Assembly: GCA_903910555.1 (NCBI GenBank)
Contig: CAIVZZ010000013.1
Span: 186,001 to 250,000 of the forward strand
Direction: 5' to 3'
DNA length: 64,000 bases
Source of the DNA: an uncultured Gemmatimonadota bacterium
GTDB taxonomy: Bacteria; Gemmatimonadota; Gemmatimonadetes; Gemmatimonadales; Gemmatimonadaceae
Within the stretch, counting starts at the first letter, position 1; every line of letters starts with the position of its first letter. This document shows positions 1 through 64,000 of the stretch, piece by piece. The notes under the pieces were generated by a model, which was given only the letters and a program-made list of their open reading frames with translations, was not told the DNA's origin and searched no databases. The position numbers and the translations under genes were made by a program.

Positions 1-29
1 TTGCGCCGGTCGTCGCCGGAGCAGCCGAC

Positions 30-233
30 ATGAGTTACGCGACGTTCATCACGTTCAATATTGTCGGCGCGCTTGGCTGGATCTGGTCGATGCTGCTGCT
101 CGGATATTTTATCGCTAAGCAGTTTCCGGTCGTTGGCAATCACATAGAAGGATTAGTCGCCGTTGTAATCCTTTTGTCTATCTCGCCGCCCGTTATTACC
201 TGGCTTAGATCTCGTAGGACTCAGCCGCTGTAA
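30..233 (+). CDS. small membrane protein, hypothetical
   Basis: 67-aa ORF with two hydrophobic stretches; no recognised family. Confidence 0.45.
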   Translation: MSYATFITFNIVGALGWIWSMLLLGYFIAKQFPVVGNHIEGLVAVVILLSISPPVITWLRSRRTQPL

Positions 234-283
234 CCCGCGATGGCAGAGCGGGTATATTTTGAGAGAACCCACTGGAGAATCGC

Positions 284-892
284 ATGGCTTTCACACTTCC
301 CGCTCTTCCGTACGCTCCCGAGGCGCTCGAACCGCATATCGACGCGGAAACGATGAAGATCCATCACGGCAAGCATCATCAGGCGTATGTGAACAACCTG
401 AATGCCGCGGTCGAAAAAGCGCCGGAACTCGCGAGCTGGTCGCTCGACGACATCTGCAAGAACATCGCGAAAGTTCCCGAAGCGGTCCGTGGCGCCGTAC
501 GCAACAACGGCGGCGGACATTGGAATCACTCGCTCTTCTGGACGCTGATGCACAAGGCGGACGGCAGCGAGCCGACTGGTGCACTGGCTGACGCGATCAA
601 GAGCGCGTTCGGCGACCTCGCGCAGTTCAAAGAGAAGTTCGCAGCGGCCGGGGTCGGGCGCTTCGGTTCAGGCTGGGCCTGGCTCGTCGCGGCGAAAGAC
701 GGGAAGCTCTCGATCGAGAGCACGCCCAATCAGGACAATCCGCTGATGGACGGAAAGCACGCGGTGCTCGGGCTCGATGTGTGGGAGCATGCGTACTATC
801 TGAAGTATCAGAACAAGCGGCCGGATTACATCGCGGCTTGGTGGAATGTGGTGAACTGGGGCGCGGTCGAAAAGCTCTACGCGGCGAAGTAA
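284..892 (+). CDS. sod: superoxide dismutase (Fe/Mn family)
   Basis: 202 aa; [50 protein letters not shown] and [18 protein letters not shown] are SOD Fe/Mn signatures. Confidence 0.97.
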
Positions 893-1043
893 CTGCAACT
901 GCCCGACGTCAGACGTTAGCCATGAGTTTACAGCTGTAAGACAACGACTTCATTACCGTCCGGCGCGCGGAATGGTGATGAAGTCGTCGTCTTACAGCTA
1001 ATAACTCCAGAGCTATCGCCTGACGTCGGGCAGTTCCGCAGTT
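891..1043. repeat. nested long inverted repeat (candidate bidirectional terminator) between convergent genes
   Basis: Outer arms 891-911 (aactgcaactgcccgacgtca) and 1021-1043 (tgacgtcgggcagttccgcagtt); inner arms 932-953 and 978-999 pair at 21/22. Confidence 0.85.
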
Positions 1044-2265
1044 AGTGCCTTCTCCCGATTGTTGTAACCCGCCGTCCGTCGGGCGCGAGGACCTCGGGCC
1101 CCTGCGAATGCTCGCGATCGAGTGATTCATCGCGCGCGATCACGAGATTGAGCAGCGGTGGCGTCACGAACGTCGTCACGACAACGACGAGCATGATCGC
1201 ACCGAACAGCTCCGGTGAAATCGCCCCCGTCGCGAGTCCCATCTGCGCGAAGATTAATCCGACCTCGCCGCGCGGAACCATAGCGACTCCGACCAGCAGT
1301 TTGTTTCCGCGAAAATTCCAAGCGGCAAACCCCGCTGCGATTTTACCGAGCACACCGACGACGATCAGCGCGGCGCCCATGCCCAGCGCCTGATTGCTGA
1401 ACAGCGCGACGACATTGATCGACGCGCCGATCACCGCAAAGAAAATCGGCACAAAAAAATGTCCGATCTGCACCGTGGTGCGCTCGATCTCCTGTCGCTG
1501 TGGCGTCGGATGCAAAATCACGCCGGCCACGAACGCGCCGATGATCAGCGACGTCCCGCTCTGCAACGCTATCGCGGCGAGGAGCAGTCCGAACGCCATG
1601 CCGAACATCCCGAGCGATCCCTTCGCGCGGATTCCGTCGATCGCGCGAAAGAGCGGCGGGACGGCGTAGCTGCCAATCGCGAGCGCAAGCACGATGAACC
1701 CGATCGAGAGCGCGCTGATTCTTGCGACGACGCCGAACCCCACTCTCTCATCCGCGACGACGGCCACGATCACCGAGAGCAAGATCAGTCCGATCACATC
1801 GTCCGCGAGCGCCGCGCCGAGGACGACCTGCCCTTCCCTCGTGTGCTGCACTCCTTTGTCGGCGAGAACGCGCGCGGAGATCGCCATCGATGTCGCAGTG
1901 AGTGCCGCGCCGGCGATCAGCGCGGCAAGATTGCCGGCGCCGAGTAATCTGGCAACGGCGAATCCGCCGAGCAGCGGCAGCAACACACCGGCAAACGCCA
2001 CAGCGATCGCCGACGACCCCACACGCCGCAGCGAGCGCACGTCGGTGTGGAGCCCGATCTGGAAGAGCAGCACGAAAAGACCGAGCTGACCGATTGCGTG
2101 CGTCGTCGGATCATGCGGATCGACAATGCCGAGCACGCTCGTGCCGAGAATTATTCCGGCGAGCAGCTCACCAATGACCGACGGTTGTCCAAGTCTCCGC
2201 GACAGCTCTCCGAGGAGTTTGGTCGCAATGAGGATCGCAGCGAGCGAGAGCAGCAGTGAATACAC
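1042..2265 (-). CDS. cation:proton antiporter (CPA2/Kef-type membrane domain)
   Basis: 407 aa, about 12 TM segments; LGELSRRLGQPSVIGELLAGIILG and QIGLHTDV motifs. Confidence 0.9.
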   Translation of the reverse strand: MYSLLLSLAAILIATKLLGELSRRLGQPSVIGELLAGIILGTSVLGIVDPHDPTTHAIGQLGLFVLLFQIGLHTDVRSLRRVGSSAIAVAFAGVLLPLLGGFAVARLLGAGNLAALIAGAALTATSMAISARVLADKGVQHTREGQVVLGAALADDVIGLILLSVIVAVVADERVGFGVVARISALSIGFIVLALAIGSYAVPPLFRAIDGIRAKGSLGMFGMAFGLLLAAIALQSGTSLIIGAFVAGVILHPTPQRQEIERTTVQIGHFFVPIFFAVIGASINVVALFSNQALGMGAALIVVGVLGKIAAGFAAWNFRGNKLLVGVAMVPRGEVGLIFAQMGLATGAISPELFGAIMLVVVVTTFVTPPLLNLVIARDESLDREHSQGPEVLAPDGRRVTTIGRRH

Positions 2266-2267
2266 TG

Positions 2268-4235
2268 CTATCGCGCCGCTTCGCCTTCGAGATAGGTGTA
2301 CCCCTCGAGGCCCGCGACATACTCGGCGATGAACATATTCGCCTCTTCCCGCGAGATCTCAGTCGCCGCCTGCACCTTCCGGCGAAACGTCGTCAGCAAA
2401 TCGGAAGCCCTGAACTGCACGTAGTTCAGCACTTCGGTCACCGTGTCGCCATGCACGAGATCGGTTACCTCGTAGCCGCTCTCGCTCAGGCGCACGTGCA
2501 CCGCGTTGGTATCGCCGAACAGGTTGTGCAGGTCGCCGAGAATTTCCTGATACGCGCCCGTCAGGAAAATTCCGAGCATATACGGATCTGCGTCACGGAA
2601 CGGATGCAGCGCCATACTCGGCTCTCCCGTTCGCCCGCCCACAAACCGATCGATCTTGCCGTCGGAATCGCAGGTGATGTCCTGCAGCGTTCCCTGCCGG
2701 TTCGGCACTTCATCGAGGCGGTGGATCGGCATGATCGGAAAGAGCTGATCGATCGCCCAGCTGTCCGGCAATGACTGGAACAGTGAGAAGTTGCAGAAGT
2801 AGCGATCGACGAGCGCGGCGTCGAGATCGGCCATGATATCGTCGAACTCATCGCGATGCTTTTGCGCGACGCGCGCGATCTGATTGATCGAGCAGAGATA
2901 CAGCCGCTCGGCCAGCGCGCGATTCCGCAGTGACAGCACGCCGCTGTTGAACAGCGCCTGCGCGCGCTCTTTGTCGAACACCGCGTCGTGGTACACCTCG
3001 CGCACACGGCGCAGCGACGCATTCTTGCGCGTGACGGTCTTCAGATCGTCCGACATTTCGTGCAGCAGCGGATGATCGTCGCCGTTGATCGACGGCACGG
3101 CGCCTTCTGCCGCCGACTCGACGTCGATCACGCTCACGAGCAGCAGCGCGTGATGCGCGGTGAGTGCGCGACCGGATTCACTGATGATATGCGGCATCGG
3201 CAGCTCGCGATCGCGGCACACTTCGCCGAGCGTGTAGACGATATCGTTCGCGTATTCCTGGAGGGAATAGTTCACGCTCGCCTGCGCGGTCGACTGCGAT
3301 CCATCGTAGTCAACGCCAAGTCCGCCGCCGACGTCCACGTGCGTGATGTCGAGCCCCATCGCGCGGAGTTCTGCGTAGTACCGCGAGAGCTCCTGCAGGC
3401 CGCGCTTGATGAACCGGATGTCCGTGATCTGCGATCCGAGATGACAGTGGATCAGCTTCACGATGTTGAGCTTGCCGGCGGCGGTGAGCTTCTCGATCAC
3501 CTGCATCAGCTGCGCCGGGCTCAGGCCGAACTTTGATTTTTCACCGCCCGACTGCGCCCAGCGTCCGCTTCCTTCGGTGCTCAGCTTGATGCGCACGCCG
3601 CACTCCGGCACGACGCCCATCTGTTCGGCGACCTGCAGCAGCACGTCGAGTTCGCTCACCTGCTCGATAACGATGAACACCTTGTGACCGAGCCGTTGTC
3701 CCATCATGGCGAGGCGCATGAACTCCTCGTCCTTGTAGCCGTTGCAGACGATCAGGTGGTCGGTGCTTTCGCGCAGCGCGAGCACGGCCTGCAGTTCGGG
3801 CTTCGATCCACATTCGAGGCCGACGCCCGTCGGCTTGCCGAACTCAACGATCTCCTCGACGACGTGACGCTGCTGATTGACCTTGATCGGGTATACGGTG
3901 GTGTAGCCGCCCGTGTACGAAAACTCCTCGATTGCGACATGAAATTTTTTGTTGAGCGCCTCGATCCGCGACCGCAGGATGTCGGAGAAGCGCAGCAGCA
4001 CGGGCAGCGTAACGCCCTGTGCTTCGAGGTCGATCGCAAGCTCGAACAGATCGAGCGAGCGCTCGGGGTGATCTTTGTCCGGCCGGACGACGACGTGGCC
4101 TTTGTCGTTGATGTCGAAAAATCCGTCGCCCCACCCTTCGATGTTGTAGAGCGCGCGCGCCGAATCGATCGTCCAAGGCGCCTCAGGTTCGGGCGGCGGC
4201 GCTGCGACTGCTGGATCGGGAAAGGTTGTAGTCAT
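2268..4235 (-). CDS. speA: biosynthetic arginine decarboxylase
   Basis: 655 aa; YPIKVNQQRHVVEEIVEFG, GLECGSKPELQAVLAL, HCHLGSQ, DVGGGLGVDYDGS. Confidence 0.95.
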   Translation of the reverse strand: MTTTFPDPAVAAPPPEPEAPWTIDSARALYNIEGWGDGFFDINDKGHVVVRPDKDHPERSLDLFELAIDLEAQGVTLPVLLRFSDILRSRIEALNKKFHVAIEEFSYTGGYTTVYPIKVNQQRHVVEEIVEFGKPTGVGLECGSKPELQAVLALRESTDHLIVCNGYKDEEFMRLAMMGQRLGHKVFIVIEQVSELDVLLQVAEQMGVVPECGVRIKLSTEGSGRWAQSGGEKSKFGLSPAQLMQVIEKLTAAGKLNIVKLIHCHLGSQITDIRFIKRGLQELSRYYAELRAMGLDITHVDVGGGLGVDYDGSQSTAQASVNYSLQEYANDIVYTLGEVCRDRELPMPHIISESGRALTAHHALLLVSVIDVESAAEGAVPSINGDDHPLLHEMSDDLKTVTRKNASLRRVREVYHDAVFDKERAQALFNSGVLSLRNRALAERLYLCSINQIARVAQKHRDEFDDIMADLDAALVDRYFCNFSLFQSLPDSWAIDQLFPIMPIHRLDEVPNRQGTLQDITCDSDGKIDRFVGGRTGEPSMALHPFRDADPYMLGIFLTGAYQEILGDLHNLFGDTNAVHVRLSESGYEVTDLVHGDTVTEVLNYVQFRASDLLTTFRRKVQAATEISREEANMFIAEYVAGLEGYTYLEGEAAR

Positions 4236-4274
4236 CGCATCAATAGTAGACGCTTTGTCCGGTGCGCGGTACCG

Positions 4275-5078
4275 CTACGTCACGGCGCGCCTCATGAACG
4301 CGCGCAGTCCGAGGTACCAGAAGAAGAGCAGCAGTGCGACCAGCGCAATCGCGATCACGGTGAGATCCATGTGCGGCACCGCCGGCGTGAGCGTCGCACG
4401 CATCCCTTCGGCGACGTACACGAGCGGGTTCACGAGCACGGCGTATTTCATCACCGGCACGCTGTCGAGTCCTTTCCACGGATAGTACATGCAGCCGAAG
4501 AAAATCATCGGGCCGATGATCGAGCTGAACATCAGACCGATCTGCTGCGGGTTGATCGCGCAGCCGATGAGCAGGCCGAGCGCGCTGAAGGTTGCCGCGC
4601 CCAGCAGCATCACGCTGAGAATCTGCAGCGAGTTTGAGAATCCAAGGCCGGGGATCGCGCCCATGATGAGGCGGCCGACCGGCAGCACGAAGAGACCCGC
4701 AAACAGCCCCTGCAGCGTTCCCGCCGTGACGAGTTCGAGCGCGACGAGATGACTCGGGATCGGCGCGAGGAGCCGGTCTTCGATTTCTTTTGAGAATCCA
4801 AACTGCGCGACCATCGGGAGAGAGACCGATTGCACCGCGGACAGCGCGAGCGAAAGCGAGACGACTCCCGGCAGCAGCGTCGCGGTGTAGCCTTTGGCGA
4901 CCATTCCCATTTTTGGAAGCAGATAGCCGAACACCACCATCAGCAGCAGCGGTTGCATCGTGGTGCGCAGCAGAAAGAACGGCAGTTCGCGGCGCGCCAC
5001 GCGAATATCGCGGCGCAGCATCGCGAAGAAAACGTCGGAAACCGGAAGCGGCGCGTCGTCGAGTGCGTCCGGCTTCAC
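4275..5078 (-). CDS. ABC-2 type transporter permease
   Basis: Track ORF extends to 5273 but a GTG at 5078 overlaps the ATPase stop (GTGA); multiple TM segments, ABC2 membrane family style. Confidence 0.85.
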   Translation of the reverse strand: MKPDALDDAPLPVSDVFFAMLRRDIRVARRELPFFLLRTTMQPLLLMVVFGYLLPKMGMVAKGYTATLLPGVVSLSLALSAVQSVSLPMVAQFGFSKEIEDRLLAPIPSHLVALELVTAGTLQGLFAGLFVLPVGRLIMGAIPGLGFSNSLQILSVMLLGAATFSALGLLIGCAINPQQIGLMFSSIIGPMIFFGCMYYPWKGLDSVPVMKYAVLVNPLVYVAEGMRATLTPAVPHMDLTVIAIALVALLLFFWYLGLRAFMRRAVT

Positions 5079-6154
5079 GCGAGCTTTCTCCCGGTGAGCG
5101 CGACGAACAGTGTCTCGAGGCTCGGCTTCGACAGATTGATATTCTGAACGTGGCAGCCCGCTTCTTCCGCCGCGTGAATCAGCGCGGGAATGAGCTCGCC
5201 GCCGCGATCGCTGTACGCGCGCAGTCCGGCGGGCTCTTCGTCGACACGCTGAACGCCGTTGATCGCGCGGCACAGTATCGCCGCCGCGGGACAGTCACCT
5301 TCGAGCGTGAGGTCTATGAGAGTCGATCCCGGTGCCTGCGCCATCAGTCGCGACGGCGTGTCGAGCGCGAGAAGTTTTCCGCGATCGATAATCGCGAGCC
5401 GGTCGCAGAGCTCGTCGGCCTCCTGCATGTAGTGCGTCGTCATCACGATCGTGCGACCCTGCGCGTGCAGGATGCGCAGAATGTCCCAGAGCGCGAGGCG
5501 CGCCTGCGGATCGAGCCCCACCGTGGGTTCGTCCAGAAAAATCACGCGCGGCTCGTGCAGCAGCGCGCGCGAAATCATGAGCCGCTGCTGCTGCCCTCCC
5601 GAGAGTTCGTCCACTTTCGCGTACGCACGATCGGCGATCTCGAACTGCTCGAGCAGCGCCATCGCGCGCTGCATCGCGACCGCATGCGAAAGTCCGAAGT
5701 ACGCGCCGTGAAAAAGCAGATTCTCGATGACGTTCAGTCCGCGATCCGGATTCGGCCGCTGTGGCACGACGCCGATTCTGCGGCGCACCGCTACCTGATC
5801 CGTCACGACATTCTTTCCGGCAACGTACGCTTCACCGGATGTCGCGTTCACGCGCGTGGTAAGTACGCCGATCGTCGTCGTCTTCCCCGCACCGTTCGGA
5901 CCGAGCAGCCCGAAGAACTCCCCTTCTTGAACTTCGAGATCGAGCCCGTCTAGCGCGGCGATCTCCCCTGTGCCGCGGTGCGGAGTCGGATGCCGCACGC
6001 CGCCGGCCGGCGTCGGTGTACCGCGCGCCGGCGTCACGCGTTTGCGCGACGCGGCGGGATACACTTTGCGCAGGGAGCGCGTTTCGATCATCGCAGGCAT
6101 CGCCGAATCTACGAGACTCGCGGGATGCGCGGCCAGTACATAGAATGGCGCCAT
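5075..6154 (-). CDS. ABC transporter ATP-binding protein
   Basis: Walker A GPNGAGKTT, signature LSGGQQQR, Walker B VIFLDEP; a start further in (MPAMIETRSLRKVYP) is likely. Confidence 0.93.
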   Translation of the reverse strand: MAPFYVLAAHPASLVDSAMPAMIETRSLRKVYPAASRKRVTPARGTPTPAGGVRHPTPHRGTGEIAALDGLDLEVQEGEFFGLLGPNGAGKTTTIGVLTTRVNATSGEAYVAGKNVVTDQVAVRRRIGVVPQRPNPDRGLNVIENLLFHGAYFGLSHAVAMQRAMALLEQFEIADRAYAKVDELSGGQQQRLMISRALLHEPRVIFLDEPTVGLDPQARLALWDILRILHAQGRTIVMTTHYMQEADELCDRLAIIDRGKLLALDTPSRLMAQAPGSTLIDLTLEGDCPAAAILCRAINGVQRVDEEPAGLRAYSDRGGELIPALIHAAEEAGCHVQNINLSKPSLETLFVALTGRKLA

Positions 6155-7061
6155 GAAAACCTTACTCAGACGTGGCGCAATTGCGCTCGGCGTACTGGTG
6201 GGCGCGGTTTCGATTGCGGCGTGCGCGGTCTACTTCATGAGCGAGCAGCGCGTGACACGACGCTATACGCTCGCCGACGAGTCCATTCCGATTCCGACCG
6301 ACTCGATCTCCATCGCGCGCGGGCAGCACCTCGCGCATGCGATCGCAAAATGCACCGACTGCCATACGCGGACGCTCGCCGGCCAGATTTTCGTCGACGA
6401 TCCGGCGCTTGGCCGTTTTGTTCCGATGAACCTCACGCGAGGAAAGGGCGGACTCGGCGCCACGCTCAAGGATGCCGATTGGGTTCGCGCGATCCGGCAC
6501 GGCGTCGGCCACGACGGGCGCCCGCTGCGCCTCATGCCGTCTGTGGAGTACAACAATTTGTCGGTCGAGGATATTGGCGCGATCATCGCCTATGCGAAGT
6601 CCGTTCCGCCGGTCGACAATGAGCTGCCCGGCAACACACTCGGACCCGTCGGGCGCGCGCTGCTCGTGACGAACAAGATGCCGCTGTTCGCCGCAGAACA
6701 TATCGACCATTCCACCCACGCCGTCGCGCTCGCTCCCGCAATCGGCGCGACGGTCGAGTACGGCAACTACCTCGCACACACCGCCGGATGCGCCGGTTGC
6801 CACAACGACAGTTTCTCCGGCGGACCGATCGATGTAGGCCCGCCGTCCTGGCCACCGGCGGCGAATCTCACGCCCACCGGAATGAAGGCGTACGACGAGG
6901 CGTCGTTCATGGCCGCACTCCGCACCGGCGTTCGCCCAGGTGGCACGAAGATCAAAGACCCGATGCCGATCGCGTGGACGAAGGATATGACGGACGATGA
7001 GATCAAGGCGGTGTGGGCGTATCTCAAGACGGTGCCGCCGAGGGAGTTTGCGGTACGGTAA
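6153..7061 (+). CDS. diheme c-type cytochrome, membrane-anchored
   Basis: Two CxxCH motifs (CTDCH, CAGCH), N-terminal TM/lipoprotein-like segment. Confidence 0.9.
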   Translation: MKTLLRRGAIALGVLVGAVSIAACAVYFMSEQRVTRRYTLADESIPIPTDSISIARGQHLAHAIAKCTDCHTRTLAGQIFVDDPALGRFVPMNLTRGKGGLGATLKDADWVRAIRHGVGHDGRPLRLMPSVEYNNLSVEDIGAIIAYAKSVPPVDNELPGNTLGPVGRALLVTNKMPLFAAEHIDHSTHAVALAPAIGATVEYGNYLAHTAGCAGCHNDSFSGGPIDVGPPSWPPAANLTPTGMKAYDEASFMAALRTGVRPGGTKIKDPMPIAWTKDMTDDEIKAVWAYLKTVPPREFAVR

Positions 7062-7065
7062 GAAA

Positions 7066-7181
7066 GTCTGGCGTCTAGAGTCTTGTGTCTAATGTCTGAA
7101 AACCCGCTGTCGTCAGTTCAGAGCTATGAACTGACGACAGCGGGTTTTCAGACTCTAGACAACAGACCTTAGACCGAAGAC
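7066..7181. repeat. long inverted repeat filling a convergent intergenic gap
   Basis: Perfect 27-bp stem 7094-7120 / 7127-7153 with 6-nt loop gagcta; flanking gtct-rich arms also pair imperfectly. Confidence 0.9.
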
Positions 7182-7184
7182 TAC

Positions 7185-10160
7185 CTACTCCGGCTTCTTC
7201 TCCTCGTTCCCCGTCCCCCCCGCCGCAACCGCCGGCTTCACCTGATCCCGTCCTTTCTCGATATTCGGGATCCCGTGCACCATCCAATCCGGCGCCGGCG
7301 CTCCCTGCAGTTTGTTCGCGAAAAACTGCTGCATCTTCATGTCGATGTCTTTCTGATTCGCGCGCTTGCTCGGGTTGTGCCCCTCGCCGTTGTACGAAAT
7401 CATGTACGCCTCTTTCTTGAGGCGGCGCATCGCGAGGTAGAACTCGATTCCCTGGTACCACGGCACCGCGCCGTCGGCGTCGTTCTCCATCCACATGATC
7501 GGCGTCTGCACGCGATCAAGGTGGAAGAGCGGAGAGTTTTCAATAAAACGCTCCGGATATTCCCAGAGCGATCCGCCAATGCGGCTCTGGCCATGCTCGT
7601 ACTGTCCCTGACGCGCGATGCCGCTCTCCCAGCGAATGCCGTCATACGCGCTCGTCATGTTCACGACGGCTGCGTTCGGCGCGGCCGCGGCAAACATGTT
7701 CGTCACGGTGATCAGATATGCGCTCTGATATCCGCCCCATGACTGGCCCTCGATTCCCATGTGCTTGGAATCGATGTAGCCCTTACCAATCAGCATCTGC
7801 ACGCCGGTGAGGATGCACTTCGCGGCGCTCGGGCCTGGTTCACCAATCGTATAAATGATGTCCGGCATGAACACGACGTAGCCGAGCGAGTTGTAGACGA
7901 GCGGGTTGATCGCATTCCGGCCGGTCGGCGCCGTGTAGGCATTGAGCCCGTCCGAAAGTTTCTCGTAGAACGTGACGAGCAGCGGATATTTCTTGTTCGG
8001 ATCGAACCCTTCGGGCTTGTAGACCATGCCCTGAATCTTGATGCCGTCGCCGTTCAGCCAGCTGACGAGCTCGACCGTGCCACGCGGAATTGCTTTCTCC
8101 TGCGGATTCACGTCGGAGACTTTCGTCGTATGCGCGATGTCGGTGCCGACGTAGAGATCCGAGTACTCGCCGTACGTCGACTGACGCAATTCGTACTCGT
8201 CCGCTTTGCGCGCCTTCGTGAGTGCCGTGTACGCGCGCGGGCCCATCACGAGCTTTTCCGGAGCGGCGCTCGTGCCGAGCTTCGCGCGCCAGTAGCCGCT
8301 CTCCTTGGTCTCGCTGTTCAGCGCGCTGAGAAATAGCGGCTGCGTCATGTCGATACCGGGCTCTTCGCGATCGGTGATCGCCATGCGATACGCGATGCTG
8401 CTTTTCTTGCCTGCGCCCGCCGTGACATTCAGCGGCGCGACGACGCCGGCCGGATCGAGCTCCCACACGTCGGTTTTATCGTAGACGAACATTCTGGAAT
8501 CGTCCTTCGACCATCCCATAATGCCAAACGGACGCGGTTCGTCTGCGTCGGCGGCGAGCTCTTCATCGAAGAAGTGCACGTCCTTCAGGTTCGCGGTGAG
8601 ATTCACCGTCTTACCGGTTGCGATGTTGCGCGCCTGCCACGCGCCCGCCTGGAAGTACGCGAGATACTTCGCAGTGACGGAGAGCGAAGCCTGCTGCTTC
8701 ATCTTCTTCATCACGAGCGTGCGCACGCCGGTGTTCGGATCGACGAGGTACACATCGGTGCCGCCCTCACCCCAGCCGGCATCGACCGAATACGGAGAGG
8801 TGCTCAGGCCGAGTGCGACCTTCCCGTTGTCGCTGACCGTGACGCGATCGAGCGTGTCGTCGCTGAGGCGCAGCGCTTTCTTCGTGAGCGGCTGATAGAT
8901 CGCCTGATAGGTCTTGTTGCGCTCGCGTCCGATCTGGAATTTCTGCACCGGATTGATCGTTGCGTCCTGCCAGTGCCAGAGATCGTAGTTGGCTTTGTCG
9001 ACGAGCGAGTCTGCCGGGATCGTGTCCAGGGCAGGTTTCGCCAGTGCGAAGAGAATCGCCGAGCCGTCGCGCGTGAACGACACGCCACCGCGATCCGACA
9101 CGTGAAGGCCCGCGCCGAACTGCGCGGCGGTGACGACTTCCGTTGCGGCCGTCGGCGCGGTCTGACCCTTCCCGCCTGACAGCGTGCTCATGTACACGGA
9201 GAACATCGGTTTCGCCGCTGCGGCGTCCGCGTGATCCGAAACGAACGCGACCTGCGTTCCCTTTCGATCGAGCGTGAGCGAGCGGAAGTTGCCTTTCCCC
9301 GCGAGCAGAGTTGTCGTCACTCCACTGGAGAGAAGCCGCACAAATGCGCCCGGCTTGGTTGAATCAGGCGACGACGTCGTGTACGCCAGCCACTTCTCTG
9401 CATCATCCATCGTGAATGCGGAGACATCTTCGATCTTCGTTTCCGTGCCGGCGGCCAGTTCGCGAATCACGAGAGTGAAGCCCGGATCGCGACGCGCGCC
9501 ACCCGCACCGCCGCCTGTCGTCGCTTCGGCTGCTCCCGCACCGCCGCCGCGTCCGCCGCGTCCGCCGCCTGCGCGTCCGCCACCGCCGCCCGCTGCCGGC
9601 GCCGCGCTGTCGGACTCCAGCAGATATGCGATGTATTTGCCGCCATCGCGTGCGAGACGGAACGACCGCACGCGCGGAACAATCGTCACGGCGCCATCAG
9701 GGAGCGACACGAGGCCGAGATTGTTGCGCGGCTGCGCTGCCGCCGCAGCACCGCGGCCGCGGCCTGCGCGCGACGCCGCCTCAACCTGCGCCTTGGGGGC
9801 GTACTGCAGAAACGCGAGGAAGCGCGAATCGCCGGAGAACTGTGCCGGTGCGGCGGTGAAGCCGGAGTCTGCGGTGGCGTTCACCAGCATCTGCGGGCGC
9901 CCGGTGAATCCGCGCGGAACCTTGAACTCGGTTGTGCCCGAGGTCGAGCGGATGAACAGATCACCCTCGCCGACGACTGGACCGGCGGTGTACGCCGTCC
10001 ACTTTCCATCCGGCGAAAGCGAGGGCCCGGTCATCGCCCTCCATGAATCGTAGACATCCTGCGTGATCGGCTTCTTTGCCGACTGCGCAAGAACCGCGGA
10101 CATCGCGACGATCGTGAGCGCGAGAGCGCGGCACGTCGTGGAAAAGAGCCGTGTGTTCAT
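7185..10160 (-). CDS. S9 family peptidase (prolyl oligopeptidase-like), secreted
   Basis: 991 aa, signal peptide, GQSWGGYQSAYL nucleophile elbow, C-terminal GEGHNPS; Gly/Arg-rich insert in the N-terminal propeller. Confidence 0.93.
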   Translation of the reverse strand: MNTRLFSTTCRALALTIVAMSAVLAQSAKKPITQDVYDSWRAMTGPSLSPDGKWTAYTAGPVVGEGDLFIRSTSGTTEFKVPRGFTGRPQMLVNATADSGFTAAPAQFSGDSRFLAFLQYAPKAQVEAASRAGRGRGAAAAAQPRNNLGLVSLPDGAVTIVPRVRSFRLARDGGKYIAYLLESDSAAPAAGGGGGRAGGGRGGRGGGAGAAEATTGGGAGGARRDPGFTLVIRELAAGTETKIEDVSAFTMDDAEKWLAYTTSSPDSTKPGAFVRLLSSGVTTTLLAGKGNFRSLTLDRKGTQVAFVSDHADAAAAKPMFSVYMSTLSGGKGQTAPTAATEVVTAAQFGAGLHVSDRGGVSFTRDGSAILFALAKPALDTIPADSLVDKANYDLWHWQDATINPVQKFQIGRERNKTYQAIYQPLTKKALRLSDDTLDRVTVSDNGKVALGLSTSPYSVDAGWGEGGTDVYLVDPNTGVRTLVMKKMKQQASLSVTAKYLAYFQAGAWQARNIATGKTVNLTANLKDVHFFDEELAADADEPRPFGIMGWSKDDSRMFVYDKTDVWELDPAGVVAPLNVTAGAGKKSSIAYRMAITDREEPGIDMTQPLFLSALNSETKESGYWRAKLGTSAAPEKLVMGPRAYTALTKARKADEYELRQSTYGEYSDLYVGTDIAHTTKVSDVNPQEKAIPRGTVELVSWLNGDGIKIQGMVYKPEGFDPNKKYPLLVTFYEKLSDGLNAYTAPTGRNAINPLVYNSLGYVVFMPDIIYTIGEPGPSAAKCILTGVQMLIGKGYIDSKHMGIEGQSWGGYQSAYLITVTNMFAAAAPNAAVVNMTSAYDGIRWESGIARQGQYEHGQSRIGGSLWEYPERFIENSPLFHLDRVQTPIMWMENDADGAVPWYQGIEFYLAMRRLKKEAYMISYNGEGHNPSKRANQKDIDMKMQQFFANKLQGAPAPDWMVHGIPNIEKGRDQVKPAVAAGGTGNEEKKPE

Positions 10161-10247
10161 GGGGCAGACCAGTTGGAGTTATGTTGGTGGGGACGCACAC
10201 TACGATACGCGGCGCCGTGTCATTCCGCTAACACCATTCCCGACCTG

Positions 10248-10808
10248 ATGAAGCGACTGCTCCGCTATTTCGTACAGGGCCTGATCCTAACCGTCCCGGC
10301 GGTCGTTACCGGATACGTCTGCTACGCGCTGTTCGTGCGTATCGACAGCTGGCTCCATCTGCCGATTCCCGGCGCCGGCTTTGTCGCCACGATCGGCACG
10401 ATCACGCTGATCGGATTCCTCGGACCGAGCTTCCTGAGCAAGCCGCTCGTCGACGGATTCGAGAAGCTGATCGAGCGGCTCCCGTTTGTCCGCCTTCTAT
10501 ATCACTCGACCAAGGACCTGCTCAACGCGTTCGTTGGTGAGAAGCGCCGCTTTGACAAACCCGTGATTGTCGCGTTGTCGGCCGATGGCGCGCTGCGCGG
10601 CTTTGGATTCATTACACAGGAATCACTCGCCGTGCTCGGTCTCCACGATTCTGTCGCGGTGTATTTCCCGCAGTCGTATGCGTTCGCGGGAAATACCATT
10701 GTCGTTCCCGCCTCGCGCGTCACGCGGCTCGATGCAGTTTCATCTGACGTGATGGCGTTCGTCGTTTCCGGTGGTGTCACCGAAGTTCCGAGGATAAACG
10801 ACTTATGA
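10248..10808 (+). CDS. DUF502 family membrane protein
   Basis: [29 protein letters not shown]...[18 protein letters not shown] typical of DUF502; start refined from track 10173. Confidence 0.85.
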
Positions 10809-12124
10809 AGAAATTGATTTTCGTCGCCGCGCTCGCAGTGCTGGTATTACCCACCGCACTGTTCGCGCAGCGTGGCAGAGGCGGTGCGGCACCGGCGGGG
10901 ACGACGCGCGATTCACTGATTCTCCTCAAGCCCGCCGCGGTGTGGGACGGCATCGACGATGCGCCGCACACCGGATGGACGGTGCTCGTTCGCGGCGATC
11001 GCATTGACGCCGTCGGCCCCGCAGCGGCCACGACTCCCGCAGGCGCGACAGTGATCGATCTCCCGGGGATGACGCTGATGCCCGGGCTGATCGAAGCGCA
11101 TTCACACGTGCTGCTTCATCCGTACAACGAAGCGCAGTGGAACGATCAGGTGCTAAAAGAGCCGCTCGCACTGCGCACCGCACGTGCGACGGTCGCGCTG
11201 CGCAGCACGCTGATGGCCGGCTTCACGACGATTCGCGACCTCGGCACAGAGGGCGCAGGCTACGCGGATGTGGGGCTCAAGCAGGCGGTGAATCAGGGAA
11301 TCATTCCCGGGCCGCGCATGTACGTCGTGACGCGCGCGATCGTCGCGACGGGCAGCTACGCGCCGCGCAGAGTCGACTTTTCATTTGATCCAGGTCAGGG
11401 CGCAGAAGAGGCGAACGGGCCGGAAGATGTGATCCGCGTGACACGCGATCAGATCGCGCACGGCGCGGACTGGATCAAGGTGTACGCCGATTATCGCTGG
11501 GGCCCGAACGGTGAGACACTGCCGACATTCAGCGAGGCCGAGCTGCGCGCGATGGTGGAGACGGCGAAATCGAGCGGGCGTTACGTAGTGGCGCACTCAT
11601 CCACACCGGAAGGGATGCGCCGCGCGATCATGGCCGGCGTGGATGACATCGAGCACGGCGACGGAGCAACGGCGGAAACATTCGCGCTGATGAAAGAGCA
11701 CGACGTCTCGTTCTGCCCGACCGTCGCCGCGGGCGATGCGACAACGCAGTACGCAGGGTGGCAGAAGGGCGTGCAGCCCGAGCCCGCCGGAATCGCGCGC
11801 AAACGTGCGTCGTTCAAGCTGGCACTCGCGTCAGGCGTGCGGATCGGGAATGGCAGCGATGTGGGCGTGTTCACGCACGGCGATAATGCGCGCGAGCTGG
11901 AGATCATGGTGGATTACGGGATGACTCCGGTTGCGGCTTTGAAAGCGGCTACGAGTGTAGACGCGCGAGTGCTGCATCTGGAGAATCGCCTCGGCGCGGT
12001 GAAGACGGGGTTGTGGGCGGACTTGATTGCGGTGGAGGGGGATCCTACGCGTGATATCTCCAGAATTCGTTCTGGCAATGTGAGAATGGTTATGAAGGGT
12101 GGGGTCGTTTATAAGCGGCCTTAA
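10805..12124 (+). CDS. amidohydrolase family protein (imidazolonepropionase-like), secreted
   Basis: Signal peptide; [50 protein letters not shown] overlap with upstream gene. Confidence 0.9.
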
Positions 12125-12126
12125 CT

Positions 12127-12278
12127 GCGAGTGAACTGTTAACTACTAACCGTTGGTCGGTTAACTAAGGTCTGAAAATCAATAAAGGGCCGCGGCACCA
12201 AAGTTTCCGTGCGCGGCCCTTACTGGTTCGCAAACCTTGGTCAACCGACCAACAGTTAGTGGTTAACAGTTCACTCGT
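12127..12278. repeat. nested inverted repeat; outer arms belong to a dispersed repeat family
   Basis: Outer arms 12127-12170 and 12235-12278 pair at 39/44 with all five mismatches transitions; inner arms 12185-12197 / 12209-12221. Confidence 0.9.
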
Positions 12279-12354
12279 TTTGGACGTCGCCTGAATCAAA
12301 CGGTTGGGCCCGCCCGTACTGTCCCATGAGGACCTCCCCCAACCGAGCCGACCT

Positions 12355-14787
12355 ATGCTTCGCGACCTGCGACTTGCCTGGCGTATGTTCATCAAGAACC
12401 CGGGCTTCACCGCCATCGTCGTCATCACGCTGGCGCTCGGGATCGGGCTGAACACCGCGGTCTTCTCGGCGATCGATGCCCTGCTGCTCCGCCCGCTGCC
12501 GGGCGTGCGAGCACCGAATGAAATCGTGCAGCTCTATCGCTCCTGGCCGGGCGACCAGAAGTACGGCTCCAACTCCGTCCCGCACTATCTGAGTCTGCGC
12601 GAGCGGACGGGCGATATTTTCACCGACGTCGCGACGTGGGATTTCGAAGCCATCAGCATCTCCACGTCAAACCGGCCGCAGCGCGCGTTCGGGGAGATGG
12701 TCTCGGCGAATTACTTCTCGCTCCTCGGCGTACAGCCCATCAAGGGCCGCCTTTTTTTGCCAGAGGAAGACATCGGTCGCGGCGCGCATCCGGTTGTGGT
12801 ACTCAGCGAGCCCACGTGGAAGACGATGTTTGGGGGCGATGCGGATATCATCGGGAAGCAAGTCGTGTTGAACGGACGGGCGTACTCGATCGTGGGAATT
12901 GCACCCACGGAATTCCGCGGCATCATCCCGATCGTTCAGCCCGCGCTCTGGGTGCCGCTGATGCAGTGGAACGACCTGCGCCCGGGGAACATCAGGGGAT
13001 TTGAAGCGCGGGACAACAACTCGCTGAGCGTCATTGCCCGACTCAAGCCCGGCGTAACGCCCGCTGCGGCACGGACGCGGCTTACGGCGCTCGTCGCGGA
13101 ACTCAAGAGTCTATACCCCGGCGACTACGACAAAAACGGCATTACGCTCACGCCGCAGTCCGAGGCCGGAGTGCATCCGATGTTCCGGAGTGCCGAAGTC
13201 GGGCTCTCCAGCGTAGTGATGGCGGTCGTCGCGATCCTCCTGCTGATCGCATGCGTCAACGTCGCGAACCTCTTTCTCGCCCGCGCACGCGATCGCGCGA
13301 AAGAGATGGCAATCCGCCTTAGCCTCGGCGCGCGCCGGTCGGTGCTGCTCCGCCAGCTTATCACGGAAAGTCTCGTCTTTGCGATCGCATCCGGTGTCGC
13401 ATCGCTCGCCGTTGCGATGTGGGCGATCAACCTCGCGAATAAAATCCAGCTTCCGTTTGACATCGGCTTCAGTGCGGACATGCGACTGAGTCCGAGCGTG
13501 CTGCTGTTCACGCTGGGTGCGTCGATCATCACCGGCTTGTTATTCGGAATCGCGCCCGCGCTCCAGGCCACGCGACCATCACTCGTGCCGGCGCTGAAAG
13601 GCGAATCAGCCGCAGGCCGTTCGCGTGCGCGCGCCAGCAGCGGGTTGGTCGTCGTACAAATGGCGCTCTCGATCGTGCTGTTGGTTTGCGCGGGACTGTT
13701 TCTGCACAATCTCCAGCAGGCGACTGCGATCGACAAAGGATTCGACAGCAATCACATGCTGATCGCGAACGTGGATCCCTCACTGCAAGGTTATGATCGC
13801 GCGCGGACCACAGAGTTCTATCGCCGCCTCACCGAGCGGCTCTCCGCGATGCCAGCGGTGCGCCATGTGACCACGGCCAGCGGCGTCCCGCTCGACCTCG
13901 GCGAAAACGATCAGGGAGTCAAGATTCCCGGTTACGTGCCGTCGCCCAATGAGCAAATGAGTGTCCAGAACAATCAAGTCGGCGACGGATATTTCGAGGC
14001 GATGGGGATTCCGATTCTCAAAGGGCGCGGCCTCGAGGCGCGCGACGATTCCACTGCGCAGAAAGTCGTCGTAATCAATCAACATTTTGCAGACCATTAC
14101 TGGCCGGGCCAGGATCCGCTCGGGCGCATCGTCCACACGGGCGGCGCCGATTTCACGGTGATCGGTGTCGTGCCCACTGGCAAATATCAGCGACTCGGCG
14201 AAGATCCGACTTCGTTCATGTATTTCGCCGAGGCGCAGCACTTCGACGCCGGCCGCTGGATTCAGATTCGCACGGCTGGTGATCCGCAGGCGTTCATGCC
14301 GACGCTGCGCGCCGAAGTTGCCGCGATCGACGCGAATATGCCGCTGTCCGATGTGCGGACGATGGATGCACACCTCGGCATCGCTCTGCTACCAGCGCGG
14401 CTCACCGGCGCAGTGCTCGGAATATTCGGACTGCTCGGGCTCGGACTCGCAGCGATCGGCATCTACGGCGTGATGGCGTACGCGGTGGCGCAGCGCACGC
14501 GTGAGATCGGCATTCGCATGGCGATCGGCGCGGGACGCGGCGACGTGGTGCGGCTGCTCATGAAGCAGGGGCTCGGATTGGTGCTCGCGGGGATGGTGAT
14601 CGGGCTCGCCCTTGCCGTGGTCGCGGCGAAGTTTGCGAGCAAGGTGCTCTACGGCAGCGGTGGGTTCGACGTGCTGACCTTTGCCGCAGTGCCGATCGTT
14701 CTGATCGGAGTCGCCGCGATGGCAATCTGGATTCCGTCGAGAAAGGCGTCGGGGATGGATCCGGTGATGGCACTGCGCAGGGAGTGA
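12355..14787 (+). CDS. ADOP-type (MacB/FtsX-like) ABC transporter permease
   Basis: MLRDLRLAWRMFIKNPGFTAIVVITLALGIGLNTAVFSAIDALLLRPLPG plus two FtsX-like halves; start refined from track 12304. Confidence 0.92.
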   Translation: MLRDLRLAWRMFIKNPGFTAIVVITLALGIGLNTAVFSAIDALLLRPLPGVRAPNEIVQLYRSWPGDQKYGSNSVPHYLSLRERTGDIFTDVATWDFEAISISTSNRPQRAFGEMVSANYFSLLGVQPIKGRLFLPEEDIGRGAHPVVVLSEPTWKTMFGGDADIIGKQVVLNGRAYSIVGIAPTEFRGIIPIVQPALWVPLMQWNDLRPGNIRGFEARDNNSLSVIARLKPGVTPAAARTRLTALVAELKSLYPGDYDKNGITLTPQSEAGVHPMFRSAEVGLSSVVMAVVAILLLIACVNVANLFLARARDRAKEMAIRLSLGARRSVLLRQLITESLVFAIASGVASLAVAMWAINLANKIQLPFDIGFSADMRLSPSVLLFTLGASIITGLLFGIAPALQATRPSLVPALKGESAAGRSRARASSGLVVVQMALSIVLLVCAGLFLHNLQQATAIDKGFDSNHMLIANVDPSLQGYDRARTTEFYRRLTERLSAMPAVRHVTTASGVPLDLGENDQGVKIPGYVPSPNEQMSVQNNQVGDGYFEAMGIPILKGRGLEARDDSTAQKVVVINQHFADHYWPGQDPLGRIVHTGGADFTVIGVVPTGKYQRLGEDPTSFMYFAEAQHFDAGRWIQIRTAGDPQAFMPTLRAEVAAIDANMPLSDVRTMDAHLGIALLPARLTGAVLGIFGLLGLGLAAIGIYGVMAYAVAQRTREIGIRMAIGAGRGDVVRLLMKQGLGLVLAGMVIGLALAVVAAKFASKVLYGSGGFDVLTFAAVPIVLIGVAAMAIWIPSRKASGMDPVMALRRE

Positions 14788-14807
14788 ACCAACTCACCAC
14801 AGTTTTG

Positions 14808-14966
14808 GGTTTTGACAACAAAAGGTGTGCGTTAACGGTTCTTGGGCCTTGGTAGCGAACTAACGGCGACGGGACAGGTCGTGGGATTTCCCCGACCTGT
14901 CCCGTCGTAGTTAGTTCGATACCCATTACCAACACCCGTTAACGCACACCTTTTGTTGCGAAAACC
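14808..14966. repeat. very long inverted repeat (about 78-nt arms) between convergent genes
   Basis: 23-bp perfect outer stem 14816-14838 / 14936-14958; 9-bp stem 14856-14864 / 14910-14918; 15-bp stem 14867-14881 / 14893-14907. Confidence 0.92.
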
Positions 14967-14968
14967 GA

Positions 14969-16438
14969 TTACCGGTGCCGCGTCCGTACCATCACCCAGT
15001 ATATCACCGGCCCAACCGCCAATCCCACGCCCGCCCCAATCAATGAAGGCAGCGCGATGTCGCCATCGCGAATCGACAGCCAGATGACCACACCCAGCAC
15101 GATTGCCGGGAGTGCGGCGAGCACCGCAACTCCCGCCATTCCCGTCGGGATTCTGAACGAGCCGCGCAAGTCCGGCTCGTTGCGCCGCAGCGCGAGCAGT
15201 GCGCCGAACTCGAGGAGCAGCGCAACGGCGTAGAGCAGCACGTCGGCAACGACCAGCTTGCCGAACGGCAACAGCACAAACACAGAATAGAAAACCGCCG
15301 AGAGCAGCACCGCGCGCGTCGGCGTTCCGCGCTCGTCTGTTTTCGCGAGCGCGGCCGGAAGCAATCCGTCCTGCGCCATCACGAGGGGAATGCGTGAATA
15401 GGAAAGCAGCAGCGCATTGAACAACGCGAGCGCGCTGACGAGTCCGCCGAGTGCGATCCACGCGGCGATGAACGGCCCTGCCCGGCCGGTCGCCGCCGCG
15501 GCAATCGACGGCCATGATCCGTCGACCCACTTCGTGCCATCGGTCGCGGCGAGCGTGGGCAGCAGCGGAACGAAATACGCGAGCGTCACCAGCGGCAGCG
15601 CGACGAGCAGCGCGCGCGGATAACTGCGCGACGCATCGACGACTTCGCCTTGCACGGTGCTCGCGTTGTCCCATCCGATGTAATTCCAGAGCGCCGTTGA
15701 AAGTCCCACGGCCAGCCCCGCGCCCGCCGTCATCCCCGAATTTGTGAACGGCACCCACGGCGGGTGCTGCATATGCGGAATCGCGAGCAATGCCAGCGCG
15801 AGAAAGCTGAGCAGGACAAATGCCCCAGCCCATATCGACACGCGCCCCACACGAAACGCGCCGCGCAAATTGATCGCGGTCGCGCCCCAGATCACGACGA
15901 GTGAAACCGCCCACGCGCTCCCCGCGCCGAGCGATGGGAAAAACCAGCGCAGATATTGATTGAAGAGCACCGGGTAGAGCGCCATGTCGACGAGCGAGTA
16001 GAGCCAGGTCGCCCATCCGTTCTGGAACGCCCAGAACTCTCCAAAGGCGCGGCGGACCCACCGGTAGTAGCCGCCCTCTTCCGGCAGCATGCTCGCGAGT
16101 TCACCGATGATCAACGTTTCCGGGAGCGACCATACGAGCGGCACGACGAGCAGCGTGAGCAGCGCGAGGCCGGGTCCGACGGCGCCAGCGAGCCCCTCAG
16201 TGCCGTACGCGCCACCGGACACGTTGAAAAACATCACGAACACGAGGGCCGTGCTCGTCAAAGTTCTCTGTAGCTTCACGGCGCGGAATGTAATTCGACG
16301 CTCTTTCAATGGACAGCAAAGTGCGCGCATGCTAACCTGACGGATGCAGCACACGCTACTCACACGCGCGGCCGCGCTCGCTCCCGGAGGCGTCGGCAAC
16401 ATCGGACCGGGACTCGACGTGCTCGGCATGGCGGTCAC
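14969..16438 (-). CDS. APC family amino acid permease
   Basis: About 12 TM segments; MFFNVSGGAYGTEGL, ELASMLPEEGGYYRWVRRAFGEFWAFQNGW; true start probably near 16330-16280. Confidence 0.88.
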   Translation of the reverse strand: MTAMPSTSSPGPMLPTPPGASAAARVSSVCCIRQVSMRALCCPLKERRITFRAVKLQRTLTSTALVFVMFFNVSGGAYGTEGLAGAVGPGLALLTLLVVPLVWSLPETLIIGELASMLPEEGGYYRWVRRAFGEFWAFQNGWATWLYSLVDMALYPVLFNQYLRWFFPSLGAGSAWAVSLVVIWGATAINLRGAFRVGRVSIWAGAFVLLSFLALALLAIPHMQHPPWVPFTNSGMTAGAGLAVGLSTALWNYIGWDNASTVQGEVVDASRSYPRALLVALPLVTLAYFVPLLPTLAATDGTKWVDGSWPSIAAAATGRAGPFIAAWIALGGLVSALALFNALLLSYSRIPLVMAQDGLLPAALAKTDERGTPTRAVLLSAVFYSVFVLLPFGKLVVADVLLYAVALLLEFGALLALRRNEPDLRGSFRIPTGMAGVAVLAALPAIVLGVVIWLSIRDGDIALPSLIGAGVGLAVGPVIYWVMVRTRHR

Positions 16439-17300
16439 GGGTCCGGGCGATCGGGTTATTGCCGAACGCGTGGACGGTTCCGGCGTGACGATGACGGGCG
16501 GTGGTCACCCGGATCTTCCGCACGATGCCGCCAGGAATGCCGCGGGGATCGCGGCGATTGCGGTGCTCGATCGCGCAGGCGTTCGCGATACGGGAGTCCG
16601 ACTCACACTCGAGAAGCGACTCCCGCTATCCGGCGGACAGGGCGGCAGCGCAGCGTCGGCCGTTGCAGGGGCGGTCGCGGTGAATCGCCTGCTCGGCAGT
16701 CCGCTCGACGCGATCGCGATGTTCGAGTGCGCGCTCGTCGCCGAATCGAAGCTGTCGGGACGCCACGGCGACAATCTCGCGTCTGCGTTGTTCGGCGGCA
16801 TCATCCTCGTCCGGTCGCTCGATCCGCCCGACATCATCTCGCTGCCTGCGCCAACGGAACTGCGCGTGGTACTCGCGCATCCGGCACAGCGTGTGAATAC
16901 GGCGGATGCACGAAAAGTTTTGCCGAGCTATCTCGAGCGCGGCGCGGCAATCGCGCAGATGGCGAACGTCGCTGCGATGGTCGCCGCGTTTGCAAGCGGT
17001 GACATCGCGCTGCTCGGCCGCGCACTACAGGACGACATTGCGGAGCCCGCCCGCGCGCATCTGCTGCCCGGATTCATCGAGGCGAAGGCTGCGGCGCTGC
17101 GGGCGGGTGCACTCGCCGGTTCTATCTCAGGCGCGGGACCGACGAGTTTTTTTATCACCGAGAGCGATGCTGTCGCCAATGCGATTGCAGATGCCGTCCG
17201 CGGTGAATACGCGGGCCGCGGGATCGCGTGCGATACACGCATCGCGCGTGTCGCTCCGCGCGGCGCGCTGACGCTTCCCGAAGATGCGACCGATGCCTGA
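16344..17300 (+). CDS. thrB: homoserine kinase (GHMP family)
   Basis: ALAPGGVGNIGPGLDVLGMA, LPLSGGQGGSAASAVAGAVAVN; directly followed by thrC. Confidence 0.9.
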   Translation: MQHTLLTRAAALAPGGVGNIGPGLDVLGMAVTGPGDRVIAERVDGSGVTMTGGGHPDLPHDAARNAAGIAAIAVLDRAGVRDTGVRLTLEKRLPLSGGQGGSAASAVAGAVAVNRLLGSPLDAIAMFECALVAESKLSGRHGDNLASALFGGIILVRSLDPPDIISLPAPTELRVVLAHPAQRVNTADARKVLPSYLERGAAIAQMANVAAMVAAFASGDIALLGRALQDDIAEPARAHLLPGFIEAKAAALRAGALAGSISGAGPTSFFITESDAVANAIADAVRGEYAGRGIACDTRIARVAPRGALTLPEDATDA

Positions 17301-18603
17301 TTCCGCCGCCGACCTTTTCCTGCCGGCCGGCGCCGCGAGCGCCCAACGCTGCGCAGCGTGCGGCGCGATCACATCAGAGCTGAGCGGCGACGCCGAGTGC
17401 ACGGCGTGCGGCGGGCTGTTCGAGATCGTGCACGCGACGCCAGACGCACACGGCGCGGCGCTGCTGGCACTGTTCGGACTGCGCTGCGGGATGAAGCCTG
17501 GGAGCGAGCCGAGCGGCGTGTGGCGCTACAAGGAACTGGTGATGCCGTCGGCCGCGGATCCAGTGAGCCATCCTGAGGGGAACACGCCGCTGCTCGGCCG
17601 GGCGTCCGTGCGAACGTTTGCGCGCTCTGCATCGCTGCTGCTGAAACATGAGGGGCACAATCCCACCGGGAGTTTTAAGGATCGCGGAATGACCGTCGCG
17701 GTCACGCAGGCGAAGCGGATCGGTGCGCGCGCCGTGGCGTGCGCGTCAACCGGGAACACCTCGGCATCGCTCGCCGCGTACGCTGCGCACGCCGGCATTC
17801 CCGCGCTCGTGTTCGTGCCGCGCGGTCAGATCGCGATTGGCAAACTCGCGCAGTCGATCGCGTATGGCGCGCGCACGCTGCTGGTTGACGGTGATTTCGA
17901 CGATTGTCTGCGGCTCGCCCGCGAGGCGTCGCGCGAGCTGGGCGTGTATCTGGTGAACTCGATCAATCCGTGGCGCGTTGAAGGGCAGAAGACGATTCTG
18001 TTCGAGATGCTCCAGCAGCTCGGCTATGACGCGCCGGATTGGATCGCGCTCCCGGCCGGCAATCTTGGAAACACATCGGCGTTCGGAAAGGCGCTGCGTG
18101 AGGCGTTCGCGCTGGGGCTGATCGCGAAGATGCCGCGGCTGCTCGCGGTGCAGGCCGCGGGTGCGGCTCCGTTCGCGCGATCGTTTGCCGCGCACTTTGC
18201 AACGCACGAGCCCGTGCTCGCAGACACGCTCGCCACCGCGATCAAGATCGGCGACCCGGCGAGCTGGGATCGCGCCGTTCGCGCGATCACCGAGACGAAT
18301 GGTGTTGTGACGTCAGCGACGGACGACGAGATCCTCGAGGCGAAAGCGGTGATCGACGCGAGCGGCGTTGGCTGCGAACCGGCGAGCGCCGCGAGTGTTG
18401 CCGGGGTGCGGCAGCTGCGCGAGCGCGGGATCATCGGCGAGCATGAGCGCGTCGTTGCGGTGCTCACCGGGCATGTGCTGAAGGATCCGGGAATCATTCA
18501 GCGCTACCATCAAGAAACGGAGCCGCCTCCAGCGCGCGCGAACCGGCCGATCGAGATCAGCGCGACGGTCGCTGAAGTCGAGCGAGTACTTTCCCTGCCC
18601 TGA
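17284..18603 (+). CDS. thrC: threonine synthase
   Basis: KHEGHNPTGSFKDRGMTVAV PLP-lysine motif, CASTGNTSASLAAYAAHAG; N-terminal zinc-ribbon-like cysteines. Confidence 0.93.
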   Translation: MRPMPDSAADLFLPAGAASAQRCAACGAITSELSGDAECTACGGLFEIVHATPDAHGAALLALFGLRCGMKPGSEPSGVWRYKELVMPSAADPVSHPEGNTPLLGRASVRTFARSASLLLKHEGHNPTGSFKDRGMTVAVTQAKRIGARAVACASTGNTSASLAAYAAHAGIPALVFVPRGQIAIGKLAQSIAYGARTLLVDGDFDDCLRLAREASRELGVYLVNSINPWRVEGQKTILFEMLQQLGYDAPDWIALPAGNLGNTSAFGKALREAFALGLIAKMPRLLAVQAAGAAPFARSFAAHFATHEPVLADTLATAIKIGDPASWDRAVRAITETNGVVTSATDDEILEAKAVIDASGVGCEPASAASVAGVRQLRERGIIGEHERVVAVLTGHVLKDPGIIQRYHQETEPPPARANRPIEISATVAEVERVLSLP

Positions 18604-19741
18604 CCGCAGCCTCGGTGATCCGCTCGGGCGACGTGATGAACGACACGCGAAAAAATCCTTCCCCGCCAGCTCCAAGCCCGGAGCCCGGCAGCACGATCAC
18701 CCCCTGATCCTCCAGCAGGCGCTCGGCAAAATCGGCGCTTGCGATTCCTTCCGGCAGCGGCAGCCAGAGATACATCGTCCCCTTCGGAACATCGCAGGTG
18801 AAGCCGTTTGCACGAAACGCTTTCACCGCTGCATCACGGCGTTCTTTGAAGATCGCCATGTTCCCCGGCACCCAGCTCTTCCAGCTTTCGATCGCCGCGA
18901 CGCCCGCGCGCTGCACCGCCATGAACTGGCCGGTGTCGAGAAAGCCTTTGACCTTCGCAAGCGCGCCGACGATCTCGCGATTGCCGCAGGCCCATCCGCA
19001 GCGCCAGCCGGTCATGTTGTACGTCTTCGAGAGCGAGTGGAACTCAATCGCGACGTCACGCGCACCATCGACATCGAAAATGCTCGGCGCGATGTAGCCG
19101 TCGAACGTCATCTCCGAATACGGATTGTCGTAGACCAGCACGATGTCGAGTTCGGCGCAGCGCTTCACGACGCGCTCGAGATACTCCATCGGCGCGATCG
19201 CGCCGGTGGGATTGTTCGGATAGTTGAGATACAGAATCTTCGTGCGCTTGAGAACGTCGGCGGGGACGTCATCGAGTTCCACCAGAAACTTCGTGCGCGG
19301 CGTGATCGGGTAGGTGTACGCTTCACCGTCGGAAAGGAGCGTTCCGCCTTTGTAGGCGTTGTAGCCCGGCTCGGGAATGATCGTCGCATCGCCGGGCTGG
19401 ACATACGCGAGCGCGAGATGCGCGAGTCCTTCTTTCGATCCGATGAGCGGGATGATTTCCTGCAGCGGATCAAACGTGTGGCCGAAGCGCGTGTGCATCC
19501 ACGCGGACACGGTTTCACGAAAGGCCGGGAGCCCGAGCGCGAATCCGTAGCGGGACATCGCGGGCTCGCGAACTGCGGCGGCCATTGCTTCGATCGCGGC
19601 GGGGGGCGGGGCGAGGTCAGCGTCGCCGGCGCCGAGGTCGATTACATCTACGCCTCTGCTGATTAGGTCACGCTTGCGCTGCGGGATTGAAGCGAGGACG
19701 TATGGCGGAAGGGACTTTAGGCGGTCGGAGAACTTTGGCAT
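18557..19741 (-). CDS. PLP-dependent class I/II aminotransferase (LL-DAP/aspartate aminotransferase-like)
   Basis: GYNAYKGGTLLSDGE, NYPNNPTGAI, SLSKTYNMTGWRCGWACGN. Confidence 0.88.
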   Translation of the reverse strand: MPKFSDRLKSLPPYVLASIPQRKRDLISRGVDVIDLGAGDADLAPPPAAIEAMAAAVREPAMSRYGFALGLPAFRETVSAWMHTRFGHTFDPLQEIIPLIGSKEGLAHLALAYVQPGDATIIPEPGYNAYKGGTLLSDGEAYTYPITPRTKFLVELDDVPADVLKRTKILYLNYPNNPTGAIAPMEYLERVVKRCAELDIVLVYDNPYSEMTFDGYIAPSIFDVDGARDVAIEFHSLSKTYNMTGWRCGWACGNREIVGALAKVKGFLDTGQFMAVQRAGVAAIESWKSWVPGNMAIFKERRDAAVKAFRANGFTCDVPKGTMYLWLPLPEGIASADFAERLLEDQGVIVLPGSGLGAGGEGFFRVSFITSPERITEAAVRAGKVLARLQRPSR

Positions 19742-19762
19742 TTGTTAACTATGGTTTTTTAA

Positions 19763-19905
19763 ACGAGTCAACTGTTTCTGTTGGTCGGTTGCGGACGGTA
19801 AACAATCAGTCCTGACACCGCGCCGCATCGAGCGAGCTTCATGCCAGGACTGATTCTTACACCTTGGTTAACCGACCAACAGTTAGTGGTTAACAGTTCA
19901 CTCGT
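19763..19905. repeat. nested inverted repeat, second copy of the dispersed family
   Basis: Right arm 19862-19905 is 43/44 identical to 12235-12278; left arm (from 19763) carries an internal deletion; inner stem 19804-19814 / 19845-19855 perfect 11 bp. Confidence 0.88.
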
Positions 19906-19926
19906 CGTACAGTGTGCACGCCCGCC

Positions 19927-21110
19927 TCAGCTAGTCGGCGGGGAGAATCCATCCCCGGTGGCATTAAACCAAGAGGTCTGATACCCGGGATCCTCGACGC
20001 CAAGAGCAGCCTTCGCGACCTTCAGCGGTCTAAATGAATCCATCATCACCGCGACCTCATCAGTCCCCTTCGCACCAATCGAAGCCTCGGTGCGCCCCGG
20101 GTGCGGCCCGTGCGGGATTCCATCGGGATGATGCGTAATCGAACCGTACTCGATTCCTTTGCGACTCATAAACTCACTCGACGCATAAAAAATCACTTCA
20201 TCGGAGTCCACATTGCTGTGGTTGTACGGCGCCGGAACCGCTTCCGGGTGAAAGTCAAACGGCCGCGGGCAGAACGAGCAGATCACGAAGCCGTCGCCCT
20301 GAAATGTCTGATGGACCGGCGGCGGCTGATGCACGCGGCCGACGATCGGTTCGAAGTCGTTGATGTTGAATGCCCACGGATAAAACATTCCGTCCCACCC
20401 GACCACATCGCAGGGGTGGTGATCGAGAATGAATTCATTGAGTCCGTTGTACTGCTTCACGATGATCTGGAAATCGCCCATTTCGTCGTGCGTGACGAGC
20501 TCGCGCGGCACGCGGAAATCGCGCTCGCTGTACGGCGCGCCTTCAACGATCTGGCCGTAGTCGTTCCGGTAGCGCGACGGAGTGCGCACATAGCCGCGGC
20601 TCTCGATGATCAAGAGTTTCGCCGGCTTCGTGAAGACATACCGGTGGAGAATCCCGCGATGAATGACGAGATAGTCGCCCGGCGTGATTGGCATGTTGCC
20701 GAACTGTGTCTCGAGCGTTCCCTCTCCTTCGGCGACGTACACGACTTCATCGCCCTGCGCATTCCGATAGAAATGCTCGTCCTGCTTGTCGGGCGCGGAG
20801 TAGAGCATCGCGACATCGTCATTGAACAGGAGCGGCGTCCGATCCAGCGTGGGACTGCCGCCGCGCGGCATGCGCGCCGTGCGGAAATGGCGATGCTTCA
20901 GCGTCTGATCTGTATCCGCTTCGTACTTCACGTCGCGAATGCGGCGCGCGGACTTCACCGTTGTCGGCGCGTGCACGTGATACAGGAGCGACGACGGCCC
21001 CGTGAATCCTTCGTTCCCCACCAGCTGCTCCGCGTACAACTTCCCATTCGGCTGACGAAAAACGATGTGGCGCTTGCGGGGAATTTTACCGAGCGTGTGG
21101 TAGATGGGCA

Positions 21111-21111
<1 letters not shown>
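19927..21111 (-). CDS. hmgA: homogentisate 1,2-dioxygenase
   Basis: 394 aa; MPIYHTLGKIPRKRHIVFRQPNGKLYAEQLVGNEGFTG, DHHPCDVVGWDGMFYPWAFNINDFEP, HHPDGIPHGPHPGRTEAS. Confidence 0.95.
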
Positions 21112-22241
<1,130 letters not shown>

Positions 22242-23192
22242 CTATTTCCCTCCCATGCTCAAGCTGGCCTCGAGGAAACTCTTTACGTCCGCATCGCTCA
22301 TGTCGCGCCAGCCCGGCGTGACGTTGTCGAGCTTTCCCTGCTTCATCCACTCTTCAAGCTGACCGAGCAGTTTGTAGAGATGGTCGAAATCGTTGACCAC
22401 AAAGAGCAACGGCTGGTAGTGGTCGATTTCGAAATGCTGATTCACCACCCACTCCATCTGGATCGGATGGCGCTGCACGACGGGCGATTCGATGCAGTGC
22501 ACGATCTCGCCGTACGAAGACATCAAGCCGCTGCCGTATGCCTTGTACTCACCCGCCTTCTCACCCCGCATGAGGCCGAACTCGATCGTAAACCAGAAGA
22601 AGCGCTGCAACGCATTCTGGATGCTCGAGAGCCGGCGAAGTTTTTCCGCCTCGTTCTTCTCTCCGCTCACCAACTCGGCGGCGGTATGCGCGCACTTGCC
22701 GAAGCGCACGAGCGTGTCGGCGAACGCCGGGTCCGTGTGCATCGGCACGTGGCCCGCGATGTCGTGAAAAATGTCAGGTTCGGGGAGATAATCGAGCGAC
22801 GCGCCATCGCGAATGGTGATCGTCGTCGGGAACTCCCGGCGGCTCAGGCAGTCGAAAAAATGGAACGCCGGCACGAAACCACTGACGGCCTTCGCACGGA
22901 ATCCCGTGCGCGGCGCCAGAAATTTGTTCACGTCGTCGAGGCGCGGCACATGCGTCGCCTCAAAGCACAGCGTCGCGAGCCCGTCGAGGAAGCGCGGATT
23001 TGCGTAGCGCGTCCAGCGGTCCTGCATGCGCGCGTAGAGGCGCTGCCATGCGTCGTGGTTTTCGCTCGAATAGAGTTCGTAGGGCTGATCGATATACATC
23101 TCACCGTTGTTCACGGCGTTCTCGATATACGGGGCTTTCGTGGTGGTGAGCCCCTGCCCTGCAACGATCTCCTGCATTTCGTGCGAAGCCAT
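22242..23192 (-). CDS. phhA: phenylalanine 4-monooxygenase (aromatic amino acid hydroxylase)
   Basis: LPEPDIFHDIAGHVPMHTDPAFAD iron-binding motif, FFWFTIEFGLM. Confidence 0.93.
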   Translation of the reverse strand: MASHEMQEIVAGQGLTTTKAPYIENAVNNGEMYIDQPYELYSSENHDAWQRLYARMQDRWTRYANPRFLDGLATLCFEATHVPRLDDVNKFLAPRTGFRAKAVSGFVPAFHFFDCLSRREFPTTITIRDGASLDYLPEPDIFHDIAGHVPMHTDPAFADTLVRFGKCAHTAAELVSGEKNEAEKLRRLSSIQNALQRFFWFTIEFGLMRGEKAGEYKAYGSGLMSSYGEIVHCIESPVVQRHPIQMEWVVNQHFEIDHYQPLLFVVNDFDHLYKLLGQLEEWMKQGKLDNVTPGWRDMSDADVKSFLEASLSMGGK

Positions 23193-23239
23193 ATCTCCCC
23201 CCGACTGGTCAGCGTGGCGTACGGCTGCAATATAGTCGG

Positions 23240-23309
23240 AAGCCTGAGGCCGGAAGCCGGATTACGGCCTTCGAACCTCCGGCTTCGGGCTTCCGGCTTC
23301 CGGCCTTAC
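23240..23309. repeat. ggcttccgg-type repetitive inverted repeat downstream of threonine dehydratase
   Basis: cctgaggccggaagccggattacggcc ... ggcttcgggcttccggcttccggcctta can fold into an imperfect stem. Confidence 0.65.
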
Positions 23310-24262
23310 ACCATCGCCCTCAACTTCTCCCGATCTGCATTCCCGCCGGTCAGAATGCAGACCACACTCGCCCCGGGCTCAATTTTGACTGCCCCGGAGA
23401 GCAGCGCCGCGAGCCCGGCTGCGGCCGCAGGTTCGGCCAGCACTTTGCAGCGTTCGATGATCGTCCACATCGCGTCCACGATCGCGCTATCCGGAATCGT
23501 CACGATTTCGACGCCGAGCTGCTTCACATGGGCATACGTGAGCTCTCCCGCCATCGGCGCGGCGAGACCATCGGCGACGGTCACCGCTTTTGCGATCTTC
23601 TGCGCAGAGCCTTTGTCGAGGCTCATCCGCATCGTGTTCGCGCCTTCGGGTTCGACGCCAATGACGCGTGTCTGAGGCCGTCGCGCGCGCGCCGCCACCG
23701 CCACGCCGCTGACGATTCCGCCGCCGCCAACCCCGGTCAGGATCACATCGACATCGGGAATGTCATCGAATATTTCATCGCCGACCGTGCCGCCACCGGC
23801 GATGATTTCAGGATCGTCGAACGGACTCACGTGCACGAGATTTCGTTCCACGCGGATGGCATTCATCGTGTCCATCAAGTCTTCCTCGGTCAGCACGACT
23901 TCGCCGCCGTAGTTCCGCGTCGCTTCGACTTTGCTCTTCACCGCTTTCGCGGGCATCACGATGGTCGCGTGCGATCCCATCTGCCGCGCCGCAAACGCCA
24001 CGCCCTGCGCGTGATTTCCCGCCGACATCGTCACCACGCCGCGCTTCCGTTCATCGGCGGTCAGCTGAGACATGCGATACAGCGCGCCGCGCACTTTGAA
24101 CGAACCGGTCTTCTGAAAGAGTTCGAGCTTGAGATGGAGGTCGAACCCCAGGCGCTCGCTCAGCTGCACCGAATGCATCATCGGTGTGCGGCGTACGTGC
24201 GGGGCAATAAACTTGCGTGCTGCAAGGATGGATTCGTGAGTAACGAGCGCGCGTTCGGTCAT
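23306..24262 (-). CDS. threonine/serine dehydratase (fold-type II PLP)
   Basis: KLELFQKTGSFKVRGALYRM, SAGNHAQGVAFAAR, GGGGIVSGVA. Confidence 0.9.
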   Translation of the reverse strand: MTERALVTHESILAARKFIAPHVRRTPMMHSVQLSERLGFDLHLKLELFQKTGSFKVRGALYRMSQLTADERKRGVVTMSAGNHAQGVAFAARQMGSHATIVMPAKAVKSKVEATRNYGGEVVLTEEDLMDTMNAIRVERNLVHVSPFDDPEIIAGGGTVGDEIFDDIPDVDVILTGVGGGGIVSGVAVAARARRPQTRVIGVEPEGANTMRMSLDKGSAQKIAKAVTVADGLAAPMAGELTYAHVKQLGVEIVTIPDSAIVDAMWTIIERCKVLAEPAAAAGLAALLSGAVKIEPGASVVCILTGGNADREKLRAMV

Positions 24263-24271
24263 GTGTGTGAG

Positions 24272-26248
24272 CTAGCTCTTCGCGATGGCGAGGTCGGGGA
24301 GGTTTCTGAACAATTCCAGCGCCGCCGGATTGGCAAGCGCATCGGTGTTCTTGACTGTGCGGCCGTGGATCACGTCACGAACCGCGATTTCTGTGATCTT
24401 GCCGCTGATGGTGCGTGGAATATCGGCGACCTGCACGATCACGCGCGGCACGTGATGCGGGGAACAATTCGCCCGAATGGCGTGGCGGATTCTCTCCCGC
24501 AGCGCGTCGTCGAGAGTGAAGCCGGGCTGCATGCGCACGAATAAAACGACGCGTTGGTCGTCGCCGGTCACCGTGCTCACGTGCTGCGCGACAACCACGC
24601 TCTCGAGGATCTCCGGCATCAGCTCGACCTGCCGATAAATCTCGGCGGTACCGATGCGCACGCCGCCGGGATTGAGGGTCGCATCGCTGCGGCCGTAGAT
24701 GATCACGCCATCGTGCTCCGTGATCTCGGCCCAGTCTCCGTGGCCCCAAACGTCAGGGAACAAGTGAAAGTACGCCGCGTTGTATTTCGCGTGGTTTGCG
24801 TCGTTCCAAAATGAAACCGGCATCGAGGGAAACGGCCTCGTGCAGACCAGTTCGCCCGCGGTGAGCCGCATCGCCTTGGCGTGATCGTCGAATACCTCGA
24901 CAGCCATTCCAAGGCCGCGGCACTGCAGCTCGCCGCGATGCACCGGGAGCATCGGATTCCCGAGCGCGAAACACGAAATGATATCGGTGCCGCCCGACAT
25001 GCTCACGAGCCTGACGTCGGGCTTCACGTCGCGCGCAACGTAATCGTAGCTGTGCGGCGCGAGAGGACTCCCGGTGGACATGATCGTCCGCAGCGATGAA
25101 AGATCGTGGGTCAGCGCGGGCCGAATCGCGTGCTTCTCCGACAGCGCGAGATATTTCGCGCTCACGCCGAAATGCGTCACGCGTTCGTCCGACGCCATCG
25201 TCCAGAGCGCGTCGTGCGCGGCGGGCGGCAATGGCGAGCCATCGTAAAGCACGAGCGTCGCTCCGCTTGCGAGCGCGCTGACGAGCCAGTTCCACATCAT
25301 CCAGCCGAGCGTCGTGAAATAGAAAACGCGATCGCCGGCGCCGATCGCGCTGTGCAGCTGATGCTCTTTCAAATGTTGAATCAGCGTGCCGCCGGCGCCG
25401 TGCACGAGACATTTTGGAAGTCCGGTCGTGCCGGACGAATACATGATGTAGAGCGGATGATCGAACGGCAGGCGTTCGAAGCGGAGCGGCACACTGGCTC
25501 CGCGCGCTGCAAATGACTCCCACGATTCGGCATGCGGGATCCCGGTGACATCGTCGTCGCCTGACGGCCCGCGCAAGAACGGGATCACCACAACGCGCTC
25601 CAGCGACGGAATCACCCGCACGATCTCGCGCACGCGGTCGAGCGAATCGATCTCCTTGCCGGCGTAACGATAGCCGTCGGCGGCAAACAGCACGCGGGGC
25701 TCGATCTGTCCGAAGCGATCGACAACGCCCGCCGCTCCGAAATCGGGCGAGCACGAAGACCATACCGCGCCACACGACGCAGCAGCGAGCATCGCGATAA
25801 CGGCCTCGGGAATGTTCGGCAGAAAACCCGCGACGCGGTCGCCCGGACGAATGCCCATCTCGCGAAGCGCGCCGGCCACGCGGCCGACCTCGGTGGCCAG
25901 CGCGTCATGACTGATCTCACGGCGCATTCTGCGCTCATCGCGAAAAACAATTGCCGGCGAGTTGCCCCGCGTCCGAAGCAGGTTTTCCGCAAAATTCAAT
26001 CGGGCACCGCGGAACCAGCGCGGTCCGAGCGCTGCGTCTGGCGGTGCCATCCGTTCGAAACCGTCGACCACCGCGTCCCACGGATCTGCGCCATCGCGTA
26101 CGTCGCTGATGATGCCGGTGAACCGCCACACCGCGCCCCAGAACGCCTCGGGATTCTCGCACGACCACGCATGCCAGTCCGCGTACGGCGCGTCGACAGC
26201 CGGCGCGGACGGGTTGGCGGCGAGGACGGTCTGGAAGAATCGGAGCAT
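24272..26248 (-). CDS. acetoacetate-CoA ligase (acetoacetyl-CoA synthetase)
   Basis: 658 aa AMP-binding enzyme; YIMYSSGTTGLPKCLVHGAGGTLIQHLKEHQLH typical of AACS. Confidence 0.93.
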   Translation of the reverse strand: MLRFFQTVLAANPSAPAVDAPYADWHAWSCENPEAFWGAVWRFTGIISDVRDGADPWDAVVDGFERMAPPDAALGPRWFRGARLNFAENLLRTRGNSPAIVFRDERRMRREISHDALATEVGRVAGALREMGIRPGDRVAGFLPNIPEAVIAMLAAASCGAVWSSCSPDFGAAGVVDRFGQIEPRVLFAADGYRYAGKEIDSLDRVREIVRVIPSLERVVVIPFLRGPSGDDDVTGIPHAESWESFAARGASVPLRFERLPFDHPLYIMYSSGTTGLPKCLVHGAGGTLIQHLKEHQLHSAIGAGDRVFYFTTLGWMMWNWLVSALASGATLVLYDGSPLPPAAHDALWTMASDERVTHFGVSAKYLALSEKHAIRPALTHDLSSLRTIMSTGSPLAPHSYDYVARDVKPDVRLVSMSGGTDIISCFALGNPMLPVHRGELQCRGLGMAVEVFDDHAKAMRLTAGELVCTRPFPSMPVSFWNDANHAKYNAAYFHLFPDVWGHGDWAEITEHDGVIIYGRSDATLNPGGVRIGTAEIYRQVELMPEILESVVVAQHVSTVTGDDQRVVLFVRMQPGFTLDDALRERIRHAIRANCSPHHVPRVIVQVADIPRTISGKITEIAVRDVIHGRTVKNTDALANPAALELFRNLPDLAIAKS

Positions 26249-26429
26249 CGATTAACTTTAATACGAAGCACGGATTACGACCTGTCGCACGGCATAGGAT
26301 CGTGTCCTACGAGTGGCAGATGATGAGACGCGATTAGTGTAAGACCTAGACCGAACGTGCTATTGCCCACCAAAAAAAACCGCCTATTGTGCGGGTATTC
26401 ACCACGTCATCAAACAGGAGGCCAAAAGC

Positions 26430-27497
26430 ATGAAGCGTACACTTGTTGTTTTGGGGCTCGTCGCCGCGATCGCAACACCGGCATTCGCACAGCGTTCCTT
26501 TGCGTACGAGGCGGGACTATTCGCCCAGTATTCAAAGCTCGCCGACACGACGCGGATGGGCAGCGGCATCGGCGGCGGCGCGCGGTTCGGAATCTTCTTC
26601 CTTCCGCGCCTCGCGATCGAGTACGAAGCGTCGGTGATCCCGAGCAGCACCAGAACGCAGAGCAACGTCAAGGATTGGAATAATCGCATCGATCTCGTAT
26701 ACAACCTGCCGATCGGCGAGCGCATGCGGCTGTTGATGGGCGCTGGCTTCACCGGCACGAACTAGAAGGGCGACACAACGCACAACGCGTACGATGGCGG
26801 CTGGAACGTGCTCGTCGGCGTTCGCGGTTGCATGAGCGACGTGTGGTCGTGGCGCGCGGACGGCGTGGCCGACTTCAAGAACCCGGCTGACCAGACCGGC
26901 AAGCCCGGCGCGGCGACGCAGACGTACAGCGCCCGCATCGGTGTGGACTGGTTCGTCTTCGGTCCGTCGCGGAACAGCCCGTGCTCGATGCCGGCCCCGC
27001 CAGCACCGATGCCCGCTCCGGCTCCCGCGCCAACACCGGCGCCCGCTCCGACTCCGCCGCCAGCACCGGCACCGGCGCCAGTAGTCGTTGCGCCCGCCCC
27101 GGCACCGACACCGCCGCCCGCACCAGCTCCGGCTCGTGCACGTGAGCTGTTCACGCTGAAAGCGGTGCTCTTCGAGTTCGACAAGGCGGTACTGACCAAG
27201 GGCGCGAAGGACACGCTCGGGGTCGCGGTCCGCTACCTGAAGGACCACGGCGATGTGCGCGTGGAAATCCAGGGTCACACGGACAGCAAAGGCACCGACG
27301 AGTACAACATGAAACTCGGCATGCGCCGCGCAGAATCGGTAAAGGCATTCCTCGGCACGCAGGGCATCAGCGCCGATCGCGTCATGACCAGAAGCTTTGG
27401 CGAGACGCAGCCTGTTGCTGACAACGAGATCAACGGCAAGGACAACCCGGCAGGACGCGCGTTGAACCGCCGTGTGGTGATCATCGAACTCCCGTAA
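26430..27497 (+). pseudogene. OmpA-family outer membrane protein interrupted by an in-frame TAG at 26763-26765
   Basis: Track ORFs 26430-26765 and 26808-27497 are in the same frame; continuous reading gives GAGFTGTN*KGDTTHNAYDGGWNVLVGVRGCMSD; C-terminal OmpA peptidoglycan-binding domain VEIQGHTDSKGTDEYNMKLGMRRAESV. Confidence 0.85.
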
Positions 27498-27514
27498 CGC
27501 GGTTCGTTGAGGGG

Positions 27515-27548
27515 AAAGGGCGGAGGAGCTTCGGCTTCTCCGCCCTTT
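27515..27548 (+). terminator. intrinsic terminator-like hairpin with UUCG tetraloop
   Basis: aaagggcggaggagc ttcg gcttctccgcccttt, 14/15 paired, downstream of the OmpA gene. Confidence 0.85.
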
Positions 27549-27564
27549 CTCTGTAGTATTCAGA

Positions 27565-28824
27565 ATGCCGCGCATCCTGCTCGCCGACGCCGACGCATTT
27601 TTTGTCGCCGTCGCACGCTCTGTCGATCCTGAGGGCGCAGGTAAGTCCGCGCTCCTGATCGTCGGCGGCCGGCCGGGCAGCCGCGGTGTGGTCTGCTCCG
27701 CATCATATGAAACGCGCGCGTTTGGCGTCCGCTCGGCGATGTCGATCGCACAGGCGCTGCGACTCTGTCCGGACGCGATGTGCGTCCCCGTTCCGCGACA
27801 GGCGTGTTCCGATGCGAGCAGGGCAATCAGGCGCGTGCTCGAGCGATTCACGCCCGTGGTCGAGGGTGCGAGCATCGACGAGTGGTATCTCGATCTCGGC
27901 GGTACCGAGGCACTCTACCATCACGAGTCACTCGACGTCACCGCACGCAAGATCCGCGAGGCGGTGAAAACCGAAACCGGCCTCTCGCTGTCGATCGGCG
28001 GCGGGTCGAACAAACTGATCGCGAAGCTCGCCGCAGAGCGCGCGAAACCCTCGCGGTCACCGGCGGCCGGCGGTGTATGGATCGTGGATGAAGGGAGTGA
28101 GCCTGCGTTCATGAACGATGTCACGCTCGCGGAGATTCCTGGAATCGGACCGAAGCTTCAGGAACGACTGCGCGGCGTCGGGCTCGTGACGGTACGCGAA
28201 ACGCTCGCGCACGAAATGCCGACGCTCGAGCGCTGGGTCGGTCCGAAGACCGCTGCGTGGCTTCATGGCCGCGTGCGCGGGATGAGTGCGACCGCAGTGG
28301 AGTATCGCGACCGGTCGCGGCAGATCAGTCGCGAGGAGACGTTTGGCAAGGACATCGCGGACGCCTCGAAGCTCGTATCGGAACTGCGCTATCTCGCCGC
28401 GAAAGCTGCGGGCGATCTGCGCGCGGCGGGGCTCGCGGCGCGCACAATCACAGTGAAACTGCGCACGAACGACTTCGAAACGCATTCGGCGGGGCGCACG
28501 CTGCCGGATCCGGTGGAATCGGACCGTGGTGTGGCCGAGCCAGCGGTGGCGCTGCTGGAAAAACTGCGCGCGAAGCATCGCGCCCCTGCGCGCCTCGTTG
28601 GAGTTTCACTTTCAAATCTGACGTCGTACCGAGTGACCGAGCAGCTCACGATGTTCGAGGCTCCGGCGGTCGAGGGAGTGGTTCCCGAGCGCGAACGCGA
28701 CCGTGATCTCTCCCGCGCGGTGGATCGCGTGCGCGAAAAGTTCGGAGACGACGCAATTCGCACGGGGCCGCCACGACGCGTGCCGATTGGCGAGAAGGGC
28801 GCGAAAAAGCCGAGGAGTAGCTGA
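27565..28824 (+). CDS. dinB: Y-family DNA polymerase (DNA polymerase IV-like)
   Basis: DADAFFVAVARSVDP, YETRAFGVRSAMSIAQALRLCP, EGASIDEWYLDL, IPGIGPKLQERL. Confidence 0.93.
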   Translation: MPRILLADADAFFVAVARSVDPEGAGKSALLIVGGRPGSRGVVCSASYETRAFGVRSAMSIAQALRLCPDAMCVPVPRQACSDASRAIRRVLERFTPVVEGASIDEWYLDLGGTEALYHHESLDVTARKIREAVKTETGLSLSIGGGSNKLIAKLAAERAKPSRSPAAGGVWIVDEGSEPAFMNDVTLAEIPGIGPKLQERLRGVGLVTVRETLAHEMPTLERWVGPKTAAWLHGRVRGMSATAVEYRDRSRQISREETFGKDIADASKLVSELRYLAAKAAGDLRAAGLAARTITVKLRTNDFETHSAGRTLPDPVESDRGVAEPAVALLEKLRAKHRAPARLVGVSLSNLTSYRVTEQLTMFEAPAVEGVVPERERDRDLSRAVDRVREKFGDDAIRTGPPRRVPIGEKGAKKPRSS

Positions 28825-29366
28825 TGAAGGCGATGAAGCCGTTGCCAGCATCGCATGCGCCAGTCAGCTTTCGAGTTGTGAAACAGCTCCTTGCTCTCGC
28901 GCTCGTCGTCGTCGTTGCCGCATGCGGCAGCAAGGATTCGGCGGTAACGCAGGTCACCACGCCGCCGGACACGCTCGTGACGACGACGCCGGTGATGTTT
29001 CCGGGCGGCACGATCACCGCCAAGATCGCCGCGACCGTGTTCGCGCGCGACACCGGGTTGATGAAGGCAACATCGCTTGCCGCGAACGACGGGATGCTCT
29101 TCGTCTTCGCCGTGGACCAGCCGTCCCCGCCGCAGGGATTCTGGATGAAAGACACATCCGTGCCGCTGTCGATCGCGTTTCTCGACTCGAACAAAGTTGT
29201 GATCAACGTCGACGACATGACCCCGGAGACGCTGACGCCGCATTATGCGACGCGCGCATATCGCTACGCGCTCGAGGTGAACCAGGGATGGCTCGCGTCG
29301 CACGGCGTGATTGCCGGTACCGTCGTGACGTTCGCACTCCCCGCGGGAACGATCGTAGATCCGTGA
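28824..29366 (+). CDS. DUF192 domain lipoprotein
   Basis: Lipobox-like LVVVVAACGS; RDTGLMKATSLAANDGMLFVF...FWMKDTSVPLSIAFLD. Confidence 0.88.
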   Translation: MKAMKPLPASHAPVSFRVVKQLLALALVVVVAACGSKDSAVTQVTTPPDTLVTTTPVMFPGGTITAKIAATVFARDTGLMKATSLAANDGMLFVFAVDQPSPPQGFWMKDTSVPLSIAFLDSNKVVINVDDMTPETLTPHYATRAYRYALEVNQGWLASHGVIAGTVVTFALPAGTIVDP

Positions 29367-30925
29367 GGCGGGTCGCGGGCGCGATCGCACTCGCGCTGTT
29401 GATCTACGCGCGTTCGGCGCAGGCGCAGGCGATGTCGGCGGACATCCTCATCACCGGCGGCACAGTGTACGACGGCTCGGGCGCGCCCGGCCGCCGCGCT
29501 GACGTTGCGCTGCGCGCGGATCGCATTGTTTTCGTCGGCGATTCCAAGACTGCGAACATGACTGCCGCGCGAACAATCGACGCGACCGGGCTGATCGTCG
29601 CACCGGGATTCATCGATCCGCACACGCATACCCAGACAGATCTCTCGAGCGCTGCGCGACGCACCAACCTCGACTACATCATGCAGGGCGTCACGACGGT
29701 CGCGACGAACAACGACGGCAGCGGGCCCGTCGGTGTCGGAGCGGTGCTCGCAAAATGGGATTCGACGGGAATCGGCACGAACGCTCTGCTCTTCGTGCCA
29801 CAGGGGAGCGTTCGCAGTGCGGTGATGGGAATGTCCGACAAGGCGCCCACCGCGCCGCAGCTTGCGCAAATGAACGCGCTCGTCGAGCGCGGAATGCGCG
29901 AAGGTGCGTTCGGCCTCTCGACCGGACTGTACTACGCGCCGGGCAGCTACTCGAAAACCGATGAAGTGATCGAACTCGCGAAAGTCGCCGCTGCGCACGG
30001 CGGGATTTACGACACGCATCAGCGCGATGAGAGTTCCTACACGATTGGATTGCTCGCGTCTGTTCGCGAAGTTTTACAAATCGGACGCGAGGCGCACATT
30101 CCCGTTCACTTCTCACACATCAAAGCGCTTGGCGCGGATGTGTGGGGCGATGCCGATACCGTGATTGCGATGATCCACGCGGCGCAGCGCGATGGGCTCA
30201 CCGTTGCCGCGTGTCAGTACCCGTACAATGCCTCGGGAACGAGTCTCGTGTCGGCGCTCGTTCCCCGCTGGGCTGAGGCGGGCGGCCGCGATTCGCTCCT
30301 CGCCCGGATCGCTGCGCCGTCGACTCACGCGCGACTGGTGAGCGAGATGCGCGAGAATTTGCGGCGCCGCGGTGGCGCAGGTGCCATGCTGATCACCAAC
30401 TCACGGCAGCGCGATCTCGAAGGGAAACGACTCGATGCAATTGCAACGGCGCGCGGAGCTGAGCCTGTCGAAGCGGCGATGCAGATCATCCGAACCGTGG
30501 GAGATCAGAGCGTCGCGTCGTTCAATATGAATGCGAAAGACATCGACACGTTCATGCGCGCGGATTTTGTGACAACCTGTTCAGACGGGTCGGACGGACA
30601 CCCGCGAAAGTATGGAACGTTTCCGAGGAAGATTCGCGAGTACGTGCTCGATCGGCAGGTGATCACGATGCAGCGGGCGATCGCGGCTAGCTCGGCGCAG
30701 GCGGCCCGGGATTTGCAGATTGTGGAGCGCGGGAAGCTGACGGCCGGATGGTTTGCGGATGTGATCGTGTTTGATCCGAAGACGATTCGGGATTTGGCGA
30801 CATACGAACGGCCGGAACTGCTCGCGGCGGGGATGCGGTGGGTGTTTGTGAACGGGAAGGCGGCGGTCGAGGAGGGGCGACCGACGCGGGTGCTCGCAGG
30901 GAGAGCCTTGCGGCTCGCACACTGA
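29363..30925 (+). CDS. N-acyl-D-amino-acid deacylase / D-aminoacylase-like amidohydrolase, secreted
   Basis: GTG start in GTGA overlap (track ORF starts 28703); VAPGFIDPHTHTQTDL, THQRDESSYTIGL, HFSHIKALG, TTCSDGSDGHPRKYGTFPRKIREYV. Confidence 0.9.
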   Translation: MRRVAGAIALALLIYARSAQAQAMSADILITGGTVYDGSGAPGRRADVALRADRIVFVGDSKTANMTAARTIDATGLIVAPGFIDPHTHTQTDLSSAARRTNLDYIMQGVTTVATNNDGSGPVGVGAVLAKWDSTGIGTNALLFVPQGSVRSAVMGMSDKAPTAPQLAQMNALVERGMREGAFGLSTGLYYAPGSYSKTDEVIELAKVAAAHGGIYDTHQRDESSYTIGLLASVREVLQIGREAHIPVHFSHIKALGADVWGDADTVIAMIHAAQRDGLTVAACQYPYNASGTSLVSALVPRWAEAGGRDSLLARIAAPSTHARLVSEMRENLRRRGGAGAMLITNSRQRDLEGKRLDAIATARGAEPVEAAMQIIRTVGDQSVASFNMNAKDIDTFMRADFVTTCSDGSDGHPRKYGTFPRKIREYVLDRQVITMQRAIAASSAQAARDLQIVERGKLTAGWFADVIVFDPKTIRDLATYERPELLAAGMRWVFVNGKAAVEEGRPTRVLAGRALRLAH

Positions 30926-30927
30926 AC

Positions 30928-30965
30928 GACGAGTTAACTGTTTTCTGTTGGTCGGTCGACCAAGG
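30928..30965. repeat. single-arm or truncated copy of the dispersed repeat family
   Basis: acgagttaactgttttctgttggtcggtcgaccaagg closely matches the left arm at 19763-19790 and retains a short ttggtc/gaccaa hairpin. Confidence 0.75.
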
Positions 30966-30972
30966 TTTTCCG

Positions 30973-31761
30973 TCAGCGGGCCGGGGCGCGGCGGAGGTCG
31001 GGGGCTAGAAAACGGATTGATTTCTCTAGCATGTCAGTCGCGGCTGAGTCGGCGAATTGATGGCCCTCGCCGGGATAGATGTGGTACTGCACGGAAAAGC
31101 GATGGGCGCGCAGATACGCGGCGAGATGATCGGCTTCCGACTGCAGCACCACATCATCTTTGTCACCGTGAAACATCAGCGTCGGCGGCATGCGCTTGAT
31201 GCTGTCGACCAGCCACGGCTCGAGTCCCGAGCCCAATAGCACGATTCGCGAGATACGCGGGTCGGCCGCGGCGGCGCCAACTGCGAGCCAGGCGCCGAGC
31301 GAATGGCCCATGAGCCCAATCTGATTCGGCCGCACATCGGAGCGCGCGCGCACCCAGGTCACGGCGTCGTGCAGTTCGCGAACCCAATGAAAATAATTTG
31401 CGGCCTCGACTGAATCGTCCGCCGTGAAATTTCCGGTGCCGTCGAAGTAGTGCACCACGAAGCAGATGATTCCCTGCTCCGCGAGCACCTCCGCATAGCG
31501 GTTGACCAAACTGGGGTTGATCATGTGAATACCGCCTGAGCCGTGCAGCAGGATCGCAGCCGGATGGCGGCCGGCATGACCGGGCTGGTACACGTCGACG
31601 CGAATCCGGTGACCGTCGCTCTCGACGAACGACGCGTCGCGCTCCACTGGTCCCCGTACCGCGGTCGGCGAGCGAAGCGACGGCATCCTGCACGCGCCGA
31701 GCGCTCCGATCAGCCCGAAGGCGATCAACAGCGATCCCTGCCGCGGCAGGACCGCGCTCAC
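30973..31761 (-). CDS. alpha/beta hydrolase (dienelactone hydrolase-like) with lipoprotein-like N-terminus
   Basis: GLMGHSLGAWLAVG nucleophile elbow, HGDKDDVV, GEGHQF; GTG at 31761 overlaps the dUTPase stop. Confidence 0.85.
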   Translation of the reverse strand: MSAVLPRQGSLLIAFGLIGALGACRMPSLRSPTAVRGPVERDASFVESDGHRIRVDVYQPGHAGRHPAAILLHGSGGIHMINPSLVNRYAEVLAEQGIICFVVHYFDGTGNFTADDSVEAANYFHWVRELHDAVTWVRARSDVRPNQIGLMGHSLGAWLAVGAAAADPRISRIVLLGSGLEPWLVDSIKRMPPTLMFHGDKDDVVLQSEADHLAAYLRAHRFSVQYHIYPGEGHQFADSAATDMLEKSIRFLAPDLRRAPAR

Positions 31762-32261
31762 CGCCCCGTCGATCCGAATCCGCCCGCGCGCTCGGTCGAC
31801 CGCTCGACGGGGCCCTGCTCGAAATCGAGCGGCTCGAAGCGCGCGACGATCATCTGCGCGATGCGCTCGCCGTGCGTGATCACCAGCGGAAATGCGCCGC
31901 CGTTCTTCACCGGCACGCACCACTCGTCGGCGTAATCGGCATCGACGGTTCCCGGCGCATTCGCAATCACGAGGTCCGTCTTCACGCTCGTCCCCGACCG
32001 AGGGCGGATTTGCGCCTCGTGCCCCTCCGGCAGTCGCGCCTTGAAGCCGAGCGGAACGAGCGCCTTCTCGCCGGGAGCGAGCGTCAGCGTGTAGCTCCCG
32101 TTGCTTTCGATGGCCGGCCGCTCATGCATCACGCCGTCGTGCCAGATGCGCACCGTGCGCGATGCGACGTACGCTGCGAGGTCGTACCCCGCGCTGCCGG
32201 CGGTGCCGCGCTGCGGCGCACGCACATCGGCGTGAAGTTTTTCAAATATGATCGAGGCCAT
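31758..32261 (-). CDS. dut: dUTP diphosphatase
   Basis: GTAGSAGYDLAAY, RPRSGTSVKTDLVIANAPGTVDADY, RIAQMIVARFE, ERAGGFGSTG. Confidence 0.95.
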   Translation of the reverse strand: MASIIFEKLHADVRAPQRGTAGSAGYDLAAYVASRTVRIWHDGVMHERPAIESNGSYTLTLAPGEKALVPLGFKARLPEGHEAQIRPRSGTSVKTDLVIANAPGTVDADYADEWCVPVKNGGAFPLVITHGERIAQMIVARFEPLDFEQGPVERSTERAGGFGSTGR

Positions 32262-32345
32262 ACCTGAAAATACCCACTGGCCCGCCCGCGTGGAGTGCGC
32301 CGGACGAACCGGCTCTATTATCGTATTTGTGTGTATATCTCCTCT

Positions 32346-34073
32346 ATGACACTTCGCCGTCTGGCCGCTTCGCTGGTGCTCGCCGCCGTTCCGTTCGCGT
32401 CGTCACCTGCGCAGGTGCTGCGCGACCCCGGCAACATCGCGCCGCCCGCGGCGGTCACCGGCGAAGCAACCGTCGACGCCGGAAAACGCGCGCAGCAGGA
32501 CTTCGAGCGATATCGCCGGCAGCATCTCCAGAGCGCCAGCGTGGGCCGGCCGTCGAACTGCGATGAAACCGTCGGCCGCTTCTGCTATTGGTATTCGGAA
32601 CGGCAAACGATCCCGCCGGAGCCGAAATCAATTGCGGAGGCTCGCGACAGATTTATTTCGACGCTTGATTCGCTCTCGGCGCTTTCACCCGCCGATCGGT
32701 GGCTCACCGGCCAGCGCGTGCGCTACCTGGACGAAGCCGGGCGACACGACGCCGCGCTCGCGGCGGCGCGCGCATGCAAAGTCGGCGGCTGGTGGTGCGA
32801 CATACTCACCGGGTTCGCATTGCACGAGATGGGGGATTACGCGCAGGCGGGAAAACTTTTCGAGACCGGTATCGGAAAAATGCTCCCGCGCGACCATTGC
32901 GCGTGGCATGACGTTTCGCTGCTCATCGACGACGACGCCCGTCAGCAATACCGTCGCTTTGTCTGCGGCGATCCGCAGCGCACGGCGTTCGAGGAGCGCA
33001 TCTGGTTTCTGGGCCGCACACTCTACTCCATGCCCGGCAACGACACGCGCACGGAGTGGTATGCGCGCATGACGATGGCGGAGCTGCTGAAGGACGCGCC
33101 GAGCCAGTATCAGTTCGGGTTCGACGACGACGAACGCGAGCTGATGCTCCGGTTCGGCTGGGAGCGAAAGTGGGCGATGACGCGCGACGGGATCACGGGC
33201 GAAGAGACCACGCCGGCGTATCGGATGATTCCCGCGGGCTTCGTGATCAACGAGCCCTCGCTCTCCGATTCGGCAAACTGGCGCCTGCAACTGCCGCCGG
33301 TGATCGCGCGCTACGGCCCGCCGTACGCAAAGATCCTGAAGCCGCTCGAACATCAGAAGGCCGTTTTTCATCGCGGGGACAGCGCGCTGGTCGTGCTCGC
33401 CTACGATTCGCGCACGATGCCGGAACTCGCGGGTGTGCCGATCACGGCGTCGCTCGTCGTGACGCCGGGCACGGTTCCGGTGGGCTACGGCAAAACGATC
33501 AACGATGCGTCGCCGGTGGGCGTGATCATCGCGATGGCACCGTGGGGTCCGCTGCTGATGAGCGCAGAGGTTTCCGCGCCGGCGCATAGCGCGGTGGCGC
33601 GCGCGCGTTACGGCGTGCGTCCGCCGTTTGCGATCGGGACGCGAGTCACACTGTCTGATTTGCTGTTCTACAAACCGTACGGAAGTTTTCCGTCGAAGGT
33701 CGAAGACGCCGCTCCGCACGCGGTTCCGACCGAGCGACTCCGAGCCGACGAAAAACTCGGCGTCTACTGGGAATCATACGGCACCGACGCGAGCGGCGAG
33801 ACGATGCACATCTCGCTGACGGTGGTGAAGGAAGTCGAAGAAAGCGGTTTCCTGAAACGCAAAGCCGAGGCACTCAAGCTGATTCAGCAGGCGACGCCGG
33901 TCAGTGTTTCGGTCGACGATATGTCGGCGCGTGGATCGAGCGTGTCGCCGCGGGCGATTGAGCTGGATATTTCGACGCTCAAGAAGGGATCGTATATCGT
34001 GCAGCTCGAGATTACGGTGGCGGGGCAATACACAGTCCGGGCCGAGCACAGAATCGAAATCATTGGGCCGTAG
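32346..34073 (+). CDS. hypothetical secreted protein
   Basis: Signal peptide MTLRRLAASLVLAAVPFASSPAQ; no recognised family. Confidence 0.8.
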   Translation: MTLRRLAASLVLAAVPFASSPAQVLRDPGNIAPPAAVTGEATVDAGKRAQQDFERYRRQHLQSASVGRPSNCDETVGRFCYWYSERQTIPPEPKSIAEARDRFISTLDSLSALSPADRWLTGQRVRYLDEAGRHDAALAAARACKVGGWWCDILTGFALHEMGDYAQAGKLFETGIGKMLPRDHCAWHDVSLLIDDDARQQYRRFVCGDPQRTAFEERIWFLGRTLYSMPGNDTRTEWYARMTMAELLKDAPSQYQFGFDDDERELMLRFGWERKWAMTRDGITGEETTPAYRMIPAGFVINEPSLSDSANWRLQLPPVIARYGPPYAKILKPLEHQKAVFHRGDSALVVLAYDSRTMPELAGVPITASLVVTPGTVPVGYGKTINDASPVGVIIAMAPWGPLLMSAEVSAPAHSAVARARYGVRPPFAIGTRVTLSDLLFYKPYGSFPSKVEDAAPHAVPTERLRADEKLGVYWESYGTDASGETMHISLTVVKEVEESGFLKRKAEALKLIQQATPVSVSVDDMSARGSSVSPRAIELDISTLKKGSYIVQLEITVAGQYTVRAEHRIEIIGP

Positions 34074-34100
34074 CTGAGAGCTGAGTGGGAGTTTGAGAGG

Positions 34101-34406
34101 GAGTTAGTGGGAGAGGTGAGTTGAGAATGAGAAGTGAGTTAGAGAGGGAGGGATGAGTTGGAGAAAGTTCAGTGGGAGTCTGAGGGGCGAGCGTGAGGTG
34201 AAGTGGGAGTAAAGTGGGAGTAAAGTGGGAGTAAAGTGGGAGTGAGAGTGGAAGCGCCCTCTCACTCTCGCTTTACTCCCGCTCCGCTCCCACTCAGCTC
34301 CCACTCAACCTCACGCTCATCCCTCAGACTCCCACTTCACGTACTCAAACTCATCCCTCCCACTCTTACTCACCTCTCATTCTCAACTCACCTCTCCCAC
34401 TAACTC
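34101..34406. repeat. giant purine/pyrimidine-asymmetric hairpin with 11-bp tandem repeats
   Basis: 32-bp perfect outer stem 34101-34132 / 34375-34406; about 27/30 stem 34170-34199 / 34308-34337; 9-bp apical stem 34240-34248 / 34259-34267; four agtgggagtaa units 34202-34245. Confidence 0.95.
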
Positions 34407-34439
34407 ATCCCTCCCACTCAACTCGCCCCTCCCTCTGCC

Positions 34440-35468
34440 GTGACCGCAAGTGCGATTGAATCGTCTCCGCGCGTGAAGACATTACTCGCTCTCCTACTGC
34501 TTTTCGCCCCGCCGCTCACCGCTCAGGCGACGACCGACTCCGCCGCCCCAAAGCCGAAACACAAAACTGCGGCTCCCGCAGCCAAGAAGAAAAAGCCTGT
34601 CCCGCCACCGAACGCGGACAGCATCGCTTTGGCCCGCGAAGACTCCATCCTCAACGCGATGTGGCCGGTGAAGACGCCGGATCCGCTCCCGGGTTCCCTG
34701 CTCCCGTCGCACCGGATTGTCGCGTTCTACGGAAATCTTCTCTCGAAAAAAATGGGTGTCCTCGGCGAATACGAGCCCGAGGAAATGCTCAAGAAACTCG
34801 ATACCGAAGTCGCCGCGTGGACCAAAGCCGATCCGACGACGCCGGTTCAGCCGGCGCTGCATTTGATCGCCGTTGTCGCACAGGGCGGCGCCGGGAAAGA
34901 CGGCCGCTACCGGCTGCGCATGGATTCGTCGCTCATCGAGCGCGTCGCCACGCTCGCGGCAAAGCGAAACGCGCTCGTCTTTCTCGACATTCAGGTCGGT
35001 CTCTCAAATCTCCACGACGAACTCCCCCGCCTCGCTCCGTTTCTTTCGCGGCCGAATTTCCATCTGGGGATCGACCCCGAGTTCTCAATGAAGGACGGAA
35101 CACCGCCGGGGAAAAAGGTCGGCACGTTCGACGCCGCCGACGTGAACTATGCGTCGGCATTCCTCGCGGAGCTCGTCACGAAGTATTCGCTCACGCCGAA
35201 AGTGCTCGTCGTGCACCGTTTCACCCAGCATGGAGTGACGAATACGAAAAAGATCACGCTGGACCCGCGTGTGCAGATCGTGATGGATATGGATGGATTC
35301 GGGCCGCCCGATCTAAAGAAGAACACATTCAGAAAGTGGATCAAGGCGGAACCGGTGGAGTTCGCGGGGTGGAAGCAGTTTTATAAACCGCGGAACGACA
35401 ATCCGAGAACGACGATCGCCGAGATTCTGCGGCTGCATCCGCGGCCGCTCTACATCCAATACCAGTAG
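34440..35468 (+). CDS. hypothetical secreted protein with K/A/P-rich linker
   Basis: 342 aa, signal peptide, PKPKHKTAAPAAKKKKPVPPP linker then a globular alpha/beta domain. Confidence 0.8.
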   Translation: MTASAIESSPRVKTLLALLLLFAPPLTAQATTDSAAPKPKHKTAAPAAKKKKPVPPPNADSIALAREDSILNAMWPVKTPDPLPGSLLPSHRIVAFYGNLLSKKMGVLGEYEPEEMLKKLDTEVAAWTKADPTTPVQPALHLIAVVAQGGAGKDGRYRLRMDSSLIERVATLAAKRNALVFLDIQVGLSNLHDELPRLAPFLSRPNFHLGIDPEFSMKDGTPPGKKVGTFDAADVNYASAFLAELVTKYSLTPKVLVVHRFTQHGVTNTKKITLDPRVQIVMDMDGFGPPDLKKNTFRKWIKAEPVEFAGWKQFYKPRNDNPRTTIAEILRLHPRPLYIQYQ

Positions 35469-35470
35469 CG

Positions 35471-36361
35471 CTATTTTATAAAACGAGCGTCTCGTCCGGC
35501 AAATCGCTTCTTCATTACTTTGATCGCGGCCGCATTCTTATCAACGAGCGTCACGTCACGCTCATGCCGGTCAGCCGCATCGCCGAAGCTGCCGCTTCCC
35601 GCAAAAAAATCCAGAAGCTGATCACCCGGCTTCGAATGCACCTTCACAATCCGCTCTAAAATCGCGAGCGGTTTTTGCGTCGGATATCCCGTCTTCTCCT
35701 TTCCCGTCGGGCTCACGATCGTATTCCACCAGGTATCCGTCGGCAGCTTGCCGCGCGCGCGCTTTTCCGGCGTGACGAGCCCCGGCGCCATGTATGGAAG
35801 CCGGTCCGATTCCGACTGACGAAACGTGTAGCGCGCCGGATCCTTCACGTACCACAGAATCGTGTCGTGTTTCTGCGCCCACCTCATTTTGCTTCGGCCG
35901 CCGTAATCGTAGGCCCAGATGATTTCGTTCATGAACGACGCGCGGCCGAACATTCCGTCGAGCAGCACCTTCACGTAATGCACCTCGCGCGCGTCGAGAT
36001 GCACAAAGAGCGAGCCGGTCGCGCGCAATACGCGTTTCGCTTCGGCGAGTCGTGGCTCCAAGAACGCGAGATAGTCGTCGAAGCTGTCGGCGTATTGTTC
36101 GGAGCCGAGCTTCGTTGTCGAGTAACGCGCGCCGCCGAATCCCGTGCGATCGCCGTCGGTGCTGCGCTGCGTCTTGATGCGCGTGCGCCGCTGCGTGTGC
36201 CCCGTGTTGAACGGCGGGTCGATGTAGATCAAATCGAATGCGCCCGCCTTGAGACCGGCGAGTACGCGCAGATTGTCGCCCTGATGCACGGTGATCACGA
36301 GCGGAAGATAGTGATGAAGCTCACATAAAACGCAGACCGCACCCGCCTCACCCGGGTACAT
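35471..36361 (-). CDS. site-specific DNA methyltransferase (N4/N6, beta-type order)
   Basis: DLIYIDPPFNTG catalytic motif precedes LLDFFAGSGSFGDAA; start either 36361 (ATG) or 36298 (GTG); the 506-aa track extension overlaps the divergent M16 gene and is unlikely. Confidence 0.9.
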   Translation of the reverse strand: MYPGEAGAVCVLCELHHYLPLVITVHQGDNLRVLAGLKAGAFDLIYIDPPFNTGHTQRRTRIKTQRSTDGDRTGFGGARYSTTKLGSEQYADSFDDYLAFLEPRLAEAKRVLRATGSLFVHLDAREVHYVKVLLDGMFGRASFMNEIIWAYDYGGRSKMRWAQKHDTILWYVKDPARYTFRQSESDRLPYMAPGLVTPEKRARGKLPTDTWWNTIVSPTGKEKTGYPTQKPLAILERIVKVHSKPGDQLLDFFAGSGSFGDAADRHERDVTLVDKNAAAIKVMKKRFAGRDARFIK

Positions 36362-36368
36362 TCCGAGG

Positions 36369-37730
36369 ATGAAGCTCCGCGCGGCGTTCACCTTTGCGGC
36401 GCTCCTCACCATGGGCGCGGCCACCGGCACAGGCGTACTGGACGCACAGACGCTTCCTGCCGCGCCGCGAACGTTTACGCTGAAGAGCGGCATGCGCGTG
36501 ACGCTCGCGCACACCGGCAGCGCAAGCAAAGCGGCAATCGCACTTGTCCTCGAAACCGGCGAGATCGACGAACCATCGTTCGGACCCGGGCTCGCCGCGC
36601 TGACCGCGGACATTTTGCTGGAAGGCACTGTCGCGCGACCCGCAAAACAGATCCCGATCGAAACAGCCGCGCTCGGCACCAAGCTGGATATCCGCGCCGG
36701 CCCCGTCGCAACCACGCTCACAGGCGAAGTGGAAAGCGCGCGTATCCCCCGCTTTCTCTCGCTGATTGCCGATCTCGTCCGCCATCCGCTGCTCGATACC
36801 GCGGGATTCTCGCGCGCGCGCCGCCGTGCACTGGCGTCGCTCGACAGCTCGCTGCGAAACCAGAGCGATCTCGCGAAACAACAGTGGCGCGCGATCATCT
36901 TCCCCGACGGACCGTTCGGCCATCCGTACGCGATCGCCTCGACACTCAGCATGCTCCAGCTCGGCCACGTGCGCAACGTGTACGACGACAACTACTCCGC
37001 GTCGCGCGCACATCTCTACATCAGCGGCGTCTTCGACGACGCCGCGACCGAGTTCAGCGTCCGCGAGATTTTCAGCGACTGGAAAGCGGGAATGCCGCCG
37101 AAGCCGGTTTCGATTCATGCCGTCACCGTGCATGAACTCGTGGCCGTGGATCAACCGGGTGCGCGGCGCAGCGTCACCTGGATCGGCCTCCCGGTGATCG
37201 ATCCTGCCGACCGCGAGTTCGCGAAGCTGGAAGTCGCCGACATGCTGCTCGCGGGCCACGACAGTTCGCGTGTGCCGCTCGCGATCGCGTCGATCGAGGG
37301 CGAACCGCCGCGGGCGGCTTCATCGATCTGGCAGCGTCGAAATGCCACGTACTGGGTTGCCGCGATCGATGTGCGCACCGCGAACACCGGCGCGGCGCTC
37401 GCCGCGCTCATTCGCGCGCTCGCCGACATCAAAGCCGAGGCGCCGCTCGAAGACGAAGTGAACCGTGCACGTGCCCGCGTGATCGCCGCGTTCGAAGCCC
37501 GCAACAACTCGCGTGACGGCCTGCTTTCCATCATGCAGTTCATGGACGAACACTCGCTGGGCGACGGCTGGCGCACGGATTATGTGAAGCGCGTCAAAGC
37601 CGTCACGCGCGAGGATGTGCGCACCGCGATCGCCACCTATCTCGATCCCACGCGCATGGCTGTGGCCATCGTCGGCGATCGCGCGGTGATCGAACCTCAG
37701 CTCACGAAGCTCCGGCCACCCCTGCCGTAG
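36369..37730 (+). CDS. M16 family peptidase homologue lacking the HxxEH zinc site
   Basis: GLAALTADILLEGT sits where canonical M16 has G-AHFLEHM-F-GT; C-terminal M16_C-like domain. Confidence 0.85.
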   Translation: MKLRAAFTFAALLTMGAATGTGVLDAQTLPAAPRTFTLKSGMRVTLAHTGSASKAAIALVLETGEIDEPSFGPGLAALTADILLEGTVARPAKQIPIETAALGTKLDIRAGPVATTLTGEVESARIPRFLSLIADLVRHPLLDTAGFSRARRRALASLDSSLRNQSDLAKQQWRAIIFPDGPFGHPYAIASTLSMLQLGHVRNVYDDNYSASRAHLYISGVFDDAATEFSVREIFSDWKAGMPPKPVSIHAVTVHELVAVDQPGARRSVTWIGLPVIDPADREFAKLEVADMLLAGHDSSRVPLAIASIEGEPPRAASSIWQRRNATYWVAAIDVRTANTGAALAALIRALADIKAEAPLEDEVNRARARVIAAFEARNNSRDGLLSIMQFMDEHSLGDGWRTDYVKRVKAVTREDVRTAIATYLDPTRMAVAIVGDRAVIEPQLTKLRPPLP

Positions 37731-37876
37731 CACGAGCGGGACCGACGGCGCGATCGAATGCCAACCATTTCAAGCCACCTGCAGTCTTAACCATGAGTTA
37801 ATCCTGCAGTTCTTGACCCGCGGACCTCGGACTGCAACTGTATTAGGCAACTAATACACATCTTCCGGAGCCTGAC

Positions 37877-40800
37877 GTGCCCCAACAGCAAAGAACAGCC
37901 GCCCGGGGATGGGCGGTGGCGATCGCGGCATTGGTAATCGCGCTGGTCTGCGTCGCCCGCCCTGCACTCGCGCAGGATCCGGATGTCGATGTCATTCGAG
38001 GCCGGCTCGTCAGGCCCGACTCCTCGCCCGTCGTGGGTGCGCAGGTAAAACTCACTGCGGCGAGCAACGGCGTCACGCGCAGCACGCGCTCCGATGCGCA
38101 GGGTCGCTTCTCGATCATCTTCCAGAACGGCGGCGGCGATTACACGGTCAACATCACCGCGATCGGATTCGCGCCGCAGGAGTTCCGGCTGCGCCGCGAG
38201 GGCGAGGAGGAAGTGCTCCGCGTCAACGTCGTCATGAAGGCGATGGCGCAGAATATGGACGCGGTGCGGATCGCGGAATCGAAACGGCCGCGCGCCGAAC
38301 AGATCGCAACTGAACTTGGCAGCGCAGGTGGCGTGGCTGGATCGGGCGCGCTGCCGGCGAATCTGCAAGGCGACCTCACAGCGATGGCCTCACTGATCCC
38401 CGGCTTCGCGCTTCTATACAATGCGGACGGCACACCGGCTGGATTCTCCGCGCTCGGCCTGGCGGCAAATCAAAACACCGTCACGATGAACGGCGTAACA
38501 TCCGCGGCCACTTCCATTCCGCGTGATGCCAACGTCTACACGCGCATTTCAACAACCACGGCTGACGCATCACGCGGCGGCTTCAGCGGTGCAAACACCT
38601 CGCTCGTTCAGTTCGGCGGCTCACCGTTCACGTCGCACTCACTGCGGATCACGCTCGACGATCCCGCGCTGCAGTGGTCGGACCCGGCAGCGTCGTCGCT
38701 CAATGCACAGTTCAGGAACATCGCCATCAGCGGCAACGCGGCCGGCGAGATCGTGCCCGAACAATCGCTCTACAGCGTCTCGTATCAGCTGGGCCGTCGT
38801 ACGAGCCCGCTGAACACGCTGCTGAGGGCCGACAGCACCGGACTTGCACGGCTCGGACTCTCGCCGGATTCGGTTGCGCAGTTCGAACGCACGCTTCGCG
38901 CGCTTGGGATTCCCTTCACCGCGAGCGCCACACCGGCCGAACGCGCGACGGAGAGTGGTTCGCTGCTCGCGCGATTCGATTTCAATCCGCAAAACAGCAC
39001 CAATGGCGCGACGTTCAACACAACCATCAACGCGAACTTCAACAACACCGGCGCGTCGGCCCTCGGGTCACGATCGCTGCCGAGTTTCGGCGGCGCCAAT
39101 ACAACATCGCGCGGAAGCCTGCAGACGTACGCGTCGATGAATGTGGGTTCAAGCTTTCTCAATGAAACGCGCTTCGGCATCGACTACAGCAACAGCACCG
39201 GATCTCCGTATATCGGACTTCCTCAGGGAACCGTGCTCGTCACCTCGACCGATCCAACGGGCGGCATCAACCTGAACAACCTGCAGTTCGGCAGCGGGTC
39301 GTCGCTCTCGCGCTCGGCGCGGACGGGCGTCGTACAGCTGACCGACAACCTTTCCTGGTTCAACGAAGACAGCAAGCACCGGCTGAAGCTCAGCATGGAT
39401 CCGCGTTACGAGTGGTACAACCAGATCGAAGAAGCAAACACGCTCGGTACTTTCTCGTACAACTCGCTCGCCGATCTCGCGGCCGGCACGCCGGCGTCGT
39501 TTGTCCGGCGCATTGGAGCTGAGGACCGCAGCGGCGCGCTCGCCGGTACGTCGCTCTCGCTCACGGACACATGGCGCAAGACGAACACACTCCAGTTTCA
39601 GTATGGACTGCGCGCAGATGCGTTCACGTTCCTGACGAATCCCGCATACAATCCCGAGATCGACCAGCTCTTTGCGTTGCGCACCGATCACGTCCCCGAC
39701 GCATTCGGCATCAGCCCGCGATTCGGATTCAGCTGGACCGTGGGGCACGCGCCGAAGACCGCAAACACACAGTTCGGTCCGTCGAACCTCGGAATCCTCA
39801 GTGGCTCGGTCGGACGATATTGGCAGACGCTCACCGCCAATTCAATCTCCGACGCATTCGATAACACCGGGTTGGCGAGCGGTGCGCAGCAAGTCAGCTG
39901 TATCGGTTCCGCGGTGCCCACGCCGACGTGGAACACCTATCTCGCAAATCCCGCGTCGATCCCGACCGCCTGCGCGGACGGCACGTCAGGCAGCGCGTTT
40001 GCACTGAGTCAGCCGAGGGTGTCGACCTACGATCCGTCGTACCAACCGCCATCGTCGTGGCGCGCCAGTTTGCGCTGGGCCAGCTATCTCACCGCGAAGC
40101 TACGCATCTCGTTCGACTTGCAGTATTCGCTCAATCAGCATCAAGCGTCGTACGTCGATCGCAACTTCGTCTCCACTCCGGCATTCACGCTCGCGAATGA
40201 AGGCGGACGTCCGGTCTATGTGAATCCTGCTGCGATCGTGCCCGCCACCGGAGCCGTCGCACTCTCCGCATCACGCTTTTCGCCTGACTTCGCCCAGGTG
40301 TACAACAACCTTGGCGACGGTCAGTCGCGTTCACGTCAGCTGACCGTGACATTCGCACCGCAGTCGACGGGGTTCTGCTTCAGCGGCTGCCCGTTTTATT
40401 GGTACGTCAGCTGGACAACAGTGCGTGTCGACGACGAAGTGCGCGGATTCGGCGGCAACACCGGCGCAAATCCTCTGCTCTTTCAGTGGGGACGATCGTC
40501 GGGCGACATCCAGCATCAAATCAACTTCAGCGTTCAAAAATCATATGGCGCGGCGCTGCAGCTGACGGTGACAGGAACATTCCGGAGCGGAGTGCCATTC
40601 ACTCCGACCGTCGGCGGCGACGTCAACGGCGACGGCTCCTACAACGACCGCGCGTTCGTCTTCAATCCCGCGACCACGAGCGATACCGCGGTCGCAGCGG
40701 GGATGCGTTCGATTCTCGCGAGCGCCCCGTCGGGAGTGAAGAGCTGCCTGCTCGCACAACTCGGGCAGGTCGCTGCGCGAAACTCGTGCCGTGGTCCGTG

Positions 40801-41580
40801 GACGGCGTCGAACTTTACCGCGAAGCTCAACTTCCGCCCTCAGGGGGCGGGTCGTGGGATCGCGTGAACTTTGCGCTCTCCATCGCGAATCCGCTCACCG
40901 GCCTCGACGCAGTCGTTCATCACGGGCAGCTCGAAGGCTGGGGCCAGCCCGCATTTCCGGATCCCACGCTGCTCTACGTCCGCGGTTTCAACGCGCAGAC
41001 CAACAGCTACATCTACGCAGTGAACCAGCGCTTCGGAGAGACCCGGGCCGCGCTGTCGATCCCGACTGCACCATTTCAGGCTACGCTCGAGATGCGGATC
41101 AACATCGGGCCGCAATACGAGAGTCAGATGGGCAAAATGGCGGAGCGGCAGGCGAAGCCATTGGGCAAACCAGCGCTCGACGAACGCATGGTCAAGGCGC
41201 GTTACTCCGGCAACTTTCAGCAGATTCTCTCGCAGCTCTTGCAGCAGAAGGACTCGCTCGGCCTCACGCCAACGCAGATTGATTCTGCCGGGAAACTCTT
41301 CGCAAAGTTCAACGTGCTTTCGGATTCGATCTTTGCGCCGCTCTCGAAGTTCATCGTGGCCGCACCGCGCAAAGGCTCCGATGCGGAAGTCGGTCACAAA
41401 CTCATGCTGGCGCAGCAGAAAGTGCAGCTCCCGGCGGCGGATCTGCTCGACGCGCTGCGTCTGCTGCTGACGCCCGCCCAGATCAAGAAACTGCGACCAC
41501 CGATGAGCTATCAGCTCGATCCGGGCTTCATACAATTCACGCGCGAGCAGGCTGCAAAGCCGCCGTACTTCGGATTCTGA
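37877..41580 (+). CDS. carboxypeptidase-regulatory-like / TonB-dependent-type outer membrane barrel protein, frame-broken near 40843-40867
   Basis: 37877-40867 in frame 2 runs into frame 1 (C-terminal part of the track ORF 40399-41580) with NPLTGLDAVVHHGQLEGWGQ continuing the barrel. Confidence 0.85.
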
Positions 41581-41681
41581 ACCACAATTGTCAGCGAGAT
41601 GACGTCGGCATACGTACGGACTTTTTGTGAACGATGCACGCGGTTAACTTCCGCGCCCGACCCCTCACTCAAATCCGCACA

Positions 41682-42200
41682 ATGTCCCGACTGCACACGC
41701 TCACCGGCGCCGTCGCCACTCTCTTTGCCGCGGCCTCACTCGGCGCGCAGACTCCGCATGTAACCGCTGCGACGCCGGAACAGGCGGGCGCGTATCTGCT
41801 GATCGTCGGCAGCTGCCACGATTGCCACACCCCGAACTGGGTCGAGTCCGGGGGGAAGACGTCGAAAGATTCGCTCATGACCGGCCGGGGCGTCGGTTTC
41901 ATGGGCTCATGGGGCGTGAACTACGCCAAGAATCTCCGCGTGATCGTCGACCGCCAGGGCGAAGAGCATTGGGTGAAAACGCTCAAAACGGCCGATGATG
42001 GCGACGGCCACCTGCCGATGCCCTGGCACAACACCGCACTGATGTCGGACGACGACCTGCGCGCGATGTGGAAGTACATCAAGTCGCTCGGACCTGCTCA
42101 GGGCGAACGGATTCCGCGCGGCGTCGCGCCCGGCAAAGCAGCACCGGGGCCGTACATCGATCTCAAAACCGTCAAGCCGGATACGGTCAAGAAGCCGTAG
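41682..42200 (+). CDS. monoheme c-type cytochrome, secreted
   Basis: Signal peptide, SCHDCHTPNW, Met-containing C-terminal region; start refined from 41634. Confidence 0.85.
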   Translation: MSRLHTLTGAVATLFAAASLGAQTPHVTAATPEQAGAYLLIVGSCHDCHTPNWVESGGKTSKDSLMTGRGVGFMGSWGVNYAKNLRVIVDRQGEEHWVKTLKTADDGDGHLPMPWHNTALMSDDDLRAMWKYIKSLGPAQGERIPRGVAPGKAAPGPYIDLKTVKPDTVKKP

Positions 42201-42286
42201 CTGTTACTCAGATGCGTTCTGTGGGGTATGTGGAAGGAAGAACAGATCCACTTGCCACTCTCACAGAGAAGTCCTAGCCTATCCAT

Positions 42287-43114
42287 ATGCTTCGACGCCT
42301 GATCCTCGCCGGCGCTGCAATCGCAGCGCCGCTCGCAGCGCAGAACGCGCCGCCTCCGGCGAAGCCTGCGCATTTTCAGGGTCAGGTCGTCGATACGCTC
42401 GGGCACCCGCTTCGATCGGCAGTCGTCGAGACGGATGATCCGCCGAAGGCGACTGTTTCTGACGATTCGGGTTTCTTCAAATTCGCGGAACTGCCAGCGG
42501 GACCGATCACGGTTCGCGTCCGCCGGATTGGCTTCGAAGGAATCGAGTTCCAGCTGCGCTTGCTGGCGGATTCCACGGTGAGCGTAGGCGTGAAGCTCGT
42601 CCCGACCGTGCAATTGCTCGAGGCGGTGACCGTCGACGCCAACGCGGAGGCTACGCATCCGCAGCTCGCGCAAACCGGATTTTATCAGCGCATGCGCGCC
42701 GGGTGGGGCCACATGGTCACACCGGAGCAGATCGATCGCATGCGCAGCGCCGCAACGAACGCGTCCTCATTCCTGCAGGACATCGTCGGCGTGAAAGTCG
42801 TGCACGGTCAGGCGACCCGGACCACGGGCCGCAACGGACGAGGGGGTGGCGGCGGTGGAGGCGGCGGCGCGATGATCATGGGGAAAACGCCGAAAGGCGC
42901 CGACTGCGTCATGAACCTCATCCTGAACGGAACGGCGGTGAAGCTCGCGCCGGGTGAGACGTTCGACATGTGGTTGACGACGACCGAGGTCTACGCGATC
43001 GAGACGTACGCACACGCCACCGAAATCCCGGCGGAATATCAGCAGCTGCTCGGCAATGATTTCTGCGGCGCCGTAGTGGTGTGGACCACCTCGAAGATGA
43101 CGCTGAAGCCCTAA
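42287..43114 (+). CDS. carboxypeptidase-regulatory-like domain protein with glycine tract
   Basis: HFQGQVVDTLGHPLRSAVVETDDPPKATVSDDSGFFKFAELPAGPITVRVRRIGFEG; RNGRGGGGGGGGGAM tract. Confidence 0.82.
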   Translation: MLRRLILAGAAIAAPLAAQNAPPPAKPAHFQGQVVDTLGHPLRSAVVETDDPPKATVSDDSGFFKFAELPAGPITVRVRRIGFEGIEFQLRLLADSTVSVGVKLVPTVQLLEAVTVDANAEATHPQLAQTGFYQRMRAGWGHMVTPEQIDRMRSAATNASSFLQDIVGVKVVHGQATRTTGRNGRGGGGGGGGGAMIMGKTPKGADCVMNLILNGTAVKLAPGETFDMWLTTTEVYAIETYAHATEIPAEYQQLLGNDFCGAVVVWTTSKMTLKP

Positions 43115-43121
43115 CCGGCCA

Positions 43122-43712
43122 TCATCGCGTACACGGCCTCGGCGTACGCGGCCCGCTCACTTCAGTCGTCACATCGAACGCCGCCTGCACGCTGATCAAC
43201 GCGAGCAGCGCCAGCACCGACACCGCAATCCGCGGTTTGAAGTTCGAGCGGCGCAGCAGCCACCACCCGGCGATGATGATCGGCAGCTCGACAATGAAAT
43301 CGAGCCAGCCCCAGCGATAGATGTAGAGTCCGACCACAGGTCCGTCCGGCCAGAGCACCTTGCGCCCCGTGATGAAATCGGGCGGCAAGTGAAGTACAAC
43401 GAGGCCGGCGACGATCAGCGCAGTCACCGCGCTGCGCGTGTGAAGAAACGCCGCGCATCCGAATAACGTCGCAAGCACCGCCACAACCGGCAGTGAATGC
43501 GAAAAGAGCCCCTCGGGATTGCAGTATTTCCCGAGCGAGAGCGCACCGTCGACCATATCGGGCGCGACAGATGCGGCGAGCAGCCACAGAATTGGCGCCG
43601 CCGATCCAGACTCCCGTCGGTCGAGCGCGCGCGCGCCGCTTGCGATGCCAATGTGGCCCACGATCATGCGCACAAGTTCATCAGTTGAGCGCGCAGCGTG
43701 CAACTCCAGCAC
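43122..43712 (-). CDS. membrane protein, metal-dependent hydrolase-like family
   Basis: GHIGIASGARALDRR, APDMVDGALS, FSHSLPVVAVLA, TM segments. Confidence 0.7.
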   Translation of the reverse strand: MLELHAARSTDELVRMIVGHIGIASGARALDRRESGSAAPILWLLAASVAPDMVDGALSLGKYCNPEGLFSHSLPVVAVLATLFGCAAFLHTRSAVTALIVAGLVVLHLPPDFITGRKVLWPDGPVVGLYIYRWGWLDFIVELPIIIAGWWLLRRSNFKPRIAVSVLALLALISVQAAFDVTTEVSGPRTPRPCTR

Positions 43713-43853
43713 GAAGAACGCGTCGGGGATCCCCCGATGAAAGTCGGGCGGAATATCCGACAGCGGCGCTCCCTGCGATCACCGAGACTGAAGGTGCAGC
43801 AAGGCCCGATCTCGGTCCGCATGCTCGCACCGCACGTCACGAAGGAGTCCGCC

Positions 43854-44660
43854 ATGCCAAACAATCTGCTCGTCCCGCTGGACGGCTCGCCGCTCGCAGA
43901 CGAAGCCGTCGCGCACGCCGCTGAAATTGCGCGACGCGTCGATGGATCGCTGCATCTCGTACGCGTTCATACGCCGCTCAGCTCGTTCGTTCCGGCTTCG
44001 GATTCGTCCGTCTTGATTCCAGACCCGGTCCTCGATGAACGGCTCCGGGTCGGCGCCGAGCAATGGCTCGAGCGGCGCGCCAGCGCCGTTGCCGAGCTGA
44101 ACAACATTCCGGTGACATGGGAACTTCGAATGGGGATCCCCGAGGCAGAAATCGCGATCGCGAGTTCGGAACGGCGTTCACGACTGATCGTCTGCACAAC
44201 GCGTGGCTCCGGCAGTGCGGCCGGCGCGCTGCTCGGCAGCGTGGCCGACAGCATTATCCGTTTTGCAAAGTGCCCGGTGCTCGCGATGTCCCGCCGTGCG
44301 GCCGCGCGCGATGTCACGCTGCACCGGATGCTCGTGCTGCTCGACGGCTCGGAAGCGTCTAGCACGATCCAACCGCACGCAGAATGGCTGGCGCGCGCAT
44401 TCGCGGCGGGTGTCGAGTATCTGCGGCTGATGCCGGCGCCGCCGCATCCCGCCGACGCAATTCGCAGGCACATCGCCGCGACGAATCCGGATGTGATCGC
44501 GCTGGCTACGCATGGCCGGGGGCTCAGCCGGATTTTTCTCGGCGGAGTGGCGGATGAACTCGTGCGCACGGGCGACAGGCCAATCCTGGTATTCAGGCCG
44601 CACGAATCATCGTGGACGAAAGTCGCGTCCGCCTCGTCTATTCTCTTGTCGGCAGGGTGA
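43854..44660 (+). CDS. universal stress protein (tandem Usp domains)
   Basis: NNLLVPLDGSPLADEAVAHAAEIA and second half MLVLLDGSEASSTIQPHAEWLA...ALATHGRGLSRIFLGGVADELVR. Confidence 0.9.
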   Translation: MPNNLLVPLDGSPLADEAVAHAAEIARRVDGSLHLVRVHTPLSSFVPASDSSVLIPDPVLDERLRVGAEQWLERRASAVAELNNIPVTWELRMGIPEAEIAIASSERRSRLIVCTTRGSGSAAGALLGSVADSIIRFAKCPVLAMSRRAAARDVTLHRMLVLLDGSEASSTIQPHAEWLARAFAAGVEYLRLMPAPPHPADAIRRHIAATNPDVIALATHGRGLSRIFLGGVADELVRTGDRPILVFRPHESSWTKVASASSILLSAG

Positions 44661-45750
44661 AGCGCACGATTGTCTCGACACCTTGAGTGCTCTCGACCCA
44701 GATCCGCCCGCCGTGCCCGAGCACGATTCCGCGCGCGATCGCGAGACCGAGCCCCGCGCCCGAGCGGTTCATGCGCTTGGAATGCCAGTAGCGATCGAAC
44801 ACAAAGGGCAAATCATCCGGCGGAATTCCAGAGCCGGAATCTCGAACGGAAAACTCGACGAATTTTCCATCCACGACACTTTCAATCCTCACGGCGCCGC
44901 CCTCTGGAGTGAACTTGAGCGCGTTGCCGATGAGGTTGGAGAGAACTTGCGTGATGCGATCGGTGTCGGCGTAGACATCGGGGAGATTCGGTGCGAGACC
45001 CCGCGTGAGCGCGATCCCCTTGGCCGCGGCGAGCGGCGCGAGTGTTTCGACGGCGGCCATCGCGAGTTCACCGGCCGATGTCCACTGAGGCGTGAGGCGC
45101 AGGCGCCCCGCCTCCAATCGAGTAGAGTCGAGCAGATCCTGAATCAATGCGTCGATTTGCGTTGCCGCCTGTAGCATGACCGTGGCGTGTTCAACGACTT
45201 CAGCCGGCAGTTCGGCGTCGCCGCTTTCACCGAGCCGGAGGATCGCGCCCGCCAGCATCTTCACCGCGTTGGCGGGATTTCGCAGGTCGTGCGAGACGAG
45301 CCCCAGCATCTCATCACGCTGCTTCACGGCCTTCTCCATCTCCGCGAGCAGGCGTTCGTTCGTTTCGTCAGCGCGCCGCTGTTCGGTCACATCGCGCAGC
45401 ACCACAGAGTACACAGGCCCGCGCTCGGACTGCATGTGGGCGATGGCGGCCTCAGCCGGGAACTCCTCGCCATTCTTGCGGACGCCTGAGATCAGGGAGC
45501 GTTCACCCATGCGGCGTGACGACTGCTCGGATTTTCCGAACTTTGAGAGGTGCGCACTGTGCATGGTCCGGAAGCGCAGCGGCAACAGTGTCGCGAGCGG
45601 CTGGCCGAGCATCTCCTCCGCCTCGTAACCGAAAATCCTCGAGGCGCCGTCGTTGAAGAACGTGATCCGCTGTTCGCCGTCGACGCAAATGATCGCGTCC
45701 GCTGCGAGCGACAGGATTTCCGCGACGAGGGTGTCCGATAACGGGAGCAT
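44638..45750 (-). CDS. PAS domain sensor histidine kinase (soluble)
   Basis: PAS ADAIICVDGEQRITFFNDGASRIFGY; HisKA LVSHDLRNPANAV; HATPase GLGLAIARGIVLGHGGRIWVES. Confidence 0.92.
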   Translation of the reverse strand: MLPLSDTLVAEILSLAADAIICVDGEQRITFFNDGASRIFGYEAEEMLGQPLATLLPLRFRTMHSAHLSKFGKSEQSSRRMGERSLISGVRKNGEEFPAEAAIAHMQSERGPVYSVVLRDVTEQRRADETNERLLAEMEKAVKQRDEMLGLVSHDLRNPANAVKMLAGAILRLGESGDAELPAEVVEHATVMLQAATQIDALIQDLLDSTRLEAGRLRLTPQWTSAGELAMAAVETLAPLAAAKGIALTRGLAPNLPDVYADTDRITQVLSNLIGNALKFTPEGGAVRIESVVDGKFVEFSVRDSGSGIPPDDLPFVFDRYWHSKRMNRSGAGLGLAIARGIVLGHGGRIWVESTQGVETIVRFTLPTRE

Positions 45751-45938
45751 GTGTGAAAGAATCTAGTTCGCCACGGCTTGTGCCGTCGGGGATCTCCCTA
45801 CAAGTGCGTCGGTGGTTCGCGCGGAAAGTTCAGCCCTTTCCCGACTTTGCGCGCGCTCGATCCGCGCGAGACTTACTCGCAGATCAGCAACGCTCGTTAC
45901 CGAACGCCAATCCAACGCTATCAAGCGAGGACTGCACT

Positions 45939-47021
45939 ATGTCTGCCGAGACGAAATCCCCCTCTGAAGCAAAATCAACAGACCGCCGCGAATTCCTGAG
46001 AACTTCCGCGTTTACGGTTGTCGCCGGCGGAGTGCTCGCCGCGTGCGGCCGGGGAGCGTCAAACAGTGCGGTGGTTGCCGCGAGGCCGACCGCCGACAGC
46101 GATCAATCCGGCGGCGCGATGGCCGCACATCCCGCGGTACCGTCCGCGACGGCCGCTGCCGACGAAATGGACCGGATGCACGAAGCGGGGATCAAAGCTT
46201 TCCCCGCAAAGACCACCGGACTCGGCAATCAGTTGCTCGCGCCCAAAATCGTCGCAGGCGTGAAAGTGTTTGAGCTCACCGCGTCGGCGATCTCCTGGGA
46301 AACGACGCCGGGAGTGAAAGTCGCCGCGTTCGCGTACAACGAGCAGGTGCCGGGTCCGCAGATCCGCGTCACGCAGGGCGATCGCGTGCGGATCATCTTG
46401 AAGAACAATCTCCCCGAGTCGACGGCGATTCACTTTCACGGTCTGGAACTCGTGAATGCGATGGACGGCGTGCCCTTCATCACGCAGCCCCCGGTGAAGC
46501 CGGGGCAGTCGTTTACGTACGAATTCACCGTGCCGAATTCCGGCACGCATATGTACCACTCGCACCACAACTCGACCAAGCAGGTCGGCATGGGCCTCCT
46601 GGGTGCATTTCTCGTGGCGCCAAAAGAGACGACCGAGTACGAGCGCGCGGACATTGACCACGTGATGGTGCTCAACGATGGATTCCACGGATATACGTTC
46701 AACGGGAAGAGCTTTCCGGCGACGCAGCCCATCGTCGCGAAGCTCGGACAGAAAGTGCGCATCCGCTTTATGAACGAAGGGATGATGATCCACCCGATGC
46801 ATCTGCATGGAATGCACATGACTGTTTTTGCGAAGGATGGATGGACGCTCCCCGCGCCGTGGCGCTGCGACACACTCAACGTCGCGCCGGGCGAGCGCTA
46901 TGATGTGATCGTCAACTGCAACAATCCGGGCACCTGGGCGTTCCACTGCCATATTCTTCCCCATGCCGAGTCGGACCATGGCATGCTGGGCATGGTGACC
47001 GCACTGATCGTGCAGGCGTGA
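45939..47021 (+). CDS. two-domain multicopper oxidase, Tat-exported
   Basis: DRREFLRTSAF Tat-like signal; copper motifs AIHFHGLE, MYHSHHNS, HPMHLHGMHM, FHCHILPHAESDHGMLGM; start refined from 45753. Confidence 0.9.
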   Translation: MSAETKSPSEAKSTDRREFLRTSAFTVVAGGVLAACGRGASNSAVVAARPTADSDQSGGAMAAHPAVPSATAAADEMDRMHEAGIKAFPAKTTGLGNQLLAPKIVAGVKVFELTASAISWETTPGVKVAAFAYNEQVPGPQIRVTQGDRVRIILKNNLPESTAIHFHGLELVNAMDGVPFITQPPVKPGQSFTYEFTVPNSGTHMYHSHHNSTKQVGMGLLGAFLVAPKETTEYERADIDHVMVLNDGFHGYTFNGKSFPATQPIVAKLGQKVRIRFMNEGMMIHPMHLHGMHMTVFAKDGWTLPAPWRCDTLNVAPGERYDVIVNCNNPGTWAFHCHILPHAESDHGMLGMVTALIVQA

Positions 47022-47716
47022 TCAGCACGGAAGCGAAGCACAACCACGGAGGCGCCATGGCGGGTGATCTGATTCGGGTGCTGCTGGCTGACGACCATGC
47101 CGTTGTTCGGGCGGGACTGAAAGCCGTGCTCGGCACTGCGAAAGACATCACGGTGGTGGGCGAGGCGCGCAACGGTCGTGAGGCCGTCGACGCGGCGATC
47201 CGCCTGAATCCCGACGTCGTCGTGATGGATCTCTCGATGGACGAGATGGATGGCGCCGCTGCCACGAAAGAGCTGCGCGCGCGCGCGAGCAAATCGCGCA
47301 TCCTCATCCTCACGATGCACGCAGAGGATGAGTTCCTTATTCCGCTGCTGGAGGCCGGCGCGAGCGGCTACCTCGTGAAGAATGCGGCGGACCGCGATCT
47401 CGTCGATGCCGTGCGCACCGTGGCCGGCGGCCAGCAATATCTCCAGGCCGCCGCTGCCCGGACGCTCGCGAAAGAACTGAAGCGGCGTGAAGACCACGCC
47501 AGCGAGCGCGACCAGTTCGAAAAACTTTCCGAGCGCGAGCAGGCAATTCTCCGTCTTGTCGCGTCTGGATACAGCGCGCCCGAGATCGGAGAGCAGCTGA
47601 ACATCAGTCCCAAGACCGTGGACACGTACAAGCAGCGCGTGAACGAAAAGATCGGACTCGCGCATCGCGCCGATTACGTGCGGTTCGCGATGAAACTCGG
47701 GCTGCTCGAGGGCTGA
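47018..47716 (+). CDS. NarL/LuxR family response regulator
   Basis: Receiver VLLADDHAVVRAGLKAVL, VVVMDLSMDEMDG; HTH LSEREQAILRLVASGYSAPEIGEQLNISPKTVDTYK; start may be 47057. Confidence 0.93.
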   Translation: MISTEAKHNHGGAMAGDLIRVLLADDHAVVRAGLKAVLGTAKDITVVGEARNGREAVDAAIRLNPDVVVMDLSMDEMDGAAATKELRARASKSRILILTMHAEDEFLIPLLEAGASGYLVKNAADRDLVDAVRTVAGGQQYLQAAAARTLAKELKRREDHASERDQFEKLSEREQAILRLVASGYSAPEIGEQLNISPKTVDTYKQRVNEKIGLAHRADYVRFAMKLGLLEG

Positions 47717-47733
47717 GCAGCAGGAATGCCGGC

Positions 47734-48480
47734 ATGCGCACACTCTTCTGGACGCTCCTGCTCGCATTGGGGGCGTGGAATAGTCCTTCGACGCGCGAAC
47801 AATGGCCGTGGTATCTCGGCGAGCGGTTTACGTACGGCGTGCACGTCGCGCGCATGGGTGCGACGGGACACGCCGAAATGTGGGTCGCCGGTCCGGAGGT
47901 AGTGCGAGGCACGGAGACGTACGTGCTGCATTTCAACTCGAAGGCCGGCGTTGGACCGTTCACGGCGAGCGATCGCACTACGTCGTGGATTGATCCCACG
48001 CGCATGGCTGCCATGCGGTTCGAGAAAATCGAACACCACCTGCTCGAGAGCCATCACGACGAAGTCGAGATCTATCCAACGCAGCGCCGCTGGACCGCCG
48101 CCGACGGCACGAGCGGCGAAACGCCGGGCGACTCACCGCTGGACGAGCTCTCGTTCATCTATCTGGTGCGCTCCCTCCCCCTGCTCGACGACTCCGTATA
48201 CGTGTTCGACCGCCACTTCGACGTGCAGCGCAATCCGACGAACGTGCGAGTCGTCGCGCACGAATCGCTGGACACCAAGGCCGGCCATTTCGAGACGATC
48301 CGCGTCGAGATGCGCGTGAAGGATCCGCGGCACTACCGCGGCGAGGGCGTGGTGGTCTTCAACCTGTCCGACGACGCGCGCCGCATCCCTGTGCGCATCG
48401 AGAGTACCGTCCCGGTGTTCGGGAAGACGGTGCTGACGCTGGAGACACTCACGAGCGCTGCGACGGTCGTTGTTCCGTAG
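47734..48480 (+). CDS. DUF3108-like secreted protein
   Basis: WYLGERFTYGVHVARMGATGHAEMWV..., MRVKDPRHYRGEGVVVFNLSDDARRIPVRIES. Confidence 0.75.
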   Translation: MRTLFWTLLLALGAWNSPSTREQWPWYLGERFTYGVHVARMGATGHAEMWVAGPEVVRGTETYVLHFNSKAGVGPFTASDRTTSWIDPTRMAAMRFEKIEHHLLESHHDEVEIYPTQRRWTAADGTSGETPGDSPLDELSFIYLVRSLPLLDDSVYVFDRHFDVQRNPTNVRVVAHESLDTKAGHFETIRVEMRVKDPRHYRGEGVVVFNLSDDARRIPVRIESTVPVFGKTVLTLETLTSAATVVVP

Positions 48481-48561
48481 CTCGGATTAGGCGGGTTTGG
48501 GTGGGTTTCCCCTACAAAACACCGCTCAAAATCCTCACAAGAGTTCCGGCGAGCCCCTGAC

Positions 48562-48580
48562 TGTAGTGGGTCCCCTTACA
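48562..48580. promoter_or_regulatory. candidate dimeric regulator site TGTAGTGGGTCCCCTTACA
   Basis: Imperfect palindrome (7/9 per arm) about 60 nt upstream of the yceI-like start; related CCCTACAA at 48510-48517 and 45796-45803. Confidence 0.4.
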
Positions 48581-48642
48581 TCCGATCTTCCCTCTCGAGA
48601 GTCGCGCACGACGCGCGGCTCGGTCGACAACAAGGGGATCGT

Positions 48643-49254
48643 ATGCGAAACCGAATCGTCACCGCGCTGATCATTGCAGGCGTCGCAACAACGGCACTCG
48701 GATGGAAGAGCATCGCCGACGGCCTCACGCTGGCGCCCGAGAGCCGGCTCTGGATCGAAGGGACATCCACCGTGCGCGACTACAAGTGCACGTCGACGGC
48801 GCTGCAGGCAACGGTCGCAGCAACCGGCGCTGACGCGATACGCGCCGAACTGACCGGCGCGAAAGCAGTCACGAGCGTGCAGTTCACCGTCCCCGCGAAG
48901 ACGCTCGATTGCGGCAACGGCACGATGAACGGCCACATGCTCGAAGCGCTGAAAGCAAAGGATCATCCCGAGATCGGCTTTCGTCTCGTCTCGTACGAAC
49001 TCACGGCCGGTGAGAAGGGCGAGACGGGAACACTGAATGGCGTTCTGACGATCGGCGGCACCGATCAGACCATCGCTTTGCCAGTTCAGCTGCAGGAAGG
49101 TGCGGCCGGAGCACTGCGCGTGACCGGCAAGTACGAGCTCAACATGAAGGACTTCGGCATCAAGCCGCCTTCACTCATGCTCGGCACGATGAAAGTCCAC
49201 GAGAAAGTCACGATCAACTTCGACCTGCTCTTGAAGAGCAACCAGGAGAACTGA
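48643..49254 (+). CDS. YceI family protein
   Basis: SRLWIEGTSTVRDYKCT, LEALKAKDHPEIGFRLVSY, YELNMKDFGIKPPSLMLGTMKVHEKVTINFDL. Confidence 0.9.
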   Translation: MRNRIVTALIIAGVATTALGWKSIADGLTLAPESRLWIEGTSTVRDYKCTSTALQATVAATGADAIRAELTGAKAVTSVQFTVPAKTLDCGNGTMNGHMLEALKAKDHPEIGFRLVSYELTAGEKGETGTLNGVLTIGGTDQTIALPVQLQEGAAGALRVTGKYELNMKDFGIKPPSLMLGTMKVHEKVTINFDLLLKSNQEN

Positions 49255-49256
49255 AC

Positions 49257-50540
49257 ATGCGGCCCCTCAGCAAACTCACCTTGGCGATTGCGGCAGTCAC
49301 GCTTGCCGCGTCCACAGGCTTCGCACAGATCACCAACGTCCGTCCCGCCGATCAGCGCGGCATCAATGTCTTCGAAAGCCCGAAGACCGACACGACCACG
49401 TTCAAGAAAGTGTACGTCGGTTTCGGCGGAGCATTCGAACAGGATTTCCAGAACCTGACGCACACCAACACCGCGACGTCGGTGTTGGTGAACGGCGTCA
49501 ACAAGAACGCGCTCATCCCGATCGGCCCGGGCTTCACGACGGCGATGGCGAACCTGAACATGAGCGTGCAGCTCGCGCAGGGCATTCATGTGGACCTGAT
49601 CACCTATCTCTCCACGCGCCATCACACGGACACATGGGTGAAAGGCGGCTACCTGCAGATCGACGCATCGCCGATCGACGTTCCGATCTTGAATGACATC
49701 ATGAAGTACACCACGCTCAAGATCGGCCAGTTCGATGTCGATTACGGTGACGCGCACTATCGCCGCACGGACGGCGGCAACGGGATGTACAACCCGTTCA
49801 TCGGCAATCTGATCATGGATGCCTACAGCACGGAGATCGGCGCCACCGCGTATTTCCGCCGCGACGGCTTCATCCTCGCGGGCGGCTTCACGCAGGGCAC
49901 CTCCGACGGTCAGGTGACGTCACCGGGGCAGCACGAGCCGGCGTACCTCGCGAAGATCGGGTTCGACAAACAGTTCACGAATGATTTCCGCTTCCGTCTG
50001 ACGGGCGGCATGTACAACGACGCGAAAGCAACCGCCAACGTGCTGTACAGCGGCGATCGCGCCGGCTCGCACTACTTCGACGTCCTCGAGAACACCGCGT
50101 CGACCGAGAGCGGCAACCCGTGGTCGGGCAACTTGCAGCCGGGGTTCAGCAACCGTGTCGCCTCGTACGTCGTGAACCCGTTCCTCAAGTACAAGGGGTT
50201 TGAGTTTTTCGGCAACTTCGAGACATCGACGGGCGGCGCCGTGACCGAGACAAGCGATCGCACCTGGCGCCAGCAGTCGGGCGACTTCATCTACCGCTTC
50301 CTCGACAACGAAAAGGCCTACGTGGCCTACCGCTACAACAAGGCCGAGGGCGAGCTGCTGGGGAATCCGGTGGACGCGAACATCGTGCGCACGCAGTTCG
50401 CGGCCGGCCTGTTCCTCACGAAGAACATCCTCACGAAAATCGAATACATCAATCAGGACTACAACAACTTCGTGCCGACCGACATCCGCAACGGCGGCAA
50501 CTTCAAGGGCGTGATGATCTCAGGCGTGGTCGCGTTCTAA
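49257..50540 (+). CDS. porin-like outer membrane beta-barrel protein
   Basis: Signal peptide, alternating amphipathic strands, ends in aromatic-type GVVAF; 427 aa. Confidence 0.75.
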   Translation: MRPLSKLTLAIAAVTLAASTGFAQITNVRPADQRGINVFESPKTDTTTFKKVYVGFGGAFEQDFQNLTHTNTATSVLVNGVNKNALIPIGPGFTTAMANLNMSVQLAQGIHVDLITYLSTRHHTDTWVKGGYLQIDASPIDVPILNDIMKYTTLKIGQFDVDYGDAHYRRTDGGNGMYNPFIGNLIMDAYSTEIGATAYFRRDGFILAGGFTQGTSDGQVTSPGQHEPAYLAKIGFDKQFTNDFRFRLTGGMYNDAKATANVLYSGDRAGSHYFDVLENTASTESGNPWSGNLQPGFSNRVASYVVNPFLKYKGFEFFGNFETSTGGAVTETSDRTWRQQSGDFIYRFLDNEKAYVAYRYNKAEGELLGNPVDANIVRTQFAAGLFLTKNILTKIEYINQDYNNFVPTDIRNGGNFKGVMISGVVAF

Positions 50541-50583
50541 GGCCTTCCAAGGCCGCCTAAAGTTCGCCGCTGGTAGTGTCGAG

Positions 50584-50623
50584 ACTCCGGAGAAGGCCGT
50601 ACCCTACCCGCCTTCTCCGGAGT
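50584..50623 (+). promoter_or_regulatory. 14-bp perfect hairpin covering the likely ribosome-binding site of the next gene (or a terminator)
   Basis: actccggagaaggc / gccttctccggagt, followed by ttcgtATG at 50629. Confidence 0.75.
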
Positions 50624-50628
50624 TTCGT

Positions 50629-51219
50629 ATGCACAGTTCCGCCGTTTCAGCGCGCCATCTCCTCGTAGCCACGGCTTGCGCCTTCGCGCTCGGCGCCGCG
50701 TGCGGCGGGACGCACGTGACGACCCTCCCGAAGGTGGCCAAAGCTGACGCGGGCCGGATCGTTCCCGACTGGTACGTGAATCCGCCGCGCGACGAGAAGT
50801 TCCTGGTCGCGTCAGGTTCGGCCACATCGAGCGACATGCAGTTCGCGCTGACCAAGGCACAGACGGTCGCGCGCGCGACGCTTGCCGAAGAAATGCAGGC
50901 GACGTACAAAGTTCTCTCGAAGCAGTTTGCCGAAGAAGTCGGCCGCGACGATTCAAGCCGACTGCTCGATCAGTTCACGCGAACGGTCGAAGCGGTGGTG
51001 AACGCGAACCTGGTGAATACGGTGCTGCGCCAGCAGTATCTCCAGCAGGAGACACCAGGGTATCGTGCATTCGTCCTCGTTGCTGTGTCGCGCGACGATA
51101 TTGCCGCGCGCTTGCTCAAAGAATTGAAGGCCAACGAAGCGCTCTATACGCACCTCCGCGCAACGCAGGCGTTCAAGGATCTCGAAGCGCAGACCGCAAC
51201 ACCACCGTCGGCACCGTGA
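50629..51219 (+). CDS. LPP20-like lipoprotein
   Basis: Lipobox-like ALGAACGG; PDWYVNPPRDEKFLVASGSATSSDMQFALTKAQTVARATLAEEMQ. Confidence 0.75.
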   Translation: MHSSAVSARHLLVATACAFALGAACGGTHVTTLPKVAKADAGRIVPDWYVNPPRDEKFLVASGSATSSDMQFALTKAQTVARATLAEEMQATYKVLSKQFAEEVGRDDSSRLLDQFTRTVEAVVNANLVNTVLRQQYLQQETPGYRAFVLVAVSRDDIAARLLKELKANEALYTHLRATQAFKDLEAQTATPPSAP

Positions 51220-52958
51220 CGGCTGCCGGTGTGCGGCTGATTTGTGCGGCACTGCTCTGCAGTGCGGCGCCAACAGCACGCGCACAGTCCGCTGTTGTGC
51301 CGATCGTCGCAATCGGAGACGGCCGCTCGTATTCCGCCGCACTCTCCAGCGCGATCCGCATGGCGGTAGAGTCAGGTGCCGGCGCGACTGTTGCCGGCGC
51401 CATCGCATCCAACGGCGACCGGATCACGACCGACTCCGTCCGCGCGGTGAGCCGCGGCGTGGTGAATCGTTACGTAGTGGTCGACAGCTCGAGCAGCGCA
51501 GCGGGCGCGCACGTGCGGATTTTGGCCATGGTGTCGCGGATTGTTGAGCGCGACGCGGTTGGCGCACGCGGTCAGCGCGTTGCCGCTCCGGGCGCGCTCT
51601 GGAATGCCAGCGCCACGCTCGATACAGATCGCCGCGGCAACGAGGCCGCGCTGCTCTCTGAGATCTTCGGCGCGATCGACCGCCAGCCGAACGCGTACAA
51701 ATATGAAGTCGAATCCGGACCGCCGGTCGCGAGCGGAACGGGCGCCGCGAATCTGCGCATGCGTATTCGTGTGATTCGCTCTCCGAGTCCGGCGTATGCT
51801 GCGCTGCGCGAGCGCGCATTCTCGATTCTCGCTGCGATCGCGGGGCCGGCGGGTGAACGTTCGACGCACTTGCCGCCGCTCGCGAGCGAAAAAATCACCG
51901 TGCACGCCTGTGTCTCACACTGCGAAACAGGCGAACGGCGCATCCTGAATCCACGTGCCGCGCTCGACGCAGCCGACTCACTCGGCGCACTCGATCCGCC
52001 GGTGCTGACCGCTCCGCACAGCGAAACGTTTCCCGCTTTCTTCCCCGATTTGAAAACAGCCGGCGGTTTCGTCGTCGCCTTCGTCGACTCCGTCAAACAG
52101 CACCAGCAGCTCGTGCACGTGCGCTCGACACGCGGCTATCTCGCCGTTGTCGATTATCTGCGCGCCACATTCGATGACGCCCGTTATCGCCTCGAAATCA
52201 GCAGCCGTCAAATAGACGTGGCCGAATCGTTCCGCGCACCGCGCACGGGCCAGCCGCAGCCGCAGTTCAGCGCGAACGCCGCGCCGGGATCGCTGCCAGT
52301 CGAATTGGTGCAGGGATTCCGCCCGCACCTCAGCGGCGGCCCGGGCGCCGCGACAATGCTCGGCTCGCCTTACGTGACCGTCACGGTTCCCACCGCGGAA
52401 CAGGCCCATGCCGACACCGCGCTCGTGGACGTGTGGCTCACCAACGCCGAACTCGCGCACCTGACATCGATCGGTATCGCTCCAATAGCCACCACGCATC
52501 GCCTTTCGGCCGCTGCCGCAGCGGCGCAGGAACCGCAGGCCCTGCCGCTCGCCGTGCTCGACGCGATCGCTCACCCGCCGCTTGCCGACGGAGATGGCGC
52601 AATCTCGCTCACGGGTTCCGTCGCGTCTGTCGTCGCCGTGGGAACCGCATCGGTTGACGCGGCGGCGCCGACGCACGCCTGCACCGTCGCCAGGCTCCGC
52701 GCACAGCGCGAATTGGTCCGGTTTATCACAGGATCCCACCTCGAAGGGCGCATCGGCCTGACGTCATCTGAGAGCCGCGGCGGGCAGGTTCAAGAGCTCT
52801 TTCGCGAAGACATTACCGAGACCGTCGCAGGTCGTCTCGCCGGCGCGGCGCTCGCCGCGCAGTGGACGGTCAACGCTCCCTCTCGCTGCCGCGTTGCCCT
52901 CTGGCTGGCGGACGGCCTGACCGTCCGCCGCGACTCTGCAGGACGCTCTCCGCGCTGA
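51216..52958 (+). CDS. hypothetical secreted protein coupled to the LPP20-like gene
   Basis: GTGA overlap; signal peptide; AIGDGRSYSAALSSAIRMAVESGAGATVAG resembles SoxY/FlgT-N-type repeats only loosely. Confidence 0.7.
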   Translation: MTAAGVRLICAALLCSAAPTARAQSAVVPIVAIGDGRSYSAALSSAIRMAVESGAGATVAGAIASNGDRITTDSVRAVSRGVVNRYVVVDSSSSAAGAHVRILAMVSRIVERDAVGARGQRVAAPGALWNASATLDTDRRGNEAALLSEIFGAIDRQPNAYKYEVESGPPVASGTGAANLRMRIRVIRSPSPAYAALRERAFSILAAIAGPAGERSTHLPPLASEKITVHACVSHCETGERRILNPRAALDAADSLGALDPPVLTAPHSETFPAFFPDLKTAGGFVVAFVDSVKQHQQLVHVRSTRGYLAVVDYLRATFDDARYRLEISSRQIDVAESFRAPRTGQPQPQFSANAAPGSLPVELVQGFRPHLSGGPGAATMLGSPYVTVTVPTAEQAHADTALVDVWLTNAELAHLTSIGIAPIATTHRLSAAAAAAQEPQALPLAVLDAIAHPPLADGDGAISLTGSVASVVAVGTASVDAAAPTHACTVARLRAQRELVRFITGSHLEGRIGLTSSESRGGQVQELFREDITETVAGRLAGAALAAQWTVNAPSRCRVALWLADGLTVRRDSAGRSPR

Positions 52959-53079
52959 CAGTTTTCCGCCACTGTAAAAGGCAAACACCGAGTTGCGCGC
53001 TGACGGTTTTCAGGGTTACTTCGAGGTGAATCTGCTGGTGCCGTAGGCAGCACCGAGCGCCCCGACCTTACGAGGCCGT

Positions 53080-55230
53080 GTGAATCGAGCGTTCGAAAAA
53101 AAGTACCCGATAGGCATCGCTGTGGTTGTCGCCATAATTTTGGCGAACACGGCGCTCTCGTACCGCAACACCGTGCAGCTGTATGCCGCCGCTGATGGCG
53201 TCGCACACAGCGAGCAGGTGCAGGTCGCCCTGAAGCAAGTCCTCACCTCGGCGGCTGAAGCGGAAGCGAGCCAGCGCGGCTACGTCATAACCGGCAACGA
53301 GCGCTATCTCGAGCCGTTCCGCGCGGCTGAACAGCGCATCGACGCTGAGGTTTCGACGCTTGCGCAGCTCACGCGCGACAACGCGGAGCAGGAAGCTGAA
53401 GTCCCGCGCGCCCAGCGCTTCGTCGTGCAGAAACTCGACGAGCTCCGGCTCACGATCGCCGTGCGCAAGGAAAACGGATCCGATGCGGCGAACGCGATCG
53501 TCCTGACCGACCGCGGCCGTCTCGCGATGGACTCGCTGCACGCCGTGGTCAGCCGCATGGAGCGCCGCGAGCAGACGATGATCGCGCTGCGGGCCGCCGA
53601 GTACACGCGCAGCCGCGACTGGGCGGTCAGCGCCGGTCTTGCGGCGGGATTCACCGCGCTCTTCCTCGTGACCGCGTTTGTTACAATGCAGCAGCGCGCG
53701 TTCCGTTCGCGCACGATCGCCGCGGATGCGCTGTTCGAGCAGAAAGAGCTCTTCCGCACCACGCTCGCGAGCATCGGCGATGCCGTCATTTCGACGGACC
53801 GCGGCGCGCGCGTGACATTCCTGAATCCCGTTGCGGAAGCACTCACGGGCTGGCGCTCGTCGGACGCCGAAGGCGAACCGCTCGCGTCGGTGTTCGAAAT
53901 CGTAAACGAAGAAACGCGCGCACCCGTGCAGAACCCGGCACTGCGCGCGCTGCGCGATGGCGCGGTGGTCGCACTGCAAAACCACACGGTGCTGGTCGCA
54001 AAATCGGGAACCGAGACGCCGATCGACGACAGCGCCGCGCCGATTCGCGATGCGCACGGCATGATGACGGGCGCGGTGCTCATCTTCCGCGACATCACGG
54101 AACGCAAAGCCGCCGAGCGCGCGCTGCGCGACGCCGATCGTAAGAAGGACGAGTTCCTCGCCGTTCTTGCGCACGAACTGCGCAATCCGCTCGCACCGAT
54201 GCGCAATGCGCTCGAGATGGTGCGGCTCTCGGCCGACGACCCCACGGTGATCGGAAGCGTTCGCGGCACGATGGAGCGCCAGGTCGATCACATGGTGCGC
54301 CTGACCGACGACCTCCTCGACGTCTCGCGCATCACGCGCAACCGCCTGGAGCTCCGCCGCAAGCCGGTGGATCTCTCAGCCGTCGTACATCGCGCGATGG
54401 AGAGCTCCGACCCAATCCTGAAAGAGAGGCGCCATAGCGTTTCGTTGGCGCTGCCGTCGACGCCGCTCGTCGTGGACGCGGACGAAAGCCGCCTCGCTCA
54501 GGTGCTTTACAACCTGCTCGGCAACGCCGCCAAGTACACGCATCCCGGCGGACGCATCCATGTGCGCGCCATGCGTGAAGGTCTCGACGCCATCATCACC
54601 GTTTCAGACAATGGGATCGGTATGGCGCGCGAGCACTTGCGCAGCGTCTTCGAAATGTTCACGCAGGTCGACAGCTCGCTGGAGCGGTCTCAGGGCGGAC
54701 TGGGAATCGGCCTGACACTTTCACGCCGCATCGTCGAGTTGCACGGCGGCACGATCGAAGCCGCAAGCGAAGGAACCGGTAAAGGGAGCACGTTCACCGT
54801 TCGACTGCGCGCGGCAGAAAGTTCATCACTGCTCGAACCAACGCCTGCGCGTACCTTCGCGTTACCAAAAGGGCGCCGTATTCTCATTGCCGACGATAAC
54901 CGTGATTCCGCCGATACACTTGCGACGATGCTACAGATGGTCGGCCACGACGTCCGTGTGTGCTACGACGGCGTCAATGCGCTCACGCAGGCAGAGCTCT
55001 TCCGCCCCGAAGTCATGCTGCTCGACATCGGCATGCCCGTGCTGAACGGACTCGAGCTCGCATCGCGAATCCGCGAGCGGTCGTGGGGCGTGCAGATGCG
55101 CCTCATCGCGCTCACCGGCTGGGGACAGCCCGAAGATATCCGGCGCTCCCAGCAGGCCGGCTTCAATCACCATCTCGTGAAGCCCGTCGAACTCTCGCGC
55201 TTGCAAGAGCTGCTCGGAGCGGAAGGATGA
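53080..55230 (+). CDS. hybrid sensor histidine kinase (CHASE3-PAS-HisKA-HATPase-REC)
   Basis: N-terminal TM plus CHASE3 ASQRGYVITGNERYLEPF; PAS; FLAVLAHELRNPLAPM; GGLGIGLTLSRRIVELHGG; RRILIADDNRDSADTLATML. Confidence 0.93.
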   Translation: MNRAFEKKYPIGIAVVVAIILANTALSYRNTVQLYAAADGVAHSEQVQVALKQVLTSAAEAEASQRGYVITGNERYLEPFRAAEQRIDAEVSTLAQLTRDNAEQEAEVPRAQRFVVQKLDELRLTIAVRKENGSDAANAIVLTDRGRLAMDSLHAVVSRMERREQTMIALRAAEYTRSRDWAVSAGLAAGFTALFLVTAFVTMQQRAFRSRTIAADALFEQKELFRTTLASIGDAVISTDRGARVTFLNPVAEALTGWRSSDAEGEPLASVFEIVNEETRAPVQNPALRALRDGAVVALQNHTVLVAKSGTETPIDDSAAPIRDAHGMMTGAVLIFRDITERKAAERALRDADRKKDEFLAVLAHELRNPLAPMRNALEMVRLSADDPTVIGSVRGTMERQVDHMVRLTDDLLDVSRITRNRLELRRKPVDLSAVVHRAMESSDPILKERRHSVSLALPSTPLVVDADESRLAQVLYNLLGNAAKYTHPGGRIHVRAMREGLDAIITVSDNGIGMAREHLRSVFEMFTQVDSSLERSQGGLGIGLTLSRRIVELHGGTIEAASEGTGKGSTFTVRLRAAESSSLLEPTPARTFALPKGRRILIADDNRDSADTLATMLQMVGHDVRVCYDGVNALTQAELFRPEVMLLDIGMPVLNGLELASRIRERSWGVQMRLIALTGWGQPEDIRRSQQAGFNHHLVKPVELSRLQELLGAEG

Positions 55231-56069
55231 ACGCCCGCCGCCGAATCGGCCTTGCACTGTTCGTTTCATTTTCCGCCGCTGCGCCGCTCAGTGCGCAGGA
55301 GGCCGCGATATACGTCCGCGCGGCCGGCGATACACTGCGCTATCGCAACACCACGAAGATGGACGGCACCGTGCATGGCGCCGCAGGCGACGCGCCGTTC
55401 ACGCTTTCGCGCGATGCCGTGTTTGCATTCGCATTTTCCGGGACCGACGCCGTCACGGCGTGGTACGACGCGCTCTCAATTGAAGCATCTGGCGCGCTCG
55501 GCGGCGAGAAGCCGAATCCCGATGCGCTTTTGCGCGCGCCCTTTCGCCTGCACATGGAACCCAACGGGCGCGTCGCGACAATAAAGGCGCCCGAACTCCC
55601 GCGTACGGCACGGCTCATCGCCGAGCTGCCGCCCGGCTTCGACGACTTCTTTCCGCGGCTGCCGTCGACCGGAACGTTGTCGGTCGGCGCGACGTGGACG
55701 GACACGTCGACACGCAATGAAAGCGACACCACGGGCCGCCGCATCTACATGCGCCGCATCAGCCGCTATAAGGTGATCGGCGACTCCATCGTCGGTGGTC
55801 GCAAAGCGGCGATCGTCTCGCAGCATACCGACGTGCGCATCACGAGCACCACGCCGATGCAGCAGCAGCCGTACGTCGCCGAGCTCACGCTCAGCGGCGA
55901 CGAAGACGGCGTCGCCCTGTTCTTCGTCGCCCAGGGCCGGATGTTCTCACGCGATCGCAGAGGTGATCTGCACGGCGCGATCACCTATAAAGGCGGTGAC
56001 GAACCGCTCGTGGTGGATCAGAACTACCACTACCGACGGTCGGATATTCTCGAAGCGCAGAAGCCGTAG
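55227..56069 (+). CDS. hypothetical secreted protein
   Basis: ATGA overlap with the kinase; signal peptide MNARRRIGLALFVSFSAAAPLSAQ; start refined from 54960. Confidence 0.82.
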   Translation: MNARRRIGLALFVSFSAAAPLSAQEAAIYVRAAGDTLRYRNTTKMDGTVHGAAGDAPFTLSRDAVFAFAFSGTDAVTAWYDALSIEASGALGGEKPNPDALLRAPFRLHMEPNGRVATIKAPELPRTARLIAELPPGFDDFFPRLPSTGTLSVGATWTDTSTRNESDTTGRRIYMRRISRYKVIGDSIVGGRKAAIVSQHTDVRITSTTPMQQQPYVAELTLSGDEDGVALFFVAQGRMFSRDRRGDLHGAITYKGGDEPLVVDQNYHYRRSDILEAQKP

Positions 56070-56078
56070 TCGACGCGG

Positions 56079-57653
56079 CTACGGCTGTAGCGGACGCGGC
56101 AGCTTCTCATCGCGCTGCGCCGCCTGCCACGCGAAGCTCGCGACGACCGCCGAGTTGAACATCATGTCGTCCGGCTGCAGGCGCTCGTACACGTCCTGAT
56201 TCGTGTGGTGCGTGAGGTTGCCGTAGTCGAGCCCGTCCTGAATGAATTGGAATCCCGGCAATCCGACGGCGATGTACGAGAGGTGATCCGTGCCGCCGGT
56301 GTTGCTGATCGTGGCCGTCTTCATGCCGATGTTCTTGAACGGCCCCATCCATGCGTCGAAGATCGGACGTTCGGCTTCGATGCTCTGCAGATAAATGCCG
56401 CGAATTTTTCCGCTGCCGTTGTCGACATTGAAATACGCGGCGAACTTTTTCTGCTCGTCGAAAACGTGCGTGCCCGTGCTGTCTGTATAGCCAAAGTGCT
56501 GGCGCACGTATGCGCGCGACCCCATCAGCCCTTCTTCCTCGCCTGTCCATAGACCGATACGAATAGTTCTGCGCGGCTTGAGGTTGAGCGTTTTCAGCAA
56601 GCGCATCGCCTCGAGCATCACGCCCGATCCGGCGCCGTTGTCCGTCGCGCCGGTTCCCGAGTGCCATGAATCAAAGTGTGCGCCGATCATCACGACTTCG
56701 TCTTTCAACGCCGGATCGCTTCCAGGAATCTCCGCGATCAGATTGAACGACGCCTTGTTCTCGGGGAAGAACTTGTTCTGCATGTTCAGTTCGAGCGGCA
56801 CGGCAACGCCCTTCTCCACCATGCGCGCGATGCGTCCGTACGACTCCTGCGCGACGTGCACGGTGGGAACTGCGGCCACCGCGCCGTTCCGTGAGGCGCC
56901 GTTGTTCGTGCCGATGTCGCCGCCGACGTGCGCTGCATCGCCGAGTAAAATCGCGGCGACGTGCTCCGAGACAAGCCACCGCAGTACGGCAGTGTCGGCG
57001 AGACTCACTGTTGCAGGCGCATTGCCGCGACCACCGCGCCCTCCACCGGCGCCTGCACCACCCGCCGGCGGAGGCTGAGCCGCGGCCATCACCGCGAGCG
57101 ACGAATCACTCAATCGCGTTGCCGTCGCCGCGAACTGATTCACCGGCCGGCTGAGCGGCGGCGCCAGCATGATAAAGGCGTTCTTGAGTTTGCCGCTGTA
57201 ATTCTTTTTGAGCTCGTCGAGATTCGCCGCGGTAATGCGCGTCGCCGGACCGGTCACAGTTCCCTTCGTGCTTGCCGACCACGCCTGCGGAACGGCCTGC
57301 ACGATGAACGGCGCGGGCGTGAGCGCCATCAACGAAAAGCGCTCGCTCTGCCAGCCGAGTCCGGCCGGTGTATCCCACGTCTCCGCGTGAACATTCGAGA
57401 GGCCCCACGACGTCATCTGACCCAGCGCCCAGTCTTTCGCGCGGGTCGCATTTGGCGACCACGTGAGCCTGGGACCGTACACGTCCGAAAGCCAGCTCAT
57501 GATATCCATGACCTGCGAATGGTTCATCTCCTCGGCTTTGATTTTCTCGATCGTCGCGACGTCGACTCTCTCCTGCGCGGCGAGAGGGAGTGCGAAGCCG
57601 GCTGTCACGGCTGCGAGCGCGAGATTCCGAACGAGGGCGCGTGTCATTAACAT
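56079..57653 (-). CDS. M28 family metallopeptidase, secreted
   Basis: VVMIGAHFDSWHSGTGATDNGAGSGVMLEAMRLL, WTGEEEGLMGSRAY, GGTDHLSY. Confidence 0.93.
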   Translation of the reverse strand: MLMTRALVRNLALAAVTAGFALPLAAQERVDVATIEKIKAEEMNHSQVMDIMSWLSDVYGPRLTWSPNATRAKDWALGQMTSWGLSNVHAETWDTPAGLGWQSERFSLMALTPAPFIVQAVPQAWSASTKGTVTGPATRITAANLDELKKNYSGKLKNAFIMLAPPLSRPVNQFAATATRLSDSSLAVMAAAQPPPAGGAGAGGGRGGRGNAPATVSLADTAVLRWLVSEHVAAILLGDAAHVGGDIGTNNGASRNGAVAAVPTVHVAQESYGRIARMVEKGVAVPLELNMQNKFFPENKASFNLIAEIPGSDPALKDEVVMIGAHFDSWHSGTGATDNGAGSGVMLEAMRLLKTLNLKPRRTIRIGLWTGEEEGLMGSRAYVRQHFGYTDSTGTHVFDEQKKFAAYFNVDNGSGKIRGIYLQSIEAERPIFDAWMGPFKNIGMKTATISNTGGTDHLSYIAVGLPGFQFIQDGLDYGNLTHHTNQDVYERLQPDDMMFNSAVVASFAWQAAQRDEKLPRPLQP

Positions 57654-57726
57654 CTCCGGAAATACGGGGTCGTATAAGAAACGCGAATCAACGGCTCGAT
57701 TTCAACCCAACGGGGTACATTTCGTC

Positions 57727-59721
57727 ATGACCAATACCTCTCGTTTGTATCTCATCGCGCTCGGTGCGCTCGCGACGGCGACTGCGACCGCTGCGCTCGG
57801 CGCCCAGTCGCCGGCCGTACAGCTCGCGTTCGGCTACGAATGCGGCGATCGCTTTCTTATCAAGAACGACGGCAGCCAGGGAGTGGCGCTCGAATGGAAG
57901 GCGACTGGCAGCCAGGATCGTTCACAGCTGCACCTCAATCCGAACGAGTCACGCGAGATCGCCTCGGCATCGAGTGATGCGGTCGAACTTTGGGTGAACG
58001 GCAAAGTTGTCGCGACGGAACCCAAGGGGAACAAAGCATGCGGCGCAAACGGTGCGCCGGCGGGGGCTGCTTCGGGATCGCCGAATGTCGTCGTGCGTCC
58101 GCTCGATGCAAATGAAACCGCAGCGGCCGGCGATCCGCCGTCGCGTGTCGCGCGCCTGAGCTCAATGCAGGGGAACGTGTCGTTCCAGGCAGCCGGCTCC
58201 ACCGAGTGGGGAGTCGCCGCGGTCAACTCGAGCGTGACGACGGGCGACCGTTTGGTCGCCGACGACGGAAGCCGGGCTGAACTGGAGATCGGACCGACAG
58301 CGATTCGTTTTGGATCTTCGACAGACGTTACCGTCACGAGTCTTACGGACGGACTGCTGCAGCTTGGCGTTCCGGCCGGCACGCTGCGGTTGAGCGTGTA
58401 CCGGATGAATCCGGGCGACACGATTGAAGTTGATACGCCGAACGGCGCGGTAGGCGTTCTCGCACCGGGCAACTATCGCATCTCGACGAACGCTGCCGGC
58501 ACCGCAACGATTGTCAGTGTCGAGCGCGGTCGCGTCGATGTGACCGGGCCGAATCTTTCGCAGGTCATTGATGCCGGGCGCACCGTGCGGCTCAGCGCCG
58601 GCGACGGCGGCACCGTGCAACTCGCAAACGCTCCGCGCCCGGGTCCAGATGGCTTCGATTCGTGGAGCCAGTACCGCGATGGCGTGCTGACCAGCCCGAC
58701 CTCCGCATCTGATGCTTATGTGAATCCGGACATCCCGGGCGTGCGCGATCTCGATGCATCGGGACGCTGGGAAAATGATGTCGCGAACGGACCGGTCTGG
58801 TATCCGACGGTTGTCGTCGCTGGATGGGTGCCGTACCGCTACGGTCACTGGGGTTGGGTGGAGCCCTGGGGTTGGGTCTGGATCGCCGACGAGCCGTGGG
58901 GTTTCGCGCCGTTCCACTACGGCCGCTGGGCATTCGTGCGCAATCGCTGGGGCTGGGTCCCCGGCCCGCGACTCGGCAGGCCGTACTATTCTCCCGCGCT
59001 CGTCGCGTTTGCGGACGGCGGTGGATTTGGATTGAGCATCGGAGTGTCGGCGTGGTTCCCGCTCGGGCCGCGTGATCCATTCATTCCCTGGTATCATCAC
59101 GACGACAGGTATCTGCGTGCGGTGAACGGCGCGAATGTCCGTGGCGTCGCTGACATCAATGTGTTCGTGCACGTGCAGGATGTTGAGCGATTCCACTATG
59201 CGAATCGTACGGTCGCGATGACAGTCGTGCCGACGGCGTCGTTCGCTGCGGGGAGACCGATCGCACATGATGTCGTTCGGGTCGCACCGGAGCGCATTGC
59301 GCAGGCACGGATTGCGCCGCATCCGGGAGTTGTCCCGACGCGCGAGGCAGTGATCGGTGTTGTTGCGCCGCGGCCGCATGCAGCGGTCGAGCGGATGGAT
59401 GTTGCGCGCGTGCCGGTTGGTGTTGCACGCGGAGCCGAGCCCGACAGAAATGGTGTGCCGCGTGCGCAGGCGCCGACGAGGACTGGAGTGACGCAGGTTG
59501 CGCGTCCGCTCGTGGTTCGCGCACCGGCGCCGCCCGCAGCGGTTCCGTTCGAGGCGCGACAGAAGGCGATTTCGGAGCATCCGGGTCGTCCGCTCGAGCC
59601 GCAGCAGATTCAGAATCTGCGGGCCGGCCGGCCGGCTGGGCCGCAGAAGGATCCGGAGCCGGCGCACGCGAAGCCGAAGGAACCGGCGCACAAAGAGAAT
59701 AAAGAAGCCAAGAAGCCATAG
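57727..59721 (+). CDS. DUF6600/FecR-domain secreted protein with WGW-rich region
   Basis: FecR-like SSMQGNVSFQAAGSTEWGVAAVNSSVTTGDRLVADDGSRAELEIG; WVPYRYGHWGWVEPWGWVWIADEPWGFAPFHYGRW; start refined from 57463. Confidence 0.88.
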   Translation: MTNTSRLYLIALGALATATATAALGAQSPAVQLAFGYECGDRFLIKNDGSQGVALEWKATGSQDRSQLHLNPNESREIASASSDAVELWVNGKVVATEPKGNKACGANGAPAGAASGSPNVVVRPLDANETAAAGDPPSRVARLSSMQGNVSFQAAGSTEWGVAAVNSSVTTGDRLVADDGSRAELEIGPTAIRFGSSTDVTVTSLTDGLLQLGVPAGTLRLSVYRMNPGDTIEVDTPNGAVGVLAPGNYRISTNAAGTATIVSVERGRVDVTGPNLSQVIDAGRTVRLSAGDGGTVQLANAPRPGPDGFDSWSQYRDGVLTSPTSASDAYVNPDIPGVRDLDASGRWENDVANGPVWYPTVVVAGWVPYRYGHWGWVEPWGWVWIADEPWGFAPFHYGRWAFVRNRWGWVPGPRLGRPYYSPALVAFADGGGFGLSIGVSAWFPLGPRDPFIPWYHHDDRYLRAVNGANVRGVADINVFVHVQDVERFHYANRTVAMTVVPTASFAAGRPIAHDVVRVAPERIAQARIAPHPGVVPTREAVIGVVAPRPHAAVERMDVARVPVGVARGAEPDRNGVPRAQAPTRTGVTQVARPLVVRAPAPPAAVPFEARQKAISEHPGRPLEPQQIQNLRAGRPAGPQKDPEPAHAKPKEPAHKENKEAKKP

Positions 59722-59757
59722 ACGTCATAGACGCCATAACTGCCCCACCCCCGGGTC

Positions 59758-59797
59758 AAAAACGGCACCATCGCGATGAGGCGGTGGTGCCGTTTTT
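59758..59797 (+). terminator. intrinsic terminator
   Basis: aaaaacggcacca / tggtgccgttttt, 13-bp perfect stem with T-run. Confidence 0.88.
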
Positions 59798-59834
59798 CTT
59801 TGCCGTCCGCACTGTGCGGTCGTACTTTCACGGC

Positions 59835-62597
59835 ATGAAAATCTTCCGAATCGCACTCGCCGCCGCTGCCGTCGTTGCCGCGCCGCTCTCCGCGCAGAAA
59901 CCCGCCGTCACCTCCGCTGACTACGCCAAGTGGGAAATCCTCGGCAATGGCGTCATTTCGCCGGATGGCAAATGGGTCGCCTACGATTTCCGGCGCAACA
60001 GCGGCGAGGGTGAACTGCGCTGGCACGCCGTGGATTCAGACGCTGAGAAAACCGTGAAGCTCGGGACCGGCGCGACCTTCACGCGGAACAGCCGCTATCT
60101 CATTTATACGATCAGCGCCGATACCACCGGCGGTGGTGGCCGCGGCGGACGCGGTGGTCGCGGCGGCGGCGCTGGTGCTGCGGTTGTGGCACCCGCCTCG
60201 AACCACAACAAGGCGGCGGTGGTTGATCTGCGCAGCGGAACCGCGACGACGTTTGAAGATGTCCAAAGTTTTGTCGTGAGCGCGAATGGCGCGCACGTCG
60301 CGTTCCGTCGGTATGCACCGGCCGGTCGCGCGGGGCGCGGCGCCGATCTCGTCGTGCGCGATCTCGATGCCGGGGCAGACGTCACACTCGGCAATGTCAG
60401 CGAATACGCCTGGAGCGATGACGGCGCACTGCTGGCGATGACGATCGACGTCGACGGCAAGACTGGGAATGGCGTGCAGCTCCTCGAGGCGGCGAGCGGC
60501 AACATTCGCTCGCTCGACGCGAGCGATGCGCAATATGTGAATCTATTGTGGCGGCCGCACGGCACCGATCTCGTCGTATTCCGCAGCCGCGCGGACAGCG
60601 CCTTTGCGGATACGAGTTTTGTCGTGATGGCGTGGAACGGGCTCTCCGGTGGAAAACGGCTGCCGCGCATTTACGATTTCAGCGGCGACCGGGAGTTCCC
60701 CGCGGGGATGCGCGTCGCATCGTACCGCAGACCGCAGTGGAATGACGACGGTGGCACGCTCTTTTTTGGCATCGCACAACGCGAAGCGAAGCCCGCCGTG
60801 CCGGCGGTGCGTCTCAGCGGCGCCAACGCCCCCGCGCGCGTCGAAGTCTGGCATTGGAAAGATCTGCGCGAGTTTCACACGCAGCAGGTGAACGGCGCGC
60901 AGGATCGTCAGCGCACACAACTCGTTGCGTGGCATATCCCCAACAATGGGATTGCCCGTCTCTCCGAGAATCCATTCGAGCAGGTGCAGTTCTCCGACAA
61001 CCACAGAGCGGCTGTCGCATCGGACGAAGATCCGTACTTCAAGGAAATTATTTCAGGGCGCGACTATCGCGATTTGTATCGCGTCGATCTCGCCACAGGC
61101 AAGCGCGAGAAACTCGCGACAAAAACGCCGTTCGCGCCAGCGCTTTCGCCGTCGGGGAACGCGATGCTGATCGGACGCGGCGGACAGTGGTGGTATCAGG
61201 AACTCGCCGGCGGCGCGCCGGTGAGCCTCACAGCGAAAATCAAAAGCGGCTTCATGAATGTCGAGGACGATCATCCGACCGCAGAGCGCCGGCCATACGG
61301 ACTCGCTGGCTGGGTCAGTGGCGAGAAAAGCGTGATCCTCTACGATCGTTTTGATCTCTGGCAGGTCAATACGGACGGCACACACGCCGTCCGCCTTACG
61401 AAAGGCCGCGAGGATTCCACGGTATACCGCTACGTCTCGGTCGATCCGGACGCGCGCACGATCGATCCGTCAAAGCCGCTCATGCTCAGCGCAACAGGCG
61501 AGTGGAGCAAGAAGAGCGGCTACGCACGCGTCCAAATCGGCCAGCCCGTCCAGCGCCTCGTGTGGCTCGACAAAGGCGTCGCGCGCCTCACCAAAGCGAA
61601 GGACGCTGACGAATACCTCTACACGCAGCAGTCGTACGAGGACTCGCCGAATATTTTTGCCGCCGGCGCGACGCTGGCCAATGCAAAGGCGCAGTCGCAC
61701 ACCAACGCGTTCCAGGAAAACTACGCGTGGAGCAAACAGGTGCTCCTTCCCTACTCCAACAAGCGCGGCGACAAACTGCAGATGATGCTCACCTACCCGG
61801 CCAACTATCAACCGGGAAAGAAATATCCGATGGTCGTCTACTACTACGAGACGCTGTCGAACACGCATCACCAGTACGTCGTGCCGTCAGAGCGCGCCGT
61901 GTACAACACGACGGTCTTTGCGCAGGAAGGATATTTCGTATTGCGTCCCGACATTCGTTTTCAGGCGCGTTCACCCGGCTGGTCGGGACTCGACTGTGTG
62001 ACCGCCGCCGTGAAAGCCGCGCTCGCAACGGGAATGATCGACGCGGCGAAGGTCGGCAACATGGGCCACTCGTGGGGAGGCTACCAGTCGGCCTTCTACG
62101 CCGTGCACAGCAACGGCGTGTTCGCCGCGAGCATCGCCGGTGCGCCGCTTACGAATCTCATTTCGATGTACGGTTATTCCTCCGGCAACACCGGCCAGCC
62201 GGAGACGGGGCATTACGAGACGAGCCAGGAACGCATGGAAGTTCCGCTCTGGGAAGACCCCAAAGCGTACATCTCGAACTCGACGGTGTTCGCGACCGAT
62301 TCGCTCAAGATTCCGCTGCTGCTCGAAGAGGGCGATGCCGACGGCAACGTGAACTATTACCAGTCGATGGAGCTCTACAACTTCGGCCGGCGCCTCGGGA
62401 AGAATGTTGTCTTCCTGGTGTATGAGGGCGAGAATCACAACGTCGCGAGGCCGGAAAGTCAGGCGGATTATCACAAGCGGCAGCTTGAGTGGTTCGGGCA
62501 TTACCTCAAAGGCGATGCGGCGCCGAACTGGATTACCAACGGCGAGACGTACCTCGAACGCCAGAAGATTCTTCGGGATGGAGGGATCACGCCTTAA
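59835..62597 (+). CDS. S9 family peptidase (prolyl oligopeptidase-like), secreted
   Basis: GHSWGGYQSAFY nucleophile elbow, EEGDADGNVNYYQSMELYNFGRRLGK, YEGENHNV; GGGGRGGRGGRGGGAGA insert; start refined from 59784. Confidence 0.93.
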   Translation: MKIFRIALAAAAVVAAPLSAQKPAVTSADYAKWEILGNGVISPDGKWVAYDFRRNSGEGELRWHAVDSDAEKTVKLGTGATFTRNSRYLIYTISADTTGGGGRGGRGGRGGGAGAAVVAPASNHNKAAVVDLRSGTATTFEDVQSFVVSANGAHVAFRRYAPAGRAGRGADLVVRDLDAGADVTLGNVSEYAWSDDGALLAMTIDVDGKTGNGVQLLEAASGNIRSLDASDAQYVNLLWRPHGTDLVVFRSRADSAFADTSFVVMAWNGLSGGKRLPRIYDFSGDREFPAGMRVASYRRPQWNDDGGTLFFGIAQREAKPAVPAVRLSGANAPARVEVWHWKDLREFHTQQVNGAQDRQRTQLVAWHIPNNGIARLSENPFEQVQFSDNHRAAVASDEDPYFKEIISGRDYRDLYRVDLATGKREKLATKTPFAPALSPSGNAMLIGRGGQWWYQELAGGAPVSLTAKIKSGFMNVEDDHPTAERRPYGLAGWVSGEKSVILYDRFDLWQVNTDGTHAVRLTKGREDSTVYRYVSVDPDARTIDPSKPLMLSATGEWSKKSGYARVQIGQPVQRLVWLDKGVARLTKAKDADEYLYTQQSYEDSPNIFAAGATLANAKAQSHTNAFQENYAWSKQVLLPYSNKRGDKLQMMLTYPANYQPGKKYPMVVYYYETLSNTHHQYVVPSERAVYNTTVFAQEGYFVLRPDIRFQARSPGWSGLDCVTAAVKAALATGMIDAAKVGNMGHSWGGYQSAFYAVHSNGVFAASIAGAPLTNLISMYGYSSGNTGQPETGHYETSQERMEVPLWEDPKAYISNSTVFATDSLKIPLLLEEGDADGNVNYYQSMELYNFGRRLGKNVVFLVYEGENHNVARPESQADYHKRQLEWFGHYLKGDAAPNWITNGETYLERQKILRDGGITP

Positions 62598-62601
62598 CTG
62601 C

Positions 62602-62684
62602 TGACGCAGAACGCAGGAGAGGAATTCGGACGCGGGGTGGAGTGTGAGTCCCTCGTCCTAATTCCTCTCCTTCGTTCTGCGTCA
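62602..62684. repeat. long inverted repeat downstream of S9 peptidase
   Basis: tgacgcagaacgcaggagaggaattcggacg (62602-62632) pairs with cgtcctaattcctctccttcgttctgcgtca (62654-62684), two mismatches. Confidence 0.88.
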
Positions 62685-62773
62685 TTTGTTCCTCGCTCCT
62701 CGCGACTATAGCTCCTGCTGGCCGCGCCGATACTCAGAAAGAACCCATCCCTTCTGAACGCGCAGCGGATCCC

Positions 62774-63190
62774 GTGGCAACAATCCTGATAATCGAAGAC
62801 GATCCCGGCGTTCGCCGCGTACTCATTCACACGCTCGAGCGCGCCGGCCATGACGTGCGTGCCGTCGACAACGGTCGCGACGGCCTGCGCGCTGTGGTCG
62901 AGCACGCGCCTGCGATTGTCGTGACCGATATCGTCATGCCCGACTCGGACGGGCTCGAAGTCATCCGCATTCTCAGAACCGATCATCCCAACGTCAGCAT
63001 CATCGCCATCTCCGGCGGCGGGATGATCTGCCGTACGACCTATCTGGAACTCGCGCACCTCCTCGGCGCGCATATCACGCTCCAGAAGCCCGTGCTCCCC
63101 TCGGATCTCGTCTTTGCCGTCACCGAACTGCTCGACACGACGCCCGCCGGATCCGCATGCGGCTCCGGCGACTCGGACGCGCAACGGTGA
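62774..63190 (+). CDS. single-domain response regulator (receiver)
   Basis: ATILIIEDDPGVRRVLIHTLERAGHDV, VVTDIVMPDSDGLEVIRILR, LQKPVLPSDLV. Confidence 0.92.
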   Translation: MATILIIEDDPGVRRVLIHTLERAGHDVRAVDNGRDGLRAVVEHAPAIVVTDIVMPDSDGLEVIRILRTDHPNVSIIAISGGGMICRTTYLELAHLLGAHITLQKPVLPSDLVFAVTELLDTTPAGSACGSGDSDAQR

Positions 63191-63993
63191 ACCCGCTGGA
63201 GTTTCCGCCGGACACGCCGGACGAACTCCGTCTCGAGAGTGACCGCAGGCTCGCCATCTCGGTGGTGGCAATCCTGCTGTGTGTAAATCTCGTTTTTGTG
63301 ATTCTCAATCTTCGCGACAGCGGCCCGGACGTCTCGGGGATTCCGCCGGTCGTGATTGTGCGATTGATCGGCGTGTTCGTCGCCGCCGTCATGTTCGCCA
63401 TGCTGTGCGCGGCCAGGGATCAGCGCCGGCTGGAAGCGATTTCATTTGGCGGGTCGATTGCCGTTGTGATCCTGCTGCTCCTGATTCAGGCGCTCCTGCC
63501 CTCGAACGACATTCCGAGCATCGCGTTCGATCTCGTGTTCGTGACCACCATGTTCGTGGCGTTGCCAAGTCGTCCGTCGCTGCAACTCATCCCGGTGACG
63601 ATCCTGAGCGCGGGCGCGGCGTTCATGCTGTGGATTCGCCCCGGAACCGGGCTCGACGACGGCGACAAACTTCGCTTCGCGATTTTCTTTGCCGCGGCAA
63701 TCGCACTCGGCTATGTCGCGAGCCTGCGCCGCTTCGAACTGTGGAGCGATGTGATCCGCGCACGAAAGGCCGAGTGGGAATCGGCAATCGAAGCAGATCA
63801 TGCGAAGTGCGAGCTGCAAACGCTGCGCGGCATTATTCCGATCTGTTCGCACTGCAACCGCGTGCGCATCGAAGACGGCCGGCTGTGGGAGGCGGTGGAC
63901 ATGTATGTCTCGCGCCGGACTGATGCCGCGTTTTCACATGGCGTGTGCCCGGACTGTCTTACCGAGCATTATCCGAACGTGCGCGCTGATTGA
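63187..63993 (+). CDS. membrane protein with C-terminal four-cysteine signalling-associated domain
   Basis: GTGA overlap with RR; about 6 TM segments; LQTLRGIIPICSHCNRVRIEDGRLWEAVDMYVSRRTDAAFSHGVCPDCLTEHYP; start refined from 63157. Confidence 0.82.
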   Translation: MNPLEFPPDTPDELRLESDRRLAISVVAILLCVNLVFVILNLRDSGPDVSGIPPVVIVRLIGVFVAAVMFAMLCAARDQRRLEAISFGGSIAVVILLLLIQALLPSNDIPSIAFDLVFVTTMFVALPSRPSLQLIPVTILSAGAAFMLWIRPGTGLDDGDKLRFAIFFAAAIALGYVASLRRFELWSDVIRARKAEWESAIEADHAKCELQTLRGIIPICSHCNRVRIEDGRLWEAVDMYVSRRTDAAFSHGVCPDCLTEHYPNVRAD

Positions 63994-64000
63994 GGGACAG

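What the first reader, a model, noticed from the sequence alone, without database searches (positions are those of the whole stretch)
34101..34406. Roughly 300-bp purine/pyrimidine-asymmetric hairpin with internal 11-bp tandem repeats
The left half is almost only G/A/T (gtgggag-rich) and the right half its C/T/A complement. A perfect 32-bp outer stem (34101-34132 / 34375-34406), a roughly 27/30 middle stem (34170-34199 / 34308-34337) and a 9-bp apical stem with loop tggaagcgcc are visible. Four agtgggagtaa units (34202-34245) sit near the apex of the left arm only. Strand asymmetry plus mirror-like repeats could allow cruciform, triplex or G-rich structures. It separates two secreted proteins of unknown function.
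Basis: seen in the sequence. Interest (0 to 1): 0.76.

Follow-up and report, generated by a model that had tools for sequence, protein, structure and literature searches.

The report
ORF-less copy of hairpin mobile element
The 300-bp hairpin is one of many long hairpins scattered between genes of this bacterium, and it looks like a gene-less copy of a mobile element whose full-length form carries, in the hairpin loop, a small four-helix-bundle protein so far known mainly from insertions in 23S ribosomal RNA, which could give that protein family its first testable function.

Summary
Window 34074-34439 folds into one ~350-nt hairpin (148-nt arms, 86% complementary; z = -24). It is not unique: about ten related ORF-less hairpins lie elsewhere in the genome, all between genes. 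One copy (contig C25) has the same arms but carries, in its loop, a PF05635 (23S rRNA intervening-sequence protein, four-helix bundle) gene. All 11 PF05635 genes of the genome lie between long inverted repeats, with arms specific to each gene, and most of those arm families also have ORF-less copies; seven are in this window. The pattern holds in the genus, family and order (57 of 71 loci above every control) and, more weakly, in many phyla, where the flanks carry 7-nt tandem repeats. Orthologous sites in related species are empty, or carry a diverged or unrelated hairpin. Hairpin density follows the number of PF05635 genes. The genome has no reverse transcriptase (PF00078) and no REP transposase (PF01797). 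Best reading: a non-autonomous member of a RAYT/REPIN-like mobile hairpin system whose only candidate protein is PF05635. Shown: family, architecture, dispersal, turnover, compensatory changes. Inferred: that PF05635 acts in trans, and how copies move. A triplex or G-structure role is not supported.

The parts
34074..34439 (.). ORF-less hairpin element (GTGGGAG / L042 arm family), whole intergenic stretch
   Evidence: fold -281.6 kcal/mol, z -24; matches L042 arms and other dispersed copies in the genome
34101..34248 (.). left (G-rich) arm
   Evidence: 148-nt arm, 86% complementary to right arm
34259..34406 (.). right (C-rich) arm
34202..34245 (+). tandem 11-mers AGTGGGAGTAA (3 perfect + 1 with one mismatch) in left arm
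   Evidence: sequence
34276..34308 (-). diverged 11-nt units in right arm
   Evidence: sequence; family D4
32376..34073 (+). upstream gene, no Pfam match; its stop codon abuts the hairpin
34440..35468 (+). downstream gene, no Pfam match; starts where the hairpin region ends
897..1035 (.). sister ORF-less hairpin, arm family of PF05635 locus L036 (C18:43859); 4 nt from a stop codon
7065..7182 (.). sister ORF-less hairpin, arm family of L038 (C5:83772), about 20 copies in the genome; 3 and 2 nt from two convergent stop codons
12128..12277 (.). sister ORF-less hairpin, outer arms of L037 (C11:21050), inner terminator-like stem of its own
14808..14966 (.). sister ORF-less hairpin, arm family of L039 (C15:310199)
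19778..19882 (.). weaker sister hairpin, outer arms of L037, different inner stem
62602..62684 (.). sister hairpin, arm family of L043 (C19:23022)

Best explanation
The hairpin is an ORF-less, non-autonomous copy of a mobile hairpin element. The full-length element is two long complementary arms enclosing, in the loop, one gene of the PF05635 four-helix-bundle family (23S rRNA intervening-sequence protein, S23p). Copies move or are copied as whole hairpins, settle between genes (often right after a stop codon, where a hairpin in the mRNA is least harmful), then diverge while the two arms keep pairing. I infer that the basic four-helix-bundle protein of each full-length element recognises its own arm family, as hairpin RNA or as single-stranded DNA, and that ORF-less copies such as this one depend on it in trans, as REPINs depend on RAYT. 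With no reverse transcriptase (PF00078) and no Y1 transposase (PF01797) found, the chemistry must come from host enzymes or from the PF05635 protein itself. In the cell the transcribed hairpin is probably cut by RNase III, as in 23S rRNA intervening sequences. Shown: family, architecture, dispersal, site turnover, compensatory change. Inferred: trans-action, ligand, chemistry, RNase III.
For: Same arms flank a PF05635 gene at C25:12390 (49.9 bits against a cut-off of 33.8). All 11 PF05635 genes in the genome are inside long inverted repeats; 11/11 own, 30/40 genus, 16/20 family/order loci exceed the maximum of 644 control positions. Most own arm families have ORF-less copies. Hairpin density follows PF05635 gene number (Spearman 0.80, p = 0.0006, 14 genomes including this one). 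G-type hairpins are found in 7 of 8 genus genomes with the divergent PF05635 subfamily and 0 of 10 without (Fisher p = 0.00025). Orthologous sites are empty, or hold diverged or unrelated hairpins. Seven copies: 93% of cells paired, 16 of 93 pairs with changes on both sides, 0/500 shuffles. Shared internal mismatches (e.g. left GAGGGATGAG against right CTCGCCCCTC) recur in dispersed copies, so both arms were copied as a unit. PF05635 proteins are all net positive, and arm similarity follows protein similarity. No RT, no Y1 transposase.
Against: No experiment shows movement or binding. Empty sites could be deletions. 10 of 40 genus loci lack a clear arm pair, and only 21 of 73 cross-phylum loci beat all shuffles (51 beat their own). 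Loci counted include orthologues, so they are not independent, and the density correlation is not corrected for phylogeny. Genome G017 has the subfamily but no detected G-type hairpin. No target-site duplication or precise insertion boundary was identified. Some hairpins differ in inner stem while sharing outer arms, so the unit copied is not always the whole hairpin. ORF-bearing elements often persist at orthologous sites, which suggests rare movement.
Confidence: 0.74

Rival explanations
1. The hairpins are host regulatory structures: transcription terminators, mRNA 3'-end stabilisers or RNase III sites kept by selection at gene ends, and PF05635 genes are passengers that lodged in some of them.
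For: Placement next to stop codons (2-10 nt in many cases); different hairpin families occupy the same orthologous site in different species, as if a hairpin is wanted there; compensatory changes; inner terminator-like stems in 12128-12277 and 19778-19882.
Against: Relatives without PF05635 almost lack such hairpins; each own arm family belongs to a particular PF05635 locus; orthologous sites can be empty; no intrinsic terminator with a T-run at this hairpin; hairpins also lie between divergent genes (8 of the 34 listed).
Confidence: 0.15
2. Plain palindromes made by replication template switching or fold-back synthesis, with no mobile unit; similarity between loci is convergent low-complexity sequence.
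For: Arms are rich in short tandem units, which favour slippage and template switching.
Against: Dispersed copies align over the whole arm at about 70-87% with the same internal mismatches, which fold-back at each site would erase; ties to PF05635 loci and to gene number.
Confidence: 0.05
3. Classical REPIN/RAYT system, or a retroelement (DGR, group II intron, retron) remnant.
For: Architecture and copy pattern resemble REPINs (PMC3116915); PF05635 is, from general knowledge, related to the Avd protein of diversity-generating retroelements.
Against: No Y1 transposase (PF01797) and no reverse transcriptase (PF00078) in the genome, with positive controls; arms are 44-170 nt, far longer than the 20-40-bp REPs (PMC3733652).
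Confidence: 0.03
4. Assembly fold-back artefact.
For: Long inverted repeats can arise this way.
Against: Arms differ from each other at about 14% of positions; orthologous diverged hairpins in two other species' assemblies; other diverged copies in the same genome.
Confidence: 0.01

Closest known systems
23S rRNA intervening sequence (IVS) with S23p/IVP ORF, e.g. Coxiella burnetii (PMC4990558)
   Same: Same protein family (PF05635), one ORF enclosed by complementary ends that form a stem; described as selfish or mobile with unknown mechanism; stem cut by RNase III there.
   Different: Here the elements sit in intergenic DNA, in 11 ORF-bearing copies with different arms, arms 44-170 nt in this genome and up to 191 in relatives (28 bp in Coxiella), and there are many ORF-less copies.
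REPIN / RAYT (PMC3116915)
   Same: Extragenic palindromes in many copies, related to sequences flanking a single-copy gene, probable dependence in trans.
   Different: No RAYT (PF01797) in the genome; partner is a PF05635 protein without a known catalytic centre; hairpins are far longer and come in many families per genome.
TAACTGA heptamer direct repeats of Beggiatoaceae, Cyanobacteria, Bacteroidetes (PMC4679880)
   Same: Intergenic heptad tandem repeats in distant phyla with suspected horizontal spread; PF05635 flanks in many phyla carry 7-nt-period repeats, one locus (L285) with the TAACTGA/TCAGTTA unit itself.
   Different: That paper reports only one indirect repeat, does not contain the terms S23 or four-helix, and puts most repeats just upstream of start codons.
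Solved PF05635 structures 2GSC (XCC0516) and 2RLD
   Same: Sequence profile of the loop proteins matches them (E 8e-37 and 3e-16); S23p of Xanthomonas campestris is a pentamer of four-helix bundles per PMC4990558.
   Different: The L042-type proteins are a divergent subfamily that matches the Pfam model mainly over its middle part.

Membership tests
PF05635 hairpin element (IVS-like) | Arms homologous to the arms of an element carrying a PF05635 ORF | tested here: met
   34101-34406 matches both arms of L042 over 144-164 nt at 82-87%
PF05635 hairpin element (IVS-like) | ORF of PF05635 in the loop | tested here: not met
   Loop is 10 nt; this copy is ORF-less. So: a non-autonomous derivative, not a full member
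23S rRNA IVS | Located inside a 23S rRNA gene | tested here: not met
   Between two protein-coding genes; no Rfam match in the window
23S rRNA IVS | Stem cleaved by RNase III | not testable with these tools
   Long RNA stems are predicted; cleavage not testable
REPIN/RAYT | RAYT (Y1_Tnp, PF01797) gene in the genome | tested here: not met
   0 matches; control genomes ring
REPIN/RAYT | Many extragenic palindromes related to sequences flanking a single-copy gene | tested here: met
   with PF05635 in place of RAYT
Diversity-generating retroelement / retroelement | Reverse transcriptase | tested here: not met
   0 PF00078 matches in own genome
Intrinsic terminator | GC stem followed by a T-run | tested here: not met
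   None at this hairpin
MITE of a DDE transposon | Target-site duplication and terminal repeats of a resident transposase gene | tested here: inconclusive
   No TSD recognised by eye when flanks were compared with relatives; boundaries are not sharp

The most novel reading that the evidence does not exclude
PF05635 four-helix-bundle proteins are the mobility or maintenance factor of a widespread class of hairpin elements in bacteria, each protein recognising its own heptad-built arm family and sustaining populations of ORF-less hairpins in trans without a known transposase or reverse transcriptase; the 23S rRNA intervening sequences are the special case that landed in rRNA, and heptamer repeat arrays such as TAACTGA are their traces.
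Probability: 0.45. Interest if true: 0.9.

Novelty: new variant of a known kind. Interest (0 to 1): 0.78.

Why it matters
The function of PF05635/S23p proteins and how the 23S rRNA intervening sequences move have been open for three decades. Finding the same protein, over and over, in the loop of long intergenic hairpins, with matching ORF-less hairpins spread through the same genome, turns that into a testable claim: the protein binds its own arms and keeps or spreads them. It would also be a case of REPIN-like intragenomic hairpin populations without a RAYT, and offers a possible explanation for the heptamer repeat arrays reported in unrelated phyla.

Tried and rejected
Rfam: no match in the window. 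tRNA/tmRNA: none. Reverse transcriptase and RAYT as partner: absent. Intrinsic terminator or promoter at the hairpin: none. The first null model (partners shuffled between loci) was spoiled by orthologous loci, and in the cross-phylum set by shared low-complexity arms; replaced by random positions in the same genome and by dinucleotide shuffles. A profile from 22 divergent proteins was too variable for the genome-contig scan; a tighter set of six worked. Literature searches for intergenic S23p hairpin elements found none in the held library, which lacks most subscription journals, so prior description cannot be excluded. Structure prediction was not run because the profile already matches solved structures.

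Full report
Observation. The palindrome is real and larger than stated: 148-nt arms, 86% complementary, 10-nt loop, pairing in the fold extended to about 34078-34424, -281.6 kcal/mol on one strand and -280.4 on the other, z = -24 and -27. It fills the whole space between a stop codon (34073) and the next start (34440). The 11-nt period exists in both arms, with unequal copy number.

It is a family. A DNA search of the same genome (3.2 Mb, 32 contigs) gave 29 matches at about a dozen places; complete copies have the G-rich arm first and the C-rich arm second. Six other species of the genus have matches; none of the 23 genomes searched outside the genus does. Copies lie between genes.

The key copy. 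At C25:12 kb (L027/L042) the arms are about 490 nt apart and enclose an ORF (L027:4190-4657) that belongs to PF05635, the 23S rRNA intervening-sequence protein family. Looking then at every PF05635 gene of the genome, all 11 lie between long inverted repeats (arms 44-170 nt, 70-97% identical, 320-594 nt apart), with different arm sequence at each locus. Local alignment of left flank to reverse-complemented right flank gave scores above the maximum of 644 control positions for 11/11 own, 30/40 genus and 16/20 family/order loci. Median loop among scoring loci 499 nt.

ORF-less relatives of the arms. Searching the own genome with the arms of the other ten elements returned 114 matches, including about 20 copies of a ~118-bp palindrome of the L038 family and smaller sets for L035, L036, L039, L041, L043 and L044. 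In this window alone seven hairpins (six families) each match the arms of a resident PF05635 element. None of 34 further ORF-less copies examined lies inside a called gene; edges are often within 2-10 nt of a stop codon (gene calls come from a simple codon-usage script, so starts are approximate).

Dependence. In comparable stretches, genus genomes with 0-1 PF05635 genes had 3 hairpins in 384 kb (two of them 62%-identity matches that are probably coding), those with 7-11 had 23 in 312 kb; Spearman 0.80. Density is uneven: this window has 6 strong hairpins in 64 kb, five other stretches of the same genome 2 in 100 kb. The divergent PF05635 subfamily that includes the L042 protein occurs in 8 of 18 genus genomes, and G-type hairpins were found in 7 of these and in none of the other 10 (subfamily assigned from the weaker, partial match to the Pfam model). 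Arm similarity follows protein similarity among 40 own and genus elements (Mantel-type rho 0.31, 0/999 permutations). These are associations without phylogenetic correction.

Turnover. At the orthologue of this site, G010 and G002 carry diverged G-type hairpins and G012 is empty; at five other window sites relatives are empty, carry an unrelated hairpin, or carry the same family. Sites near gene ends thus change their hairpin. ORF-bearing elements also persist at orthologous sites between species, and in three of eight pairs the element (arms plus ORF) is inverted relative to its flanks, as recombination between arms would do.

Structure is maintained. Among seven ORF-less copies 93% of cells in 93 pairs are standard pairs, 16 pairs change on both sides, and 0 of 500 shuffles reach this. 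Shared internal mismatches in dispersed copies argue that whole hairpins were copied, rather than each palindrome made on the spot. Because copies share ancestry, compensatory change shows the pairing was kept but not whether as RNA or DNA.

Beyond the phylum. A scan of GTDB genomes gave 80 PF05635 loci in many phyla. 51 of 73 exceed all 60 dinucleotide shuffles of their own flanks (expected 1.2), 21 exceed every shuffle of all loci. 37 of 80 have a strong 7-nt-period tandem stretch in the flanks and none has a comparable stretch at any other period tested except the multiple 14; near flanks 40/61 against 7/61 in segments over 1 kb away. Examples: an element between groES and groEL in Chryseobacterium (L328) and elements beside a topoisomerase I gene in Acidobacteriota (L280, L281, L322), gene names read from the sequence by eye. 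One locus carries the TAACTGA heptad itself (L285), the repeat reported without a known carrier in Beggiatoaceae, Cyanobacteria and Bacteroidetes (PMC4679880).

Mechanism. Shown: family, architecture, gene partner, dispersal, site turnover, maintained pairing. Inferred: the PF05635 protein recognises its arms and is needed in trans; movement uses host enzymes or the protein itself, since neither RT nor Y1 transposase is present; transcribed stems are cut by RNase III as in Coxiella (PMC4990558). Proteins are uniformly basic (44 proteins, median net charge +5) and match solved S23p-type structures, which fits nucleic-acid binding but does not prove it.

Comparison. It works like REPIN/RAYT, but membership fails on the defining transposase. 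It is related to 23S rRNA intervening sequences by protein and architecture, but is not in rRNA and this copy has lost (or never had) the ORF. I file it as a new variant: an intergenic, amplified form of the PF05635 hairpin element with ORF-less progeny. The organism was not identified by name; a member of Gemmatimonadota is my guess from protein style and was not tested.

Noticed in passing
window 897-1035, 7065-7182, 12128-12277, 14808-14966, 19778-19882, 62602-62684: Six further hairpins in the window, five arm families, each matching a resident PF05635 element.
   Followed up: yes
L029:1-300 and L031:1-510 (contig ends C26 and C6): Both contigs end in pieces of an IS3-type transposase (rve_2; weak HTH_Tnp_1) next to a C-rich arm: probably one IS inserted in the apex of a hairpin, where the assembly broke; C6 has about 15 tandem 11-mers.
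   Followed up: partly
L090/L083, L083/L039, L082/L034: At orthologous sites the PF05635 ORF with its arms is inverted relative to the flanking genes between species.
   Followed up: partly
L255-L334 flanks: 7-nt-period tandem repeats (e.g. AGCTNTT, TCAGTTA) next to PF05635 genes in many phyla, near 40/61 vs far 7/61.
   Followed up: partly
L328 (Chryseobacterium oranimense, NZ_FQWT01000006.1): PF05635 gene with short inverted arms between what read as groES and groEL.
   Followed up: no
L164 (C13:14400-17700): Cluster of several L043-family repeats within 2 kb.
   Followed up: no
window 12128-12277 and 19778-19882: Same outer arms but unrelated inner terminator-like stems, suggesting arms can come to enclose host sequence.
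   Followed up: no
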